A stretch of 64,000 nucleotides of DNA from Teichococcus aerophilus (lineage in GTDB: Bacteria > Pseudomonadota > Alphaproteobacteria > Acetobacterales > Acetobacteraceae): positions 124,001 through 188,000 of the forward strand of contig NZ_JACTVA010000004.1 of NCBI RefSeq assembly GCF_014490485.1. The letters run 5' to 3'. A model generated the notes under the pieces. It ran no database searches and was not told the DNA's origin. It saw nothing but the letters and a program-made list of their open reading frames with translations. This document shows positions 1-64,000 of the stretch, in pieces (the first letter of the stretch is position 1; every line of letters starts with the position of its first letter). Made by a program: the position numbers and the translations under genes.

Positions 1-531
1 CGTGATGGCGGTGCCTGCGAAGGCGGCGGCCGCGTCCAGCCCCTGGCGGAGGTTGCCCGGCGTGGTCAGGCCCCGGCGCAGGATGGCCAGGCCGTCCACG
101 CCGGCATTGCGTTGCACGCGGATGGTGCGGGCGGGGTCCAGCAGGATGGCGTAGTTGACCGTGGTGAAGTTGCCGTCCACGCGCCAGCCGCCGGCGCTGG
201 CGCGGCCGCGCAGGAACACGCCGTTCTTCACCGTCAGATCCGCCGCCGCCACCAGGTAGCGGCGCGGGCCCAGCAGCACGGTGCCGCCGCCGAGGGCGGC
301 CGCGGCATCGATGGCGGCCTGGATGGCGGCGGTATCGTCCGTCGTGCCATTGCCGATGGCGCCGTAGTCCCGCACATGCACGGAGCGGTCGGTCAGCATG
401 GCGGCGCGCATCTGGCCCAGCGTGGTGCGGCGCGTGGTGGCCAGCGCGTTGGCGCCCTGCACCAGCGGCGCGAAATCGGCATCGGCCAGGGTGGTGGCGG
501 CGGGAAGTTCAGAGATCTTGACGTCAGGCAT
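1..531 (-). CDS. Phage tail-spike-like protein, pectate-lyase-superfamily N-terminus (partial)
   Basis: The frame is open from an ATG at 531 to the window edge, giving 177 N-terminal residues. The first 50 residues (MPDVKISELPAATTLADADF) look like the head-binding leader common in phage tail fibres. They are followed by VRDYGAIGNGTTDDTAAIQ at about residues 53-71, the typical start of a right-handed beta-helix of the pectate lyase/tail-spike superfamily, and then AAIDAAAALGGGTVLLGP. This suggests a receptor-binding or polysaccharide-degrading virion protein. It lies 51 nt downstream of another phage-type gene in the same direction. The catalytic part is outside the window, so enzymatic activity cannot be judged. 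Confidence 0.7.
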   Translation of the reverse strand, partial: MPDVKISELPAATTLADADFAPLVQGANALATTRRTTLGQMRAAMLTDRSVHVRDYGAIGNGTTDDTAAIQAAIDAAAALGGGTVLLGPRRYLVAAADLTVKNGVFLRGRASAGGWRVDGNFTTVNYAILLDPARTIRVQRNAGVDGLAILRRGLTTPGNLRQGLDAAAAFAGTAIT

Positions 532-582
532 CGCGACAAGGGTCCTTCGGAAGCGGAGGGGGCGCGCGGCGGGCGGGAGGGG

Positions 583-1233
583 TCAGAGAAGCAGTCCGCC
601 GCCGTCCTGCATCAGCAGCGTGTCGCCGTTCTCGGTGAGCAGGACGAAGGGCTCGGTGACCACGAAGGTGGCGGAGAGCTGCATCACCAGCGGTTCTTCC
701 GCATCCTGTACCTTGATGCGGTAGCCGGAGCCGGCGGCCGGCGCGTTGAAGGTGGCCGAGGCGGAACCGGCGGCGACGCTGACCGGGACGGGCCCGCTGA
801 CGACGGCGCCGGATGCATCGAGGATGCTGAACTGCAGCGTATTGACCGGCCCGGTGACGCGCGCGGCCACCGTGAAGCTGCGGCCGATGTAGAGGCCGGC
901 CGGAATGGGATCGAGCGCCACGGTGCGCGTCTGCACCGCGACGCCCAGGCTGAACAGCATGGAGAGCGCGGCGCCGACGGTGATGCGCACTGGCGGGGCC
1001 GAGGCATCCAGCACCAGCCCGTTGCCGACCGCGCCGCCGCTGCGGACCGGGATCAGGCTGAGCGAATCCGCCGATTGCAGCAGGATGAGATGGCCGGGCA
1101 GCAGCTTGTCCGCCACGCTGGCGAAGTAGCCGGGGGCCAGCACCGCGGCGCGGGTGTCGGTGGTGGTGTAGAGCCACATCGTGAAGCCGCCGGCTGATTC
1201 CAGCGGCGACAGATTGCGGGCGTCGAAGGCCAT
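583..1233 (-). CDS. Phage-associated hypothetical protein (tail module)
   Basis: 216 residues beginning MAFDARNLSPLESAGGFTMW. Residues 1-65 contain a block (YTTTDTRAAVLAPGYFASVA) that I associate with small structural proteins beside tail genes in alphaproteobacterial prophages. The remainder is rich in V, A, T and G and looks like a beta-sandwich domain. It has no signal peptide or membrane segment. It is read with the tail-spike-like gene downstream. I do not recognise a named family; the phage link rests on the neighbour and on the N-terminal style. The function is unknown. Confidence 0.6.
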   Translation of the reverse strand: MAFDARNLSPLESAGGFTMWLYTTTDTRAAVLAPGYFASVADKLLPGHLILLQSADSLSLIPVRSGGAVGNGLVLDASAPPVRITVGAALSMLFSLGVAVQTRTVALDPIPAGLYIGRSFTVAARVTGPVNTLQFSILDASGAVVSGPVPVSVAAGSASATFNAPAAGSGYRIKVQDAEEPLVMQLSATFVVTEPFVLLTENGDTLLMQDGGGLLL

Positions 1234-1526
1234 GCGCGTCTCCTCGGACGTGTCCAGGGGGATGGGCGCGCGCCGGCGCCCGGCCTGCCGAGGGGGCGGG
1301 CAGGCCAGGTGCCGGGCGCGAATGGAATGGGGGGAGGGCCAGGGCGCAATACGCCCGTTGACGGGGGTGGAAGTAGCAGGAACATTAGCCGGAAGTCAAG
1401 AAAAAAATCCTATATTCGGCTTTGTATTCACATGACATGGACCGGGCCACGGCTTCACCGTTAGGCTGGCCGGCTGTTGTCCAGCCTTATGTCCAGCCGC
1501 GCGTCCGGGCTGGGGGGAACCGCGCC
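1234..1526. other. Intergenic region between phage-type genes and pot operon
   Basis: This divergent region has a markedly AT-rich patch at about 1375-1440 within otherwise GC-rich DNA. On the minus strand a TTGACT hexamer (1394-1399) could be a -35 for the phage-type genes, but no good -10 follows at the usual distance. I see no convincing gene here. The in-frame upstream extension of the pot binding protein was not accepted because a good ribosome-binding site lies just before 1527. Confidence 0.5.
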
Positions 1527-2678
1527 ATGCTCCGTCGAATGCTCGCCGCCACGTTCTGCGCCGCCCTGGCCGTCACCACGTTGCCCCCTGCCGCATCCGC
1601 GCAGGTTCAGGCCCAAGCTCCGGCACCGAATGCGGCGCAGCCGGGGGCGGGGACGACGCTGAACGTCTACAACTGGTCCGACTACATCGACCCCTACGCC
1701 GTCTCCCGCTTCCAGCAGGAAACCGGCATCCGCATCCGCTACGACGTGTATGACAGCCTGGAGACGCTGGAGGGCAAGCTCTCCGCCGGGCGGTCCGGCT
1801 ACGACATCATCGTGCCGACCAGCGAGCCCACCTTCGCGCGGCTGGTGCGGGCGGGCGCGCTGCTGCCGCTGGACCGCGCGCGGATTCCGAATTGGACCAA
1901 CCAGGACCCGGCGCTGCTGCAGCGCGTGGCTTCCAGCGACCCGGGCAACCGCTTCGGGGCCATCTACCTGTACGGCACTGTCGGCCTCGGCATCCGGGTG
2001 GACCGGGTGCGTGCGGCGTTGCCCGACGTGCCGCTGGATAGCCTGGACGTGCTGATGCAGCCGGAGAACGCGCGCAGGCTGGCCCGCTGCGGCATCGCGG
2101 TGATGGATTCCGCCATCGATGTGTTGCCGAGCGTGCTGCGCTGGCGCGGGCGCGACCCGAACAGCACCGATGCGGCGGACCTGCGCGCGGCGGAGGAAGC
2201 GCTGCTGGCCATCCGCCCGCATGTGCGCGCCATCATCGCCAGCGGCAACATCATGGATGCGCTGGCCACCGGCGAGTACTGCGTGGCGCTGACCTATTCC
2301 GGTGACGTCATCCAGGCGCAGGCCAGGGCGCGGGAAGCGGCGCGCGGCGTCGAGATTGGCTACATCCAGCCGAAGGAGGGCGCGCAGCTGTGGTTCGACA
2401 TGCTGGCCATTCCCGCCGACGCGCCGAACCCGGAGGCCGCGCAGGCCTTCATCAACTTCGTGCTGCGGCCTGACGTGATGGCTGGCATCACCAACCACGT
2501 GCGCTACCCCAACGCCATCCCCACCGCGACGCCGCTGGTGAACGAGGCGGTGCGCAACGACCCGAACGTGTACCCGACGCCGGAGATGCTGGGCCGCACC
2601 TTCGTCGCCACCCAGCTCTCCGCGCAGGCGGAGCGGGCGCGCAGCCGCAGTTGGAACCGCTTCCGCGCCGGCCGCTGA
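1527..2678 (+). CDS. potF: Polyamine ABC transporter substrate-binding protein (PotF-like)
   Basis: Periplasmic binding protein of 383 residues. A signal peptide (MLRRMLAATFCAALAV, cleavage near ASAQ) is followed by a Gln/Ala/Pro-rich linker and the PotF-type start LNVYNWSDYIDPYAV. Further family blocks are ETGIRIRYDVYDSLETLEGKL, YDIIVPTSEPTF and WFDMLAIPAD. The start at 1527 is chosen because GGGGGG lies about 8 nt upstream; the frame is open further upstream but that part does not look coding. It heads a four-gene set (binding protein, ATPase, two permeases). Putrescine, spermidine or a related amine is the expected ligand. The usual ligand-contacting Trp before the GD pair appears to be Tyr (TYSGDV), so specificity is uncertain. 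Confidence 0.88.
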   Translation: MLRRMLAATFCAALAVTTLPPAASAQVQAQAPAPNAAQPGAGTTLNVYNWSDYIDPYAVSRFQQETGIRIRYDVYDSLETLEGKLSAGRSGYDIIVPTSEPTFARLVRAGALLPLDRARIPNWTNQDPALLQRVASSDPGNRFGAIYLYGTVGLGIRVDRVRAALPDVPLDSLDVLMQPENARRLARCGIAVMDSAIDVLPSVLRWRGRDPNSTDAADLRAAEEALLAIRPHVRAIIASGNIMDALATGEYCVALTYSGDVIQAQARAREAARGVEIGYIQPKEGAQLWFDMLAIPADAPNPEAAQAFINFVLRPDVMAGITNHVRYPNAIPTATPLVNEAVRNDPNVYPTPEMLGRTFVATQLSAQAERARSRSWNRFRAGR

Positions 2679-2681
2679 GCC

Positions 2682-3731
2682 TTGGGCCTGCTGGAGATCG
2701 CTGGCCTGGCGAAGCGCTTTGGCGCCGTGCCGGCCCTGGTGGGGCTGGACCTGCGAGTGGAGGCCGGGGAATTCCTGGCGCTGCTCGGCGGGTCCGGTTC
2801 CGGCAAGTCCACGCTGCTGCGGTTGATCGCGGGGTTCGAGGCGCCGGATGCGGGCAGCATCCGGCTGGGTGGGCAGGACCTGACGGCGATGCCGCCGCAT
2901 GCGCGGCCGTTGAACATGATGTTCCAGTCCTACGCGCTGTTCCCGCATCTCAGCGTCGGCAACAATGTCGGCTACGGCCTGCGGCGGGAGGGCACGCCGC
3001 GGGCGGAGCGCGAGGCGCGGGTGGCGGAGGCGCTGGCGATGGTGGGGATGCAGGAGCTGGCCGGGCGGATGCCGCACCGTCTGTCCGGCGGGCAGCGGCA
3101 GCGCGTGGCGCTGGCCCGCGCGCTGGTGAAGCGCCCGAAGCTGTTGTTGCTCGATGAGCCGCTGGGCGCGCTAGACGCCAATCTGCGCGAGCGCACGGGG
3201 TTCGAGCTGCGAGCACTGCAACGCCGTACCGGCGCCAGCTTCATCATGGTGACGCATGACCAGCAGGAGGCGCTGGCCCTGGCCGACCGCGTGGCGGTGC
3301 TGGAGCACGGGCGGCTGGTGCAGGCCGGGCCGCCGCGCGCGGTGTATGAGCGGCCGGCCACCCGCTTCGTCGCCGGGTTCCTCGGTGCCGCCAATGTGCT
3401 GGAGGGAGCGCCCGACGCGGCGGGCGGGCTGGATTGCCCCGGCCTGGGCAGCACGCTGCGGGCACCCGCGTCGATGCCCGCCGGCACCACCGCCTGCGCC
3501 CTGCGGCCGGAGCGCATTGCGCTCGGCCAGCCGGTGGGCGGCGCCAATACGGCGAGCGGCGTGGTGGAGGACCTGGCCTTCCGCGGCGATGACAGCCTGC
3601 TGCTGGTGCGTGCCGCCGGCGGCACCCTGCTACGCGTCAGCCACGCGGAGGAGGACGGGCCGCCCCCCGCTATCGGCAGCACGGTGACGATGGGGTGGGA
3701 GGCGGCGGCGGTGGTGCCGCTGGCCGGCTGA
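2682..3731 (+). CDS. potG: Polyamine ABC transporter ATP-binding protein (PotG/PotA-like)
   Basis: 349-residue ATPase subunit, apparently starting with TTG three bases after the binding-protein stop. Walker A is GGSGSGKST, the Q-loop region is MMFQSYALFPH, the signature is LSGGQRQRVAL, Walker B is LLLLDEPLGALD and the H-loop is MVTHDQ. The C-terminal 110 residues form the TOBE-type regulatory domain found in PotA/PotG/FbpC ATPases (CALRPERIAL). It would energise the two permeases that follow. Its stop overlaps the ATG of the next gene by one base (TGATG), which supports translational coupling. Confidence 0.9.
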   Translation: MGLLEIAGLAKRFGAVPALVGLDLRVEAGEFLALLGGSGSGKSTLLRLIAGFEAPDAGSIRLGGQDLTAMPPHARPLNMMFQSYALFPHLSVGNNVGYGLRREGTPRAEREARVAEALAMVGMQELAGRMPHRLSGGQRQRVALARALVKRPKLLLLDEPLGALDANLRERTGFELRALQRRTGASFIMVTHDQQEALALADRVAVLEHGRLVQAGPPRAVYERPATRFVAGFLGAANVLEGAPDAAGGLDCPGLGSTLRAPASMPAGTTACALRPERIALGQPVGGANTASGVVEDLAFRGDDSLLLVRAAGGTLLRVSHAEEDGPPPAIGSTVTMGWEAAAVVPLAG

Positions 3732-4585
3732 TGCGGCGCCTGCAGCTGCTGGTGCCGGCGCTGTGGCTGGCCGGGTTCGTCGCGTTGCCGTTGCTGGTGG
3801 TGCTGCTGCTTTCCATCGCCCAGCCGGGTCCGGGGGTGCCGCCTTTCCTGCTGCCCTTCGCCTGGGACGGCGGGCTGGTGCTGCGGCCGAACTGGGAGCC
3901 GTTCGGGCTGCTGGTGGCGGATGACTACTATGTCTCCGCCTTCCTGCAATCGCTGTGGGTGGCGGGCGGCACGGCGGGGCTGTGCCTGCTGCTGGGCTTC
4001 CCGATGGCGCTGGGCATCGCGCGTGCCAAGCCGCACTGGCGGGCGCCGTTGCTGATGGCGGTGCTGCTGCCGTTCTGGACCGGCTTCCTGCCGCGCGTCG
4101 GCGCCTGGATCGGGCTGTTGCGGGACGAGGGCTGGGTGAATGGCGTGCTGCGCGGGCTGGGCTGGATCGATGCGCCGTTGCCGCTGTTGTATTCGGACCT
4201 CGCGCTGTTCCTGGGCATGGTGCATGCCTACCTGCCTTTCGCCGTGCTGCCGCTCTATGCCAGCCTGTCCCGGCTGGACCTGACGCTGGAGGAAGCGGCG
4301 TCCGATCTGGGCGCCACGCCGGCCACGGTGTTCCGCACCATCACGCTGCCGCTCGCCGCGCCGGGTGCGCTGGCGGCGTTCCTGCTGGTGTTCATCCCGG
4401 CCGCCGGCGAATACGTCATCCCCGAATTGCTGGGGCCGCCGGAGGCGCTGCTGGTCGGGCGGGCGCTGTGGCAGGAATTCTTCCAGAACCGCGACTGGCC
4501 GGTGGCGGCGGCGCTGGCGGTGGCGCTGTTGGCCATGCTGATCCTGCCCATCCGCCTGTTCCAGCGGCTGGAGGCACGGCGGTGA
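3731..4585 (+). CDS. potH: Polyamine ABC transporter permease (PotH-like)
   Basis: 284-residue inner-membrane permease starting MRRLQLLVPALWLAGFVAL. About six hydrophobic segments are visible. The cytoplasmic coupling motif (EEAASDLGATPATVFRTITL) is at about residues 188-207, as in binding-protein-dependent transport permeases. The start at 3731 overlaps the ATPase stop; the longer open frame upstream (Gly-rich) is translation of the ATPase end in another frame. It pairs with the next permease to form the transmembrane channel of the polyamine-type importer. Confidence 0.88.
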   Translation: MRRLQLLVPALWLAGFVALPLLVVLLLSIAQPGPGVPPFLLPFAWDGGLVLRPNWEPFGLLVADDYYVSAFLQSLWVAGGTAGLCLLLGFPMALGIARAKPHWRAPLLMAVLLPFWTGFLPRVGAWIGLLRDEGWVNGVLRGLGWIDAPLPLLYSDLALFLGMVHAYLPFAVLPLYASLSRLDLTLEEAASDLGATPATVFRTITLPLAAPGALAAFLLVFIPAAGEYVIPELLGPPEALLVGRALWQEFFQNRDWPVAAALAVALLAMLILPIRLFQRLEARR

Positions 4586-5364
4586 GGCGGCTTGGCCTCT
4601 GCCTCGGCCTGGCATTCCTGTGGCTGCCGGTGCTGTTGCTGGCGGGCTACGCGTTCAGCGACAGCCGCATCCCGTTCCAGTGGGGCGGCTTCTCGCTGCG
4701 CTGGTTCCAGGCGCTGGCGGCGAATGAGCGGATGCTGGAGGCCGCCTTCCTCTCCCTGCGCGTGGCGGCGGGGTCGGCGACGCTGGCGATGCTGCTGGGG
4801 GGCGCCACCGGCTGGGTGCTGGCGCGGCGGGGGCCCTTTGCCGGGCGGGCGTTGTTCGGCGCGCTGGCCGGGGCGCCGCTGGTGCTGCCGGAGGTGGTGA
4901 CCGGGCTCTCCCTGTTGCTGACCTTCGTGATGCTGCAGGGGCTGACCGGCTGGCCGGCGGAGCGGGGCGCCACCACCATCCTGCTGGCGCACGCCACCAT
5001 GGGCGCGGCCTATGTGGCCGTGGTGGTGCAGGCGCGGCTGGCGGGGATGGACGGCATGCTGGAGGAAGCGGCGCGCGACCTGGGCGCCACGCCGGCCACC
5101 GCTTTCCGCACCGTCACGCTGCCGCTGATGGCACCGAGCCTGGTGGCCGGCTGGCTGCTGGCCTTCACCCTGTCGCTGGATGACGTGGTGGTTGCCTCCT
5201 TCGTCTCCGGCCCGGCGGGCACGACGTTGCCGATGCTGGTCTTCTCCATGCTGCGGCTGGGGCTGACGCCGGAGGTGAACGCGCTGGCTGTGGCGATCCT
5301 GCTGCTGGCTTTCCTGGCGGCCGGCGGGGCCATGCTGGCGTTGTGGCGCCGAACGGAGTTGTGA
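4582..5364 (+). CDS. potI: Polyamine ABC transporter permease (PotI-like)
   Basis: 260-residue permease with a GTG start that overlaps the preceding TGA by four bases (GTGA). It begins VRRLGLCLGLAFLWLPVLLLAGYAFSD, as PotC/PotI proteins do, with a first membrane helix followed by a periplasmic loop. The coupling loop EEAARDLGATPATAFRTVTL is near residues 159-178 and is almost identical to that of the partner permease. DDVVVASFVSGPAGTTLP is typical of PotC/PotI. It is the last gene of the operon; only a weak inverted repeat follows the stop. Confidence 0.88.
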   Translation: MRRLGLCLGLAFLWLPVLLLAGYAFSDSRIPFQWGGFSLRWFQALAANERMLEAAFLSLRVAAGSATLAMLLGGATGWVLARRGPFAGRALFGALAGAPLVLPEVVTGLSLLLTFVMLQGLTGWPAERGATTILLAHATMGAAYVAVVVQARLAGMDGMLEEAARDLGATPATAFRTVTLPLMAPSLVAGWLLAFTLSLDDVVVASFVSGPAGTTLPMLVFSMLRLGLTPEVNALAVAILLLAFLAAGGAMLALWRRTEL

Positions 5365-5436
5365 GCTTCCCATCTTCTGTCCGCATGATAGGCAGAAGCG
5401 TGGGGATCATGAGGGACTTAGTCGAACATCGTGACA

Positions 5437-5952
5437 ATGGCTTCTGGATTGCCTCTGCGTTCCCTGCTTCTGGCTACGCTTCTACTGGGTGGGTGCCAGT
5501 CCCTGGTGCGGGAAGGCACCGCGGACGTGGCCGGTATCGGCGGCGCCGCGCTGGCCACGGCGGTGACCGATAACGGCGCCGTCGCCACCGGCATCGGCCT
5601 TGGGGTGCGGTCCCTGGCCAATGCCGGGCTGCAATACACCGAACGGCGGCTGCAACGGCAGCAGCAGGACAAGATCGCCGCCATCGCCGGGCCATTGCCG
5701 ATCGGCCAAGTGGCGGCCTGGAACGCCAGCTATGCCGTGCCGCTGCATGCGGATGAGAAGGGCCAGGTGACGGTGGTGCGGGAGATCGGCGGTGCCGGCC
5801 TCCAGTGCCGGGAGATCGTCTTCTCGGTCGATACGGTGGTGGAGCGGAAGCCGCAGCGCGCCTTCTACACCGCCGCCATCTGCCGCAACGGCCAGACCTG
5901 GAAATGGGCCAGCGCCGAACCCGCCACGGAACGGTGGGGAGCCTTGCAGTGA
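5437..5952 (+). CDS. Putative lipoprotein A of a tandem pair
   Basis: 171 residues from ATG 5437; an in-frame GTG six bases earlier is an alternative start. Residues 1-21 are a lipoprotein signal with lipobox LLGGC. A Gly/Ala-rich stretch (GIGGAALATAVTDNG) follows, then a charged segment (QYTERRLQRQQQDKIAAIAG), a W/N core and the C-terminus WKWASAEPATERWGALQ. The next gene has the same architecture and nearly the same final 17 residues, so the two arose by duplication. The Gly-rich part could be membrane-inserting (glycine-zipper-like). I do not recognise a named family; an envelope location follows from the lipobox. Confidence 0.75.
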   Translation: MASGLPLRSLLLATLLLGGCQSLVREGTADVAGIGGAALATAVTDNGAVATGIGLGVRSLANAGLQYTERRLQRQQQDKIAAIAGPLPIGQVAAWNASYAVPLHADEKGQVTVVREIGGAGLQCREIVFSVDTVVERKPQRAFYTAAICRNGQTWKWASAEPATERWGALQ

Positions 5953-6443
5953 CCCGGCGGGCCGCGCGGCGCGCGGCGCTGCTGGCGGTGCTGCTGCCGC
6001 TGGCCGGCTGCAACGCGGTGGGCGGCATCGTCGGCGGTGTCTCCGGCGCATTGACCGGCGCGGCCACCACCAACCCGGCCGTCGGCTATGCCGTGGGCAT
6101 CAGCGTCAAGGCCGTGACCGACGCCACCATCCAATACGTCATGCGCAACATCCAGCGCGGGGAGCAGGACAGCATCGTCCGCGTCGCCGGGACGCTGGCG
6201 CCGGGCGACGTGGCGCCGTGGAAGGCCGAACACTCGCTGCCCTTCGGCTATGGCGATGCCGAGGGCACGGTGCAGGTGGTGCGGGTGATCGACACGCCGC
6301 TGGCGCAGTGCCGTGAGGTCGCCATCGGTGTCGGCAAGGGCGAGGACGCGGCGACGATCATCGCCACGGCCTGCGCGCAGGAGCAGGGCTGGAAATGGGC
6401 GAACGCGGAACCGGCGGTGGAGCGCTGGGGCGCGCTACAGTAG
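5949..6443 (+). CDS. Putative lipoprotein B of a tandem pair
   Basis: 164 residues with a GTG start overlapping the stop of the first lipoprotein by four bases. The signal is VTRRAARRAALLAVLLPLAGC with lipobox LAGC. A glycine-zipper-like segment (GGIVGGVSGALTGAAT) follows, then QYVMRNIQRGEQDSIVRVAG, which aligns with the charged helix of the neighbour. Both end in WKWA(S/N)AEPA(T/V)ERWGALQ. Each copy has a conserved Cys in LQCREI/AQCREV and another before the C-terminal block, so a disulphide is possible. The 3' end overlaps the oppositely oriented ABC ATPase gene by nine bases. Confidence 0.75.
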   Translation: MTRRAARRAALLAVLLPLAGCNAVGGIVGGVSGALTGAATTNPAVGYAVGISVKAVTDATIQYVMRNIQRGEQDSIVRVAGTLAPGDVAPWKAEHSLPFGYGDAEGTVQVVRVIDTPLAQCREVAIGVGKGEDAATIIATACAQEQGWKWANAEPAVERWGALQ

Positions 6444-8213
6444 CACCGCTTCCCGCCGACGCAGGGGCGAGAGGTCCGGGTCCGGGTCCGGCATCGCGGC
6501 GAGCAGCATCTTCGCGTAGTCGCTGCGCGGGTTGGTGAAGACGTCCTCGGTCTCACCCTGTTCCACCAGCTTGCCGTGGTGGATCAGCGCCACGCGGTCG
6601 CAGATGTAGCGGATGACGCCGAGGTCGTGGCTGATGAAGAAATAGGTCAGCCCCAGCCGCGATTGCAGGTCGTGCAGCAGGTTCAGCACCTGTGCCTGGA
6701 CGGAGACATCCAGGGCCGAGGTCGGCTCATCCAGGATCAGGAAGTCCGGCTTCGGGGCCAGCGCGCGGGCGATGCCGATGCGCTGGCGCTGCCCGCCGGA
6801 GAATTCGTGCGGGAAGCGGTTCAGGTGCTGCGTGGTCAGCCCGACCTGTTCCAGCAGTTCCGCCGCGCGGTCTGTGCGCTGGCGCGGCGTCAGCCCCAGC
6901 TTGCCGTGATGGATTTCCATCGGCTCCGCGATGATGTCGCGGATGGTCATGCGCGGGTTCAGCGAGGCGTAGGGGTCCTGGAACACGATCTGGATACGGG
7001 CGCGCAGGGCCTGCATCTGCTGCGGCGTCTGCGCCGCCAGGTCGATGCCGTCATAGACGATGCGGCCGCTGGTGATCTTCTCCAGTTGCAGGATGCAGCG
7101 GGTGAGGGTGGTCTTCCCGGACCCTGACTCACCGACAAGGCCGAAGCTCTCGCCCTGGCGGATGTTCAGGCTGACATCGCGCAGGGCCTGCACCGGCGGC
7201 GCACGGTCGAAGAAGCCACGCCGGGCACCGGGGAATTCCTTCACCACGTGCTCGATGGCCATGATGGTGCCGCCGGGGGCGGCGCGGGGCGGTGGCGGCG
7301 CCAGGGCCTCGGCCGCCAGGGCGCCGCCAGCCAGGCCGCGCAGCTCGCCGCGCTTCATGCTGGGCTTGGGCACGGAGGCGAGCAGGCCGCGTGTGTAGTC
7401 GTGCCGGGGGTGCTTCAGCACATCCCGCACCGGGCCGGATTCGACGATGGCGCCGGCATACATGACCGCGACATGGGTGCAGAGCTGCGCCACCACGCCG
7501 AGATTGTGGGTGATGAACAGGACGCCGAGATTGTGCTCCTCCACCAGCCCATGGATCAGCCGCAGAATCTGTGCCTGCACGGAGACATCCAGCGCCGTCG
7601 TCGGCTCATCCGCGATCAGCAGGTCCGGCCGGCCGATCAGCGCCATGGCGATCAGCACGCGCTGCTTCATGCCGCCGGAGAACTGGTGCGGGTAGTCGTT
7701 CACCCGCTCGGCCGCGTTGGGGATGCCCACTTCCTCCAACCGGGCGATGGCCACCTTCTCGGCCGCGGCGCGGCGCGCGCGGCGGGAGGCGCCGGCGGGT
7801 AGGCCGAGGATGGTCGGGTCCAGCTTCGCCGCGTGCAACGCCACGTCCACGAGCTGAGTGCCGATGCGGAAGGTGGGGTTCAGGTTGGTGGTGGGGTCCT
7901 GGAAGATCATGCCGATGCGCCGGCCCCGCAGGGTGCGCATCGTCTCCTCCGACTGCTTCAGCACGTCCTGGCCCTGGAAGCGCACGCTGCCGCGCAGGTA
8001 GCGCCCCGGCGGCGTCGGCACGAGGCGGGAGACGGTGAGGCCGGTGAGCGACTTGCCCGAACCCGTCTCCCCCACGATGCCCCAGATCTCGCCGCGCTTC
8101 ACCGCGAAGGAGACGCCGTTGAGGACCTGGATCTCGCCCTCGAAGCTGCGCATGGCGAGGTTGAGGTCGTCGATCTCCAGCAGGGTATCGGTGTCCAGCG
8201 ACGGGGGGTTCAT
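6435..8213 (-). CDS. Peptide-type ABC transporter, fused double ATP-binding protein
   Basis: 592 residues containing two complete ATPase domains of the DppD/DppF (OppD/OppF) type, as in GsiA. Domain 1 has Walker A GETGSGKS, signature [11 protein letters not shown] and Walker [13 protein letters not shown]. Domain 2, after a linker near residue 290, has [20 protein letters not shown] and [12 protein letters not shown]. The start at 8213 ([17 protein letters not shown]) follows the permease stop (TGATG); residues that could be added upstream are only the permease gene read in another frame. It drives uptake by the two permeases and binding protein encoded upstream on the same strand. Its last codons overlap the convergent lipoprotein gene. 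Confidence 0.9.
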
Positions 8214-9088
8214 CAGCGACGGGCCTTCGGGTCGAGCAGGTCGCGCAGGCCATCGCCCAGCAGGTTGAAGCCGAACACGGCCATGAAGATGGCGAGGCCG
8301 GGGAAGATGGCCGTCCACCAGTAATCCGGCATGTTCACGCGGGCGACGGAGAGCAGCGAACCCCATTCCGGCGTCGGCGGCTTCACGCCGATGCCGATAA
8401 AGCCGAGCGACGCCACGGTGAGGATGGCAAACCCCATGTCCAGCGACATCTTCACGATGATCGGCGACATGATGTTCGGCAGGATATGCTTCCACAGCAG
8501 CCGGTTGGTGCCGGCGCCCATGGCGCGGGAGGCGAGGACGAATGTCTCCTCCCGCTTGGCCATCACCTCGCCGCGCACCAGGCGGGCGTAGCCGGGCCAC
8601 CAGGAGAGCGCGATGGCGAAGACCATGTTGACGATGCCGGGGCCGAGCGCGGCGGCGACCGCCATGGCCAGGATCAGCCCCGGCACGGTCAGCTTGAGGT
8701 CGGCGAGGCGCATCAGCACCTCATCCACCCAGCCGCCGAGGAAGCCGGCGATGGCGCCGACGAACACGCCGAAGGCCGCGCCGACGATGACCACCGCCAT
8801 GCCCGCCAGCAGCGAGATGCGCGTGCCGGCGACGACGAGGGAGAACACGTCCTGCCCCAGCTCGTTGGTGCCGAACCAGTAAGTGGTGGAGGGCGCCTGC
8901 AGCCGCGCGCTGGTATCCACCAGCCCGGCGATATGCTGCGGGTAGGGCGCCAGGTGCTGCCCGCCGATGGCGAGCACCAGCAGTACCGAGACGATCAGCA
9001 GACCCAGCACGGAAACCCAGGACTGGCGGAAGCGGTAGAGGCCGCGCCGCCAGGATTCGAGGCGCGGATGCGCGGTGGTGCTGCTCAC
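8213..9088 (-). CDS. Peptide-type ABC transporter permease (DppC/GsiD-like)
   Basis: 291 residues with a GTG start in a four-base overlap (GTGA) with the preceding permease gene. The N-terminal OppC-type region (RFRQSWVSVLGLLIVSVLL) is followed by APSTTYWFGTNELGQDVFS, the classic DppC/OppC periplasmic signature. The coupling loop REETFVLASRAMGAGTNRLL and LGFIGIGVKPPTPEWGSLL are also characteristic. About six transmembrane helices are visible. It forms the channel together with the DppB-like permease. Confidence 0.9.
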   Translation of the reverse strand: MSSTTAHPRLESWRRGLYRFRQSWVSVLGLLIVSVLLVLAIGGQHLAPYPQHIAGLVDTSARLQAPSTTYWFGTNELGQDVFSLVVAGTRISLLAGMAVVIVGAAFGVFVGAIAGFLGGWVDEVLMRLADLKLTVPGLILAMAVAAALGPGIVNMVFAIALSWWPGYARLVRGEVMAKREETFVLASRAMGAGTNRLLWKHILPNIMSPIIVKMSLDMGFAILTVASLGFIGIGVKPPTPEWGSLLSVARVNMPDYWWTAIFPGLAIFMAVFGFNLLGDGLRDLLDPKARR

Positions 9089-10092
9089 TGGTAGCGGACC
9101 TTCGGGTTCAGCAGGCCGTAGAGCATGTCCACCACCAGGTTGACGGTCACGAAGATGGCGCCGATGCACAGGGTGACGCCGATGATCGGCATGAAGTCCT
9201 GCGTCAGCACCGCCTGGGTGGCGTAGAGGCCGATGCCCGGCCAGTCGAACACCGTCTCCACCAGCACGGTGCCGCCCAGCAGCCAGCCGAAATACAAGCC
9301 GATGACGGTGAGCGTGGCGGAGATGGCGTTCTTCAGCACGTATTTGAACAGGATCAGCTTCTGCGAGAGGCCGAGGGCGCGCTCCGTCAACACATAGTCC
9401 TGTTGCAGCACCTCGATCGTCGAGGCGCGCATCATCCGCATGATGGTGGCCAGCGGCGACAGGCACATGGCGATGGCGGGCAGCGCGAGGTAGGAGAGCG
9501 CGACGCCGAAGGCATGGAACTGGCCGGAGAGCAGCGCATCCACCGTCAGCATGCCGGTGATCTGCGGCGGCGGGTCCTCGGTCAGCGGAAAGCGTCCGGA
9601 GAGCGGTAGCCAGCCCAGCCACATGGCGAACAGCAGCTGGAACACCAGGCCAAGGAAGAAGCGCGGCATGGAGATGGCGCCGAGCGAGACGGTGCGCGCC
9701 AGGAAATCCGGCCACTTGTTGCGGAACACCGCCGCCATCAGCCCCAGCGGAATGCCGAGGCCGATGGCCAGCAGCATCGCGGCCAGCACCAGTTCCAGCG
9801 TCGCCGGCAGGTAGGCGGCGAGATCCTCCGCCACCGGGCGGCGGGTGAAGATGGAGACGCCCCAGTCACCCCGGAACAGCCCGGTCAGGTAGTTCCAGTA
9901 CTGGACCACCAGGGGCTGATCCAGGCCGAATTCCCGTGCCACGGAGGCCACATCCGCCGCTGTCGCATTCGGCCCCGCCGCCAGCGCCACCGGGTCCCCC
10001 GGCAGGAGCCGGGCGATGGCGAAGACGAGCATGGACAGGCCCAGCAGCACCGGGACCAGCAGCAACAGCCGCCGCAGGATGTAGCCGACCAT
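9085..10092 (-). CDS. Peptide-type ABC transporter permease (DppB/GsiC-like)
   Basis: 335 residues starting MVGYILRRLLLLVPVLLGLS, the standard DppB/OppB opening. Other family features are FAIARLLPGDPVALAAG, EFGLDQPLVVQYWNYL and GDWGVSIFTRRPV, and a coupling loop ending QQDYVLTERALGLSQKLILF. Six helices are apparent. It lies nine bases downstream of the binding-protein gene and overlaps the next permease. Confidence 0.9.
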   Translation of the reverse strand: MVGYILRRLLLLVPVLLGLSMLVFAIARLLPGDPVALAAGPNATAADVASVAREFGLDQPLVVQYWNYLTGLFRGDWGVSIFTRRPVAEDLAAYLPATLELVLAAMLLAIGLGIPLGLMAAVFRNKWPDFLARTVSLGAISMPRFFLGLVFQLLFAMWLGWLPLSGRFPLTEDPPPQITGMLTVDALLSGQFHAFGVALSYLALPAIAMCLSPLATIMRMMRASTIEVLQQDYVLTERALGLSQKLILFKYVLKNAISATLTVIGLYFGWLLGGTVLVETVFDWPGIGLYATQAVLTQDFMPIIGVTLCIGAIFVTVNLVVDMLYGLLNPKVRYQ

Positions 10093-10101
10093 GGCGCGCG
10101 G

Positions 10102-11661
10102 TCAGCCCAGCGAGAGCGGGAACAGGTCGATGGCGTTGGAGGCCACCGGGGTGAAGGCGAAGCCCTGCACGTTGCTGCGCATGGCCAGCTTGCGCTTTTC
10201 CAGCACGCCGAAGATGTCGGGGCTGTCCTCCATCAGCACGCGCTGGAAGCGGACATAGAGGGCGCGGCGCTTCTCCGCATCCGATTCAGCGCGGGCCTGG
10301 GTGAGCAGGCTGTCCACTTCCGGGTTGGCGTAAGTGGGGTTCTGCCAGCCACCGTTGCGGGAGGAGTGGTAGCCGGCGAAGGCCAGGTTGTCCGGGTCGC
10401 CGTAATTGGCGGTCTGGTACACCATGAAGATGTCCGGCGTCGTCTCGGGCGAGCGGGCGGCGGAGACCATGTCGGGCCAGATCATCGGCTTGATGTCCAG
10501 CTCGATGTTCAGCGCGCGCAGGCTGTCCAGCAACACCAGCGCCCAGCGCCGCTGCTGCTCCAGACCCGAGACATGCGCGACGGTGATCTTGATGCCGCCA
10601 TTCGGCGTGGAGGATTTTGCCAGATACTCCTTCGCCCGGGCGAGATCGGTGCGATAGACCGGCAGATCCTTGTCGAAGCCGTCGATGCTCTCGGGGAAGG
10701 GGCCCTTCATCAGCTCGGCATAGCCGGCGACGTCCAGCATGCCCTGGTAGTTGAAGGCGCAGGCGATGGCGCGGCGCAGATTCGCATCCTGCAGCGGGCC
10801 GTGCCGCGTGTTCATCTTCATCGAGAAGGTGCGGTATTCGGGCTCGATGACCAGGTTGACGCCAGCGCGGCCCTTCAGCGAATCCATGTCCTCGCTGGTC
10901 AGGTCCACGGCGATCTGCGCTTCGCCCCGCTGCACCATCAGGCGCTGCGTCGCCGTCTCTCGCGTGATCTTCCAGATGGCGCCGGTCAGGTTGCCGCCGC
11001 CCTTGCGCCACGCATCGGCGACGCGCTCGAACTCATACAGATTGCCGGCCTCGGCACGGCGCAGGCGGAAGGCGCCGGAGCCCGCGAGGTTGGAGCGCAG
11101 CCAGGCTTGGCCGTCATCGCTGCCCTTATTGGCCTCGACCTGCGCCGGGTTGACGATCCACACCCAGGGCAGCACCGAGAGGAACGGCACGAAGGGCGTG
11201 ACCAGCTTGATGCGGACCGTGGTGGCGTCGATGGCCTCGACGCTGTTCTGGTCCACGACGCCGGCGATCATCCAGGCATTGCCGCGGTTCAGGCGTAGCA
11301 GGCGGTTGAAGGAGTACTTCACCGCCTCCGCATTCACCGGCGAGCCGTCATGGAATTTTGCGGCCGGGTCCAGCTTGAAGGTGTACTCCCGGCCATCGTC
11401 GGAAATGGTCCAGGACTGCGCCAGTTGCGGCACCGGCTTGGGCGGGTTGCCCGCCACGCCGACCAGTGAGTCATAGGTGTTCCGCAGCGCCATCGACGCC
11501 GAGTAGCCATTGGCCACATGCGGGTCGAAATTCGGGATGTCCTGGTTGCTGGCCATCACCAGGATGCGGCGGCTCTGCGCCTGCGCATCCCGGCCCGTGG
11601 CCATTCCCGCCAGCAGGGCGGCGCCGCCGGCCATGACGCCACGTCGTGTCGTTGTCAGCAT
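10102..11661 (-). CDS. Peptide-type ABC transporter substrate-binding protein (SBP family 5)
   Basis: 519 residues. The leader MLTTTRRGVMAGGAALLAG with cleavage near DAQAQ resembles a Tat signal (TRRG). The mature protein shows family-5 features: FDPHVANGYSASMALRNTYDSL, AQSWTISDDGREYTFKLDP, KFHDGSPVNAEAVKYSFNRL, and a late NWL-like region PTYANPEVDSLLTQARAE. The start at 11661 is preferred over the ATG ten codons upstream because GGAGAG precedes it at a good distance. It probably delivers a peptide, pyroglutamyl compound or other amide to the DppBC-like permeases. The specificity guess comes only from the adjacent 5-oxoprolinase/hydantoinase gene. Confidence 0.88.
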   Translation of the reverse strand: MLTTTRRGVMAGGAALLAGMATGRDAQAQSRRILVMASNQDIPNFDPHVANGYSASMALRNTYDSLVGVAGNPPKPVPQLAQSWTISDDGREYTFKLDPAAKFHDGSPVNAEAVKYSFNRLLRLNRGNAWMIAGVVDQNSVEAIDATTVRIKLVTPFVPFLSVLPWVWIVNPAQVEANKGSDDGQAWLRSNLAGSGAFRLRRAEAGNLYEFERVADAWRKGGGNLTGAIWKITRETATQRLMVQRGEAQIAVDLTSEDMDSLKGRAGVNLVIEPEYRTFSMKMNTRHGPLQDANLRRAIACAFNYQGMLDVAGYAELMKGPFPESIDGFDKDLPVYRTDLARAKEYLAKSSTPNGGIKITVAHVSGLEQQRRWALVLLDSLRALNIELDIKPMIWPDMVSAARSPETTPDIFMVYQTANYGDPDNLAFAGYHSSRNGGWQNPTYANPEVDSLLTQARAESDAEKRRALYVRFQRVLMEDSPDIFGVLEKRKLAMRSNVQGFAFTPVASNAIDLFPLSLG

Positions 11662-11693
11662 TGCTCTCTCCATGGCCCAGGGGAAGTTCATCT

Positions 11694-14600
11694 TCAGGCC
11701 GTCGCGGCGACAGGTGCCACGGCGTAGTCGCGCGCCGCGCCCTCTTCCGATACCAGGCCCCTCTGCACGTCGCGTGCCAGCACGGCGGGGTCGCGCTCGG
11801 CGGGTTCGCCGAAGCCCGAGCCGCCGGCCAGGACGATTTCCACCACCTGCGTATCACGGTCGATCTGCACCAGCATGCCCGTACCGCAGTTCAGCACCTC
11901 GTTGCCTTCGGTATCCAGCACGCGGCCACTGGCCTCGCCGCCGGCCTTGCCGCCGAACAGGCCGGCGATGGGGTTGCCGACGCCCTCGGGGTAGACGGTG
12001 ATCAGCGTGGTCAGCCCGTCATCATGCAGCTTCCGCACCTTGACCCGCTGGCCAAGGCCGCCGCGGTGCCTGCCGGCACCGCCCGTGTCCGTGATGAAGG
12101 TCTTCTCGAGTACCAGCACCGGGACCCGCGCTTCGAACAGTTCAATAGACGTATTCGCGGCGGAGGTCGGCCACAGCAGGCCGTTCTTGCCGTCGCCCTG
12201 GGCGGACGCACCCTGGCCGCCGCCGATGAACAGCATGTCGGAATAGGTGCGGCCTTCCGCATCCTGCCCGTACATGTAGGCGGCCATCGGCAGGCCGGTA
12301 TTGGCCTGCACCTGGCGCGGCGCGGCATCGGACAGCGCGCGGAAGATGTTCGGCGCCAGGTACCAGCCGGTGCGCGTGCGCAGATTGACCGAAGCGGGGC
12401 GCTTCGGGTTCAGGATCGAGCCCTCCGGCGCCTTGACGCTGAAGGGGCGGTAGCAGCCGGCATTGCCGCGCACGCCCGGCGTCAGCATGCATTTCAGCGG
12501 GTAGGTGGCGTGGGCCGCCGTGTAGTTCAGCGTGGAATTCAGCCCACCCTGCGGCAGCTGCGGCGGCGCGCCTTCGAAATCCAGCTCGATCTCGTCGCCG
12601 GAGACGGTGAGCTTCAGCGGGTAATCCAGCCGCTGGCCCAGCGGGTTGTTCCAGATGGTGCTGTTGTACTCGCCATCCGGCAGGGCGCGGATGGCATCGC
12701 GCATCGCCTTCTCGGACCGGCCCTGCACCACGGCGGCCAGGGCGCGCAAATCCTTCATGCCGTAGTCGTTGAGGAAGGAGAGCAGCCGCTCCCCGCCCAG
12801 CGCGTTGGCGGCGACGAAGGAGTGGATGTCACCCAGCACCTGCTCGGGGTTCCGCACATTCTCGGCCAGCAGGCGGAACAGGCTTTCGTTCGGGCGGCCC
12901 GCCTCGAACAGCTTCATCGGCGGAATCTGGAAGCCTTCCTCGTAGATCTCGCGGGCCCGCAGCGAGTCCTTGGTGCCGCCAATGTCGGAGACATGGCCCA
13001 CCGTGCCCATCAGGCCGACGACCTTGCCGTCCAGGAACACCGGCGTCACCACGGCGATGTCGAACAAGTGGCCAGCGCAGAGCCAGGGGTCGTTGGTGAT
13101 CAGCACGTCGCCGGGCACCAGCGTCTCGGCCGGGTAGCGCTCCAGCAACGCCTTCACCGCCAGCGGCAGCGTCAGGTTGAACACCGGCATGGCGCGCGGG
13201 GAGTGCGCCAGCGTCTCGCCGGTCGGGTCCAGCAGCTCGGTCGCGAAGTCCTGGCTTTCCGAGATCACCAGCGAGAAGGCGGTGCGGCAGATGGTCAGCC
13301 ACATCTCCTCCACCACCGTGATCAGGCGGGACCACATGATCTCCAGCGCGATCGGGTCGGCCTCGATGCGGGCGATGGCCTGGTCCAGCGGCATGTCGGC
13401 GGTGATGCCGTCCGCCGCGCGCACGGTGGCGGCGATGGCGATGCGCAGGTTCAGGCTTTCATCCACCGTCACGCTGTCGCCCGGCGCCACGATGGTGGTG
13501 GATTCCCGTTCCTCGATGATCGCCGGGCCCTGCAGCGTGTAGCCGGTGGAGAGCGCGTAGCGGTCATAGACCGTGGCGTCGTGCCAGCCGCCTTCGAACC
13601 AGGCGCGGCGCGTGCCCTTCACCGCCTGGGCGGCATCGGCGCCGCCGGTGGCGCCACTGAGGGAGAGCTTCGGCACCGGGCCGACGACGCGGAGGCGGAA
13701 GTTGATCGCCTCCATCCGCGCGCCTTCGTAGACGGAGGTGTAGCGGGCGGCGTAGGCCTTGACGAACTCGGCGCGGATCGCCTCCAGGCTCTCCTGGCCG
13801 ATGACGCCGCTGGGCAGGCCGACGCTGATATCGTGCATCTGGCCGACGAGGCGCATGTCCGCGCTGCGCTCGACCCGGATATCGGCGGCGGCGGTGCCGG
13901 CGCCCAGCAGGTGCTTGCGGCCCTCGGCCTCCAGCTCATCCAGCACGGCGTTGACGCGCGCGGCGTCGAAGCCGGGCGAGAACTCGACGGGCAGGGAGCG
14001 GACGGATTCGAAGGACAGCGGCGCCGCCAGGAAGCCGAGCGCGGAAGCCGCGCCGGAGGCCGGCGGGATGATGACTTCCTTCACGCCCAGCACGCGCGCC
14101 ACGTCGGCCGCATGCGCCGGGCCGGCGCCGCCGAAGCCCACCATGGCGTAGCGGCGTGGGTCCTTGCCCTTTTCCACCAGGTGCACGCGGGCGGCGGCGG
14201 CCATGCTTTCCGTCACCACCTTGTGGATGCCCCAGGCGGCTTCCGGCACGGAGAGGCCGAGCGGCGTCGCGACCGACTGCATCGCCGCCTCGCACGCCGC
14301 CATGTCCAGCTTCATGCGGCCGCCGAGGAAGAAGGCGGGGTCGTAGTAGCCGAGGATGAGGTTGGCATCCGTCACAGTCGGCTTGGTGCCGCCCATGCCG
14401 TAGCAGGCCGGGCCGGGATCGGAACCGGCGGAATGCGGCCCGACCTTCAGCAGCCCGACCTCGTCGATCTGCGCGATGGAACCGCCACCCGCGCCGATCT
14501 CGATCATATCGATGACGGGCGCCTTGATCGGCAGGCCGGAACCCTTGCTGAAGCGGTGCACGCGCCCGGCTTCCAGCATCGGCGCGATTTCGACGCGGCC

Positions 14601-15515
14601 ATCCTCCACCATGCAGGCCTTGGCGGTGGTGCCGCCCATGTCGAAGGAGATCACGTCCTTCTTGCCAGCCAGCTCGCCGAACAGGGCGGTGGCCAGGCCG
14701 CCGCCAGCGGGGCCGGATTCCAGCAGGCGGATGGGGAAGGCGCGCGCCGTCTCCGGCGACACCAGGCCGCCCGCAGAGTGCATCAGCCGCAATGCGCCGG
14801 TGAATCCCCGCGCCGCCAGCTCCCGCTCCAGCCGCTTCAGGTAGCGGTCCATCAGCGGCTGCACATAGGCGTTGGCGCAGGTGGTCACGGCGCGCTGGTA
14901 TTCCCAGAGTTCGCTGACCACCTCGGCGGAAAGCGAGACGGCCAGTTCCGGGAACTCCTCGCGCGCGATGCGGCCGATGACCTGCTCATGCACCGTGTTG
15001 CGGTAGGAATTCAGCAGGCAGACGGCCACGGCCTCGACGCCCGCATCCAGCAACTGGCGCAGCGCGGCGCGCACCGCCGCCTCGTCCAGCGGCGTGACCG
15101 TGTTGCCATCGCGATCCAGCCGCTCCGGCACTTCCAGGCGCAGATCGCGGGAAACCAACGGCTCCGGGAAGCCGAGGAAGAGATCATAGATGTCGTAGCG
15201 CTGCTCCGTGCCCATCTCCAGGATGTCGCGGAAGCCCTGGGTGGTGATCAGGCCCAGCTTGGCGCCCTTGCGCTCGATCACGGCATTGGTGACCAGCGTG
15301 GTGCCGTGGATGATCTCGCCCACGTCGCCCAGGCCGATGCCGGCCATGGCCACCAGCTCCTCCAGCCCCAGCAGCGCGGCGGCGGAGGGGTCGTGCGGTG
15401 TGGTCAGGCGCTTGTGCAGGCGCACGCTGCCTTCGTTGCCGTCATACAGGATGAAGTCGGTGAAGGTGCCGCCGATGTCGAAGCCGATGCGCCAGCGGTG
15501 GGTGGTGGGGGCCAT
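11694..15515 (-). CDS. Fused HyuA-HyuB hydantoinase / 5-oxoprolinase
   Basis: About 1273 residues. The N-terminal part is HyuA-like: IGFDIGGTFTDFILYDG (actin-like ATPase phosphate-1), ESGPAGG and ISFDMGGTTAKACMVEDG, then GAGGGSIA and GFGGAGPAHA. The C-terminal ~560 residues are HyuB-like, beginning near AIARIEADPIALEIMWSRL with ITNDPWLCAGHLFDIAVVTP, GTVGHVSDIGG and GGGQGASAQGDG. The joined order and length match ATP-dependent 5-oxoprolinase (pyroglutamate to glutamate), although hydantoin-hydrolysing relatives cannot be excluded. Two ATGs lie four codons apart (15527 and 15515); AAGGA is better placed for the second. It sits between the importer and an IclR regulator. Confidence 0.88.
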   Translation of the reverse strand: MAPTTHRWRIGFDIGGTFTDFILYDGNEGSVRLHKRLTTPHDPSAAALLGLEELVAMAGIGLGDVGEIIHGTTLVTNAVIERKGAKLGLITTQGFRDILEMGTEQRYDIYDLFLGFPEPLVSRDLRLEVPERLDRDGNTVTPLDEAAVRAALRQLLDAGVEAVAVCLLNSYRNTVHEQVIGRIAREEFPELAVSLSAEVVSELWEYQRAVTTCANAYVQPLMDRYLKRLERELAARGFTGALRLMHSAGGLVSPETARAFPIRLLESGPAGGGLATALFGELAGKKDVISFDMGGTTAKACMVEDGRVEIAPMLEAGRVHRFSKGSGLPIKAPVIDMIEIGAGGGSIAQIDEVGLLKVGPHSAGSDPGPACYGMGGTKPTVTDANLILGYYDPAFFLGGRMKLDMAACEAAMQSVATPLGLSVPEAAWGIHKVVTESMAAAARVHLVEKGKDPRRYAMVGFGGAGPAHAADVARVLGVKEVIIPPASGAASALGFLAAPLSFESVRSLPVEFSPGFDAARVNAVLDELEAEGRKHLLGAGTAAADIRVERSADMRLVGQMHDISVGLPSGVIGQESLEAIRAEFVKAYAARYTSVYEGARMEAINFRLRVVGPVPKLSLSGATGGADAAQAVKGTRRAWFEGGWHDATVYDRYALSTGYTLQGPAIIEERESTTIVAPGDSVTVDESLNLRIAIAATVRAADGITADMPLDQAIARIEADPIALEIMWSRLITVVEEMWLTICRTAFSLVISESQDFATELLDPTGETLAHSPRAMPVFNLTLPLAVKALLERYPAETLVPGDVLITNDPWLCAGHLFDIAVVTPVFLDGKVVGLMGTVGHVSDIGGTKDSLRAREIYEEGFQIPPMKLFEAGRPNESLFRLLAENVRNPEQVLGDIHSFVAANALGGERLLSFLNDYGMKDLRALAAVVQGRSEKAMRDAIRALPDGEYNSTIWNNPLGQRLDYPLKLTVSGDEIELDFEGAPPQLPQGGLNSTLNYTAAHATYPLKCMLTPGVRGNAGCYRPFSVKAPEGSILNPKRPASVNLRTRTGWYLAPNIFRALSDAAPRQVQANTGLPMAAYMYGQDAEGRTYSDMLFIGGGQGASAQGDGKNGLLWPTSAANTSIELFEARVPVLVLEKTFITDTGGAGRHRGGLGQRVKVRKLHDDGLTTLITVYPEGVGNPIAGLFGGKAGGEASGRVLDTEGNEVLNCGTGMLVQIDRDTQVVEIVLAGGSGFGEPAERDPAVLARDVQRGLVSEEGAARDYAVAPVAATA

Positions 15516-15530
15516 GGTCGGGTTCATCCT

Positions 15531-16334
15531 TCAGGCGGCCTTGTGGGCAAGCGGGCGGGGGGCGGAGTGCGGCGCGGGGCGAGGGCCGGCGAGCGGGTCC
15601 TCCACCAGCGCGGCGATCTCGGCCGCCTCGGCCAGCAGGGCATGCAGCATGGCTTCCCGTTCCGTGTCGGAGACGGTGGCCAGGGGGTAGACGATGCAGA
15701 GGCTGACTTCCTCGCCGGTCTGGCGCTCACCGACGGCGACGGACATGGCGCCGACGCCGGGATTCGCCTCGGCGGCCGAGGTCGCGTAGCCATCACGCCG
15801 CACGGTGGCCAGCATGGCCAGCAGCGCATCGATATCGGCCGGGGAGGCCGGATGGACGGGGCGCAAGGGCTGTGGGTGCAGCGCCCGCACATCGGCATCG
15901 CCGCGCCGGGCGAGCAGGGAGCGGCCGGTGGAGCTGGCGAAGCCCGCCAGCCGGCGGCCGATGGGGGTGCCGACGCGCAGCGCGCTGGTGCCCTCATGAT
16001 GCGCGACGCCGACCACGTCGGCGCCATCCAGCACCGAGACGTAGCCGGTATGGCCGAAGCGGCGGGAGAGCCGTGCCACCGCGTCATCCGCCCGGGCCAG
16101 CAGGGTGGAGGCGCGGCGGTAGGTCTGCCCCAGCTCGAACAGCAAGATGCCGGGGCGGTAGCGGCGGGAGGCCGGGGCAAGTTCCAGCAGCCCGGCATCG
16201 CGCATCGCGCGCAGCAGGCGGGAGGTGCTGCTCTTCGGCGTCCCCAGCAGGGCGACGACATCGGTCAATGTCAGCTCCAGCCGTTGGGAGGTGAAGCAGC
16301 GGAGCACGTCGGCGGCGTTGGCCAGGATCGTCAT
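15531..16334 (-). CDS. IclR-family transcriptional regulator
   Basis: 267 residues. An N-terminal winged HTH (ANAADVLRCFTSQRLELTLT, then VVALLGTPKSSTSRLLRAM) is followed by the IclR effector domain (GYVSVLDGADVVGVAHHEGT, RVGTPIGRRLAGFASSTGR, GVGAMSVAVGERQTGEEVS). It is the first gene of a minus-strand cluster with the oxoprolinase/hydantoinase and the ABC importer, and probably controls them in response to their substrate. A palindromic site lies immediately upstream of its start, inside its own promoter region, so autoregulation is likely. Confidence 0.9.
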   Translation of the reverse strand: MTILANAADVLRCFTSQRLELTLTDVVALLGTPKSSTSRLLRAMRDAGLLELAPASRRYRPGILLFELGQTYRRASTLLARADDAVARLSRRFGHTGYVSVLDGADVVGVAHHEGTSALRVGTPIGRRLAGFASSTGRSLLARRGDADVRALHPQPLRPVHPASPADIDALLAMLATVRRDGYATSAAEANPGVGAMSVAVGERQTGEEVSLCIVYPLATVSDTEREAMLHALLAEAAEIAALVEDPLAGPRPAPHSAPRPLAHKAA

Positions 16335-16338
16335 GCCA

Positions 16339-16364
16339 GTTCCGATTTATGGAACCGAGGTTCC
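16339..16364 (-). promoter_or_regulatory. Putative IclR operator
   Basis: GGAACC-GA-GGTTCC at 16351-16364 is a perfect 6+6 palindrome. A third half-site, GTTCC at 16339-16343, forms a second inverted repeat with GGAAC at 16351. IclR-family operators are usually short GGAA/TTCC-type palindromes, so this fits. It lies between the predicted -10 and the ATG of the iclR gene, where bound protein would block transcription. Confidence 0.6.
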
Positions 16365-16374
16365 GAATACAGGC

Positions 16375-16404
16375 ACTATAACGCCTGAAAATTCGGGCGT
16401 TCAA
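16375..16404 (-). promoter_or_regulatory. Sigma70-type promoter of the iclR-hyu-ABC cluster
   Basis: Reading the minus strand, TTGAAC (16404-16399) is followed after 18 bases by TATAGT (16380-16375). The spacer holds a near-perfect inverted repeat (CGCCTGAA-AA-TTCGGGCG) that might bind a further regulator. The start point would fall just upstream of or within the palindromic operator. Confidence 0.6.
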
Positions 16405-16682
16405 GCAGTCTTCTTTCGTCGTCCGGACGCTGCGCGCAACTTTATGCTTAAAATACCGGCTTCCTGCCCGCATCGATGCCTCGTGAATGGGCAAAGGCGG
16501 GTTTGTGTTGGATCGGCGATGGGAGAGGCGCATGGTTTGCGGGCCAGACCCGGCCATCCGCCGTCGTGTCCGCTCCTGTCTCGCTTCGGGCGAAACCCTC
16601 GGCTTTCCGGGCCTCCGCGATGCCATCGCGGTTCCTGCGCCGTCATGGCCGGGAACCGGGGAAACCGAGGGAGAGAACGACC
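16405..16682. other. Divergent intergenic remainder
   Basis: This stretch lies between the iclR promoter and the DUF2189 gene. Open frames crossing it lack coding character. It must carry the promoter of the DUF2189 gene, but I cannot pick a convincing one. A GGGAGAG ribosome-binding site lies about 12 bases before the ATG at 16683. Confidence 0.4.
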
Positions 16683-17483
16683 ATGGCGCCGCTCACGCAG
16701 CCCTATACCGAGATCGCCCCGGCGGCCGACGGCCTGCCGGCTATCCGCCGCATCGGCACCAGCGCGGTGTGGCGCGCCCTGCGCCAGGGCTGGGACGACT
16801 TTACGGCCAGCCCGACGCAGCTGGTGTTCCTGGCCATCATCTATCCCATCATCGGCCTGGTCGCCGCCGCTGCCGCGGCGGGGCGGGACCTGATGCCGCT
16901 GGTCTGGCCGCTGCTTTCCGGCTTCGCGCTGGTCGGACCGGTCGCCGCGCTGGGCGTATACGAGCTGAGCCGGAGGCGGGAGCAGGGGCTGCCCGTCAGC
17001 TGGGTGAATGCGTTCGACGTGCGCCACTCTCCCTCCCTGCCCTCCATCCTGGCGCTGGGGGTGTTGCTGCTGGCCATCTTCGTCGCCTGGCTGTTCACGG
17101 CGGAGGCCATCTATCGCGGCAGCTTCGGCCGCATGGTGCCGGCCTCGACCGCCGACTTCCTGGCGATGCTCACCGGCACGCCGGGCGGGCGGCGTTTGAT
17201 GGTGCTGGGCAATTTCGCCGGCTTCCTGTTCGCCGCCGCCGTCCTGGCGCTGACCGTCATTTCCTTTCCGCTGCTGCTGGACCGCCCGGTGGGCGCCGGC
17301 GCCGCCATCCGTGCCTCCCTGCGCGCCGTGGCGCTGAACCCGATGCCGATGGCGCTGTGGGGGCTGGTGGTGGCGGTGGTGCTGCTGGTGGCCAGCATCC
17401 CCCTGTTCGTCGGCCTCGCCGTGGCGGTGCCGGTCCTGGGGCACGCGACGTGGCACCTCTACCGCGCCGTGATGCCGCGCTGA
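16683..17483 (+). CDS. DUF2189-type integral membrane protein
   Basis: 266 residues starting MAPLTQPYTEIAPAADGLPA. The segment WRALRQGWDDFTASPTQLVF followed by LAIIYPIIGLVAAAAAAG is the hallmark of the DUF2189 family. About six hydrophobic segments follow, with the family-type stretch AGFLFAAAVLALTVISFPLL and RASLRAVALNPMPMALWGL. The function is unknown; family members often lie near cytochrome or respiratory genes, which is not the case here. The start is set by a GGGAGAG site. It stands alone between divergent iclR and the aminotransferase gene. Confidence 0.8.
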   Translation: MAPLTQPYTEIAPAADGLPAIRRIGTSAVWRALRQGWDDFTASPTQLVFLAIIYPIIGLVAAAAAAGRDLMPLVWPLLSGFALVGPVAALGVYELSRRREQGLPVSWVNAFDVRHSPSLPSILALGVLLLAIFVAWLFTAEAIYRGSFGRMVPASTADFLAMLTGTPGGRRLMVLGNFAGFLFAAAVLALTVISFPLLLDRPVGAGAAIRASLRAVALNPMPMALWGLVVAVVLLVASIPLFVGLAVAVPVLGHATWHLYRAVMPR

Positions 17484-18827
<1,344 letters not shown>

Positions 18828-18837
18828 GCGACCTGGC

Positions 18838-20511
18838 GTGACCAATGCCGAGATCCGCTTCCGCCCCGCGGCGGAGGCGGATTTCGCGTGGTATCTGGAC
18901 CTCTCCATCCGCACCTTGCGCGACCAGCTGGAAGCGCTGGGGCGGTGGGACCCGGAGCGCCGGCGCAACCGCGCGCGGGCTTCTTTCGACACCGGCGAAT
19001 TGCGGGTGGTCGAGCGTGCCGGGCAGCGCCTCGGCACCGTGGCGCTGGGCATCCAGGACGACCACGCCGAGATCCATAGCTTTTATCTGGAGCCCGCGTT
19101 GCACGGCCAGGGCACCGGCGCCGCCATCCTGCGCCTGCTGCTGGCGGAGGCCGCCGCGCTGCGACCGGCCCGCCCCGTGCGGCTGGAAGTGCTGAAGCGG
19201 AGCCCGGCCGCGCGCCTGTACGAACGCGCCGGCTTTGTCCGCGCCGCCGAGCAGGACTATGACTGGCTTTATACGCTTCCCCTTTCTCCACCGGAGTCGA
19301 ACCCAGCGATGCCTGCTCTCGCCGAACGCCTGAAGGACGTCACCGTCTCCCCCATCGTGGCGATGAGCACGCGGGCCCGCGCGCTGAAGGCCGAGGGCAA
19401 GCAGGTGATCAGCCTGGCCGTGGGCGAGCCGGATTTCCCGACGCCGCCGCATGCGGTGGAAGCCGCGCACCAGGCGGCGTTGCGTGGTGAGACCAAGTAC
19501 CCCGCGCAGGATGGCGGCGTGCCGCTGAAGACGGCCATCCAGGCCAAGTTCAGGCGCGAGAACAACCTGGACTACGCGCTGGACGAGATCTGCGTCTGCA
19601 ACGGCGGCAAGCAGGTGCTGATGAACGCACTGCTGGCCACCGTCAGCCCCGGCGACGAGGTGCTGATCCCGGTGCCCTACTGGGCCAGCTATGGCGAGAT
19701 GGTGAAGCTGGCCGGCGGCAAGCCCGTCTATGTGAACTGCCCGCAGAACAACGGCTTTAAGCTGCGCCCGGAGGACCTGGACGCCGCCATCACGCCGCAG
19801 ACCAAGATGCTGATGCTGAACTTCCCGAACAACCCGACCGGCGCCGGGTGCTCGCGGGAGGAGATGCAGGCCCTGGCGGCGGTGATGCTGAAGCACCCGC
19901 ATGTCTGGATCCTGACCGATGACATGTACGAGCACCTGGTGTTCGACGGCTTCAAGTTCTGCACGATCGCCGAGGTGGAGCCGCGGTTGAAGGACCGCGT
20001 CATCACCGCCAACGGCGTGTCCAAGACCTATGCGATGACGGGCTGGCGCGTCGGCTATGCCGGTGGCCCCAAGGCCGTCATCAAGGCGATGGTGAACATG
20101 CAGGGGCAGGTGACCAGCGGCGTCAGCGGCATCACCCAGGCCGCCGCGCTCGCCGCGCTGGAAGGGCCGCAGGAGCTGGTGGCCGAGCGCGCCGCCATCT
20201 ACGCCCAGCGGCGCGACCTGGTGGTGGAGATGCTGAACCAGGCCCCCGGCATCGTCTGCCACAAGCCGGAAGGTGCCTTCTACGTCTACCCCAACATCGC
20301 CAGCTGCCTGGGCAAGACCACGGCTGGCGGCCGGCGGATCGAGACCGATGGCGACTTCGCCCTGGCGCTGCTGGAGGAGAAGCTGGTGGCCACCGTGCAT
20401 GGCGGCGCCTATGGCATGAGCCCGTACCTGCGCATTTCCTACGCCACGGATACGGAGAGCCTGCGCGAGGCCTGCACCCGCATCCAGGATTTTTGCAAAG
20501 GCCTGTCGTGA
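18838..20511 (+). CDS. GNAT acetyltransferase-aminotransferase fusion
   Basis: One frame of 557 codons from GTG 18838. Residues 1-150 form a GNAT domain (IRFRPAAEADFAWYLDLSI, motif A HSFYLEPALHGQGTGAAIL, RLYERAGFVRA). Residues 158-557 form a class I aminotransferase (ISLAVGEPDFPTPPHAVEAA, NFPNNPTGAG, NGVSKTYAMTGWR with PLP Lys near 396). It aligns without obvious gaps to the preceding aminotransferase. The linker (LPLSPPESNPAMPALAERL) contains an internal ATG at 19309 with GGAG 12 bases upstream, so the aminotransferase may also be made alone. The fusion looks like loss of the GNAT stop codon; a sequencing error is a less likely alternative. The acyl acceptor is unknown. Confidence 0.8.
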   Translation: MTNAEIRFRPAAEADFAWYLDLSIRTLRDQLEALGRWDPERRRNRARASFDTGELRVVERAGQRLGTVALGIQDDHAEIHSFYLEPALHGQGTGAAILRLLLAEAAALRPARPVRLEVLKRSPAARLYERAGFVRAAEQDYDWLYTLPLSPPESNPAMPALAERLKDVTVSPIVAMSTRARALKAEGKQVISLAVGEPDFPTPPHAVEAAHQAALRGETKYPAQDGGVPLKTAIQAKFRRENNLDYALDEICVCNGGKQVLMNALLATVSPGDEVLIPVPYWASYGEMVKLAGGKPVYVNCPQNNGFKLRPEDLDAAITPQTKMLMLNFPNNPTGAGCSREEMQALAAVMLKHPHVWILTDDMYEHLVFDGFKFCTIAEVEPRLKDRVITANGVSKTYAMTGWRVGYAGGPKAVIKAMVNMQGQVTSGVSGITQAAALAALEGPQELVAERAAIYAQRRDLVVEMLNQAPGIVCHKPEGAFYVYPNIASCLGKTTAGGRRIETDGDFALALLEEKLVATVHGGAYGMSPYLRISYATDTESLREACTRIQDFCKGLS

Positions 20512-21518
20512 GCGCCGTGCTCCACAACACCGTCATCCGCCCCGGCCTCGACAGTGACGAGGCCGGCTATATCCGCCTGATCGGCGATGCCTGGGCCGAG
20601 TACCCCAACTGCATCCTGGACGTGGATGGCGAGGTGCCGGAGCTGCGTGCCCTGGCCACCTATTTCGCCAAGGCCGGCGGTGCCCTGTGGGTGGCGGAAG
20701 AGGCGGGGCGGCTGGTCGGCATGGTCGCCACCCGGCCGCTGGGCTCCGACAACGCCTGGGAAATCTGCAAGATGTATGTGGAGAAGTCCCAGCGCGGCAC
20801 CGGCCTGGCGCACACGCTGCTGGGCGGGGCGGAGGCGCACGCCATCCAGGCCGGCGCGCACCGCATCGTGCTCTGGACCGACACGCGCTTCGATGCCGCG
20901 CACCGCTTCTACGAGAAGCGGGGCTTCGTCCGCTCCGGCTCCATCCGCATCCTGGACGATATCTCCAAGTCGCTGGAATTCCGCTACGCCAAGCCGGCGC
21001 GCGGCGTGGTGGTGGAGGCGCTGGACGCCGCCGCCGCCGCCAGCGCCGAGCGCCGGCTGGCGGAGATCCTGGTTGCCTGTGTCGATGCCGGTGCCAGCGT
21101 GTCCTACCTGCCGCCGCTGTCGCTGGAAGCGGCGCGCAGCTTCTGGCGCAAGGTCTCGGGCGATGTCGCCATGGCCAACCGGCTGCTGCTGGTGGCGTGG
21201 GTAGATGGCCGCATGGCCGGCACGGTGCAGCTGGACCTCGGCACTCCGGCCAACCAGCGCCACCGGGCGGAGTTGGCGAAGCTGCTGGTGCACCCGGATT
21301 TCCGCCGCGCCGGCACCGGCCGCGCGCTGATGCAGCGGGCGGAACAGGCGGCGCGCGGCATTGGCCGCACGCTGCTGACGCTGGATACCCGCGCCGGCGA
21401 TGCGGGGGAGGCGCTGTACCGCGAGCTGGGCTGGCAGGAAGGCGGCCGCATTCCCGACTATGCCGTAGACGCCGAGGGGCGGCTGCACGATACCATCCTG
21501 TTCTACAAGAAGATCTGA
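20508..21518 (+). CDS. Double-domain GNAT acetyltransferase
   Basis: 336 residues from a GTG that overlaps the preceding stop by four bases. Two GNAT domains lie in tandem. The first (about 1-160) has the acetyl-CoA motif CKMYVEKSQRGTGLAHTLLG and HRFYEKRGFVRSGS. The second (about 165-336) has KLLVHPDFRRAGTGRALMQR and YRELGWQEGGRIPDYAVD. Both keep the R/Q-x-x-G-x-G/A acetyl-CoA loop, so both may be active. Translational coupling to the GNAT-aminotransferase suggests a shared pathway, possibly acylation of an amino acid. The substrates cannot be read from the sequence. Confidence 0.85.
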   Translation: MSAVLHNTVIRPGLDSDEAGYIRLIGDAWAEYPNCILDVDGEVPELRALATYFAKAGGALWVAEEAGRLVGMVATRPLGSDNAWEICKMYVEKSQRGTGLAHTLLGGAEAHAIQAGAHRIVLWTDTRFDAAHRFYEKRGFVRSGSIRILDDISKSLEFRYAKPARGVVVEALDAAAAASAERRLAEILVACVDAGASVSYLPPLSLEAARSFWRKVSGDVAMANRLLLVAWVDGRMAGTVQLDLGTPANQRHRAELAKLLVHPDFRRAGTGRALMQRAEQAARGIGRTLLTLDTRAGDAGEALYRELGWQEGGRIPDYAVDAEGRLHDTILFYKKI

Positions 21519-21522
21519 ACCG

Positions 21523-22023
21523 ATGATCTCGGCGGAATGGTGCCGCATGATGGCGCTCTACAACACCGAGATGAACCGGCGCTTCTACGCCGCCGCTGCC
21601 CGCTTGCCGGATGCGGTGCGGCGGGAAGATGGCGGCGCCTTCTTCGGCTCCCTGCACGGCACGCTGTGCCACCTGGTCTGGGCCGATACGATCTGGATGT
21701 CCCGCTTCGATGGCGGAGAGGGCGTGCCGGTCGGCATTGCCGACAGCCCACGCATGATCGAGGATTTCGATGCGATGTGGGCGGCGCGCCAGGCGACGGA
21801 TGCGCGCATCACCCGCTGGGCGGAGGCGTTGCAGTACAGCGCGCTGGACGGCGAGCTCAGCTGGTACAGCCAGAGCGCGGGCCGGCAGATGGTCCGCCCG
21901 ATGGTGGCCACGGTCACGCATCTCTTCCTGCACCAGAACCACCATCGCGGCCAGGCGCATGCGCTGCTGACCCGCCATGGCGAAGATACCGGCGCGACCG
22001 ACCTGCCTTTCGTACTGCCCTGA
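21523..22023 (+). CDS. DinB-like four-helix metal-binding protein
   Basis: 166 residues. The pattern of helices and the metal-ligand candidates match the DinB/YfiT superfamily: a His in GSLHGTLCHLVWADTIWM near residues 43-60 and the late HLFLHQNHHRGQAHALL, near residues 130-146. Proteins of this family bind a divalent metal and often act as thiol-dependent transferases or have no known role. It starts four bases after the double-GNAT gene and is probably in the same transcript. Confidence 0.85.
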   Translation: MISAEWCRMMALYNTEMNRRFYAAAARLPDAVRREDGGAFFGSLHGTLCHLVWADTIWMSRFDGGEGVPVGIADSPRMIEDFDAMWAARQATDARITRWAEALQYSALDGELSWYSQSAGRQMVRPMVATVTHLFLHQNHHRGQAHALLTRHGEDTGATDLPFVLP

Positions 22024-22092
22024 CCTGCGGCAACCTGGCGCCGGTCCGTCTGTTCCTCCTCCTGACTTCCACAGCGGAAAGGAGGACACGAC

Positions 22093-22680
22093 ATGCCCGA
22101 TATCCGACAGGCTCACATCCTGGTCCTGGCGACCGATGGCTTCGAGCAATCCGAGCTGCTGGTGCCCGTCGAGCAACTGCGCGCCAAGGGCGCCACGGTC
22201 GATGTGGTGGCGCCGGAGCAGACGCAGCAGCCTGGTAAGATCGTCGCCTGGAATGGCGAGGCCTCGCCGCCCAATTGGGGTGAGGTGGTGAAGGTGGACA
22301 AGGCGCTCTCCGCCGTGAAGGCGGCCGATTACGACGCGATCGTGCTGCCCGGTGGCCAGATCAACCCGGACAAGCTGCGCGGCGAGCAGCAGGCCATCGC
22401 GCTGATCCAGGACTTCGCCCGCAACGGCAAGGTCGTTGCCGCCATCTGCCACGCGCCCTGGCTGCTGGTCGAGGCCGGGCTGACCAAGGGAAGGCGCATG
22501 ACCTCCTTTGCCTCCATCCAGACGGATGTGAAGAATGGCGGCGCCAACTGGGTGGATCAGGAAGTGGTGACCGACAAGGGCATCGTCACCAGCCGTTCGC
22601 CCAAGGACCTCGACGCCTTCGTGGCCAAGATCGTCGAGGAGATCGGCGAGGGCAATCACGGCGACCGGATGGCCGCCTGA
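22093..22680 (+). CDS. DJ-1/PfpI-family protein (type 1 glutamine amidotransferase-like)
   Basis: 195 residues. Family features are ILVLATDGFEQSELLVPVEQ at the N-terminus, with the conserved Glu, DAIVLPGGQINPDKLR, and the nucleophile elbow AAICHAPWLLVEAG, with Cys followed by His as in PfpI/YhbO. Members act as deglycases, chaperones or peptidases in stress defence. A strong AGGAGG site sits nine bases before the ATG. It is close to the YhbO/YraA subgroup in length and in the C-terminal SRSPKDLDAFVAKIVEEI. Confidence 0.9.
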   Translation: MPDIRQAHILVLATDGFEQSELLVPVEQLRAKGATVDVVAPEQTQQPGKIVAWNGEASPPNWGEVVKVDKALSAVKAADYDAIVLPGGQINPDKLRGEQQAIALIQDFARNGKVVAAICHAPWLLVEAGLTKGRRMTSFASIQTDVKNGGANWVDQEVVTDKGIVTSRSPKDLDAFVAKIVEEIGEGNHGDRMAA

Positions 22681-22695
22681 CGCCTGGAGCTGATT

Positions 22696-23580
22696 TTAGC
22701 GGGCGAGGAAGGGTTCCAGCGCCGCCAACACGGCGTCCGGGGCCTCTTCCGCCAGGTAGTGGCCGCTGGGGACGGTGCCGCCGTTGACGGGGCCGGTGGC
22801 GTATTGGCGCCATAGCTCCAGCGGCTGGTACCACTGGCCCATCTTGCCCTTGGCACCCCATAGGGCCAGCAGCGGGCAGGCGACCTTCTGCCCCGCTGCC
22901 CGGCTGGCGCGGTCATGCTCCAGGTCGATCGTGGCGGCGGCGCGGTAATCCTCGCAGATGGCCATGACCGTGCCGGGCTGGCGCAGGGCGGCCAGGTAGT
23001 CCGCCCGCGCTTCAGGGTGGAAGAAGCTGCGGTCCTTGGGCTCGCGCCCGGTGTGCAGGTCGAACCAATCCTCCACGTCGCGCAGGATCAGCCGTTCCGG
23101 CAGGTCGTGCGGCTGGGCTAGCCAGAACCAGTGATAGTAGCCCATGGCGAAGGCCATGTCGGTGCGTTCGAAATGCTCGATGGTGGGGACGATATCCATC
23201 ACCGCCAGGCGCTCCACCGCCTCCGGCGCATCCAGCGCCATGCGGTGCGCCACCCGGGCACCGCGATCGTGGCTGACGACGCCGAAGCGCGGGAAGCCCA
23301 GTTCGCACATCAGCGCCACCATGTCCGCCGCCATCGCCCGCTTGGAGTAGGCGGCGTGGTCGGCGCTGGGGCCAGGCTTGCCGGAGAAGCCGTAGCCGCG
23401 CAGGTCGGCGCAGACGACGGTGTGGTCCCGCGCCAGCACCGGCGCGACGTGGTGCCACATCATGTGCGTCTGCGGATTGCCGTGCAGCAGCAGCAGCGGC
23501 GGCCCCTTGCCACCCCGGCGGAGGCGGAGCGACTGGCCGCCGATGACCCGCTCCTCCAACGTGAAATCCGCGAACAGCAT
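22696..23580 (-). CDS. Alpha/beta hydrolase, haloacetate (fluoroacetate) dehalogenase type
   Basis: 294 residues from ATG 23580. The residue set of fluoroacetate dehalogenase is present in order. The nucleophile loop SHDRGARV gives Asp105, Arg106 and Arg109. Further residues are Asp129 in LAVMDIVPT, His150-Trp151 in YYHWFWL (halide pocket), Tyr212 in CEDYRAA, and catalytic His274 in PSGHYLAEE. The spacing agrees closely with that known for the Rhodopseudomonas enzyme (110, 111, 114, 134, 155, 156, 219, 280, from memory). The expected reaction is hydrolysis of haloacetate to glycolate and halide. The family also includes epoxide hydrolases, but those lack the Arg/Arg/His/Trp set. It follows a membrane-protein gene with a one-base gap (TGACATG). 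Confidence 0.78.
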   Translation of the reverse strand: MLFADFTLEERVIGGQSLRLRRGGKGPPLLLLHGNPQTHMMWHHVAPVLARDHTVVCADLRGYGFSGKPGPSADHAAYSKRAMAADMVALMCELGFPRFGVVSHDRGARVAHRMALDAPEAVERLAVMDIVPTIEHFERTDMAFAMGYYHWFWLAQPHDLPERLILRDVEDWFDLHTGREPKDRSFFHPEARADYLAALRQPGTVMAICEDYRAAATIDLEHDRASRAAGQKVACPLLALWGAKGKMGQWYQPLELWRQYATGPVNGGTVPSGHYLAEEAPDAVLAALEPFLAR

Positions 23581-23581
23581 G

Positions 23582-23932
23582 TCAGCCCGCTCCCAGCTCG
23601 GCGCCCGGGCCGAGGATGAGATAGACACTCAACCCCACTCCCAGCACGCCCATCAGCATCGACAGGGCCGGCCAGAACGGCTTCGGGCCCCGGATGATGA
23701 GGAACACATTGAACAGCAGGGACAGGCCGAAGCCCAGCGCCACATGGTGCAGTGGGCGCATATAGACGCCCCAGATCAACATGCCGATCCACAGGAAGAA
23801 GGCCAGCTTGCCCAGCAGCCGCCAGAACAGGTCCGCGCCTTCGGAACTCGGCCGCAGCTCCGGCACGTTGGAACGCGAATGGATGAACGCGGAACCGGAG
23901 AGCAGCATGAGGGCGGGAAGGTAGATTTCCAT
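23582..23932 (-). CDS. Small integral membrane protein, hypothetical
   Basis: 116 residues from ATG 23932, with four hydrophobic segments: YLPALMLLSGSAFIH, AFFLWIGMLIWGVYM, VALGFGLSLLFNVFLII and LSMLMGVLGVGLSVYLIL. Longer starts up to 24136 exist, but that part is Arg/Ala-rich and not convincing. It is read together with the dehalogenase-type hydrolase downstream. I do not recognise the family. A role in uptake or export for the hydrolase is only a guess from adjacency. Confidence 0.6.
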   Translation of the reverse strand: MEIYLPALMLLSGSAFIHSRSNVPELRPSSEGADLFWRLLGKLAFFLWIGMLIWGVYMRPLHHVALGFGLSLLFNVFLIIRGPKPFWPALSMLMGVLGVGLSVYLILGPGAELGAG

Positions 23933-24162
23933 GAAATGCCGGTACCGCGTGCCATGCCGCTTGCCAAGCCCGCGTCGCTCCGCCATGCGGCAACCGCCGT
24001 CTGGCGTGGCTCGTTTCACCCAGGGCGCGGTGAACGCGGCGGTGGCGGGGGCACGAGCCTGGACTGCGACCGGCATGCGTGAATCATGCGGCTGAACAGG
24101 CACTGAAGGATGGCCCGCACTCCGGTGAAGGGCCATGCTGCAGCAGCAGCGGAGAACGGACC

Positions 24163-24402
24163 ATGAGCAAGCTCGTCTACGAAGTCGTCCAGCATGACGG
24201 CGGCTGGGCCTACAAGGCCGACGGCGTCTTCTCGGAGAGCTACCCGACGCACGACCTGGCGGCGAAGGCCGCGCATGCGGCGGCCGACCACCAGCAGCGC
24301 TCGGCCGAGACCGAGGTGATCGAGTACCAGGACAAGAAGGGCGAGTGGCATACCGAGACGGCGCGGGGCAACGACCGGCCCGAGACGTCCGTCAAGGATT
24401 GA
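24163..24402 (+). CDS. DUF2188-like small protein
   Basis: 79 residues starting MSKLVYEVVQHDGGWAYKAD. The pattern of an aromatic strand followed by GVFSESYPTHDLAAKAAHAA matches DUF2188 (YdfB-like) proteins, in which a sequence of the type 'W.v...g......f.t..eA...A' is repeated once. The C-terminus is hydrophilic (EYQDKKGEWHTETARGND). GGAG lies about ten bases before the ATG. Two strong hairpins follow the stop. The function is unknown. Confidence 0.75.
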   Translation: MSKLVYEVVQHDGGWAYKADGVFSESYPTHDLAAKAAHAAADHQQRSAETEVIEYQDKKGEWHTETARGNDRPETSVKD

Positions 24403-24405
24403 GCG

Positions 24406-24442
24406 GCAGCGCCGGCGGCCACATACCAGCCGCCGGCGCTGC
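24406..24442. repeat. 14-bp perfect inverted repeat (hairpin)
   Basis: The arms 24406-24419 and 24429-24442 (GCAGCGCCGGCGGC and its complement) are perfectly paired around a nine-base loop, starting four bases after the DUF2188 stop. No U-run follows directly. It probably contributes to 3'-end formation or transcript stability together with the next hairpin. Confidence 0.7.
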
Positions 24443-24473
24443 GGGCGCCCCACCGGGCCAGAAACGACAAAAT

Positions 24474-24496
24474 GGCAGCGCGACGATCGCGCTGCC
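24474..24496. terminator. Bidirectional terminator hairpin
   Basis: A perfect ten-base stem (GGCAGCGCGA and complement) with a CGA loop is followed on the plus strand by CTTTCT. On the minus strand it is followed by ATTTTG. It lies between the convergent ends of the DUF2188 gene and the NepR-like gene, so it can serve both. Confidence 0.75.
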
Positions 24497-24517
24497 CTTT
24501 CTGCTACGGCAAAGTCT

Positions 24518-24667
24518 TCAGTGCTGCGGGAAGGTGCGGACCAGGGCCAGCAACTCATCCGGGATCGGCTCTTCCGCCGGCTGAGTGTACTGGGCCTTCA
24601 GGGAACGCTGCATCCATTGGTCCATGGCGCGCTGCTCCACCGGGGCCGGCTGGCTGAAGCGTCTCAT
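24518..24667 (-). CDS. NepR-like anti-sigma factor (small, orphan)
   Basis: 49 residues from ATG 24667. The core WMQRSLKAQYTQPAEEPIPD followed by ELLALV fits the short NepR pattern (L..Y......EP.P..L..L) of the alphaproteobacterial general stress response. There NepR holds the sigma factor EcfG until phosphorylated PhyR releases it. Usually nepR is next to ecfG and phyR; neither is here, so this would be an extra copy. An EcfG-like promoter pattern lies about 80 bases upstream. The protein is shorter than typical NepR, so the call rests on one motif and is moderate. Confidence 0.55.
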   Translation of the reverse strand: MRRFSQPAPVEQRAMDQWMQRSLKAQYTQPAEEPIPDELLALVRTFPQH

Positions 24668-24745
24668 GACCTTAGAATTTCCTTTGCCCGGTTCATGGTG
24701 TTCGCCACCCACGATGTGGCGCTCCTCATCTCTGTCGGAGGTTCC

Positions 24746-24770
24746 AACACCGGAAAGGCTTCAGGGTTCC
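24746..24770 (-). promoter_or_regulatory. EcfG-like stress promoter upstream of the NepR-like gene
   Basis: On the minus strand GGAAC (24770-24766) is followed after 16 bases by TGTT (24749-24746). The known EcfG consensus is GGAAC-N16/17-CGTT, so there is one mismatch. Transcription would start near 24738 and give a leader of about 70 bases before the NepR-like ATG, as expected for autoregulation of nepR. Confidence 0.4.
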
Positions 24771-24828
24771 GCGTAATTTTCACGGGGCTGCAAAGATGTG
24801 GCCGGGCGGCAACAGCCAGGACCCAGCC

Positions 24829-24860
24829 AAAAAAAGGCCGCCAACCCGGGGGTGGCGGCC
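24829..24860 (-). terminator. Intrinsic terminator
   Basis: The eight-base perfect stem GGCCGCCA (24836-24843) with TGGCGGCC (24853-24860) is followed on the minus strand by seven T residues (24835-24829). It ends transcription coming from the trxB-lysR direction or from the candidate small RNA. Confidence 0.85.
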
Positions 24861-24962
24861 GAAGTCAAACAGGGAGGCTTCACGTCTGGGAGACGAAGGA
24901 TCCTAAGACCCTTTCCGGCTCAGCACCGGATGACCGAAACATAATCCGCGTTTCGGTCATGC
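24829..24962 (-). ncRNA. Candidate structured small RNA
   Basis: Read on the minus strand this segment holds, in order: a perfect 11-bp hairpin (24960-24950 with 24940-24930, nine-base loop), a linker, a hairpin with a CCC loop (around 24900-24880, CTTC/GTCT paired with AGAC/GAAG), an unpaired CCTCCC, and a textbook intrinsic terminator. C-rich exposed motifs are a feature of several alphaproteobacterial regulatory RNAs that pair with ribosome-binding sites. A weak promoter (TGGACG, 16 bases, TATTCA) lies just upstream at about 24970-24997. It could instead be the structured 3' UTR of the lysR transcript. Confidence 0.45.
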
Positions 24963-25014
24963 TCCCACTATGAATATCACCGTACGGCCATGCGTCCAGC
25001 GCATGATGAAGTTT

Positions 25015-25908
25015 TCACGACGACGAGATCGCCGCCAGTTCCGCCACCAGGAAGTCCCGGAACACGCCGACGCGCTTGGAGTGCCGCATTTCCTCGGGAT
25101 AGACGAAGTACGAATCGATGCGGGGGGACTTCAGCTCCGGCAGCACCTGCGTCAGGTCGGCCAGCTCACCCATGTAATCGGGCAGGGCGGCGAGGCCGAG
25201 ACCGGAGCGTACCGCATAGAGAATGGCCGGAAGGCTGTTGACCTCCACAGCCGCGCGGCGCGGGCTGCCGGGGCGGCGGCCCGCTTCCACCAGCCAGTTG
25301 ATGCTCTCGACAGGCGGGCGGTAGTCGCCATAGACGACCAGCCGGTGGTTATCGAGGTCCTCCGGCCGCTGCGGCATGCCGGTCTGCTTCAGGTAGTCGG
25401 CTGAGCCGACGATCTTGTAGCCGAAGGTGGCGATGTGGCGCTGGATCAGGTCCGGCTGCTTCGGCGGATGCATGCGGATGGCTACGTCCGCCTCCCGCAT
25501 CGCCAGGTCCAGGTCGTCGTCGTCCAGCAGCAGCGTCACGGTCACGTCCGGGTGCTGCGTCATGAACTTCTTCAGCCGCGGGGCCAGCCAGGTGGCGCCG
25601 AAGCCGGTGGTGGTGGTCACCTTCAGCCGGCCGGCGGCACGCTCCCGGCTCTCGGTCAGCAGCGCCTCGGTCATCGCCAGCTTGGCGAAGACTTCCCGCA
25701 CGGTGCGGTTCAGCGACTCGCCCTGCTCGGTCAGGATCAGGCCACGGGCATGGCGGTGGAAGAGCGGCACCTGCAGGGCCTCCTCCAACGCCTGGATCTG
25801 GCGGGAGACGGCCGACTGGCTGAGGTTCAGCGACTCACCCGCATGGGTGAAGCTGCCGGCCTCGGCGACGGCGTGGAAGACGCGGAGCTTGTCCCAATCC
25901 AACGGCAT
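25015..25908 (-). CDS. LysR-family transcriptional regulator
   Basis: 297 residues. The N-terminal winged HTH is clear: MPLDWDKLRVFHAVAEAGSF, THAGESLNLSQSAVSRQIQA, then LEEALQVPLFHRHARGLILT. The effector domain follows from about residue 95 (RLKVTTTTGFGATWLAPRL). It starts five bases after the trxB stop on the same strand, so the two are co-transcribed. The target is unknown; co-transcription with thioredoxin reductase hints at a redox-related regulon, but that is inference. Confidence 0.9.
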   Translation of the reverse strand: MPLDWDKLRVFHAVAEAGSFTHAGESLNLSQSAVSRQIQALEEALQVPLFHRHARGLILTEQGESLNRTVREVFAKLAMTEALLTESRERAAGRLKVTTTTGFGATWLAPRLKKFMTQHPDVTVTLLLDDDDLDLAMREADVAIRMHPPKQPDLIQRHIATFGYKIVGSADYLKQTGMPQRPEDLDNHRLVVYGDYRPPVESINWLVEAGRRPGSPRRAAVEVNSLPAILYAVRSGLGLAALPDYMGELADLTQVLPELKSPRIDSYFVYPEEMRHSKRVGVFRDFLVAELAAISSS

Positions 25909-25913
25909 GCGCG

Positions 25914-26918
25914 TCAGGCCGCCTGGTGCTGCGCGGGGGCCTGGTCCTCGACGGCGGCCAGGAACTTCTCGGCCTCCAGCGCGGCCATGCAGCCCGTGCC
26001 GGCGGCGGTGACCGCCTGCCGGAACACGCGGTCCTGCACGTCGCCGGCGGCGAAGACGCCCTCCCGGCTGGTGCGGGTCGAATCGGGTTCGGTCACCAGG
26101 TAGCCCTCCGCGTCCATGTCCAACTGCCCCGTGAAGAGGGTGGTCGCGGGCGAGTGGCCGATGGCGACGAAGACGCCGTCCACCGCCAGCTCGGACCGCT
26201 CGCCGGTCTTCACATCGCTCAGTACCAGGCCGCGCGCGACGGGGGCGTGGCCCCCGGTCTGGGCCAGCACTTCTTCCGTCACGCTGTTCCAGCGCACGGT
26301 CACATTGGACTTGGCCAGCAGGCGCTGCTGCAGGATGCGCTCCGCCCGCAGCGAATCGCGCCGGTGCACCAGCGTCACGTGCTTCGCCAGATTGGCCAGG
26401 TACAGCGCTTCCTCGACCGCCGAGTTGCCGCCGCCGATCACCGCGACATCCTTGCCGCGATAGAAGAAGCCGTCGCAGGTGGCGCAGGCGGAGACACCGA
26501 AGCCGGACAGCTCCTTCTCGCCCGGGATGCCGAGCCAGCGGGCCTGGGCGCCGGTGGCGATGACCACGGCCTCGGCCTCATACGTGTCGCCCGAATCGCC
26601 CACGGCGCGGTACGGCCGCTTCGACAGGTCGATGGAGGTGATCAGGTCGTACTGGATGCGGGCGCCGACATGCTCGGCCTGCTCGCGCATCTGTTCCATC
26701 AGCCAGGGGCCCTGGACGGGCGCGGCGAAGCCGGGGAAATTCTCGACCTCGGTGGTGATGGTAAGCTGGCCGCCGGGCTGCATGCCGGCGACGACCAGGG
26801 GTTGCAACCCGGCGCGGGCGGCGTAGATCGCCGCGGTATACCCAGCAGGGCCTGCACCGAGGATCAGCAGGCGGGTACGATGCAGTTCGGGCAAGGTCTT
26901 GGTCCTGGAAACACTCAC
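25914..26918 (-). CDS. trxB: Thioredoxin-disulfide reductase
   Basis: FAD/NADPH flavoenzyme that reduces thioredoxin. The FAD site is RLLILGAGPAGYTAAIYAAR, the redox-active CxxC is SACATCDGFFYRG, and the NADPH site is VAVIGGGNSAVEEALYLANL. The C-terminal FAD motif is EGVFAAGDVQDRVFRQAVTA. The start is uncertain. GTG 26918 is used here. TTG 26894 has a well-placed CAGGA, and an ATG at 26984 gives a longer, less likely form. It is followed by lysR and divergent from the lrp gene. Confidence 0.92.
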   Translation of the reverse strand: MSVSRTKTLPELHRTRLLILGAGPAGYTAAIYAARAGLQPLVVAGMQPGGQLTITTEVENFPGFAAPVQGPWLMEQMREQAEHVGARIQYDLITSIDLSKRPYRAVGDSGDTYEAEAVVIATGAQARWLGIPGEKELSGFGVSACATCDGFFYRGKDVAVIGGGNSAVEEALYLANLAKHVTLVHRRDSLRAERILQQRLLAKSNVTVRWNSVTEEVLAQTGGHAPVARGLVLSDVKTGERSELAVDGVFVAIGHSPATTLFTGQLDMDAEGYLVTEPDSTRTSREGVFAAGDVQDRVFRQAVTAAGTGCMAALEAEKFLAAVEDQAPAQHQAA

Positions 26919-27034
26919 GGGGCACAAGATATCGGCAAGATCGGTGAATACCGCAACCCGGATGCCTTGAATACGCGAGGCCATGCAAGGATATTGCGCT
27001 TGAAACGCCGCGCGAGCAATGAACGGTTCAATTG

Positions 27035-27511
27035 ATGCCCGATTCCATAGATAACCTTGACGCGGTCGACCGGCAGATTCTGGCGGAACTGCAATCCGAC
27101 GGCCGCATGACGAATGTGGAGCTGGCGCGCCGCGTGGATCTCTCCGCCCCGCCCTGCCTGCGCCGGGTGCGGCGGCTGGAGGAAGCCGGCATCATCCGCG
27201 GCTACCATGCCGAGGTCGATCCGGTGGCGCTGGGCTGGGAAATCACCTTCTTCGCGCTGGTGGGGCTGGAGAGCCAGAAGCAGACCCTGCTGCAGGCCTT
27301 CCAGGAGGAGGTGAAGCAGTGGCCGGAGGTGCGGGAGTGCCACATGATCCGCGGCGGCGGCGACTTCCTGCTGCGCGTGGTGGCGCGCGACACGGCGCAT
27401 GAGAATGCGCTGACCAACCGCCTGACCTCGCACGCCACCGTCTCCCGCGTACAGACGCTGCAGACGATCCATACCGCCAAGCAGGTGCCCGGCGTACCGC
27501 TGGAGATGTGA
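27035..27511 (+). CDS. lrp: Lrp/AsnC-family transcriptional regulator
   Basis: 158 residues from ATG 27035. The N-terminal HTH (NLDAVDRQILAELQSDGRMT, RRVDLSAPPCLRRVRRLEEA) is followed by the RAM ligand-binding domain (VGLESQKQTLLQAFQEEVKQ, ECHMIRGGGDFLLRVVARD). It typically senses an amino acid and regulates metabolism of amino acids. It is divergent from trxB, with about 115 bases between them. A hairpin follows the stop. Confidence 0.9.
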   Translation: MPDSIDNLDAVDRQILAELQSDGRMTNVELARRVDLSAPPCLRRVRRLEEAGIIRGYHAEVDPVALGWEITFFALVGLESQKQTLLQAFQEEVKQWPEVRECHMIRGGGDFLLRVVARDTAHENALTNRLTSHATVSRVQTLQTIHTAKQVPGVPLEM

Positions 27512-27516
27512 GGGAG

Positions 27517-27539
27517 CCGGGGGAGGGCGTCCTCCCCGG
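27517..27539. terminator. Terminator-like hairpin between convergent genes
   Basis: CCGGGGGAGG pairs with CCTCCCCGG with one bulged G and a GCGT loop, starting five bases after the lrp stop. The following bases (ACTTGTTG) are only moderately T-rich. It separates lrp from the convergent membrane-protein gene. Confidence 0.55.
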
Positions 27540-27560
27540 ACTTGTTGTCCTGCGCCGGCC

Positions 27561-27956
27561 CTATGCGGCCGCGCGGCGACCCTTGGTCCAGGCCCAGGCC
27601 AGCGCCACGGTGGCGACGAACCATGCCAGCGCCAGCAGCGGGTGCAGGAAAATGGTCAGCAGGTTCATGAACAGCATCGGGTTGATCAGGCCCGCCAGGA
27701 AGATACCGATGCTGTAGCCGTTGACGACCTCCGCCACATCACGGCCCCACAGCCAGCAATGGTTGAAGGTGCCGGCGCTGGAGGTACATTCCGCCAGGGC
27801 CGGTAGCAGGAAGAGCGCGATGATGTTGCTCAGCAGCGGCACCGCGAACATCACCGCCAGCAGCACCAGCGGGCCGCCGACCAGCAGCAGCGCCCAGCCC
27901 AGGCGCCGTTGCCGCCGACGCCGGTCCGCGGCCGGCGAAGCCTCCGTCCCAGCCAC
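27561..27956 (-). CDS. Hypothetical membrane protein
   Basis: 131 residues with a GTG start two bases after the threonine ammonia-lyase stop. An Arg-rich N-terminus (DRRRRQRR) precedes three hydrophobic segments (LGWALLLVGGPLVLLAVMFA, the NIIALFLLPAL region, and the late LLTIFLHPLLALAWFVATVA). A loop between segments two and three contains two Cys (AECTSSAGTFNHCWLWG) that could form a disulphide. It is the last gene of a greA-ilvA cluster. I do not recognise the family. Confidence 0.65.
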   Translation of the reverse strand: MAGTEASPAADRRRRQRRLGWALLLVGGPLVLLAVMFAVPLLSNIIALFLLPALAECTSSAGTFNHCWLWGRDVAEVVNGYSIGIFLAGLINPMLFMNLLTIFLHPLLALAWFVATVALAWAWTKGRRAAA

Positions 27957-27958
27957 GC

Positions 27959-29194
27959 TCAGCCCCGGCGGACGACGTACTGGGCGGCCGCCAGCGCGGC
28001 GATGATGGCGTTGCCCTGCGCCGAGTCGCGGACCTCGATCATCAGCTCCAGCTCGGTCGACTGCACCGTGGGGGCGCCGAACAATTGCTGGTGCTTGACC
28101 TCGATGACATTGCCGCCGGCATCAGCGATGCGGCGGGAGATGTCGGAGAGCATGCCGGGGCGGTCGGGGATATCGAAGGTCAGGCGCAGCAGCCGGCCAT
28201 CCCGCAGCAACTGCCGCAGCAACACGTTGGAGAGCGCCCGCGCATCGATATTGCCGCCGCAGACCGGCGTGCCGACCCGCTTGCCGGCGAACAGGGACGG
28301 ATGCGTCAGCAGCGCCGCGACGCCAGCGGCACCGGCGCCTTCCGCCACCACCTTGGCACCTTCGGCCAGCAGGGCGATGCCCTGCTCCACCGCACGCTCC
28401 GGCACGATCAGGACCTCGACGCCCAGGCGCTTCAGCAAGGCGTAGGGCGCCTCGCCGACATCGCGCACGGCGATGCCCTCGGCCACCGTCGGGCCGCCGA
28501 CGGCCACCGGCTGCCCGGCCAGGCGCTGCGCCATGGCCGGATAGCCCTCGACCTCGACGCCATAGATCTTCACGCGCGGGTTCAGCTCGGCAATCGCGGC
28601 CGCGCAGCCGGCGAGCAGGCCGCCGCCGCCGACCGGGATGACCAGCGTGTCGATCTCCGGCGCGTCCTCGACCATCTCCAGCGCCATGGTGCCCTGGCCG
28701 GCGATGACGCCGGGGTCGTCATAGGGGTGGATGAAGGTCAGCCCCTCGCGTAGCGCCAGGTCGTGGGCGTAGGCGGCGGCCTCGGCCAGCATCTCGCCGT
28801 GCAGCACCACCCTGGCGCCCCAGCCCTCGGTGCGCGTCACCTTGGTCGAGGGGGTGAATTTCGGCATGACGATGGTGGCGGCGATGCCCAGCAGGCTGGC
28901 ATGCCGCGCCACGGCCTGGGCATGGTTGCCGGCGGACATGGCGACGACACCCGCCGCGCGTTCCCGCGCCGTCAGCAGCGCCAGCCGGTTGGCGGCGCCA
29001 CGCTCCTTGAAGGCCCCGGTGGCCTGCAGGTTGTCCAGCTTCAGCCAGACGTCGCAGCCCACCGCGCGCCCGACGGCGTGGGAGGGCAGGGTGGGCGTCC
29101 GCAACACCGCACCCTGGATGCGGGCCGCGGCGGCCCGCACCTCAGCCAGCCCGATCACAGGCAGGTCGGCGGGCTCCACCAACGGCCGCTGCAT
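27959..29194 (-). CDS. ilvA: Threonine ammonia-lyase (ACT-domain form)
   Basis: 411 residues. PLP Lys63 lies in QATGAFKERGAANR, the Gly-rich phosphate site is PVGGGGLLAG, and SAGNHAQAVA is conserved. A C-terminal ACT domain (RLTFDIPDRPGMLSDISRRI) marks the regulated form of about 400 residues. It converts threonine to 2-oxobutanoate and ammonia, either for isoleucine synthesis or for threonine breakdown. Its ATG overlaps the greA stop by one base, indicating co-transcription. Confidence 0.9.
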   Translation of the reverse strand: MQRPLVEPADLPVIGLAEVRAAAARIQGAVLRTPTLPSHAVGRAVGCDVWLKLDNLQATGAFKERGAANRLALLTARERAAGVVAMSAGNHAQAVARHASLLGIAATIVMPKFTPSTKVTRTEGWGARVVLHGEMLAEAAAYAHDLALREGLTFIHPYDDPGVIAGQGTMALEMVEDAPEIDTLVIPVGGGGLLAGCAAAIAELNPRVKIYGVEVEGYPAMAQRLAGQPVAVGGPTVAEGIAVRDVGEAPYALLKRLGVEVLIVPERAVEQGIALLAEGAKVVAEGAGAAGVAALLTHPSLFAGKRVGTPVCGGNIDARALSNVLLRQLLRDGRLLRLTFDIPDRPGMLSDISRRIADAGGNVIEVKHQQLFGAPTVQSTELELMIEVRDSAQGNAIIAALAAAQYVVRRG

Positions 29195-29667
29195 CAGCGG
29201 AACCGCACCTTGGCGATCTCGTAGGCACGGGCGCCGCCCGGGGCCGGCACCTCCACCGTATCGCCGACCGACTTGCCCAGCAGGGCTTTGGCGAGCGGCG
29301 AGGACATGGAGACGGAGCCGTTCTTCATGTCTGCCTCATACGCGCCGACGATGCGGTAGGATTTCTCCTCCTCCGTCTCCTCGTCGATGATCGTGACATA
29401 GGCGCCGAACTTCACCTGGTCGCCGGAGAACTTGGAGATGTCGATGATCTCCGAGGCCGGGACGATGGTCTCCAGCTCCGCGATCCGGCCCTCGATGAAG
29501 GACTGGCGCTCCCGCGCGGCATGGTACTCGGCGTTCTCGGAGAGATCGCCATGGGCACGCGCTTCCGCGATCGCGCGGATCACGGCGGGGCGTTCCTCAG
29601 CCCTCAGCTGGCGCAGCTCCTCTTCGAGCCTTGCATGGCCTTCGGCGGTCATGGGGAACTTCTGCAC
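29194..29667 (-). CDS. greA: Transcription elongation factor GreA
   Basis: 157 residues, standard size. The N-terminal coiled coil ([20 protein letters not shown], then [20 protein letters not shown]) carries the acidic tip residues that stimulate cleavage of backtracked RNA by RNA polymerase. The C-terminal FKBP-like domain ends with the typical [20 protein letters not shown]. It is the first gene of the greA-ilvA-membrane protein cluster, downstream of a hairpin that ends carB. Confidence 0.95.
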
Positions 29668-29770
29668 GGCGTGCCCTTCCTAACAAACGATGGCCCCATC
29701 GGTAGCGCCGGCCGGGCCATCTTGGCCGGGCCGGCACCGCCGGTGGGGCAGGGACTATAAAGGGGGCTAA

Positions 29771-29795
29771 GGCCGCCTCCGTCACGGAAGCGGCC
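29771..29795 (-). terminator. Hairpin after carB
   Basis: On the minus strand an 11-base stem (GGCCGCTTCCG, one wobble) with a TGA loop lies nine bases after the carB stop. It is followed by TTAGCCCCCTTTAT, a weak T-rich tail. It probably separates carB from the greA cluster. Confidence 0.65.
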
Positions 29796-29803
29796 CCACC
29801 CGG

Positions 29804-33049
<3,246 letters not shown>

Positions 33050-33166
33050 CGGGGAGGGGCCTCAGGTCTGGAGCATGATCGCTGGCGGCGGGTTCACCGT
33101 GCAGCGCGGGTCATGCGGATCAATCACAGGGTGCGCGGCCCGGCGGATGGGCCGCGCGCAGGAAGT

Positions 33167-33916
33167 TCAGCCGTGCACCGACAGGCCGCCATCCACCGGA
33201 ATGGCCGTGCCGGTGACGAAGGCCGCGGCGTCGCTGGCCAGGAAGGCGGCGAGGCCGGAGAAGTCGCCCGGGTTGCCCCAGCGCTTCTGCGGCGTGCGGG
33301 CCAGCACGCGGTCGTTCAGGTCCGGCATGTCGCGCTTGGCGCCGGCCGTCAGCTCGGTCTCGATCCAGCCGGGCAGGATGGCGTTGGCGGTGATGCCATC
33401 CGGCCCCCATGCCACGGCCAGGCTGCGCGTGTACTGCACGATGCCGCCCTTGCTGGCGCCATAGGCGGGGGAGAGCGGCAGGCCGAAGATCGACATCATC
33501 GAGCCGATGGAGATGATGCGCCCGTGGCCGGAGGCCTTCAGGTGCGGGTAGGCGGCACGGCTCATCCGCATGGCGCTGGTCAGGTTGGCGTCCATGACGG
33601 CCATCCATTCCTCGTCCGTCACGTCCTGCGGCAGGCGGCGAATATTGGTGCCGGCATTGTTGACCAGGATGTCGATGCCGCCACCCTGCTCCACCACCTG
33701 GGCGATGACGCGGTCCGCCGCATCCTTCTCCGTCAGGTCGGCCTGGATGGCGAAGGCGCCGTCACCCAGCTCGGCCACCGCGGCCTTGTTCTTGTCGGCG
33801 TTGCGGCCGACCACGGCCACCCAGGCGCCGGCCTTGGCCAGCCCGCGCGCCATGCCGAGGCCGATGCCGCCATTGCCGCCCGTGACCACGGCGACCCGTC
33901 CGCTGAGATCGAACAT
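33167..33916 (-). CDS. Short-chain dehydrogenase/reductase
   Basis: 249 residues, classical SDR. The cofactor motif is VVTGGNGGIGLGMARGL, NNAGTN is present, and the catalytic set is Ser in ISIGSMMSIFG and Tyr/Lys in AYGASKGG. The C-terminal GTAIPVDGGLSVHG resembles the 2-deoxy-D-gluconate/glucose dehydrogenase group (KduD-like). The residue after the first strand (VGRNADK) favours NADP. It sits between carA and carB on the same strand with no obvious link to carbamoyl phosphate. The substrate is unknown. Confidence 0.88.
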   Translation of the reverse strand: MFDLSGRVAVVTGGNGGIGLGMARGLAKAGAWVAVVGRNADKNKAAVAELGDGAFAIQADLTEKDAADRVIAQVVEQGGGIDILVNNAGTNIRRLPQDVTDEEWMAVMDANLTSAMRMSRAAYPHLKASGHGRIISIGSMMSIFGLPLSPAYGASKGGIVQYTRSLAVAWGPDGITANAILPGWIETELTAGAKRDMPDLNDRVLARTPQKRWGNPGDFSGLAAFLASDAAAFVTGTAIPVDGGLSVHG

Positions 33917-33948
33917 CTTCGTTCCTCTTTCCTGGAAAGGGCCGTTGC

Positions 33949-35430
33949 TCAGCCCTTTTGGGCCGCGATCATGTCCACGAAGCGGTGGAAGAGATAGTGG
34001 CTGTCCGACGGGCCGGGGCTCGCCTCCGGGTGGTACTGGACAGAGAAGGCGGGTTTGTCCGTGGCGGCGATGCCCTCGTTGGAACCGTCGAACAGCGACT
34101 TGTGCGTCACCGTCACGCCGGCGGGCAGGCTCGCCTCGTCCACCGCGAAGCCGTGGTTCTGGCTGGTGATCTCCACCTTGCCGGTGGCGAGGTCCTGCAC
34201 CGGCTGGTTAGCGCCGCGGTGGCCGCGGTCCAGCTTGTAGGTCTTGGCGCCCAGGGCCAGGGCCAGCAGCTGGTGCCCCAGGCAGATGCCGAAGACCGGC
34301 TTACCGGAAGCCAGCACGCCCTGGATGGCGGGCACGGCGTACACGCCGGTCGCCGCCGGGTCGCCCGGGCCGTTGGAAAGGAAGACGCCATCCGGGTTAT
34401 GGGCCAGGATGTCCTCGGCGGTGGCGGTGGCGGGCACCACGGTCACGTCGCAGCCGGCATCGGCCAGGCAGCGCAGGATGTTGCGCTTGGCGCCGTAGTC
34501 GACGGCCACGACCTTGTGGGCGCGCACCGGGTTCTTCTCGAAGCCCTGGCCCCAGCTCCACAGGCCCTCTTCCCAGGCATAGGACTGGCGGCAGGAGACC
34601 TCCTTGGCCAGGTCCATGCCTTCCAGCCCGGGCCAGCCGGCGGCCTCGGCGCGCAGGGCGGCCAGGTCGAACTTGCCATCCACCGGGAAGGCCAGCACGC
34701 CGTTCGGCGCGCCGCCATCGCGGATGCGCAGTGTCAGCGCCCGGGTATCCACGCCGGCGATGCCGGGGATGCCGTGGCTCTTCAGCCAGTCATCCAAATG
34801 GCGGGTGGCGCGGTAATTGGCGGGCTCGGTCAGGTCCAGCTTCACCACCAGGCCGCGCGCGGCCGGGTTGATGCTCTCCACATCCTCCGCATTGGCGCCG
34901 ACATTGCCGATATGCGGGAAGGTGAAGGTGATGATCTGGCCGGCATAGGACGGGTCGGTCAGGGTCTCCTGATAGCCCGTCATGGCGGTGTTGAAGCAGA
35001 TCTCGCCGACGCTGGTGGTGTGGGCGCCGAAGCCCATGCCCCAGAAGACGGAGCCGTCGCCCAGGACCAGCGCGGCGGTGGCGCCGGAGGGCGGCTGCTC
35101 GGCGGCCATGCTGCTGCTCTGCTGCTGGGTCTGCATCGGGCTCTCCGCTTCCGGTGTGATGGGCGCGCCCTGGGGCACGGATGTTTTGGCCGCGCCCGGG
35201 GCTGCGAAAGTCTTGGGCGCGAAACTCTGGGGCGCCGTCGCAGGCGCGGGCGCGCCCAGCGGCATGTCGGCCAGGCTCAGGCCGGTGGCGGCGATGATGG
35301 CCGGCCAGTGCTTGGGCGGGATGGCGCGTGACTGGCGCCACTTCCGCACGGCCTCCGTACCGATGCCACAACGCTGGGCGGCAACTTCGGCGCCACCGAT
35401 CAGGCTCAGGATGTCTTCGACGGACCGCAT
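33949..35430 (-). CDS. carA: Carbamoyl-phosphate synthase small subunit with N-terminal HTH domain
   Basis: 493 residues from ATG 35430 (AAGG six bases upstream). Residues 1-58 are a Cro-like HTH (MRSVEDILSLIGGAEVAAQR, then IGTEAVRKWRQSRAIPPKHW). A Pro/Ala/Gln-rich linker follows to about residue 105. Then comes an ordinary CarA starting near ALVLGDGSVFWGMGFGA, with glutaminase motif PVFGICLGHQLLALALG (nucleophile Cys) and His/Glu in YHPEASPGP. It supplies ammonia to CarB. An internal ATG at 35136 has GGAGAG five bases upstream, so a normal-length CarA might also be made. Twin palindromes lie directly upstream. HTH-CarA proteins occur in alphaproteobacteria; DNA binding by this domain is inference. 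Confidence 0.93.
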   Translation of the reverse strand: MRSVEDILSLIGGAEVAAQRCGIGTEAVRKWRQSRAIPPKHWPAIIAATGLSLADMPLGAPAPATAPQSFAPKTFAAPGAAKTSVPQGAPITPEAESPMQTQQQSSSMAAEQPPSGATAALVLGDGSVFWGMGFGAHTTSVGEICFNTAMTGYQETLTDPSYAGQIITFTFPHIGNVGANAEDVESINPAARGLVVKLDLTEPANYRATRHLDDWLKSHGIPGIAGVDTRALTLRIRDGGAPNGVLAFPVDGKFDLAALRAEAAGWPGLEGMDLAKEVSCRQSYAWEEGLWSWGQGFEKNPVRAHKVVAVDYGAKRNILRCLADAGCDVTVVPATATAEDILAHNPDGVFLSNGPGDPAATGVYAVPAIQGVLASGKPVFGICLGHQLLALALGAKTYKLDRGHRGANQPVQDLATGKVEITSQNHGFAVDEASLPAGVTVTHKSLFDGSNEGIAATDKPAFSVQYHPEASPGPSDSHYLFHRFVDMIAAQKG

Positions 35431-35440
35431 GCCGGCCTTA

Positions 35441-35503
35441 TGTGGGAATTCTTTTCCCAACACAAGAATTCCAGGCGGGAGTCGGTGGGAAAAAAATTCC
35501 CAC
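35441..35503. promoter_or_regulatory. Twin palindromic operator between carA and yqeY
   Basis: Two copies of TGGGAA-N5-TTCCCA: one at 35443-35459 (spacer TTCTT) and a longer perfect one, GTGGGAA-AAAAA-TTCCCAC, at 35485-35503. Their centres are 43 bases apart, close to four helical turns, so two dimers could bind the same face. The first copy is 11 bases from the carA ATG. This looks like a true operator pair; the binding protein is unknown. Confidence 0.65.
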
Positions 35504-35619
35504 GCTTGCCGGGCGGCTGGCCTGTGGTGGTTCCTCTGGCCCTCGCGCCGCCCCGGGCCTTATACCCGCGACCCATGCCTGGCGCCGCCGCGCCCGGCCC
35601 CCGACCAAGGAGATTCACC

Positions 35620-36078
35620 ATGACCCTGCGCGCACGCTTCCTGGAGGAAATGAAGGCCTCGATGAAGGCCGGCGACTCCGCGCGCACCTCTACCATCCGC
35701 ATGGTCATGGCCAAGCTGAAGGACACGGACATCGCCTCCCGCCCCACCGGCGTGACCGAGGTGCCGGATGAGCAGATCGTCTCCATGCTGCGCGGCATGG
35801 TGAAGTCCCGCCGCGAGAGCGTCGAGATGTACACCCAGGGCAACCGACCGGAGCTCGCCGCCAAGGAAGAGGCCGAGATCGCCGTGATCGAGGGCTTCCT
35901 GCCGCAGCAGATGGATGACGCTGCCACCCAGGCCGCCGTCGATGCCGCCGTGGCCGAGGCCGGCGCCACCAGCATCAAGGACATGGGCAAGGTCATGGCC
36001 GTGCTGCGCGCCAAGTACGCGGCGACGCTGGACATGGGCAAGGCCGGGCCGCTGGTGAAGGCGAAGCTGGGCGCCTGA
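35620..36078 (+). CDS. yqeY: GatB/YqeY domain protein
   Basis: 152 residues from ATG 35620 with a strong AAGGAG nine bases upstream. It begins MTLRARFLEEMKASMKAGDS and is homologous to the tRNA-binding tail domain of GatB. The helical pattern (EQIVSMLRGMVKSRRESVEM, EIAVIEGFLPQQM, DMGKVMAVLRAKYA) is typical. The family lies upstream of dnaG in many bacteria, as here. Its biochemical role is not settled. Confidence 0.92.
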   Translation: MTLRARFLEEMKASMKAGDSARTSTIRMVMAKLKDTDIASRPTGVTEVPDEQIVSMLRGMVKSRRESVEMYTQGNRPELAAKEEAEIAVIEGFLPQQMDDAATQAAVDAAVAEAGATSIKDMGKVMAVLRAKYAATLDMGKAGPLVKAKLGA

Positions 36079-36103
36079 TGGGGAAAGAGTCAGGTCGGGG
36101 GGA

Positions 36104-36291
36104 GGAATTCCCCCGAGCCCCCATCTTTTCTCTTCGAGTTGGCGTGGCGCTCCCAGACAGGTGACCCTCCGGCGACTGACAGTCAGCCCGCGCCGCCTTT
36201 ATGATTCATAACGGCTCTTCACCCGGCGCGCCGGTTTGTCCTTCCGGCCGAAGCCCAGCTTGCAAAAGAAAGAAGGGGGTTCGGGGAATTC
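36104..36291. repeat. Dispersed terminal-inverted-repeat element, copy 1
   Basis: A 188-base non-coding segment between yqeY and dnaG is bounded by GGAATTC on both sides. The left end (36104-36151) and the reverse complement of the right end (36291-36245) share about 35-40 positions: GAATTCCCC, then G/A-rich to CCCC, a T/C run, GCAAG and a GGC/GGGC step. A copy with the same ends lies at 49109-49327. There is no open frame for a transposase. It resembles a MITE-like or palindromic interspersed element. Confidence 0.65.
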
Positions 36292-36366
36292 TTTCGCCGA
36301 CCTTACGCTTTCCCGCAGCCACTTCCCCGCTGACGCCCGCACCGCTCATGCTCTAAGAGCCACCTC

Positions 36367-38211
36367 ATGGCGTTGCCTCCCAATTTTCTGGACGAGCTCA
36401 GGCTGCGGACGCCGCTGCCGGCGTTGATCGGCCGCAAGACCAAGGTCACGCGGTCCGGGCGGCAATGGCGGGCCTGCTGCCCGTTTCACGGCGAGAAGAC
36501 GCCGTCCTTCTACATTTATGACGACCACTACCATTGCTTCGGTTGCGGGGCGCATGGTGATGCCATTGCCTTCGTCATGCAGAGCGACGGCGCCTCCTTC
36601 CCCGAGGCGGTGGAGCGGCTGGCGGGCGAGGCCGGGCTGGAAGTGCCCAAGGCCACCCCGCAACAGGCGAAGCGGGAAGCCAAAAGCCGCGACCTGCATG
36701 CCGTACTGGAAGCCGCCGCCGAGGCCTTCCAGCGCCGGTTGCGCCTGCCGGAAGGCCGCGCCGGGCTGGACTACCTGCTGCGCCGCGGCCTGAGCGAGGC
36801 GACCATCCAGAAATTCGGCCTCGGCTGGTCCGGCGGCGGGCGTGGCGCGCTGGCGGCGGACCTGAAGCCGCTGGGCATCGAGCTGCGCCAACTGGTGGAT
36901 GCCGGGCTGATGCGGGCCGGGGAGGGCAGCGAGCCACCGGTGGACCTGTTCTTCAACCGCGTCATGTTCCCCATCCGGGACCGGCGGGGGAAGCTGGTCT
37001 CCTTCGGCGGGCGCATCCTGGGCGACGGGCAGCCGAAATACGTCAATGGGCCGGAGACCGACCTCTTCTCCAAGCGCCGCAACCTCTATGGCATCGACCT
37101 GGCGCGGGAAGCCGCCTTCCGGGGCCAGAAGGTGGTTGTGGCCGAAGGCTACATGGACGTCATCGCCCTGCACCAGGCCGGGTTCGGCGCGGCGGTGGCG
37201 CCGCTCGGCACCGCGCTGACGGAGGAGCAGCTCGCGGAACTCTGGCGCATGGTGCCGGACCCGGTGCTGTGCTTCGACGGCGACAATGCCGGCACCCGCG
37301 CCGCCGCCAAGGCGGCCGAGACGGCGCTGCCGCTGCTCTCGCCGGAGCGGACCCTGGCCTTCATCGCCCTGCCAGCGGGCGAGGACCCGGATTCCCTGAC
37401 GCGCAAGAACGGCGCCGGCGCCTTCCAGTCCCTGCTGGATGCCGCCAAGCCGCTGAGCGACGTGCTGTACGACATGCTGGCGGCGCAGAGCCCGGGCGCC
37501 ACGCCGGAAGCCCGCGCCACCCTGCGCCACAAGCTGGTCGGCGCCGCCGAGGTCATCCCGGACAAGACGCTCGGCGCTGAATATCGGCGGCTGCTGCTGG
37601 ACCGGTTCTTCGAATCCGGCCGGCGGGCGCCGCAGCCGCGCTTCGCCCCGCGTGGCGAGTGGAAGAAGGGTGGCCGCCCCGGCCCGCCGGCGCTGAACCT
37701 GCCCAGCCCGGGCATCGACCGCGATCGCACGCAGCGGGAACGCGCCGGGTGCCTGATGGCCATGACCATCTCCCACCCCTGGCTGCTGCCGGAGGTGGAG
37801 GAGGCGCTGGGCCAGCTGGACCTGCCGCCCGACAGCCCCGAGGCATTGTTGCGCGACGGCATCCTGCACTGGCATGCTGGCGCCGAGCAGCTTGACCCGG
37901 ACGCCCTGCGCGCCCACCTGCAGGCGACGCGGGCGGAGGAACTGGCCTGGGCCACGCGCCTGCCCGGCCTGCCCCGCGCCGCGATGGCCGAGGCCCTGCC
38001 GAAGGAAGTGGCGGCGGGCTGGTGGCACTTCTTCGGCCTGCTGCGCGGCCAGGAGGCCCTGATGGAAGACCGGCGGCAGGCGGAGCTGGACTGGATCGCC
38101 TCGAACGACGAAGCCGCGCTGACACGGCTGGTCCGCCTGACCGAGGCCCTCTCCGCCCAGCAGCGCGGGGATATGGAGGATGACACCAACGAGGCCGACA
38201 CCGCGCTGTAA
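36367..38211 (+). CDS. dnaG: DNA primase
   Basis: 614 residues. The CHC2 zinc site is Cys38, His41, Cys57 and Cys60 ([24 protein letters not shown]). The catalytic core has [20 protein letters not shown], the TOPRIM Glu in [15 protein letters not shown] and the metal Asp pair in [13 protein letters not shown]. The C-terminal third, which binds the DnaB helicase, is poorly conserved as usual. It makes RNA primers at the replication fork. It lies upstream of rpoD in the classic macromolecular-synthesis arrangement. Confidence 0.96.
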
Positions 38212-38396
38212 CGGCGTGGCTTTCGCTCCACCGGCTCTTGTGTTGCGGGGCCACGCGCGGCTATGGCCCGAAGTGTGGTGCGCGGCGCCCCAGGGTTTCC
38301 GGGGCCCGCTGGAATCAGAACGATGCGCCACCCGCGCCGGTTTTCCGGCGATGGCTTCGGGTGGCATGTGCGGCGGCATCTGACGGAGCGGACGGC

Positions 38397-40325
<1,929 letters not shown>

Positions 40326-40332
40326 GGCCGCC

Positions 40333-40914
40333 ATGTCGGTGAAGCTGTCCCTGGTAGAGCCCGCCATCCGCGTCGCGGTGGACGTGACCTTCCTGCGGAT
40401 GGAACTGCCGCCGGCGCCACCCGGGCCGGCCCTGCCGGCGGATGCGGTGGTGACGGTAGCGACGCACTGCACCGTGCCGTTCTACCGCTACCTCTACAAC
40501 ACGGTGGGGCAGGACTACGTCTGGTGGCTGCGCCGAACGGCGGCGGATGCCGAGATCGCCACGATCCTGGCCGACCCCGCCACCAGCATCCACGTGCTGT
40601 ACCGAGACGGCGCCCCGGCCGGCTTCTATGAGCTGGAGCGGCGCTCCGGCGGGCAGACCAACATCGCCTATTTTGGCCTGCTGCCGCACGCGGTGGGGCA
40701 GGGCATGGGTAACGCCTTCCTGCGCCACGCGATCGACGAGGGCTGGACGCGCGGCACCAAGCTGCTGACGGTCAATACCTGCACGGCCGACCACCCCCGC
40801 GCGCTGCCCAACTACCGCGCCGCCGGCTTTACCGAGACGCGCCGGGTGCGGGAGATCTGGCCGGTGCCGGTGCGCCTGGGCCTCAAGATACCGGACCACT
40901 TGCGGGCTGGCTGA
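40333..40914 (+). CDS. GNAT-family N-acetyltransferase
   Basis: 193 residues starting seven bases after rpoD. A GNAT core is visible: [20 protein letters not shown], the acetyl-CoA region [20 protein letters not shown] (Q-G-M-G in place of the usual R-G-x-G) and [20 protein letters not shown]. The substrate is unknown. The tight spacing suggests some co-transcription with rpoD. Confidence 0.85.
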
Positions 40915-40961
40915 GGCGGGTTCCGCTGAGCTGCATTCGTAGAGCGCGTTCCGGGCCTTAT

Positions 40962-40984
40962 GTGATCCGGCCCCAGCCGATCAC
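40962..40984. terminator. Possible hairpin between convergent genes
   Basis: GTGAT/ATCAC (one bulge) and CGGC/GCCG form a stem with a CCCA loop that overlaps the stop codon of the minus-strand glycosyltransferase-like gene and is followed by GCTTT. It may act as a weak terminator for the rpoD-GNAT transcript. Confidence 0.35.
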
Positions 40985-41817
40985 GCTTTGGCTGCCTCTT
41001 GCAGGAAGGCGGCCAGCGCCGCCTTGTCGGCCATCAGGGCACCGATCTCCGCCGCGTCGCGCGGGATTGGCAGGCCCAGTACCCGCGCCATGCCGCAGAA
41101 CACCGCGACCTCGTCCTCCATCGCCACGTTCTGCCGGGCGAGCGCCTTCTCCACCTCCAGCTCGATGGCCCGCAGGCGCAGGGCGGGGTCCGGCTGGTGG
41201 TGCCGCAGCATCTGGCGGACGAAGCTGCCCTTCACCCCGTTGAACAGCGTGAAGGCCTCCGGGTGGATATGCGCCGTCAGCCGGGCGCCGTCCGCACGCA
41301 GGATATCCTGCAGCATCTGCTGATCCTTCGGGCCCTGGGACCAGTCGCTCGCGGCGCGCAGATGCCGCAGGGACGCGCTTTCCGCCGCCGCCCGCCAGGC
41401 GCGGATCACTTCCCGCGTGTCCTTGTGGGCCAGGTTGGCCAGGAAGGCGCCGTCATTGACGTCCCAGGCCTCCGCCGTGCCGCCCTGGGCGAAGACGAAG
41501 GAGGTGCCGAGCCCCAGCCCGTTCAGGTAGCCCCGCAGGTTGAAGCCGAGGTCGTTGACCCAGGCATCCGAGTCCAGATGCAGGTACCAGCCCTCAAACC
41601 CCAGGCTGAGCAGCTCGTCCAAAATGTAGATGCGGTTGTGGGAGGCCTGCCATGGGTGGAAGCCGCGCATGATGCCGTGGTGGCAGATGTAGTGGATGCG
41701 GTGGCGGAGGCAGTAGGCCCGGTTGATGCGCGACGTGGCGCGCAGCATCGCGAAGTAGTTCACCGGGTCCGCCGACTGGGCCAGGACGATGTCCTGGTCG
41801 GGCCTGTTCAGGATCAA
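40981..41817 (-). CDS. Glycosyltransferase-like protein (paralogue 1)
   Basis: 278 residues with a TTG start preceded by GGAGGA. Key blocks shared with the next gene are QDIVLAQSADPVNYF, SRINRAYCLRHRIHYICHHG, RGFHPWQASHNRIY and the DxD-type LHLDSDAWVNDLGF, which in GT-A-fold enzymes binds the metal and the nucleotide sugar. WDVNDGAFLANLAH resembles the GT34 (GMA12/MNN10) group. It is probably a cytoplasmic sugar transferase for a cell-surface glycan. Donor and acceptor are unknown. Confidence 0.6.
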   Translation of the reverse strand: MILNRPDQDIVLAQSADPVNYFAMLRATSRINRAYCLRHRIHYICHHGIMRGFHPWQASHNRIYILDELLSLGFEGWYLHLDSDAWVNDLGFNLRGYLNGLGLGTSFVFAQGGTAEAWDVNDGAFLANLAHKDTREVIRAWRAAAESASLRHLRAASDWSQGPKDQQMLQDILRADGARLTAHIHPEAFTLFNGVKGSFVRQMLRHHQPDPALRLRAIELEVEKALARQNVAMEDEVAVFCGMARVLGLPIPRDAAEIGALMADKAALAAFLQEAAKA

Positions 41818-41904
41818 GGCTGGTTCCTCCGGCGCGGTGCAGGCTGGGGCAGGGCCCGGTGCTGACTGAACGCGTGTCTCGCCCGTGCCCGAAGGCGGGT
41901 GGGG

Positions 41905-42768
41905 CTAGCTCTTGGCGGGCGGCGCTTCCAGCTCCGTCAGGGTCTTCCGCAGGAACTCCACCAGCGCCTTGCGGTGCGCCACGATCTCGCCTAGCCCTTC
42001 GGCCTCGCGCGGCAACGGCAGGCCGAGGGTGCGGGCCAGGTTGCAGTAGTGCAGGACCGGGTCCTCGGGCGGCAGCTTCTGCCGGGCGATCGCCATGCCG
42101 ACCCGGTGCTGGATCTGCCCGAGCCGCTTGGCCGGGTCCGTCTGCTGCGCCCGCAGCAACTGGCAGAACACGTCGGAGGTCGGCGCGTTCATGAAGCTGA
42201 TGGGCTCATAGCGGACATGGGCGGTCAGCCGCTCGTCATCGCGCCGGAACACGTTCTGCAGCAGATTCTGGTCGCAGGGCACGTGATTATCGTACCAGTT
42301 GGGCGCGGCGCGCAGGCTGTCCTCGCTGATGCCCTCGGCGCCCCGTTGCCAGGCGGCCGCGACCTCCCGCGTGTCCGGATGCGCGCAATTGGCCAGGAAG
42401 ATACCGTCATTGACGTCCCACTTCTGCCCGCTCGCCATCTTCGCGAAGATCATCGAGTTATCGGCACAGCCGGCCAGGTAGGCGCGGATATCGAAATTGG
42501 TGTTGTGCACCCACGCATCGGCATCCAGGTGGATGTACCAGCCGGTGAACCCCAGCCCGATCAGGTTCTGCAGGGTGTAGATGCGGTTGTAGCAGGCCTG
42601 CCAGGGGTGGAAGCCACGGATGATGCCATGGTGGCAGGTGTAGTCGATGTCGTGCTTCAGGCAGAATTCGCGGTTGATGCGTGACGTGGTCCGGAGCGGG
42701 GAAAAGTAGTTCACCGAATCGGCCGATTGAACCAACACGATATCCTGGCCGGGCTTCGACAGGCGCAT
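41905..42768 (-). CDS. Glycosyltransferase-like protein (paralogue 2)
   Basis: 287 residues from ATG 42768 (GGAAG seven bases upstream). It is clearly related to the gene downstream: QDIVLVQSADSVNYFSPLRT, CHHGIIRGFHPWQACYNRIY, YIHLDADAWVHNTNF and WDVNDGIFLANCAHPDTREV. The C-terminal helical part also aligns, ending in LPLPREAEGLGEIVAHRKAL. The pair arose by tandem duplication and has diverged to roughly half identity by eye. A GT34-like transferase is likely, but experimental relatives are distant. Confidence 0.6.
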   Translation of the reverse strand: MRLSKPGQDIVLVQSADSVNYFSPLRTTSRINREFCLKHDIDYTCHHGIIRGFHPWQACYNRIYTLQNLIGLGFTGWYIHLDADAWVHNTNFDIRAYLAGCADNSMIFAKMASGQKWDVNDGIFLANCAHPDTREVAAAWQRGAEGISEDSLRAAPNWYDNHVPCDQNLLQNVFRRDDERLTAHVRYEPISFMNAPTSDVFCQLLRAQQTDPAKRLGQIQHRVGMAIARQKLPPEDPVLHYCNLARTLGLPLPREAEGLGEIVAHRKALVEFLRKTLTELEAPPAKS

Positions 42769-42803
42769 CTTGATCTTCCTGGGCTGCTGCGGATGCTTCA
42801 AAG

Positions 42804-42834
42804 AAAAAGGCGGGAGCCTGGGGCCCCCGCCTTT
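42804..42834 (-). terminator. Intrinsic terminator of ppa
   Basis: On the minus strand the stem AAAGGCGGG / CCCGCCTTT with an 11-base loop is followed by TTC and T-rich bases, seven bases after the ppa stop. It separates ppa from the glycosyltransferase-like pair. Confidence 0.8.
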
Positions 42835-42840
42835 ATCGTC

Positions 42841-43365
42841 TTACTTCGCGGCGGCCGCGATCTGCCGCTCCAGGATGGCGGCGGCTTCCGCCGCACCACC
42901 CCAGTTGCGCACCTTCACCCACTTGCCGGGCTCCAGGTCCTTGTAGCGGGTGAAGAAGTGCTCGATCGCGTCGCGGGTGATCTTGGGCAGGTCGGCGATG
43001 TCTTTGACATCCGTGTAGGCGGTGTGCAGCTTGTCATGCGGCACGCAGACCAGCTTCTCGTCCTGGCCGCTCTCGTCTTCCATGAACAGCACGCCGATCG
43101 GCCGGGCGCGGATCACGGCGCCGGGCACCACGGGCGCGGGGGCCAGCACCAGGGCGTCGGACGGGTCGCCATCATCAGCCAGGGTGCCGGGCACGAAGCC
43201 GTAGGCGGCCGGGTAGGCCATCGGCGTGAACAGGAAGCGGTCGACCATGATGGCGCCGCTGTCCTTGTCCAGCTCGTACTTCACCTGGCTCCCCTGGGGG
43301 ATCTCGATGACGACGTTGATGTCGTACGGCGGGTTCTTGCCGGTGGGAAGCTTCGTCACGTCCAT
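42841..43365 (-). CDS. ppa: Inorganic pyrophosphatase
   Basis: 174 residues, type I soluble enzyme. Family signatures are [40 protein letters not shown] and the metal-binding [14 protein letters not shown], with [12 protein letters not shown] (Asp residues) later. It hydrolyses pyrophosphate to phosphate with Mg2+ and pulls biosynthetic reactions forward. It is transcribed alone, as an intrinsic terminator follows. Confidence 0.96.
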
Positions 43366-43569
43366 CTGGGAATGCCCATCCGTTCGAATTGCGCCCGGTG
43401 GCGGGGGTCGCCGCGGCGCTGTGGCGTTTGTCCGCGCGGCTTAGCAGGGGGCGCGGCAGGCGTCCATTCGTGCTGCCGCCCCCTTGCGGCGGGCCGCGCA
43501 CCCGGCGCACCATATTGCAGGGCCGCGACCGACGGCCCAAAGCGCCGTGACGAGTGGAGGAACCGCTGA

Positions 43570-44817
43570 ATGACCACCCGCCGTAGCCTGCTGGCCGCGT
43601 CGGCCCTGGCGTGTTTCCTGCCCCAGGTGGCCAGCGCCCAGAGCCGCGTGCCGCCGCCGCCATCCCCCCGCCCGGCCACGCCCCCCGCCGCGCCCGCCCC
43701 GGCAGGGGAAAGCCTGCTGGTCGAGAAAAAGGTCTTCGAGTTCCAGAACTACCGCACACGCGGCGGCGCCAACCTGGCGACGGGGCGCGTCGGCTACCAG
43801 ACCGCCGGCACGCTGAACGCGGCTGGCGACAACGCGGTGCTGATCACGCACTTCTTCAGCGGCAACAGCCACGCCTTCGGGCGCTACGCGGCGGGCGAGG
43901 CGCCGGGCTACTGGGATTCCATCATCGGCCCCGGCAAGCCGATCGATACCGGCCGCTTCTTCGTCATTGCCTCCGACACGCTGGTCAATCTGAACGCGCG
44001 GGATGCGCGCACCACCACCACGGGCCCGGCCTCGGTCAATCCCTCCACGGGGCGGCCCTATGCGATGGATTTCCCCGTCGTCTCGATCCGGGACTTCGTG
44101 GAGGTGCAGAAATTGCTGCTGGAGAGCCTGGGGGTGAAGAAGCTGGCCCTGGCCGCCGGCGGCAGCATGGGGGCCTTGCAGGTCATCGAATGGGCCTGCG
44201 CCTACCCGGGCTGGGTGGAGCGCGCCATGCCGGTGATCGGCACGGGTGAGATGGATGCCTGGCTGCTGGGCTGGATGGATCTCTGGGAGGCGCCGATCCG
44301 CCTGGACCCCAACTGGCGCAACGGCGACTACTACGCCCAGGGCCGCCAGCCGCCGCTGCAGGGGCTGGCGGAGGCGCTGCGCATCGTCACGCTGCAATCG
44401 CGGGACCGTGGCTGGGCGCGCGATTTCGGCCGCAAGCCCGGGGAGGGGCAGGACCCGTCCCGCCGCATCCAGGACCGGTTCGCCGTGGAGCAATGGCTGG
44501 ACGACAACGCCATGGCCCGCGCGCGGATGAGCGACGCCAATTCCTTCCTGTACCTGACCCGCGCCAACCAGCTGTTCCTCAACGAATATGACAGCCGCGA
44601 CGCCGCCCTGGCCCGCAGCCGGGCCCGCTGGCTGGTCATGCCTTCCGTCACTGACCGGGTCTTCCCGGTGGAGTATGGGCATGAGCTGGCGGCGGCGCTG
44701 AAGGGAATGGGCCAGAACGTCCAGACCGTCGACCTGAAGGGGCCGCTGGGGCACCTGGAAGGCGTGGCGAACATTGCCCAGGCGGCGGCGGCGATCCGCA
44801 CCTTCCTGTCCCGCTGA
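43570..44817 (+). CDS. Exported MetX-like alpha/beta hydrolase
   Basis: 415 residues. The N-terminal signal peptide MTTRRSLLAASALACFLPQV has cleavage near ASAQS and is Tat-like (TTRRSLL). A Pro-rich linker leads to a homoserine O-acetyltransferase-type fold. The nucleophile elbow is AAGGSMGALQVIEWA, LITHFFSGNSHAFGRY supplies the oxyanion region, and the late Asp and His lie in SVTDRVFPVEYG and GPLGHLEG. Cytoplasmic MetX uses acetyl-CoA, which is absent from the periplasm, so this protein is more likely a hydrolase. GGAGG lies about nine bases before the ATG. Confidence 0.8.
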   Translation: MTTRRSLLAASALACFLPQVASAQSRVPPPPSPRPATPPAAPAPAGESLLVEKKVFEFQNYRTRGGANLATGRVGYQTAGTLNAAGDNAVLITHFFSGNSHAFGRYAAGEAPGYWDSIIGPGKPIDTGRFFVIASDTLVNLNARDARTTTTGPASVNPSTGRPYAMDFPVVSIRDFVEVQKLLLESLGVKKLALAAGGSMGALQVIEWACAYPGWVERAMPVIGTGEMDAWLLGWMDLWEAPIRLDPNWRNGDYYAQGRQPPLQGLAEALRIVTLQSRDRGWARDFGRKPGEGQDPSRRIQDRFAVEQWLDDNAMARARMSDANSFLYLTRANQLFLNEYDSRDAALARSRARWLVMPSVTDRVFPVEYGHELAAALKGMGQNVQTVDLKGPLGHLEGVANIAQAAAAIRTFLSR

Positions 44818-44886
44818 GGCAGGTTGGTCACCGGCCCCCTCTGGCGATTTGCGGCGGGCCGGTCTAGCTAATGCGCTGCTTCCCAG

Positions 44887-44960
44887 GCGCCTGTAGCTCA
44901 ATTGGTTAGAGCGGGCCGCTCATAACGGCTTGGTTGCGGGTTCAAGTCCTGCCGGGCGCA
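44887..44960 (+). tRNA. tRNA with CAU anticodon (probably tRNA-Ile2)
   Basis: A complete cloverleaf of 74 bases. The acceptor stem is GCGCCTG/CGGGCGC, the D arm is GCTC...GAGC, and the anticodon loop CTCATAA sits on a GGCCG/CGGCT stem. The T arm is GCGGG-TTCAAGT-CCTGC and the discriminator base is A. The CCA tail is not encoded. The CAU anticodon allows Met or Ile. The TTGGTTGCGGGTTCAAGTCC part is more like the lysidine-modified tRNA-Ile2 (AUA-reading) than elongator tRNA-Met, but this was judged by eye. Confidence 0.9.
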
Positions 44961-45108
44961 GGGGAAGGCTGCGGCAAAAACGTCGCTCCGCGCAGCGGAC
45001 CGCACGTGGAGTGCGCCGCTTTTCGTGATCGCGCTTGCAACATGAATATAATGTGCGCGAGATGCTGCTTCTCTCTCCCCCAGAAGTACCGGCGGACCGC
45101 GGCGGAGC

Positions 45109-46704
45109 ATGTCGATCACCATCCCCGGGGCCTTGCCCCTGCCGCCCGAGACCGACTCGGCCGGACTGCCCGTCTGGCGCGCTCTGCAGCGCATCGCCGC
45201 CAGCCAGGATAATTGGCTGCCAGGCTGGTGCCAGGGCCGCAGCGCCTTGTTCTGGCTCGGCGGCAATCTGACCGTCGCGCTGGTTTACCTGGCCCTGGGC
45301 TGGGCGGTCGGGCGCTTCTTCGCCGCGTTCGGCTTGTTCCCTGCGCCCATCTGGCTGCCGGCCGGCCTGGCCGCGACCATGGCGATGCTGGGGGGCTGGC
45401 GGCTGGTGCCGGGCATCTTCCTCGGCTCCTTCATCGTCAATGCGTGGGTCTTCGCCGCCGCGCCGCAGGTGGCGGCCGCCATCTCCATCGGCAATGCACT
45501 CGGGCCGCTGGCCGGGGCCATGCTGACCCGCTGGCTGCGGCCGGCCAGCGGGCTGTTCACCCGCTTCCGCGGCGTCGTCGCCTTCATCCTGGGCGCGGTG
45601 CTGTTGCATGCCGCCATCACCGCCACGATCGGCACGCTGAGCCTGCTGGCCCTGGGCGGGCTGCCGGCCGAGAGCGCGGGCTCGGTCTGGGCCAGCTGGC
45701 TGCTGTGCGACGCGGGCGGCACCTTCTACTTCGCCCCCTCCCTGGCGCTATGGCTGGGGGTGGAGCGGACGCCGGAGAGCCCCGGTGGCGGCGCCCGCCG
45801 CCCCCATGCCGCGCTGCTGGATGGCGGGGTCTGGATCGGTACCGCCGGGCTGGCGGCGCTGGTCTTCTCCTTCCACCTGCCGCCCGGGCTGCCCTCTGCC
45901 CAGCTGGTGTTCCTGCTGGCGGTGCCGCTGTCCTGGATCGCGCTGCGGATTTCGCTGCGCGCCGCCTACACGTTGCTGACGCTGATTTGCATCATCGCCT
46001 CCGCCGGCACGGTGGCGGGGTTGGGGCCGTTCCAGGGCGCCGGCGTCACCAACCCGATGCAATCCGCCAGCATGCTGGTGGTGCTCTGCGCCATGAACAT
46101 CCTGACGCTGCTGGCCTTGGTCAGTGAGCGGCGGGAAGCCGAGTGGGCGCTGGCCGAGGTCAACCGGACGCTGGAATACCGCGTCAGCGAACGCACCGAG
46201 CAACTGCGGCGGCAGGCCGAGACGGATGGGCTGACCGAGATCAGCAACCGGCGCGGCTTCATGCTGCAGGCGGAGGCCGCGCTGCATGCCTGCCAGGTGG
46301 AAGGCCTGACCTTCGGCCTGGTGACCTTCGACCTGGACCATTTCAAGACCATCAACGACCACGCCGGCCATGCCGGGGGCGACGAGGTGCTGCGGCTGGT
46401 GGCGCGCAATTGCCTGCCGGTGCTGCGGCGGGGTGACCTGTTCGGCCGGCTGGGCGGCGAGGAATTCGCCATCGCCCTGGCCAACATGGACCGCAGCGCC
46501 ACCCGCGCGGTGGCGGAGCGGTTGCGCCAGGCGCTGCGCAGCGTGCGGCCGGGCTTCCCGCTGCCCTCCGGCGCCGTCACCGCCAGCTTCGGCATTGCCG
46601 CCGGCCGCCCGGGGGAGACGCTGAGCCAGCTGCTCTCCCGCGCCGATGACGCCCTCTACAGCGCCAAGCGCGCCGGGCGGGACCAGGTGCAGGAAGCCGC
46701 CTGA
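45109..46704 (+). CDS. MASE1-GGDEF diguanylate cyclase
   Basis: 531 residues. Residues 45-340 carry about eight hydrophobic helices with the MASE1-type start LPAPIWLPAGLAATMAMLGG (FPAPIWLPAGLA). A short coiled segment (NRTLEYRVSERTEQLRRQAE) leads to a GGDEF domain (about 370-531) with DLDHFKTINDHAGHAGGDEV and the active-site GGEEF in RLGGEEFAIALANM. It makes cyclic di-GMP at the membrane in response to an unknown signal. No clear RxxD inhibitory site is seen. It lies just downstream of the tRNA gene. Confidence 0.88.
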   Translation: MSITIPGALPLPPETDSAGLPVWRALQRIAASQDNWLPGWCQGRSALFWLGGNLTVALVYLALGWAVGRFFAAFGLFPAPIWLPAGLAATMAMLGGWRLVPGIFLGSFIVNAWVFAAAPQVAAAISIGNALGPLAGAMLTRWLRPASGLFTRFRGVVAFILGAVLLHAAITATIGTLSLLALGGLPAESAGSVWASWLLCDAGGTFYFAPSLALWLGVERTPESPGGGARRPHAALLDGGVWIGTAGLAALVFSFHLPPGLPSAQLVFLLAVPLSWIALRISLRAAYTLLTLICIIASAGTVAGLGPFQGAGVTNPMQSASMLVVLCAMNILTLLALVSERREAEWALAEVNRTLEYRVSERTEQLRRQAETDGLTEISNRRGFMLQAEAALHACQVEGLTFGLVTFDLDHFKTINDHAGHAGGDEVLRLVARNCLPVLRRGDLFGRLGGEEFAIALANMDRSATRAVAERLRQALRSVRPGFPLPSGAVTASFGIAAGRPGETLSQLLSRADDALYSAKRAGRDQVQEAA

Positions 46705-46724
46705 GCCGGGCCCACCCGGCCGGC

Positions 46725-46743
46725 GCCGCCCCGCATGGGCGGC
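46725..46743. terminator. Hairpin after the MASE1-GGDEF gene
   Basis: A perfect seven-base stem (GCCGCCC/GGGCGGC, CGCAT loop) lies about 20 bases after the stop. No U-run follows, so termination would be weak or factor-assisted. Confidence 0.4.
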
Positions 46744-46855
46744 CCGGGCGGGTCTGCCATGTAGGTTCCAGGCTGCCGCGCGAGTGCTTCCGCTTGGCGT
46801 AGCGGCCTGCGGTGGCTAGAACCGGGGCCGAACAGCGCGCCGGAACTGCTCTGCC

Positions 46856-48532
46856 ATGGCTCCTCAGTACGTCTACGTGATGAAAGACCTCACCAAGTCC
46901 TATCCGGGCGGGCGTGAGGTGTTCAAAGGCATCACCCTTTCCTTCCTGAACACCGCCAAGATCGGCGTTCTGGGCCCCAACGGCGCCGGCAAGTCCACGC
47001 TGATGCGCATCATGGCGGGCCAGGACAAGGAGTTCGGCGGCGAGGCCTGGGCGGCGGAAGGTGTGCGCGTCGGCTACCTGTCGCAGGAGCCGCATCTCGA
47101 CCCCGACAAGACCGTGGGCGAGAACGTCATGGAAGCCTTCGGCACGCTGAAGGACGACCTGGAGCGCTTCAACGAGATCTCGATGAAGTTCGCCGAGGAG
47201 ATGAGCGAGGAGGAGATGAACACCCTGCTCGCCGAGCAGGCCGAGCTGCAGGAGCGGATCGACGCCGCCGATGGCTGGGATCTGGACCGGACCATCGACA
47301 TCGCGCTGGACGCCCTCCGCGCGCCGCTGGCCGACAGCCCGGTGACCACGCTCTCCGGCGGTGAGCGCCGCCGCGTGGCGCTGTGCAAGCTGCTGCTGGA
47401 AAAGCCCGACCTGCTGCTGCTCGACGAGCCGACGAACCACCTGGACGCCGAGAGCGTCTCCTGGCTGGAAAAGACGCTGCGCGAGTATGAAGGCGCGGTG
47501 CTGATCGTCACCCACGACCGCTACTTCCTGGACAACGTCACCAACTGGATCCTGGAGGTCGATCGCGGCCGCGGCATCCCGTATGAGGGCAACTACTCCT
47601 CCTACCTGACCGCCAAGCGCAAGCGCCTGCAGCAGGAAGAGAAGGAAGAGAGCACCCGCCAGCGCCAGCTGGCCGAGGAGCAGGAGTGGATCGGCCGCTC
47701 CCCCGCCGCGCGCATGTCCAAGAGCAAGGCGCGTATCGCGGCCTATGAGGAATTGCTGGCCAAGTCGCAGGACCGCGCGCCGGACCCGACCGAGATCCAG
47801 ATCCCGCCGGCGCCGCGCCTGGGCAACACGGTCATCGAGGCGACCGACCTGCGCAAGGGCTTTGGCAACAACCTGTTGATCGACGGCCTGTCCTTCAAGC
47901 TGCCGCCCGGTGGCATCGTCGGCGTCATCGGCCCGAACGGCGCCGGCAAGTCGACGCTGTTCAAGATGATCACCGGCAAGGAGACGCCGGATGGCGGCAC
48001 GCTGAAGATCGGCGAGACCGTCACGCTCGGCTATGTCGACCAGTCGCGCGATACGCTGGATGACAAGCGCACCGTCTGGCAGGAAATCTCCGACGGCCAG
48101 GACATGATCATGATGGGCAAGCGGGCCGTGCCGTCCCGCGCCTACGCCGCCGCCTTCAACTTCAAGGGCGGGGACCAGCAGAAGCCGGTCGGCGTGCTCT
48201 CCGGTGGTGAGCGCAACCGCCTGCACCTGGCCAAGATGCTGCGGAACCCGCACAACGTCATCCTGCTCGATGAGCCGACGAACGACCTGGACGTCGATAC
48301 GCTCCGCGCGCTGGAAGAGGCGTTGCAGGACTTCGCCGGCTGCGCCGTGATCATCTCGCATGATCGCTGGTTCCTCGACCGGCTGGCGACGCACATCATG
48401 TCCTTCGAGGGCGACAGCCACGTCGAATGGTTCGAGGGCAACTATCAGGCGTACGAGGCAGATCGACGTCGACGCTTGGGCGCGGCGGCGGACCAGCCGC
48501 ACCGGATCAAATACCGCCCCCTTACCCGGTAA
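46856..48532 (+). CDS. ettA: Energy-dependent translational throttle protein EttA (ABC-F)
   Basis: 558 residues. Two ABC domains each carry GPNGAGKST. The signatures are LSGGERRRVALCKLLL and LSGGERNRLHLAKML, with Walker B LLLLDEPTNHLD and ILLDEPTNDLD. Between them lies the P-site tRNA interaction helix region (QQEEKEESTRQRQLAEEQEW, then IGRSPAARMSKSKARIAAYE), typical of EttA. It has no membrane segment. It binds the ribosomal E site and gates entry into elongation according to ATP/ADP ratio. Length and ending match the family. Confidence 0.95.
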   Translation: MAPQYVYVMKDLTKSYPGGREVFKGITLSFLNTAKIGVLGPNGAGKSTLMRIMAGQDKEFGGEAWAAEGVRVGYLSQEPHLDPDKTVGENVMEAFGTLKDDLERFNEISMKFAEEMSEEEMNTLLAEQAELQERIDAADGWDLDRTIDIALDALRAPLADSPVTTLSGGERRRVALCKLLLEKPDLLLLDEPTNHLDAESVSWLEKTLREYEGAVLIVTHDRYFLDNVTNWILEVDRGRGIPYEGNYSSYLTAKRKRLQQEEKEESTRQRQLAEEQEWIGRSPAARMSKSKARIAAYEELLAKSQDRAPDPTEIQIPPAPRLGNTVIEATDLRKGFGNNLLIDGLSFKLPPGGIVGVIGPNGAGKSTLFKMITGKETPDGGTLKIGETVTLGYVDQSRDTLDDKRTVWQEISDGQDMIMMGKRAVPSRAYAAAFNFKGGDQQKPVGVLSGGERNRLHLAKMLRNPHNVILLDEPTNDLDVDTLRALEEALQDFAGCAVIISHDRWFLDRLATHIMSFEGDSHVEWFEGNYQAYEADRRRRLGAAADQPHRIKYRPLTR

Positions 48533-48536
48533 CCCG

Positions 48537-49058
48537 GTGGGCCTCCTGGCGCGGGTGGAATCCCCGCATACGGTGCGTTCGTCTCGCCTGACGCTGCGCC
48601 CCGTAGGACCGGAGCACCTGGACGACCTCATTGCCCTGAAGGGTGATGAGGCCGCCTTCGGGTTGATGCTGAACGGCACCCGGACGCCGGAGCGAACGGA
48701 CCAGGAGCTGCGCGACGACATGGCCTTCTGGGCCACGCGCAGCTACGGCACCTGGGCGGTGCATCTCAGCGAGGACGACACCTTCCTCGGCATCGTCGGG
48801 CTGATGGAACGGCCGGACGGGCTGGGCGTGGCGCTGCGCTTCGCCCTGTGGCCACAGGTCCGTGGCCGCGGCTACGCCCGCGAAGCCGCGCGCGCCGCGC
48901 TGGAATTCGGCCACGCCGCCGGCCTGCGACGCATCATCGCCGTGGCGCGGGAAACCAACACCGCCTCCCGCGCCGTGCTGGGCGATCTCGGCATGCAGGA
49001 ATGCGGCGGCTTCCCGCATAACGGGCACGCCATGAAGGTGTATGAGAGCCTGCGCTGA
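48537..49058 (+). CDS. GNAT acetyltransferase, RimJ/RimL-like
   Basis: About 173 residues, taking GTG 48537, four bases after the ettA stop. TVRSSRLTLRPVGPEHLDDL is the usual RimJ/RimL-type opening, LRFALWPQVRGRGYAREAAR gives the acetyl-CoA loop, and ARETNTASRAVLGDLGMQEC follows. It may acetylate a ribosomal protein N-terminus or a small amine. Co-transcription with ettA is likely from the spacing. The frame is open further upstream inside ettA, but that part is the ettA gene in another frame. Confidence 0.85.
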   Translation: MGLLARVESPHTVRSSRLTLRPVGPEHLDDLIALKGDEAAFGLMLNGTRTPERTDQELRDDMAFWATRSYGTWAVHLSEDDTFLGIVGLMERPDGLGVALRFALWPQVRGRGYAREAARAALEFGHAAGLRRIIAVARETNTASRAVLGDLGMQECGGFPHNGHAMKVYESLR

Positions 49059-49108
49059 AGGGGCCTGATTGCTTCTTGCCGGACAGGATGGGGACAAGGC
49101 CGGGGGAG

Positions 49109-49327
49109 GGAATTCCCCGGACCCCATTTTTTCTGCAAGTTTGGCGCAGCGCTTCAGGACTGAGGACGGACGCTTCTTGATGACTTTAAGAATGGGCTAC
49201 GCGGGCTGAACCGTCGGTCATCGGAGGTCTGGGATCTCCAGCGCACCCAGCCGCCTCTCAAGCGCGCGGCTTCAACAGCCACACCCGTAAAAACTCGAAA
49301 ACAGAAAAGAAGGGGCCCATGGAATTC
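49109..49327. repeat. Dispersed terminal-inverted-repeat element, copy 2
   Basis: A 219-base non-coding segment between the GNAT gene and the PAS-GGDEF-EAL gene. It starts GGAATTCCCCGGACCCC and continues with a T-run, CTGCAAG and TTTGGCG, matching copy 1 at 36104-36291. Its right end (49327 backwards) again reads GAATTCC, GGGCCCC, TTCTTTTCTG. The interiors of the two copies differ more than the ends. I see no gene in it. The neighbouring GGGGGAGG/CCCC sequences can form hairpins that may stop transcription. Confidence 0.65.
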
Positions 49328-49354
49328 GTTCCCCGGCCTTCTTCCGACTGCTCC

Positions 49355-51124
49355 TCAGTCGCTCGCCGCCTGTGCTTCGATCTCGGGGATGATGGGGATG
49401 CCTTCCGCCGCGCAGGTCAGCCAGGAATCCAGCCCCTCCATCGGGCGGGGCCGGCCGAAATAGTAGCCCTGGCCCAGGTCGCACCCCATGGCGGCGATGC
49501 GGCGCATGGTGGCGGCGTCCTCGATCCCTTCCGCCGTGGTGCCGAGGCCGAGCGCGCGGGCAAGGCCGATGATGGCGGAGACGTAGCGGCCGCTTTCCGG
49601 CGCGGAGGCGAGGGCGACGACGAAGCTGCGGTCGATCTTCAGCCGGTCCACCGCCAGTTCCTTCACCATGCGCAGGCTGGCGTAGCCGGTACCGAAATCG
49701 TCCAGCGCCACGCGGATGCCGGCGGTGCGCAGCATGGCCAGCACACGCTTGGCGGTGCCCAGGTCATGCACGATGCCCGTCTCGGTCACTTCCAGCTCCA
49801 GCCGCAGCGGGCTGAGCCCGGTCTGGGAGAGGATGTCCAGCACGGTGCCGGAGAGCGTGGCGTCCTGCAGTTGCAGCGGGGACATGTTGACCGCGATCTT
49901 CAGCCCATCCGGCCAGCGCGCCGCATCCTGGCTGGCCTGGCGCAGGATGCTTTCGAACATCAGGCCGATCAGCCCGGCGCGCTCCGCCGCGTCGATGAAC
50001 TCGGACGGGGGCAGGATGCCGCGCTCCGGGTGGCGCCAGCGGGCCAGCACTTCCAGCCCGATCAGGCGGCGGCTGCGCAGATCCACCAGCGGTTGGTAGT
50101 AGGGGATGATCTCCCCGGCCAGGATGGCCTGCCGCAGTCGCAGGTGGTGGATGGCGGCCTCGCGCCGCTCCTCCTCCATGTCCTCCGAGAAGACGAGGTA
50201 GTGGGCAGTGCCCAGACGCTTGGCGTTGTACATGGCCAGGTCGACGGCGCGCAGCAGCGCCTCGGTCTCCGTGCCGTGCTCGGGGCTGAGGGTGATGCCG
50301 ATGCTGGCGCTGATCTCGGCCACCACGCAGCTGGTCTGGATCGGCGCGGCCAGCGCCACCAGGATGCGCTCGGCCAGCGCGGGGGCGGTGGCGGCGCGGG
50401 ATTCCGCCAGCAGGATGGCGAATTCGTCGCCACCGAGGCGGGTGACCAGCGCGTCCTCCGGCGCTTCCCGCCGCAGCCGGTGCGCGACTTCGATCAGCAC
50501 GTCGTCGCCGGCCAGATGGCCATGCGTATCGTTGATTGGCTTGAAGTTGTCGAGGTCCACGTAGAGCAGCGCGCAGGGGGCGCCGCGGCTGAGGGCCATT
50601 TCCAGCGCGGCGAGGAAGGCGCGGCGGTTGGGCAGCTGGGTCAGGTAGTCGGTGCCGGCGATCTGTTCGATCCGCGCCTCGTTCTCCACCTGCTCGGTCA
50701 CGTCCCGCACCATGGCGACGACTTCGCCGCCCGCGCCGGTGGCCGGTCCGGGCAGCAGCCGCAGGCTGGCCTCGATCCACGCAATCCGCCCATCGGCGCG
50801 GATCACGCGGTTGCGGCCGCGTTGGTCGGCCTTGGTCTCCATCAGGTGCTGCATCCGCTCCCGCACGATGTCCTGGTCGTCCGGATGCACGAAGCTGAAG
50901 GTGGAGACGCCGATCAGCTGCTCCGGCTCATAGCCGAGGATGGTGCGGCAGGCGGGGGAGACGTAGGTGCGCGTGCCGTCCAGTGAGAGCCGGACGATCA
51001 TGTCGGACGCATTCTCGGCCAGCAGCCGGTAAAGGCTTTCGGTATCGGGCGGGCAGGGCGTGGAGGCGGGGTGGGGCGGATGGCCCAGCAGCGTGCTGAT
51101 CTGTGCGCGCAATCGCCCCAGCAT
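49355..51124 (-). CDS. PAS-GGDEF-EAL cyclic di-GMP enzyme
   Basis: 589 residues. A PAS domain at about 28-150 (YRLLAENASDMIVRLSLDGT, RTILGYEPEQLIGVSTFSFV) is followed by a GGDEF domain at about 155-315 (DLDNFKPINDTHGHLAGDDV, RLGGDEFAILLAES). An EAL domain lies at about 330-575 with EVL in LIGLEVLARWRHPERG, then DDFGTGYASLRMVKELAVDR and GTTAEGIEDAATMRRIAAM. The metal-binding residues appear intact, so both synthesis and breakdown of cyclic di-GMP are possible. It has no membrane helices, so it is cytoplasmic. Confidence 0.9.
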   Translation of the reverse strand: MLGRLRAQISTLLGHPPHPASTPCPPDTESLYRLLAENASDMIVRLSLDGTRTYVSPACRTILGYEPEQLIGVSTFSFVHPDDQDIVRERMQHLMETKADQRGRNRVIRADGRIAWIEASLRLLPGPATGAGGEVVAMVRDVTEQVENEARIEQIAGTDYLTQLPNRRAFLAALEMALSRGAPCALLYVDLDNFKPINDTHGHLAGDDVLIEVAHRLRREAPEDALVTRLGGDEFAILLAESRAATAPALAERILVALAAPIQTSCVVAEISASIGITLSPEHGTETEALLRAVDLAMYNAKRLGTAHYLVFSEDMEEERREAAIHHLRLRQAILAGEIIPYYQPLVDLRSRRLIGLEVLARWRHPERGILPPSEFIDAAERAGLIGLMFESILRQASQDAARWPDGLKIAVNMSPLQLQDATLSGTVLDILSQTGLSPLRLELEVTETGIVHDLGTAKRVLAMLRTAGIRVALDDFGTGYASLRMVKELAVDRLKIDRSFVVALASAPESGRYVSAIIGLARALGLGTTAEGIEDAATMRRIAAMGCDLGQGYYFGRPRPMEGLDSWLTCAAEGIPIIPEIEAQAASD

Positions 51125-51221
51125 ATATTCCGCCCCTTATCGGCACCCGTTCACCGCTCCTCCTGCCAGGAACGGTCGGCGCGGGTATCCGTCTTATCAG
51201 GTGAGCATGATAGCGGAATTT

Positions 51222-52028
51222 TCATCCGCCGCCGCGCTTCCGCAAGACCCTAACGCCCAGGATTGCCCCACCGATGACAAGAAAGGACAAAGCCGTGGAC
51301 GCCGTGCCCAGCGCATAGAGCACCGGGTTGGTCACCGTGGTGGTCATGCCGAGGATTTCCAGCGGCAGGGTGTTGCCGCTGCCCGCCGTCAGCAAGGTGC
51401 GGGCGAATTCATCGAAGGACAGCGTGAAGCCGAACAGGGCGATGCCCACCACGCTGGGGGCGATGATGGGCAGAACGACGTGAAGAAAGGATTGCCAGGG
51501 CGTGGCCCCCATGTCCCGCGCCGCTTCCTCCCACGCGCGGTCGAAGCGGTTAAACACGGCGAACATGATCAGCAGGCCGAAGGGCAGCGTCCAGGTCAGC
51601 TGTGCCCCGAAGCCGGAGGAATACCAGGCGGTGTCCCACTCCATCAGGTTGAACAGCAGCCCGACGCCGAGCGAGACGAGGATGGAGGGAACGATCAGGC
51701 TGGCCAGCGTCAGGTAGAACAGCGCCGTGCCGCCGGGAAAGCGCCGTCGGAACGCCATGCCGGCGGCGAGGGAGACCACGACGGTGGAGACCGTGACCAT
51801 CGCCGCCAGCGCCAGGGAGCGTTGCAGCGCGGCGCCGATGTCGCCCACCGCCTGGGTGGCGAACAACCGGCCGAACCAGTGCAGGGAGATGCCGTTCATC
51901 GGGAAGGTCAGCCCGCCATCCGGCCCCTGGAAGGACAGGATGGTGATGGTGAAGGTGGGCCCGTAGAGGAAGGCGAGGAACAGCACGAACAGCGCCGTCA
52001 GCAAAAAGCGGGCAAGGCGGCCGGGCAT
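51222..52028 (-). CDS. Polyamine-type ABC transporter permease (PotC-like)
   Basis: 268 residues beginning MPGRLARFLLTALFVLFLAF, then LYGPTFTITILSFQGPDGGL, typical of PotC. The coupling motif is RAWEEAARDMGATPWQSFLH, and LSFDEFARTLLTAGSGNTLP is the PotC-type loop. About six helices are visible. It is the last gene of the second Pot-type operon, four bases after the partner permease. Confidence 0.88.
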   Translation of the reverse strand: MPGRLARFLLTALFVLFLAFLYGPTFTITILSFQGPDGGLTFPMNGISLHWFGRLFATQAVGDIGAALQRSLALAAMVTVSTVVVSLAAGMAFRRRFPGGTALFYLTLASLIVPSILVSLGVGLLFNLMEWDTAWYSSGFGAQLTWTLPFGLLIMFAVFNRFDRAWEEAARDMGATPWQSFLHVVLPIIAPSVVGIALFGFTLSFDEFARTLLTAGSGNTLPLEILGMTTTVTNPVLYALGTASTALSFLVIGGAILGVRVLRKRGGG

Positions 52029-52032
52029 GGCG

Positions 52033-52884
52033 TCAGAGCTCCCGCCGGATGTCGATGGCGCGCAGGATGGCGGCCATCAGCAGCAGTACCATGGCCAACA
52101 GCCCGACCGCGTTGGCGGCGGCGGCGGGGTACTGCATCAGCCCGATCTGGTTGCTGATCATCAGCCCAACGGAGGCACTTTGCCCCCCACTCATCAGGCG
52201 CACCGTGGCAAAGTCGCCCATCACCAGCACAATCACAAAAATGCTGCCGATGCCGATGCCCGGCTTGCACAGCGGCAGGATGACGCACCACAGCGTGTGC
52301 CAGAAGCCGGCGCCGGCATCGCGCGCCGCCTCCAGCAACCGGCGGTCGATGCGCATCATGGTGTTGAAGATCGGCACCACCATGAACAGCGTGTAGAGAT
52401 GCGCGAAGGCCAGCACGACCGCGAAGTCCGAGAACAGCAGGAACTCCAGCGGCCGGTCGATCGCCCCCATGCCGATCAGCGCCTGGTTCATCAGCCCGTT
52501 GCGGCCGAGGAAGGGTACCCAGGCGATCATGCGGATCAGGTTGCTGGTCCAGAACGGTACCGTGCAGAGCACGAACAGCACCGTGCGCGTCATCTCCCCC
52601 TTCACCACGAAGGCCAGATAGTAAGCCAGCCAGAAGCCGACAGAGAGGGTGATGATCCAGGTGAGCCCGGCGAACCACAACGTCTTGCCGAAGGTGCGCC
52701 ACGTCACGGCGGAGCCGAAGGCTTCCTGGTAGTTGGTGAAGACGAAATCCGGGATCAGCGCGAAGGCGCTGTAGTCGAAGAAGCTGACGACGACGATCAT
52801 CGCCATCGGCACGACCAGGAACACGGCCAGCACCAGCGCCAGCGGCGCCGCCTGCAGCCAGGAGAACAGGGCGGAGCGGCGCAT
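52033..52884 (-). CDS. Polyamine-type ABC transporter permease (PotB-like)
   Basis: 283 residues from ATG 52884 (MRRSALFSWLQAAPLALVLA). PotB-type features are FFDYSAFALIPDFVFTNYQE, LCTVPFWTSNLIRMIAWVPF and the coupling loop DRRLLEAARDAGAGFWHTLW. Frames upstream of 52884 overlap the binding-protein gene and are not coding. It forms the channel with the PotC-like permease. Confidence 0.88.
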   Translation of the reverse strand: MRRSALFSWLQAAPLALVLAVFLVVPMAMIVVVSFFDYSAFALIPDFVFTNYQEAFGSAVTWRTFGKTLWFAGLTWIITLSVGFWLAYYLAFVVKGEMTRTVLFVLCTVPFWTSNLIRMIAWVPFLGRNGLMNQALIGMGAIDRPLEFLLFSDFAVVLAFAHLYTLFMVVPIFNTMMRIDRRLLEAARDAGAGFWHTLWCVILPLCKPGIGIGSIFVIVLVMGDFATVRLMSGGQSASVGLMISNQIGLMQYPAAAANAVGLLAMVLLLMAAILRAIDIRREL

Positions 52885-52958
52885 CAGGCGGTCCTCAAGG
52901 GCAGGCCCCGTCCGGGCGGCGCGCCCGGACGGAAGATGATGGTCGCGGCATCGATGCC

Positions 52959-54227
52959 TCAGGCAGCGATGAACTCGTTCCATTTCTGGACCATGTAGCG
53001 GTCCTCGTTCATCACCGAGTTCCAGCACACCACCTTGCCCATGCGGTCGGCGAAGGCGCCGCCGTCGCGCACCGCGCCGGCCTTCTCCATCTCCTTGCCG
53101 TCGGGGGACATGATGGGGGCGGTGGCAGCCTTGCCTTCCATCCAGTAGCCCCACTCATTCTCGCTCATATTGGCCTTCGCCGTCTCCAGCACCGCCGAGT
53201 AGTAGCCCTGGCGGTTCAGATAGGCGCCGACCCAGCCGGAGAGGTACCAGTTCAGGTACTCGTAGGCGGCATCGCGCTGCAGCCCGGTCAGGTGCTTGGC
53301 GAGGCCGAGGCCGGAGCCCCAGGCGCGGTAGCCTTCCTCCAGCGGCTGGTAGGTGCAGGCGATGTTGCGGGACCGCACGGCGGCCACGGCCGGGGACCAC
53401 ATGGACTGGATCACCACCTCGCCCGAGGCCATCAGGTTGACGCTCTCATCGAAGGACTTCCAGAAGGCGCGGAACTGCCCGGCGCGCTTCTGCTCGATCA
53501 GGAAGGCGATGGTCTTGTCGATCTCGGCGCGGGTCATGTTGCCCTTGTCGCCGTAAGTGATCTGGCCAAGGCTCTCCATCACCATCGCCGCATCCATGAT
53601 GCCGATGCCGGGGATGTTGAGGATGGAGGCCTTGCCCTTGAAGGCCGGGTCCACCAGGTCCCGCCAGTTGCGGATCGGCCGGCCCACCAGGTCCGGGCGG
53701 ATGCCCAGCGTATCGGCGTTGTAGATGGTGGGCAGCAGCGTCATCCACCCCGTCGGTGCCGCGGCGAATTTGGTGGAGGTGGCGCCTTCCACATAGCCCA
53801 CCGTGTGCGGCGCGGTGCCCTGGCCGGGCGTCGTCGTCGGCGTCAGCTTGCCGCTGGTGAAGATGGGCACGAGCTTGTCGGCCAGCTTGATCTTGGAGAC
53901 CTCGATCGGCTGCATCACGCCGGTCGGGAACACCTTCTTGATGCTGAAATACTCGATGTCGGCGACGTCGAAGGCGCGCGCCTGGGTGGCTGCGCGCTGC
54001 GCCACGGCATCGGTATCGCCGATGGTCAGTTGCAGCGTGAAGCCGAGATCCTTCTTCACCTGCTCCGCGATGGCATTGAGGCCGGAGACGCCGGTGCCGA
54101 CCTGGCGCAGCGTGATGTCACGGATGTTCTGCGCCCACAGGGTGGGGAAGCCGGTGATGGCACCGCTGCCCAACGCCGCGCCGCCCAGCGCCAGGGCGCC
54201 ACGACGGGTGATGGTGGTCTTGGTCAT
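52959..54227 (-). CDS. ABC transporter substrate-binding protein (PotD-like, Tat signal)
   Basis: 422 residues. The N-terminus MTKTTITRRGALALGGAALG is a Tat-type signal, with mature protein from about QNIRDITLRQ. It belongs to the extracellular binding protein group 1/PotD class: VADIEYFSIKKVFPTGVMQP, GWMTLLPTIYNADTLGIRPD, and a late WNEFIAA tail. It is longer and quite different from the PotF-like protein at 1527-2678, so the ligand is probably different. It lies 23 bases after the ATPase gene. Confidence 0.85.
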   Translation of the reverse strand: MTKTTITRRGALALGGAALGSGAITGFPTLWAQNIRDITLRQVGTGVSGLNAIAEQVKKDLGFTLQLTIGDTDAVAQRAATQARAFDVADIEYFSIKKVFPTGVMQPIEVSKIKLADKLVPIFTSGKLTPTTTPGQGTAPHTVGYVEGATSTKFAAAPTGWMTLLPTIYNADTLGIRPDLVGRPIRNWRDLVDPAFKGKASILNIPGIGIMDAAMVMESLGQITYGDKGNMTRAEIDKTIAFLIEQKRAGQFRAFWKSFDESVNLMASGEVVIQSMWSPAVAAVRSRNIACTYQPLEEGYRAWGSGLGLAKHLTGLQRDAAYEYLNWYLSGWVGAYLNRQGYYSAVLETAKANMSENEWGYWMEGKAATAPIMSPDGKEMEKAGAVRDGGAFADRMGKVVCWNSVMNEDRYMVQKWNEFIAA

Positions 54228-54250
54228 GTCCGCGATCCTCTTCTTCTGGT

Positions 54251-55231
54251 TCAGGCAGCGTCGGGCAGGGGGTGGGCGTCGGCCGCATCCCAGCCCAGGG
54301 TGACGGCCGCGCCGGGTTCGACCGGGGCGGCGTGGAACACGGCATCGGGCAGCAGCGCCTCGGCGGTCTGGCCGTCATTGGCGGCCACCACCACGCGCAC
54401 GGCGGCGCCCTGGTACTCGATGGCGCTGACCAGCCCCGGCAACTGCCCGGCAGGCAACAGCCGGCAGCGATCCGTCCGCACGGCGAAGCGGCCGCCGGGC
54501 AGCGCCAGCACGTTGTGGCCGCCGATGAAGCGGGCGACGAAGGCGGTGGCCGGCTTCTCGAAAATCTCGCGCGGCGGGGCGGCCTGGGCGATACGGCCGC
54601 CCTGCATCACCACCGCGATGTCGGAGAGCGCCATCGCCTCGTCCTGCCCATGGGTGACGTGGACGAATGTGATGCCCAGTTCCCGCTGCAGGCGCTTCAG
54701 CTCTTCCCGCATCTGGGTGCGCAGGAAGGGGTCGAGGGCCGAGAGCGGCTCATCCAGCAGCAGTACCTTGGGGTGGGTGATCAGCGCGCGGGCCAGGGCC
54801 ACGCGCTGCTGCTGGCCGCCGGAAAGCTGGCTCGGCAGGCGGCTGGCCATACCACCCAGCTGCACCAGGTCCAGGAACCGGTCGGCCTGGCGCAGCCGCT
54901 CCGCCTTGGCGACGCCGCGCATCCGCAGGCCGAAGGCCACGTTCTCCAGCGCCGTCAGGTGGGGGAACAGCGCGTAGCTCTGGAACATCATGGCGGTGCC
55001 ACGCTGCACCGGAGGCAGGCCGGTGACGTTGCGGCCGCCGATCAGCACGTCTCCCTCGCTGATCTCCTCATGCCCGGCGATCATCCGCAGCGTGCTGGTC
55101 TTGCCGCAGCCGGAGGGACCGAGCAGGCAGCAATAGCTGCCCGAGGGAATGGCCAGGGATACGCTGTCCACCGCCAGGGCACCGCCGCCATAGCGTTTGG
55201 TGACGTTGATGAGCTCGACATTCGCCTGCAA
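54251..55231 (-). CDS. potA: ABC transporter ATP-binding protein (PotA-like)
   Basis: About 326 residues with TTG 55231 as probable start (GGGGGGTG seven bases upstream). Walker A is GPSGCGKTST, the Q-loop is MMFQSYALFPHLTALENVAF, the signature is LSGGQQQRVALARALI, Walker B is VLLLDEPLSALD and the H-loop is HVTHGQDEA. A C-terminal TOBE-type domain of about 90 residues follows. It is the first gene of the second Pot-type operon: ATPase, binding protein, two permeases. Confidence 0.9.
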   Translation of the reverse strand: MQANVELINVTKRYGGGALAVDSVSLAIPSGSYCCLLGPSGCGKTSTLRMIAGHEEISEGDVLIGGRNVTGLPPVQRGTAMMFQSYALFPHLTALENVAFGLRMRGVAKAERLRQADRFLDLVQLGGMASRLPSQLSGGQQQRVALARALITHPKVLLLDEPLSALDPFLRTQMREELKRLQRELGITFVHVTHGQDEAMALSDIAVVMQGGRIAQAAPPREIFEKPATAFVARFIGGHNVLALPGGRFAVRTDRCRLLPAGQLPGLVSAIEYQGAAVRVVVAANDGQTAEALLPDAVFHAAPVEPGAAVTLGWDAADAHPLPDAA

Positions 55232-55443
55232 TGGCAACACCCCCCGTGTCCCGGGGCGCCATGCAAACGCCGCACCAATTCGCCCTCGCCTGGACACAAA
55301 GGCAACGCTACGGTGTTTGCCCTCAGCTTGAGCAGCCTCTGCCTTAACTTTTATCAGTTTTGCTGGATGACACGTCCCCCATTTGGGGGATGCGCCTTTG
55401 ATGACGAACGAGATAACGATTGTGTGGGAGTGGAGCGGCGCAG

Positions 55444-56394
55444 ATGTACGACGTCACGACGCAGTCCTTGCGGGCAGTCCCCTGGTACGCGGAAGCGTTG
55501 CTGCAGGAACTGGACCGGCTCGTGGATCTGGCCTGGGAACCGGGCTGGGCGCCAATGGCGCTCGGCGAACTGGTCGGGCTATGCCGTCAGTTGCGCGAAG
55601 GCCATGACCGTCAGGACTGGCTGGACATCCGCGCCATGCTGCGCGCCCACCCGATCAACCGCCTCATGCGGGAAGACCCGCTGGTCTTCCACGCCGGCAA
55701 GCCGGACGCCGTGGTACGGGACCTGCTGATGGGCTACCCGGAGGCGGAGGCGCTGGTGAACGGCACTTCCCGCGCCGGGCGGGACCTGTTCGCGGCCAGC
55801 CGCAGCTTTGGCTGGATGGCGGCTCTCGGCCACCGCGACGCTTATCTGGGCCGCGTGGCGGATGCGGTGGCGCTGGAGCACCCGCAGGCGGAGCTGCTGA
55901 CGCTGGGGGCTGGACATCTGCGGGAAGCCTGGGGCCTCGGCGCCCCCGCCAGCCTGCGCCGCTGGGCGGTGGTCGAGCTGGATGCCAGCCGTCGCGGCAC
56001 CATGCGCAACGGCCTGCCCGCCGGCCTGCCGTTACAGCCGTTGCGCTGCTCGCTGCGCGGCTTCGCCCGCCGGCCCTATGGGCGCGGGTGCTTCGACCTG
56101 ATCTGCCTGCCGGCGCTGCCGGAAGGCTGGGACATTCCCGCCACGTCGGAATTGATCGCCGCCGCCTTCAGCGTGCTGAAGCCGGGCGGGCGGCTGGCGC
56201 TGTGCGCGCCGGCGGAAGCGCCGACCGAAGCGGCCTGGATGGAAGTGTTCATGGATGTGACCCCGACCTGGCGCTCCGTGCGCGAGGTGGAGGTGCTGCT
56301 AGGGCGGGTCCCGGCGGCGGAATGCGCCGACCGCCGGGTCTTCCACAGCCTGGATGGGCGGATGATCCACGCTATCCTGAAGCGCCGGGGATAG
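55444..56394 (+). CDS. Methyltransferase-like protein, hypothetical
   Basis: 316 residues from ATG 55444 with GGAGTGGAG upstream. The N-terminal 90 residues are helical. Then AELLTLGAGHLREAWGL looks like a SAM-binding glycine loop (motif I, L-G-A-G-H), VVELDAS like the acidic end of strand 2, FDLICLPALPEG like motif II and VLKPGGRLALCAPAEA like the post-II motif. It thus resembles class I SAM methyltransferases, including those in cyclopropane/hydroxylase-like group proteins. The substrate is unknown. It is divergent from the second Pot-type operon. Confidence 0.65.
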   Translation: MYDVTTQSLRAVPWYAEALLQELDRLVDLAWEPGWAPMALGELVGLCRQLREGHDRQDWLDIRAMLRAHPINRLMREDPLVFHAGKPDAVVRDLLMGYPEAEALVNGTSRAGRDLFAASRSFGWMAALGHRDAYLGRVADAVALEHPQAELLTLGAGHLREAWGLGAPASLRRWAVVELDASRRGTMRNGLPAGLPLQPLRCSLRGFARRPYGRGCFDLICLPALPEGWDIPATSELIAAAFSVLKPGGRLALCAPAEAPTEAAWMEVFMDVTPTWRSVREVEVLLGRVPAAECADRRVFHSLDGRMIHAILKRRG

Positions 56395-56545
56395 GGGCCC
56401 CGGCGCTGCCCACCCTGGGTGAGGAAGGGTCAGGGCAGGCAGGCCATGTGCTGCGGGCCTTCCGGCGTATCCGCCGTCGGGCCTTGCAGCGAACGTCATG
56501 GCACAGGCACGAAGCGGGCCGGGACGGCCCGCGACGATCACGGCG

Positions 56546-57187
56546 TCAACGCGTCTCGCGCGCCGCCAGGGCGGCGATCTGCCGGCGCATCGCGTCCAGC
56601 AGAGCGGCGACCTGGCCGCCATTGCGGCTGATCACGGCCGAATACTCGCTACGCTGGGTCAGGCGCAGGGAGGTGCCCTCAGCAATCACGTCCACGACGC
56701 GCGGCTGGCCGCCGACCTCGCCGACGCGCCAGTCGAGGCTGAAGGGGGCGCTGTTCGGACGCTCGATGGTGGTGTTGACCAGCGCATCGTCCTCGGTGCG
56801 CTGCTGGCTGCGGCCCAGGCTGAAGCGCACGCCCTGATACTCGCCGAAGCGGGCGGACAGGTTGCGGATCAACGTCTCCTCGAACAGCTTCATGTATTCC
56901 TGCTGCTCGGCCGGGGTGGCCACGCGCCACCAGCGGCCCAGGATGAAGCGGCCGACGCCGTCCACATCCACGGCCTTGCGCAGCACGGCGGCCACCTGCT
57001 GGCGGCGCACGGCCACCGGCTGGTTGGAGTTGAGCACGCCCACCAGATCCTGCCCGGTGGTCTGGACGAACTGGGCGGCGGTGTTGATGTCGATCTCGGC
57101 ATGCGCCGCGGGCACGGCGAAGTGGCCAAGCGCGGTCAGCGCGAAGGGGGCGGCCAGCGCGCTGGCCAGCAGGGTACGGCGGTTCAT
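56546..57187 (-). CDS. mlaC: Phospholipid-binding protein MlaC
   Basis: 213 residues from ATG 57187 (MNRRTLLASALAAPFALTAL); ATG 57202 is an alternative. The signal peptide ends near AAHAE. The mature protein is a periplasmic lipid carrier of the MlaC/Ttg2 family: QFVQTTGQDLVGVLNSNQPV, VDVDGVGRFILGRWWRVATP and DWRVGEVGGQPRVVDVIAEG are typical. It shuttles phospholipids between the outer-membrane MlaA complex and an inner-membrane MlaFEDB transporter. It follows mlaA closely; the MlaFEDB genes are not in this window. Confidence 0.92.
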   Translation of the reverse strand: MNRRTLLASALAAPFALTALGHFAVPAAHAEIDINTAAQFVQTTGQDLVGVLNSNQPVAVRRQQVAAVLRKAVDVDGVGRFILGRWWRVATPAEQQEYMKLFEETLIRNLSARFGEYQGVRFSLGRSQQRTEDDALVNTTIERPNSAPFSLDWRVGEVGGQPRVVDVIAEGTSLRLTQRSEYSAVISRNGGQVAALLDAMRRQIAALAARETR

Positions 57188-57224
57188 CCGTTGATATCTC
57201 ATTCTGTTCAGCCGGTGTGACGCT

Positions 57225-58055
57225 TCAACGCGGCTGGAGGGCGCCGGTTCCGGCATCCGGCTCTGCGGCCGCGGCATTGCCGGGCTGCGCGCGGCGGGCC
57301 AGCGGGCCGGCGGTGGAGGGCAGCTCACCCGCATTGCGGATCTGCTGGTTACGGTTCTGGCGGTACGCGCTGCGGAAGGTCGCGTAAGGGTCCAGGCTGG
57401 TCTCGTTCACCGCATCGACGGTGTCGAGCAGGTTGGCGCGGGCATCCAGGATGGTCAGGCCCAGCCGGGCGTAGCCCAGGTTTTCCGCGGTGTTGCCGTT
57501 GTTGGCGAGGATCCAGGTGAGGGGATCGGCCGCCACGTCGGCGCCGCGGCCCACCAGGTCACGCGGGTTGTTGGGGCCCAGCACCGGGATGAACAGGTAG
57601 GGGCCTTCGCCCACGCCCCAGGTCGCCAGGGTCTGGCCGAAATCCTCGCTATGGCCCGGCATGCCGGTGGCGCCGGCAACGTCGAAGATGCCACCCAGGC
57701 CGAAGGTCGTGTTGATCATGAAGCGGCCCACCGTCACCAGCAGGCGGTCCGGATTGCCCTGCAGCAGGTCGTTCACGGCGACGACGGGGCTGCGCAGGTT
57801 GGACAGCACGTTGCCCACGCCGGTGCGGACCGGCTGCGGCAGCACCGTTTCATACACCTTGGCGGCGGGACGCAGCACGACGGTATCGATGCCGTTATGG
57901 ACCGCGAACATGGTGCGGTTGAACGGCTCCAGCGGATCGTTGGTCTGCTCGAACTCCGCCACGGCCTCCGGCTCATCGGCCGGGGGGCGGGTGGCGCAGG
58001 CGGACACGACCAGGAGGCCGGCCAGCAGCAGGGAGGAGCGACGGAGGGAGAGCAT
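57225..58055 (-). CDS. mlaA: Outer-membrane lipid asymmetry lipoprotein MlaA (VacJ)
   Basis: 276 residues with lipoprotein signal MLSLRRSSLLLAGLLVVSAC. The VacJ signature is strong: NDPLEPFNRTMFAVHNGIDT, NLRSPVVAVNDLLQGNPDRL, GRFMINTTFGLGGIFDVA and LATWGVGEGPYLFIPVLGPN. It removes mislocalised phospholipids from the outer leaflet. The C-terminal 30 residues are Ala/Pro-rich and variable. It is co-transcribed with mlaC, 37 bases downstream. Confidence 0.95.
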   Translation of the reverse strand: MLSLRRSSLLLAGLLVVSACATRPPADEPEAVAEFEQTNDPLEPFNRTMFAVHNGIDTVVLRPAAKVYETVLPQPVRTGVGNVLSNLRSPVVAVNDLLQGNPDRLLVTVGRFMINTTFGLGGIFDVAGATGMPGHSEDFGQTLATWGVGEGPYLFIPVLGPNNPRDLVGRGADVAADPLTWILANNGNTAENLGYARLGLTILDARANLLDTVDAVNETSLDPYATFRSAYRQNRNQQIRNAGELPSTAGPLARRAQPGNAAAAEPDAGTGALQPR

Positions 58056-58136
58056 GGGCTTGGCTGAATCCTGCAGGGGCAGCGTGAAGGCGTGGCCATA
58101 ACAATCCGCCAGCCACCAAAGTTTGTCACTACAACC

Positions 58137-58197
58137 TATAATGTGCCGCCGGGCCGTTCGGAAACTGTTTATATACGTACCCGCACGTAAATATAAT
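58137..58197. promoter_or_regulatory. AT-rich divergent promoter region mlaA/metF with palindrome
   Basis: The region holds TATAAT at 58137-58142 and again at 58192-58197 on the plus strand. On the minus strand TATAGG follows TTCCGA after 17 bases, which could serve mlaA. An inverted repeat (ATATACGT-ACCCGC-ACGTAAATAT, 58171-58195) overlaps the second -10 box and could be an operator for metF. No convincing -35 matches either plus-strand box. I see no recognisable SAM or SAH riboswitch in the 110-base leader. Confidence 0.4.
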
Positions 58198-58310
58198 GGG
58201 TGCCCCTGGCCGCGCTCAAGCCCATCCGTGCCTGACAGCCCGGAAACTCTCCGGCAATGCGCCGGCCATCAAAGCGCCCCGTTCAACTTCCGCCGCGCTT
58301 CGCCTAGAGT

Positions 58311-59315
58311 ATGGTCATCATGAACCATTTCGCCGACGCCCCTTCCGGGCACGACACCGCTCCCACCAACGGGACGCCCGCCGGCGCCGCCAGCGGCGGT
58401 ACCCTGGGGCGCTGGCTGACCGGCCCGCGCGTCGCCAGCCTGCCGCAAGGCAACGCCATGCCCGTGCCGGCGCTGTCCTTCGAATTCTTCCCACCGCGGA
58501 CCGAGGCGCTGGAGCAGCAGCTCTGGTCCTGCGTCCGGCGGCTGGAGCCCCTGGCACCGCGCTTCGTCTCCGTCACCTATGGCGCGGGCGGCACCACGCA
58601 GGAACGTACCCACGCCACGGTGGCGAAGCTGGCGCGGGAGACGGCGCTGACCCCCGCCGCCCACCTGACCTGCGTCGGCGCCAGCGCGGGCGAGGTGGAT
58701 GACGTCGCCCGCCGTTACTGGGATGCCGGGGTGCGCCACATCGTCGCCTTGCGCGGCGACGCACCGGGTGGTGAGGCCAACTACGTGCCGCACCCGGAAG
58801 GCTACGCCTATGCGTCCGACCTGGTGGCCGGCCTGAAGCGCATCGGCGACTTCGAGATCTCGGTCGCTGCCTATCCAGAGACGCATCCGGCCGCGTCTTC
58901 GCCCGAGGCGGACCTGGACAACCTCAAGCGCAAGATCGACGCCGGGGCCACCCGCGCCATCACACAGTACTTCTTCGATACCGATGTCTATCTGCGATTC
59001 TTGGACCGGGCCCTGGCCGCCGGCATCACCGTGCCGATCGTGCCGGGCATCCTGCCGGTGTCCAACTTCACCCAGGTGAAAAAGTTCTCCGGCATGTGCG
59101 GCACCGCCGTGCCGGACTGGATGGGCCATCTGTTCGACGGGCTGGACGACGACCCGGACACCCGCCGGATGGTCGCTGCCTCCATGGCGGCGGAGCAGGT
59201 GCGCCTGCTGCAGGCCAATGGCGTGGACGAATTCCACATCTACACGCTGAACCGGGCCGACCTGAGCTACGCCATCGCCCATATCCTGGGCGTAAGGCCG
59301 CGCAAGGCGGAGTGA
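58311..59315 (+). CDS. metF: Methylenetetrahydrofolate reductase
   Basis: 334 residues if the ATG at 58311 is used. The catalytic domain starts at LSFEFFPPRTEALEQQLWSC, with VTYGAGGTTQERTHATVAKL, HLTCVGAS, the FAD-site ALRGDAPGGE, and ITQYFFDTDVYLRFL. It reduces 5,10-methylene-THF to 5-methyl-THF for methionine synthesis. Typical bacterial MetF begins some ten residues before FEFFPP. Here about 49 extra Gly/Ala/Pro/Thr-rich residues precede ATG 58458, which has AAGG eight bases upstream and may be the true start. Confidence 0.93.
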   Translation: MVIMNHFADAPSGHDTAPTNGTPAGAASGGTLGRWLTGPRVASLPQGNAMPVPALSFEFFPPRTEALEQQLWSCVRRLEPLAPRFVSVTYGAGGTTQERTHATVAKLARETALTPAAHLTCVGASAGEVDDVARRYWDAGVRHIVALRGDAPGGEANYVPHPEGYAYASDLVAGLKRIGDFEISVAAYPETHPAASSPEADLDNLKRKIDAGATRAITQYFFDTDVYLRFLDRALAAGITVPIVPGILPVSNFTQVKKFSGMCGTAVPDWMGHLFDGLDDDPDTRRMVAASMAAEQVRLLQANGVDEFHIYTLNRADLSYAIAHILGVRPRKAE

Positions 59316-59380
59316 GGCGAAGGGCAGGGCGGGGCACACCCTCCGCCTGCCATTGCTTCTATTTAGGGCATCAGGCGAAG

Positions 59381-59403
59381 GCCGGGGAGCAATCCCCGGC
59401 TTT
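59381..59403 (+). terminator. Terminator after metF
   Basis: GCCGGGGA pairs perfectly with TCCCCGGC around a GCAA loop and is followed by TTTCGTCGTT, about 65 bases after the metF stop. The tract is short but the stem is strong. Confidence 0.7.
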
Positions 59404-59592
59404 CGTCGTTCTGGCCGCATGGTGGACGGGCGGATCGGTCAGGCGGGTTCCGGGGCGTGCCTTCCCCAGCTCTCCCGCCTTGCGCGTGACGGCTTATAGC
59501 GGGATCGCCGAAGAGCCTGAATCACGCGGTCAGACAAAGGTGTCGAGCATGGTGCGTGAACGGATGTGAACGCGCCATGCTCTCACGGCGCC

Positions 59593-59979
59593 TCAGCGGA
59601 ACGGGACGAGGGGATCGCGGCCGGTATTCATGTTGTCCCGTGCATCCTGTCCGCTCATCCGGTTCAGGTTGCCCGTGGTATCGGCCGCACCGTTGGGGGA
59701 GTTCTCTCCCATCCGGGCGCGCTCCAGGCTCTGCGCGTTCAGCTGGTCAGCCGAGGTGGCGGCGCCGCCCTGACTGGCCATGCGCTGGCCCTGGCCCTGG
59801 CCCTGGCGCTGGTGGTGCATCGGCGCGCGGGCATGCGGCGCCTGGCCGCGATGCATCTGGGACTGTGCGTGTGGCGGCGGCATCGCGCCAGCCGGCTCGG
59901 CGGCCAGGGCGCCCGTCGCGCCGCCGGCGATGGACAGGGTGGCCAGCAGGGCCAGGGCCGGCAAGCTGCGAACTGTCAT
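59593..59979 (-). CDS. Secreted His/Gln-rich hypothetical protein
   Basis: 128 residues. A signal peptide (MTVRSLPALALLATLSIAGG, cleavage near ALAAE) is followed by a Pro/His/Gln-rich stretch (PPPHAQSQMHRGQAPHARAP, MHHQRQGQGQGQRM) and a polar C-terminus (RMSGQDARDNMNTGRDPLV). The His/Met density suggests periplasmic metal binding, for example copper or nickel, but no known domain is visible. It stands alone between metF and the pentapeptide gene. Confidence 0.6.
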   Translation of the reverse strand: MTVRSLPALALLATLSIAGGATGALAAEPAGAMPPPHAQSQMHRGQAPHARAPMHHQRQGQGQGQRMASQGGAATSADQLNAQSLERARMGENSPNGAADTTGNLNRMSGQDARDNMNTGRDPLVPFR

Positions 59980-60144
59980 CGTTCGATCCTCTTGATACGG
60001 GGCGGTCTTGTTGGCCGTCCGTACTGAAAACGCACCGGTGCCCTGGCCGTTCAGCCCGCATCAGGTGAAATTACGGACATGCGGGGGCGGAGGTGTAGCC
60101 GGACGGAGGTTGGCCGCGTTCGCTTCCCGTTCTATATCCCTGGC

Positions 60145-60648
60145 GTGATTCCCTTCCTGGCGACCCTCCTGGCCTTTCCCGTGGTGATGCTGCTGGCCAT
60201 GGGCCCGGCGGCAGCCGCATGCGTGGATTCCGCCGCGCCCGGGGTGGACTGGCGCCGCTGCCTGCAGGACGGGCGGGACCTAACGGGCGCCGACCTGACC
60301 GGGGCGGTGCTGCGGGATACCAGCTTCGTCCGCGCCCGCCTGCCGGGCGCCAAGCTGGTGCAGGCCGAGGCACCGGAGGTGCGCTTCACCTCCGCCGACC
60401 TGACAGGCGCGGACCTCTCCCGCGCCGTCATGCGCGGGGCCGATTTCACCCGCGCCGTGCTGCGGGACGCCGACCTCTCCGGGGCCGATCTGCGGCAGGC
60501 GCGCTTCTTCCGTGCCGACCTGCGCGGTGCCAACCTGACGGGGGCCGAGCTGGGCGGCGCGGACATGCTGGGCGTGCAGCTGGATGGCGCGCTTTGGGTT
60601 GATGGTCAGAGGCGCTGCGCCGCCGAATCCGTGGGGGCCTGCCGGTAA
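60145..60648 (+). CDS. Exported pentapeptide-repeat protein
   Basis: About 167 residues if GTG 60145 is the start; ATG 60079 in frame is possible. The N-terminal hydrophobic segment (IPFLATLLAFPVVMLLAMG) ends at AAAAC. The mature part holds about 17 A(D/N)L-x-x type repeats (DLTGADLTGAVLRDTSF, ADLSGADLRQARFFRADLRG) that form a right-handed quadrilateral beta-helix. Cys lie near both ends (ACVDS, WRRCLQDG, QRRCAAESVGACR), so disulphides may cap the helix. It lies one base before uvrD. The function is unknown; pentapeptide proteins often bind other proteins. Confidence 0.8.
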   Translation: MIPFLATLLAFPVVMLLAMGPAAAACVDSAAPGVDWRRCLQDGRDLTGADLTGAVLRDTSFVRARLPGAKLVQAEAPEVRFTSADLTGADLSRAVMRGADFTRAVLRDADLSGADLRQARFFRADLRGANLTGAELGGADMLGVQLDGALWVDGQRRCAAESVGACR

Positions 60649-60649
60649 C

Positions 60650-62854
60650 ATGAGCGACTATCTCACCCGCCTGAATCCCGAGCAGCGCGCCGCCGTCGAG
60701 ACGGTGGACGGCCCGCTGCTGGTGCTGGCCGGCGCCGGCACCGGCAAGACCCGCGTGCTGACCACCCGATTCGCCCATATCCTGATGAGCCGGCGTGCCT
60801 TCCCCAATCAGGTGCTGGCCGTCACCTTCACCAACAAGGCGGCGAAGGAGATGCGGGAGCGCGTCGCCTCCATCCTGGGCCAGCCGGCGGAAGGGCTGTG
60901 GCTGGGCACCTTCCACGCGCTGTGCGCGCGCATGTTGCGGCGGCACGCGGAGCTGGTCGGGCTGACCAGCAACTTCACCATCCTCGATACCGACGACCAG
61001 ATGCGGCTGCTGAAGCAGATCATGGCCGCCGAGAACATCGATACGAAGCGCTGGACGCCGCAGAACCTGATGGGCGCCATCCAGCGCTGGAAGGACCGCG
61101 GCCTGACGCCGGACCGCGTGACGGATGCCGAGGATGTGGACTTCGCCAATGGCCGCGCCCGTGGCCTCTACGCGCAGTACCAGGAACGGCTGAAGGCGGT
61201 GAACGCCGCCGATTTCGGCGACCTGCTGCTGCATGTGACCGAGATCCTGCGCACCCGGCCGGACGTGCTGGCCAACTACCACCGCATGTTCCGCTACATC
61301 CTGGTGGACGAGTACCAGGACACCAACACCGTCCAGTATCTGTGGCTGCGCCTGTTGGCCCAGCGGGAGAATCCGGCCGAGCGCAACATCTGCTGCGTCG
61401 GCGACGACGACCAGTCGATCTATTCCTGGCGCGGGGCCGAGATCGAGAACATCCTGCGTTTCGAAAAGGACTTCCCCGGCGCGACCATCGTGCGGCTGGA
61501 GGCCAATTACCGTTCTACGAGGCCGATCCTGGGCGCCGCCGCCGGGCTGATCGCGCAGAATAACGGCCGTCTCGGCAAGACGCTGCGCCCCGGCCGCAAC
61601 GATGCCGAGGGCGACCCCGTCAGTGTCATCTCCCTTTGGGACTCGGAGGAAGAGGCCCGGATGGTGGGCGAGCGGATCGAGCAGGCGCAACGGCGGCGCC
61701 ACAAGCTCTCCGAGATCGCCATCCTGGTCCGCACCGGCTCCCAGACCCGGGCGTTCGAGGAGCGCTTGATCACGCTGGGCATTCCCTACCGCGTGGTCGG
61801 CGGGCAGAAATTCTACGAGCGTTCGGAAATCCGCGACGCGATGGCCTATCTGCGCGTGGTGAACCAGCCGGCCGACGATTTGGCCTTCGAGCGCATCGTC
61901 AACCAGCCGAAGCGCGGGTTGGGCGACACCGCCATCCGCGCCATGCATGAGCTGGGGCGGCGCGAAGGCAAGCCGCTGGTCAGCGCCGCATGGCGGATGA
62001 TCGAGACCGGCGCGCTGCGCGCCAAGGCGAAGCAGTCGCTGCACGAGTTGCTGGAAGGCTTCGCACGCTGGCGCGCCCAGTTGCCGGCGGAAGGGCATGT
62101 GGTGGTCGCCGCCACCATGCTGGAGGAATCCGGCTACACCGACATGTGGAAGCAGGACAAGTCGCCCGAGGCCGCCGGGCGCCTGGAAAACCTGAAGGAA
62201 TTGCTGCGGGCGCTGGGTGAATTCGAGACCCTGGCCGGCTTCCTTGAACACGTCGCCCTGGTCATGGAGACGGACGAGAACGCCGAGGCCGACCGCGTCA
62301 GCCTGATGACGCTGCACGCCGCCAAGGGCCTGGAATTCGACATGGTATTCCTGCCCGGCTGGGAGGAAGGCCTGTTCCCCCACCAGCGCGCGCTGGATGA
62401 GAGCGGCGACAAGGGGCTGGAGGAAGAGCGGCGGCTGGCTTACGTCGGCATCACCCGGGCGCGGCAGAAGGCGATCATCAGCCACGCCGCCAACCGGCGC
62501 ATCTACGCCAACTGGTCCAGCGCCGTGCCCAGCCGCTTCCTGGATGAGTTGCCGGAAGAGCATGTGTTGCGGGAGGGCGGCGCGGGCGCGCACCGCACCC
62601 GCATGGCCAACCAGCCTTCTGCCTTCGCCGGCCAGTTCCCGCTGGTGTCACGCAAGCCGCGCGTGATCGAGGCCGGGGCGTGGGAAGTGGCGCAGCGCCC
62701 GGCGCGCACGGCTTCCATGCCAGTTGGGCAGCGGGTGTTTCACCAGAAATTCGGCTATGGGCGCGTAATGGCCGTGGACGATAGCAAGCTGGACGTCGAG
62801 TTCGAGCATGCCGGCCGCAAGCGCGTCATCGATACCTTTGTGGAAAAAGCCTAA
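60650..62854 (+). CDS. uvrD: ATP-dependent DNA helicase UvrD/PcrA
   Basis: 734 residues from ATG 60650 (MSDYLTRLNPEQRAAVETVD). Superfamily 1A motifs in order are GAGTGKT (I), TFTNKAAKEMRERV (Ia), LVDEYQDTN (II), GDDDQSIYSWRGAEI (III), ANYRST (IV), SLMTLHAAKGLEFDMVFLPG (V) and YVGITRARQ (VI). It unwinds DNA 3' to 5' in nucleotide excision and mismatch repair. The C-terminal 60 residues (VGQRVFHQKFGYGRVMAVDD) match the PcrA/UvrD Tudor-like tail that contacts RNA polymerase. Its stop overlaps the prmA start (TAATG). Confidence 0.95.
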   Translation: MSDYLTRLNPEQRAAVETVDGPLLVLAGAGTGKTRVLTTRFAHILMSRRAFPNQVLAVTFTNKAAKEMRERVASILGQPAEGLWLGTFHALCARMLRRHAELVGLTSNFTILDTDDQMRLLKQIMAAENIDTKRWTPQNLMGAIQRWKDRGLTPDRVTDAEDVDFANGRARGLYAQYQERLKAVNAADFGDLLLHVTEILRTRPDVLANYHRMFRYILVDEYQDTNTVQYLWLRLLAQRENPAERNICCVGDDDQSIYSWRGAEIENILRFEKDFPGATIVRLEANYRSTRPILGAAAGLIAQNNGRLGKTLRPGRNDAEGDPVSVISLWDSEEEARMVGERIEQAQRRRHKLSEIAILVRTGSQTRAFEERLITLGIPYRVVGGQKFYERSEIRDAMAYLRVVNQPADDLAFERIVNQPKRGLGDTAIRAMHELGRREGKPLVSAAWRMIETGALRAKAKQSLHELLEGFARWRAQLPAEGHVVVAATMLEESGYTDMWKQDKSPEAAGRLENLKELLRALGEFETLAGFLEHVALVMETDENAEADRVSLMTLHAAKGLEFDMVFLPGWEEGLFPHQRALDESGDKGLEEERRLAYVGITRARQKAIISHAANRRIYANWSSAVPSRFLDELPEEHVLREGGAGAHRTRMANQPSAFAGQFPLVSRKPRVIEAGAWEVAQRPARTASMPVGQRVFHQKFGYGRVMAVDDSKLDVEFEHAGRKRVIDTFVEKA

Positions 62855-63756
62855 TGAACCAGGGCGTCACCAACCGCCGTCACCCGCAGCTGCTGGAGAC
62901 GCTGACTCTGGACGGGCTGCCCGAGCACGCCGTGCCCGCCTTCGAATCGGCGTTGCAGACCGTTTGCCTGACCGTTGGCTACTTCAAGGACGACCCGACC
63001 GACACGTGGCGCCTGGAAGCGGTGCGCGAGGTCGGCGTCGGTGACGAGGAGCTGATCCCCGCCCTGTTCCTGGCCAGCGCCGTTACCGGCATCGAGCAGC
63101 CGGAGCTATTGCGGGCGCCGGTGGAGGCCGATGGCTGGCTGGCCCGCACCGTGGAAGCCTTCCCGGAGCAGGAGATCGGCGGCCGCTTCGTCATCCGCCC
63201 TAGCCATGTGGCGGACCCGGTGACCTACGGGAAGGTCGTGCTGAAGCTGGATGCGGGTCTCGCCTTCGGCTCGGGCGAGCATGGCTCGACGCGCGGTTGC
63301 CTGATCGGGTTCGAGGGCATGGCGCACCGGCGCCCGCGCCGCATCCTGGATATCGGCACCGGCTCCGGCATCCTGGCCATGGCGGCGGCGAAGCAGCTGA
63401 AGCGCCCGGTGCTGGCCACGGATATCGAGCCGTGGTCCGTGCGTATCACCGCCGACAACGCGGTGGCGAACGGCCTGCGCAACCAGATCCGCGCCAAGCT
63501 GGCCGATGGCTGGCGGCACCCGGCGGTGCATGGCGGGCGCTACGACCTGGTCTTCGCCAATATCCTGGCGCGCCCGCTCTGCTCGATGGCGAAGGACCTG
63601 GCGGACCATCTGGCGCCGCGCGGCACCGCCATCCTGGCCGGGCTGCTGGGGACGCAGGTGCGCATGGTGCTGGCCGCGCATCGCCGCGCCGGGCTGGTGT
63701 TGGAACGGCGGATCGACCAGGGGCATTGGTCGGCCCTGGTGCTGCGGAAGCGCTGA
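62854..63756 (+). CDS. prmA: Ribosomal protein L11 methyltransferase
   Basis: 300 residues. The C-terminal SAM domain has FGSGEHGSTRGCLIGFE, ILDIGTGSGILAMAAAKQLK, ATDIEPWSVRITADNAVANG and the post-motif DLVFANILARPLCSMA, all characteristic of PrmA. The N-terminal substrate domain of about 120 residues is the variable part. The typical 'F-G-T-G-x-H' is here FGSGEHGST. It methylates lysines and the N-terminus of L11. It is translationally coupled to uvrD. Confidence 0.92.
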   Translation: MNQGVTNRRHPQLLETLTLDGLPEHAVPAFESALQTVCLTVGYFKDDPTDTWRLEAVREVGVGDEELIPALFLASAVTGIEQPELLRAPVEADGWLARTVEAFPEQEIGGRFVIRPSHVADPVTYGKVVLKLDAGLAFGSGEHGSTRGCLIGFEGMAHRRPRRILDIGTGSGILAMAAAKQLKRPVLATDIEPWSVRITADNAVANGLRNQIRAKLADGWRHPAVHGGRYDLVFANILARPLCSMAKDLADHLAPRGTAILAGLLGTQVRMVLAAHRRAGLVLERRIDQGHWSALVLRKR

Positions 63757-63792
63757 AGAGGAAGCCTCCCCGAAGCGGACCCCCAAAAGGGG

Positions 63793-63832
63793 GATCGCCC
63801 CGCTGCCCGGGGTAAGGGGCAGCGGGGCGATC
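63793..63832. terminator. 16-bp perfect hairpin after prmA
   Basis: GATCGCCCCGCTGCCC at 63793-63808 pairs perfectly with 63817-63832 around an eight-base loop. The stem is very strong, but the plus strand continues with AAACCG, not U-rich. On the minus strand CCCCCTTTTGG follows, so it could end transcripts coming from the right. Probably the shared 3' boundary of prmA and the gene entering from the right. Confidence 0.55.
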
Positions 63833-63886
63833 AAACCGAAACGGCGTTGGGGGGAGGGGGAGTAGTGAGGAGCGCCGCCTCGGTAA

Positions 63887-63940
63887 CTGGTCTCTGCATG
63901 AACAACCTCGGCGCAAGTCCGAGGTTGCGTGCAGAGCCAG
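63887..63940. repeat. Nested inverted-repeat element (54 bases)
   Basis: The outer arms CTGG plus CTCTGCA pair with TGCAGAG plus CCAG, with one bulged T. The inner arms AACCTCGG and CCGAGGTT pair perfectly. Small unpaired segments (TGAAC, GCG) and a seven-base loop CGCAAGT lie between. The result is a long stable stem on either strand. No U-run makes it a standard terminator. It lies eight bases past the stop of the partial minus-strand gene. Confidence 0.6.
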
Positions 63941-63947
63941 AAAAAAC

Positions 63948-64000
63948 TCAGGCCGCGATGCGGCTCGACTGGAAGGTCACTTCCGTCTGGCCCTTGGGGG
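63948..64000 (-). CDS. C-terminus of an unidentified protein (partial)
   Basis: The minus strand reads PKGQTEVTFQSSRIAA and then a TGA at 63950-63948, followed by a T-run. Only 16 residues are visible, too few to assign. The reading is supported by typical third-position GC and by the downstream T-run and hairpin. It would enter from the right edge. Confidence 0.4.
   Translation of the reverse strand, partial: PKGQTEVTFQSSRIAA

Follow-up and report, generated by a model that had tools for sequence, protein, structure and literature searches.

Haloferax Cas11b is produced by internal in-frame translation of cas8/cas10, with a mass-spectrometry peptide and start-codon mutation in support (PMC11899642). 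For operon neighbours that overlap and are translationally coupled, spacings of -1 nt and -4 nt are enriched, according to a review (PMC12548453). At the protein level, the two aminotransferases considered below, AT1 and AT2, align nearly end to end with the aspartate aminotransferases AatA and AatB of Rhizobium meliloti (6f77 and 6f35), whose chains of 400 and 410 aa, unlike the fusion described here, leave no room for a GNAT domain. We analysed a locus at which AT2 is joined to a GNAT acetyltransferase within a single reading frame that still contains the AT2 start site.

The fused frame and its domains

In the window (the whole 64,000-nt stretch of DNA that was analysed), a frame scan revealed one open frame of 557 aa on the + strand, running from a GTG at 18838 to a TGA at 20509-20511 with no internal stops. 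Residues 1-147 (18838-19278, + strand) were identified as a GNAT acetyltransferase domain by Pfam, an AlphaFold2 model and Foldseek, residues 148-157 (19279-19308, + strand) form a linker, PLSPPESNPA, of low confidence in the AlphaFold2 model, and residues 158-557 (19309-20511 with the TGA, + strand) constitute AT2, a class I aminotransferase domain (PF00155, 1.1e-77). When the whole fusion was compared with Pfam, two GNAT models matched residues 47-139, both over their gathering scores (PF13508, 6.2e-10, 39.8 bits with a cut-off of 27; PF00583, 1.4e-9, 38.7 bits with a cut-off of 20.7), and Aminotran_1_2 (PF00155) matched residues 189-549 over profile positions 2-361 of 361 (3.1e-77, 260.6 bits). 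AlphaFold2 modelled the GNAT part alone, from 49 sequences, as a complete GNAT fold with a mean pLDDT of 90.4. The model of the full fusion contained both folds (mean pLDDT 87.6, pTM 0.69), from an alignment of 33 sequences in which the GNAT part was covered by only four; residues 150-158 were the sole stretch with a pLDDT below 50. Thus the open frame, the Pfam matches and the modelled folds agree, confirming that 18838-20511 is a genuine in-frame GNAT-AT2 fusion, as the preliminary description of this DNA had claimed in stating that a GNAT domain runs in frame into a complete aminotransferase.

Members of the GNAT superfamily carry an acetyl-CoA loop with the motif Q/R-x-x-G-x-G/A. The loop glycines, Gly92 and Gly94, were invariant in 49/49 aligned GNATs, and residue 89 (window 19102-19104) was Gln in 48 of the 49 and His in the window's protein. 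His89 is private to the window's genome among the aligned GNATs, and may weaken cofactor binding. The GNAT domain had also been called complete, and its fold and Pfam matches bear this out, with the replacement of the cofactor-loop Gln as a flaw. A Foldseek search with the GNAT model returned 588 PDB chains with an E of 0.001 or less; of the 50 that were listed, almost all carried labels of GNAT-type acetyltransferases. A sequence search returned three PDB sequences (best E 0.0011). Since both the sequence and the fold searches yielded only generic GNAT-type enzymes, we do not propose a substrate.

The GTG of the GNAT part lies 10 nt past the stop codon of AT1, a class I aminotransferase gene directly upstream (17625-18827, + strand; PF00155, 2.6e-83). 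By phmmer, the closest solved structure to AT1 was R. meliloti AatA (552 bits to 6f77 versus 478 bits to 6f35), and AT2 was about equally far from AatA (487 bits to 6f77) and AatB (472 bits to 6f35). Residues Lys396, Asn332, Asp361, Tyr364 and Arg532 of the fusion, at positions with catalytic roles in class I aminotransferases, were among those that did not vary across the 33 rows of alignment A3 (four fusions and 29 aminotransferase rows), which also served for the model of the full fusion. The best-scoring NCBIfam family was PRK06107 aspartate transaminase (NF004769), with 504.6 bits for the fusion and 528.3 bits for AT1; because these scores are below the curated cut-off of 617, neither protein is filed as that equivalog. 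Downstream, a double-GNAT gene (20508-21518, + strand; two GNAT stretches in Pfam) starts with a GTG that overlaps the AT2 stop codon by 4 nt (GTGA), and is followed by a DinB-family gene from 21523. The double-GNAT gene stood behind AT2 in 19/19 loci (L001-L019). AT2 in the window has GNAT coding sequence on both flanks.

Fused and unfused junctions in relatives

An uninterrupted full-length match to the fusion was found in 4 of the 58 genomes searched, namely the window's own (G000), G002, G007 and G013. All four belong to one genus, of which 17 genomes were available, and searching the retrieved loci with the whole fusion sequence turned up exactly four different fused proteins. At the level of the family, GNAT was detected at E <= 1e-15 in 43/397 genomes from 6/102 genera. 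An open frame of at least 550 aa was present in three of these 43 GNAT-bearing genomes (G000, G007 and G013; G002 was not among the matches of the 397-genome search), the next longest being 467 aa.

The preliminary description had proposed checking whether sister species keep a stop codon between the domains. Three sisters of the same branch, G001, G006 and G015, keep the two genes apart. In G001 the GNAT stop codon and the AT2 start codon share one base (TGATG), in G006 GNAT overlaps AT2 by 17 nt out of frame, and G015 has a TGA 19 nt upstream of the AT2 ATG. In the fused genomes the DWLY codons and the ATG are 33, 33, 33 and 36 nt apart; the corresponding distances in the unfused genomes are 35, 37 and 40 nt. 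Because the junction lengths vary by indels, frame shifts as well as stop codons set the fused or unfused state.

We surveyed the surroundings of GNAT at 55 loci, among which some genomes may have been entered twice and which were covered only as far as the retrieved flanks reached (407 nt at L047 and some 1500 nt at many others). AT1 was upstream of the GNAT gene at 54 of these loci, and AT2 was downstream, either within 171 nt or fused or overlapping, at 42. Outside the seven genomes above, the end of GNAT lay 31-171 nt ahead of the AT2 ATG in 34/35 adjoining loci, gaps being counted up to the codon preceding the ATG. The exception, L063:1110-1595 from a metagenome assembly, has a GNAT that overlaps AT2 out of frame by about 25 nt and so resembles G006. 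L195 (G346) was the only GNAT locus of the 55 without AT1 upstream, and had no aminotransferase downstream within 1.5 kb. This arrangement suggests that gnat and AT2 share one operon, and, since GNAT is regularly flanked by AT1 and AT2 across loci, the fusion unites long-standing operon neighbours. The combination of acyl transfer and transamination, which had been described as an unusual pairing, is consequently less odd than it looks, as the GNAT gene adjoins aminotransferase paralogues in most loci.

The AT2 start site within the linker

The linker DNA contains a Shine-Dalgarno-like GGAG (19293-19296, + strand), conserved across the genus genomes, and, after 12 nt, an ATG (19309-19311, + strand; Met158 of the fusion) at the position where free AT2 proteins begin. 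The earlier statement that the linker keeps a GGAG and an ATG at the usual aminotransferase start was therefore correct. The sequence CGGAG was present 11-13 nt ahead of the AT2 ATG in 17/17 genus genomes, fused or not, and at exactly 12 nt in 15 of them; a conserved internal Shine-Dalgarno sequence with a start codon is thus a feature of the whole genus and of 4/4 fused genomes. The CGGAG and ATG were also present in G008 and G016, the two genomes in which a search of the 17 genus genomes gave no GNAT match. Since the start site occurs in all 17 genomes, including these two, it most likely predates the fusion, and the GGAG-ATG start is most likely ancestral. The same GGAG was retained in G006, although it is read there in another frame.

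Among the four fused linkers, which represent about three lineages, CCGGAG and the ATG were invariant at 9/9 bases versus 3/12 of the bases between them (one-sided Fisher test, 0.0007; 0.005 for CCGGAG alone). Four sequences make a small sample, and retention of CCG GAG and ATG may in part reflect codon bias (contig GC 0.692) and a conserved Pro-Glu. Across the contig, GGAG, AGGA or GAGG was enriched 6-13 nt before ATGs situated close to the 5' ends of 151 open frames. This signal peaked at 8-10 nt, and at 12 nt, on its long edge, was 0.025 versus a background of 0.014. No strong RNA fold was found over the internal start (z +0.96).

Fused and unfused states on the trees

The tree of concatenated rpoB and gyrB contained 17 genomes, three of which (G009, G014 and G015) were represented by one gene only: the tree omitted rpoB of G014 (in two pieces) and of G015 (not found), and gyrB of G009, for which there was just a lower-scoring gyrB-type match. 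The two pieces of G014 rpoB (C4:3252690-3256821) overlap by two bases, a possible assembly frameshift. The four fused and three unfused genomes formed one clade (100/100), within which the fused species were not a clade. Fused G000 paired with unfused G006 (99/99), and fused G002 plus G013 (100/100) paired with unfused G001 (100/99). G007 and G015 branched in an unsupported order (47/19). The minimum number of changes between the fused and unfused states was three on the rpoB+gyrB, gyrB and AT2 trees alike. Support for G000 plus G006 was 67/96 on gyrB alone, and the AT2 tree, weakly supported, lacked this pair and placed G006 with G002 plus G013 at 68/45. The clean alternation of states depends on the rpoB+gyrB tree.

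The fusion had been interpreted as a young one formed by loss of a stop codon. Given the mixed states on the trees, the at least three changes and the indels at the junction, this is not supported as stated; a single young stop-codon loss finds no support in the trees and the state models (see below).

Origin of the fusion

We consider it probable that the spacer between the two genes has collapsed and its frame drifts, that AT2 is still started internally so that the fusion and free AT2 are both made, and that the arrangement is near-neutral. According to this explanation, gnat and AT2, as operon neighbours, would have lost most of the intervening spacer, and the GNAT frame of four species would enter AT2 in register; the linker would still hold the ribosome-binding site and ATG that AT2 had ancestrally. 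Ribosomes coming from the GNAT GTG would produce the GNAT-AT2 fusion, and those binding the GGAG and starting at the internal ATG would produce ordinary free AT2. Judged from these signals, both proteins are probably produced. With an AT2 supply independent of the GNAT frame, that frame could drift, which would explain why relatives are found in fused, overlapping and separate states. A random junction would be expected to be in frame and open with a frequency of about 0.27 (a one-in-three chance of the right frame, multiplied by that of 12 codons without a stop at 0.0187 stops per codon, the rate found in off frames of coding sequence). Under such a random frame, the probability of four or more fusions in seven genomes is 0.09, and that of three or more in six lineages is 0.20. 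As the observed fusions fit this expectation, selection need not be invoked for the fused state, which we infer to be close to neutral, a reading based on a failure to reject the random frame in a very small set of genomes.

Alternatively, the fusion could be a selected bifunctional enzyme, its two parts acting in the same pathway, with tethering helping through channelling or fixed stoichiometry and the internal start being a dead relic. We regard this as unlikely. The GNAT gene is found in six genera of the family, usually between aminotransferase paralogues (the 42 of 55 loci above), which makes a functional link plausible, and both folds look intact in the models. GNAT is also under constraint by the dN/dS estimates, which ranged from 0.03 to 0.53 across eight pairs and in none of them reached 1; the lowest, 0.03 over 139 codons, was for G002-G013, both of them fused. 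However, GNAT dN/dS exceeded that of AT2 in six of the eight pairs (the exceptions being G002-G013 and G001-G013), pointing to less constraint on GNAT than on AT2 in those six, and the window's GNAT is without the loop Gln. Selection for tethering is further at odds with the unfused state of close sisters and the three changes required, with the retention of the ribosome-binding site in 4/4 fusions, and with the 31-171 nt that separate the genes in 34/35 other adjoining loci.

A loss of one stop codon in an ancestor, the unfused sisters having split again later or being products of faulty assembly, is in our judgement quite unlikely. Such a loss would agree with the junction of G015, where the TGA immediately precedes CCGGAG and differs by a single base from the CGA found there in G002 and G013. 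Two-state models gave a probability of the fused state of 0.58-0.69 for the three inner ancestors under unequal rates, which also favours it, but only 0.25-0.39 under equal rates; for the common ancestor of the seven genomes it was 0.14-0.40, depending on the model and on the root order. The equal-rate and unequal-rate models hardly differ in fit, and by these models either ancestral fusion with later breakages or repeated fusion may underlie the states. A single ancestral loss would still need two later losses, and it does not take account of the indels that also set the frame (junctions of 33 to 40 nt).

We give little credence to the idea that GNAT is a decaying passenger and that only AT2 from the internal start matters. 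The GNAT of G003 (L051:1379-1797), behind AT1, is divided between two reading frames and therefore looks frameshifted or decaying; AT1 ends 178 nt before its matched part. The missing GNAT matches in G008 and G016, the higher GNAT dN/dS in six of eight pairs and the His89 found in the window alone of 49 GNATs would fit the same idea, whereas a dN/dS below 1 in 8/8 pairs and the invariance of Gly92 and Gly94 in 49/49 GNATs argue against it. Finally, an assembly or base-calling error that deleted a stop codon or shifted the frame was rejected as the cause and has a negligible chance of being correct, since nothing specific speaks for it beyond what holds for any draft genome (the assembly behind the window consists of 140 contigs), and since four assemblies share the uninterrupted fusion with differing linker sequences, which makes sequencing error very unlikely.

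Returning to the collapsed spacer with an internally started AT2, the GNAT-AT2 fusion is more than an oddity, given that close relatives alternate between the fused and the unfused state. We suggest tentatively, as a possibility that we would not yet favour, that the junction is labile: relatives might switch back and forth among fused, overlapping and separate states via small indels, the ancestral internal start buffering AT2, and the aminotransferase of fused species might form mixed dimers that carry none, one or two tethered acetyltransferases. One operon gene pair in one genus offers a natural series of separate, near-touching, overlapping and fused junctions in which the AT2 start is always retained. 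It provides a concrete case for how early gene fusions may survive while the free second enzyme is preserved, and cautions that a single open frame does not necessarily mean a single product.

Comparison with known systems

We found no GNAT-aminotransferase fusion in the parts of the open-access literature that our search covered, only a different fusion, the N-acetylglutamate synthase-kinase. Frequent metabolic gene fusions have been described (PMC4921024) that likewise join neighbouring metabolic genes; in the main text of that article the word 'acetyltransferase' occurs 0 times and 'aminotransferase' once, for another fusion.

The enriched spacings of coupled genes given in the review cited at the outset are matched by the TGATG of G001 (-1 nt) and by the GTGA between AT2 and the double-GNAT gene (-4 nt). 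Unlike such coupled overlapping genes, the fusion of the window and its counterparts in the three fused sisters have no termination codon between the coding parts. The Cas11 system is like the fusion in having a single frame, an internal Shine-Dalgarno-like site with an ATG, and long and short products that share their C-terminal part. It differs in that the dual GNAT-AT2 products are predicted from sequence, that the proteins are unrelated, and that AT2 of the relatives is a separate gene. Taken together, the locus is a fusion, confined to one lineage, of genes that have long been operon neighbours; it has the ancestral start inside and is as such a variant of known behaviour.
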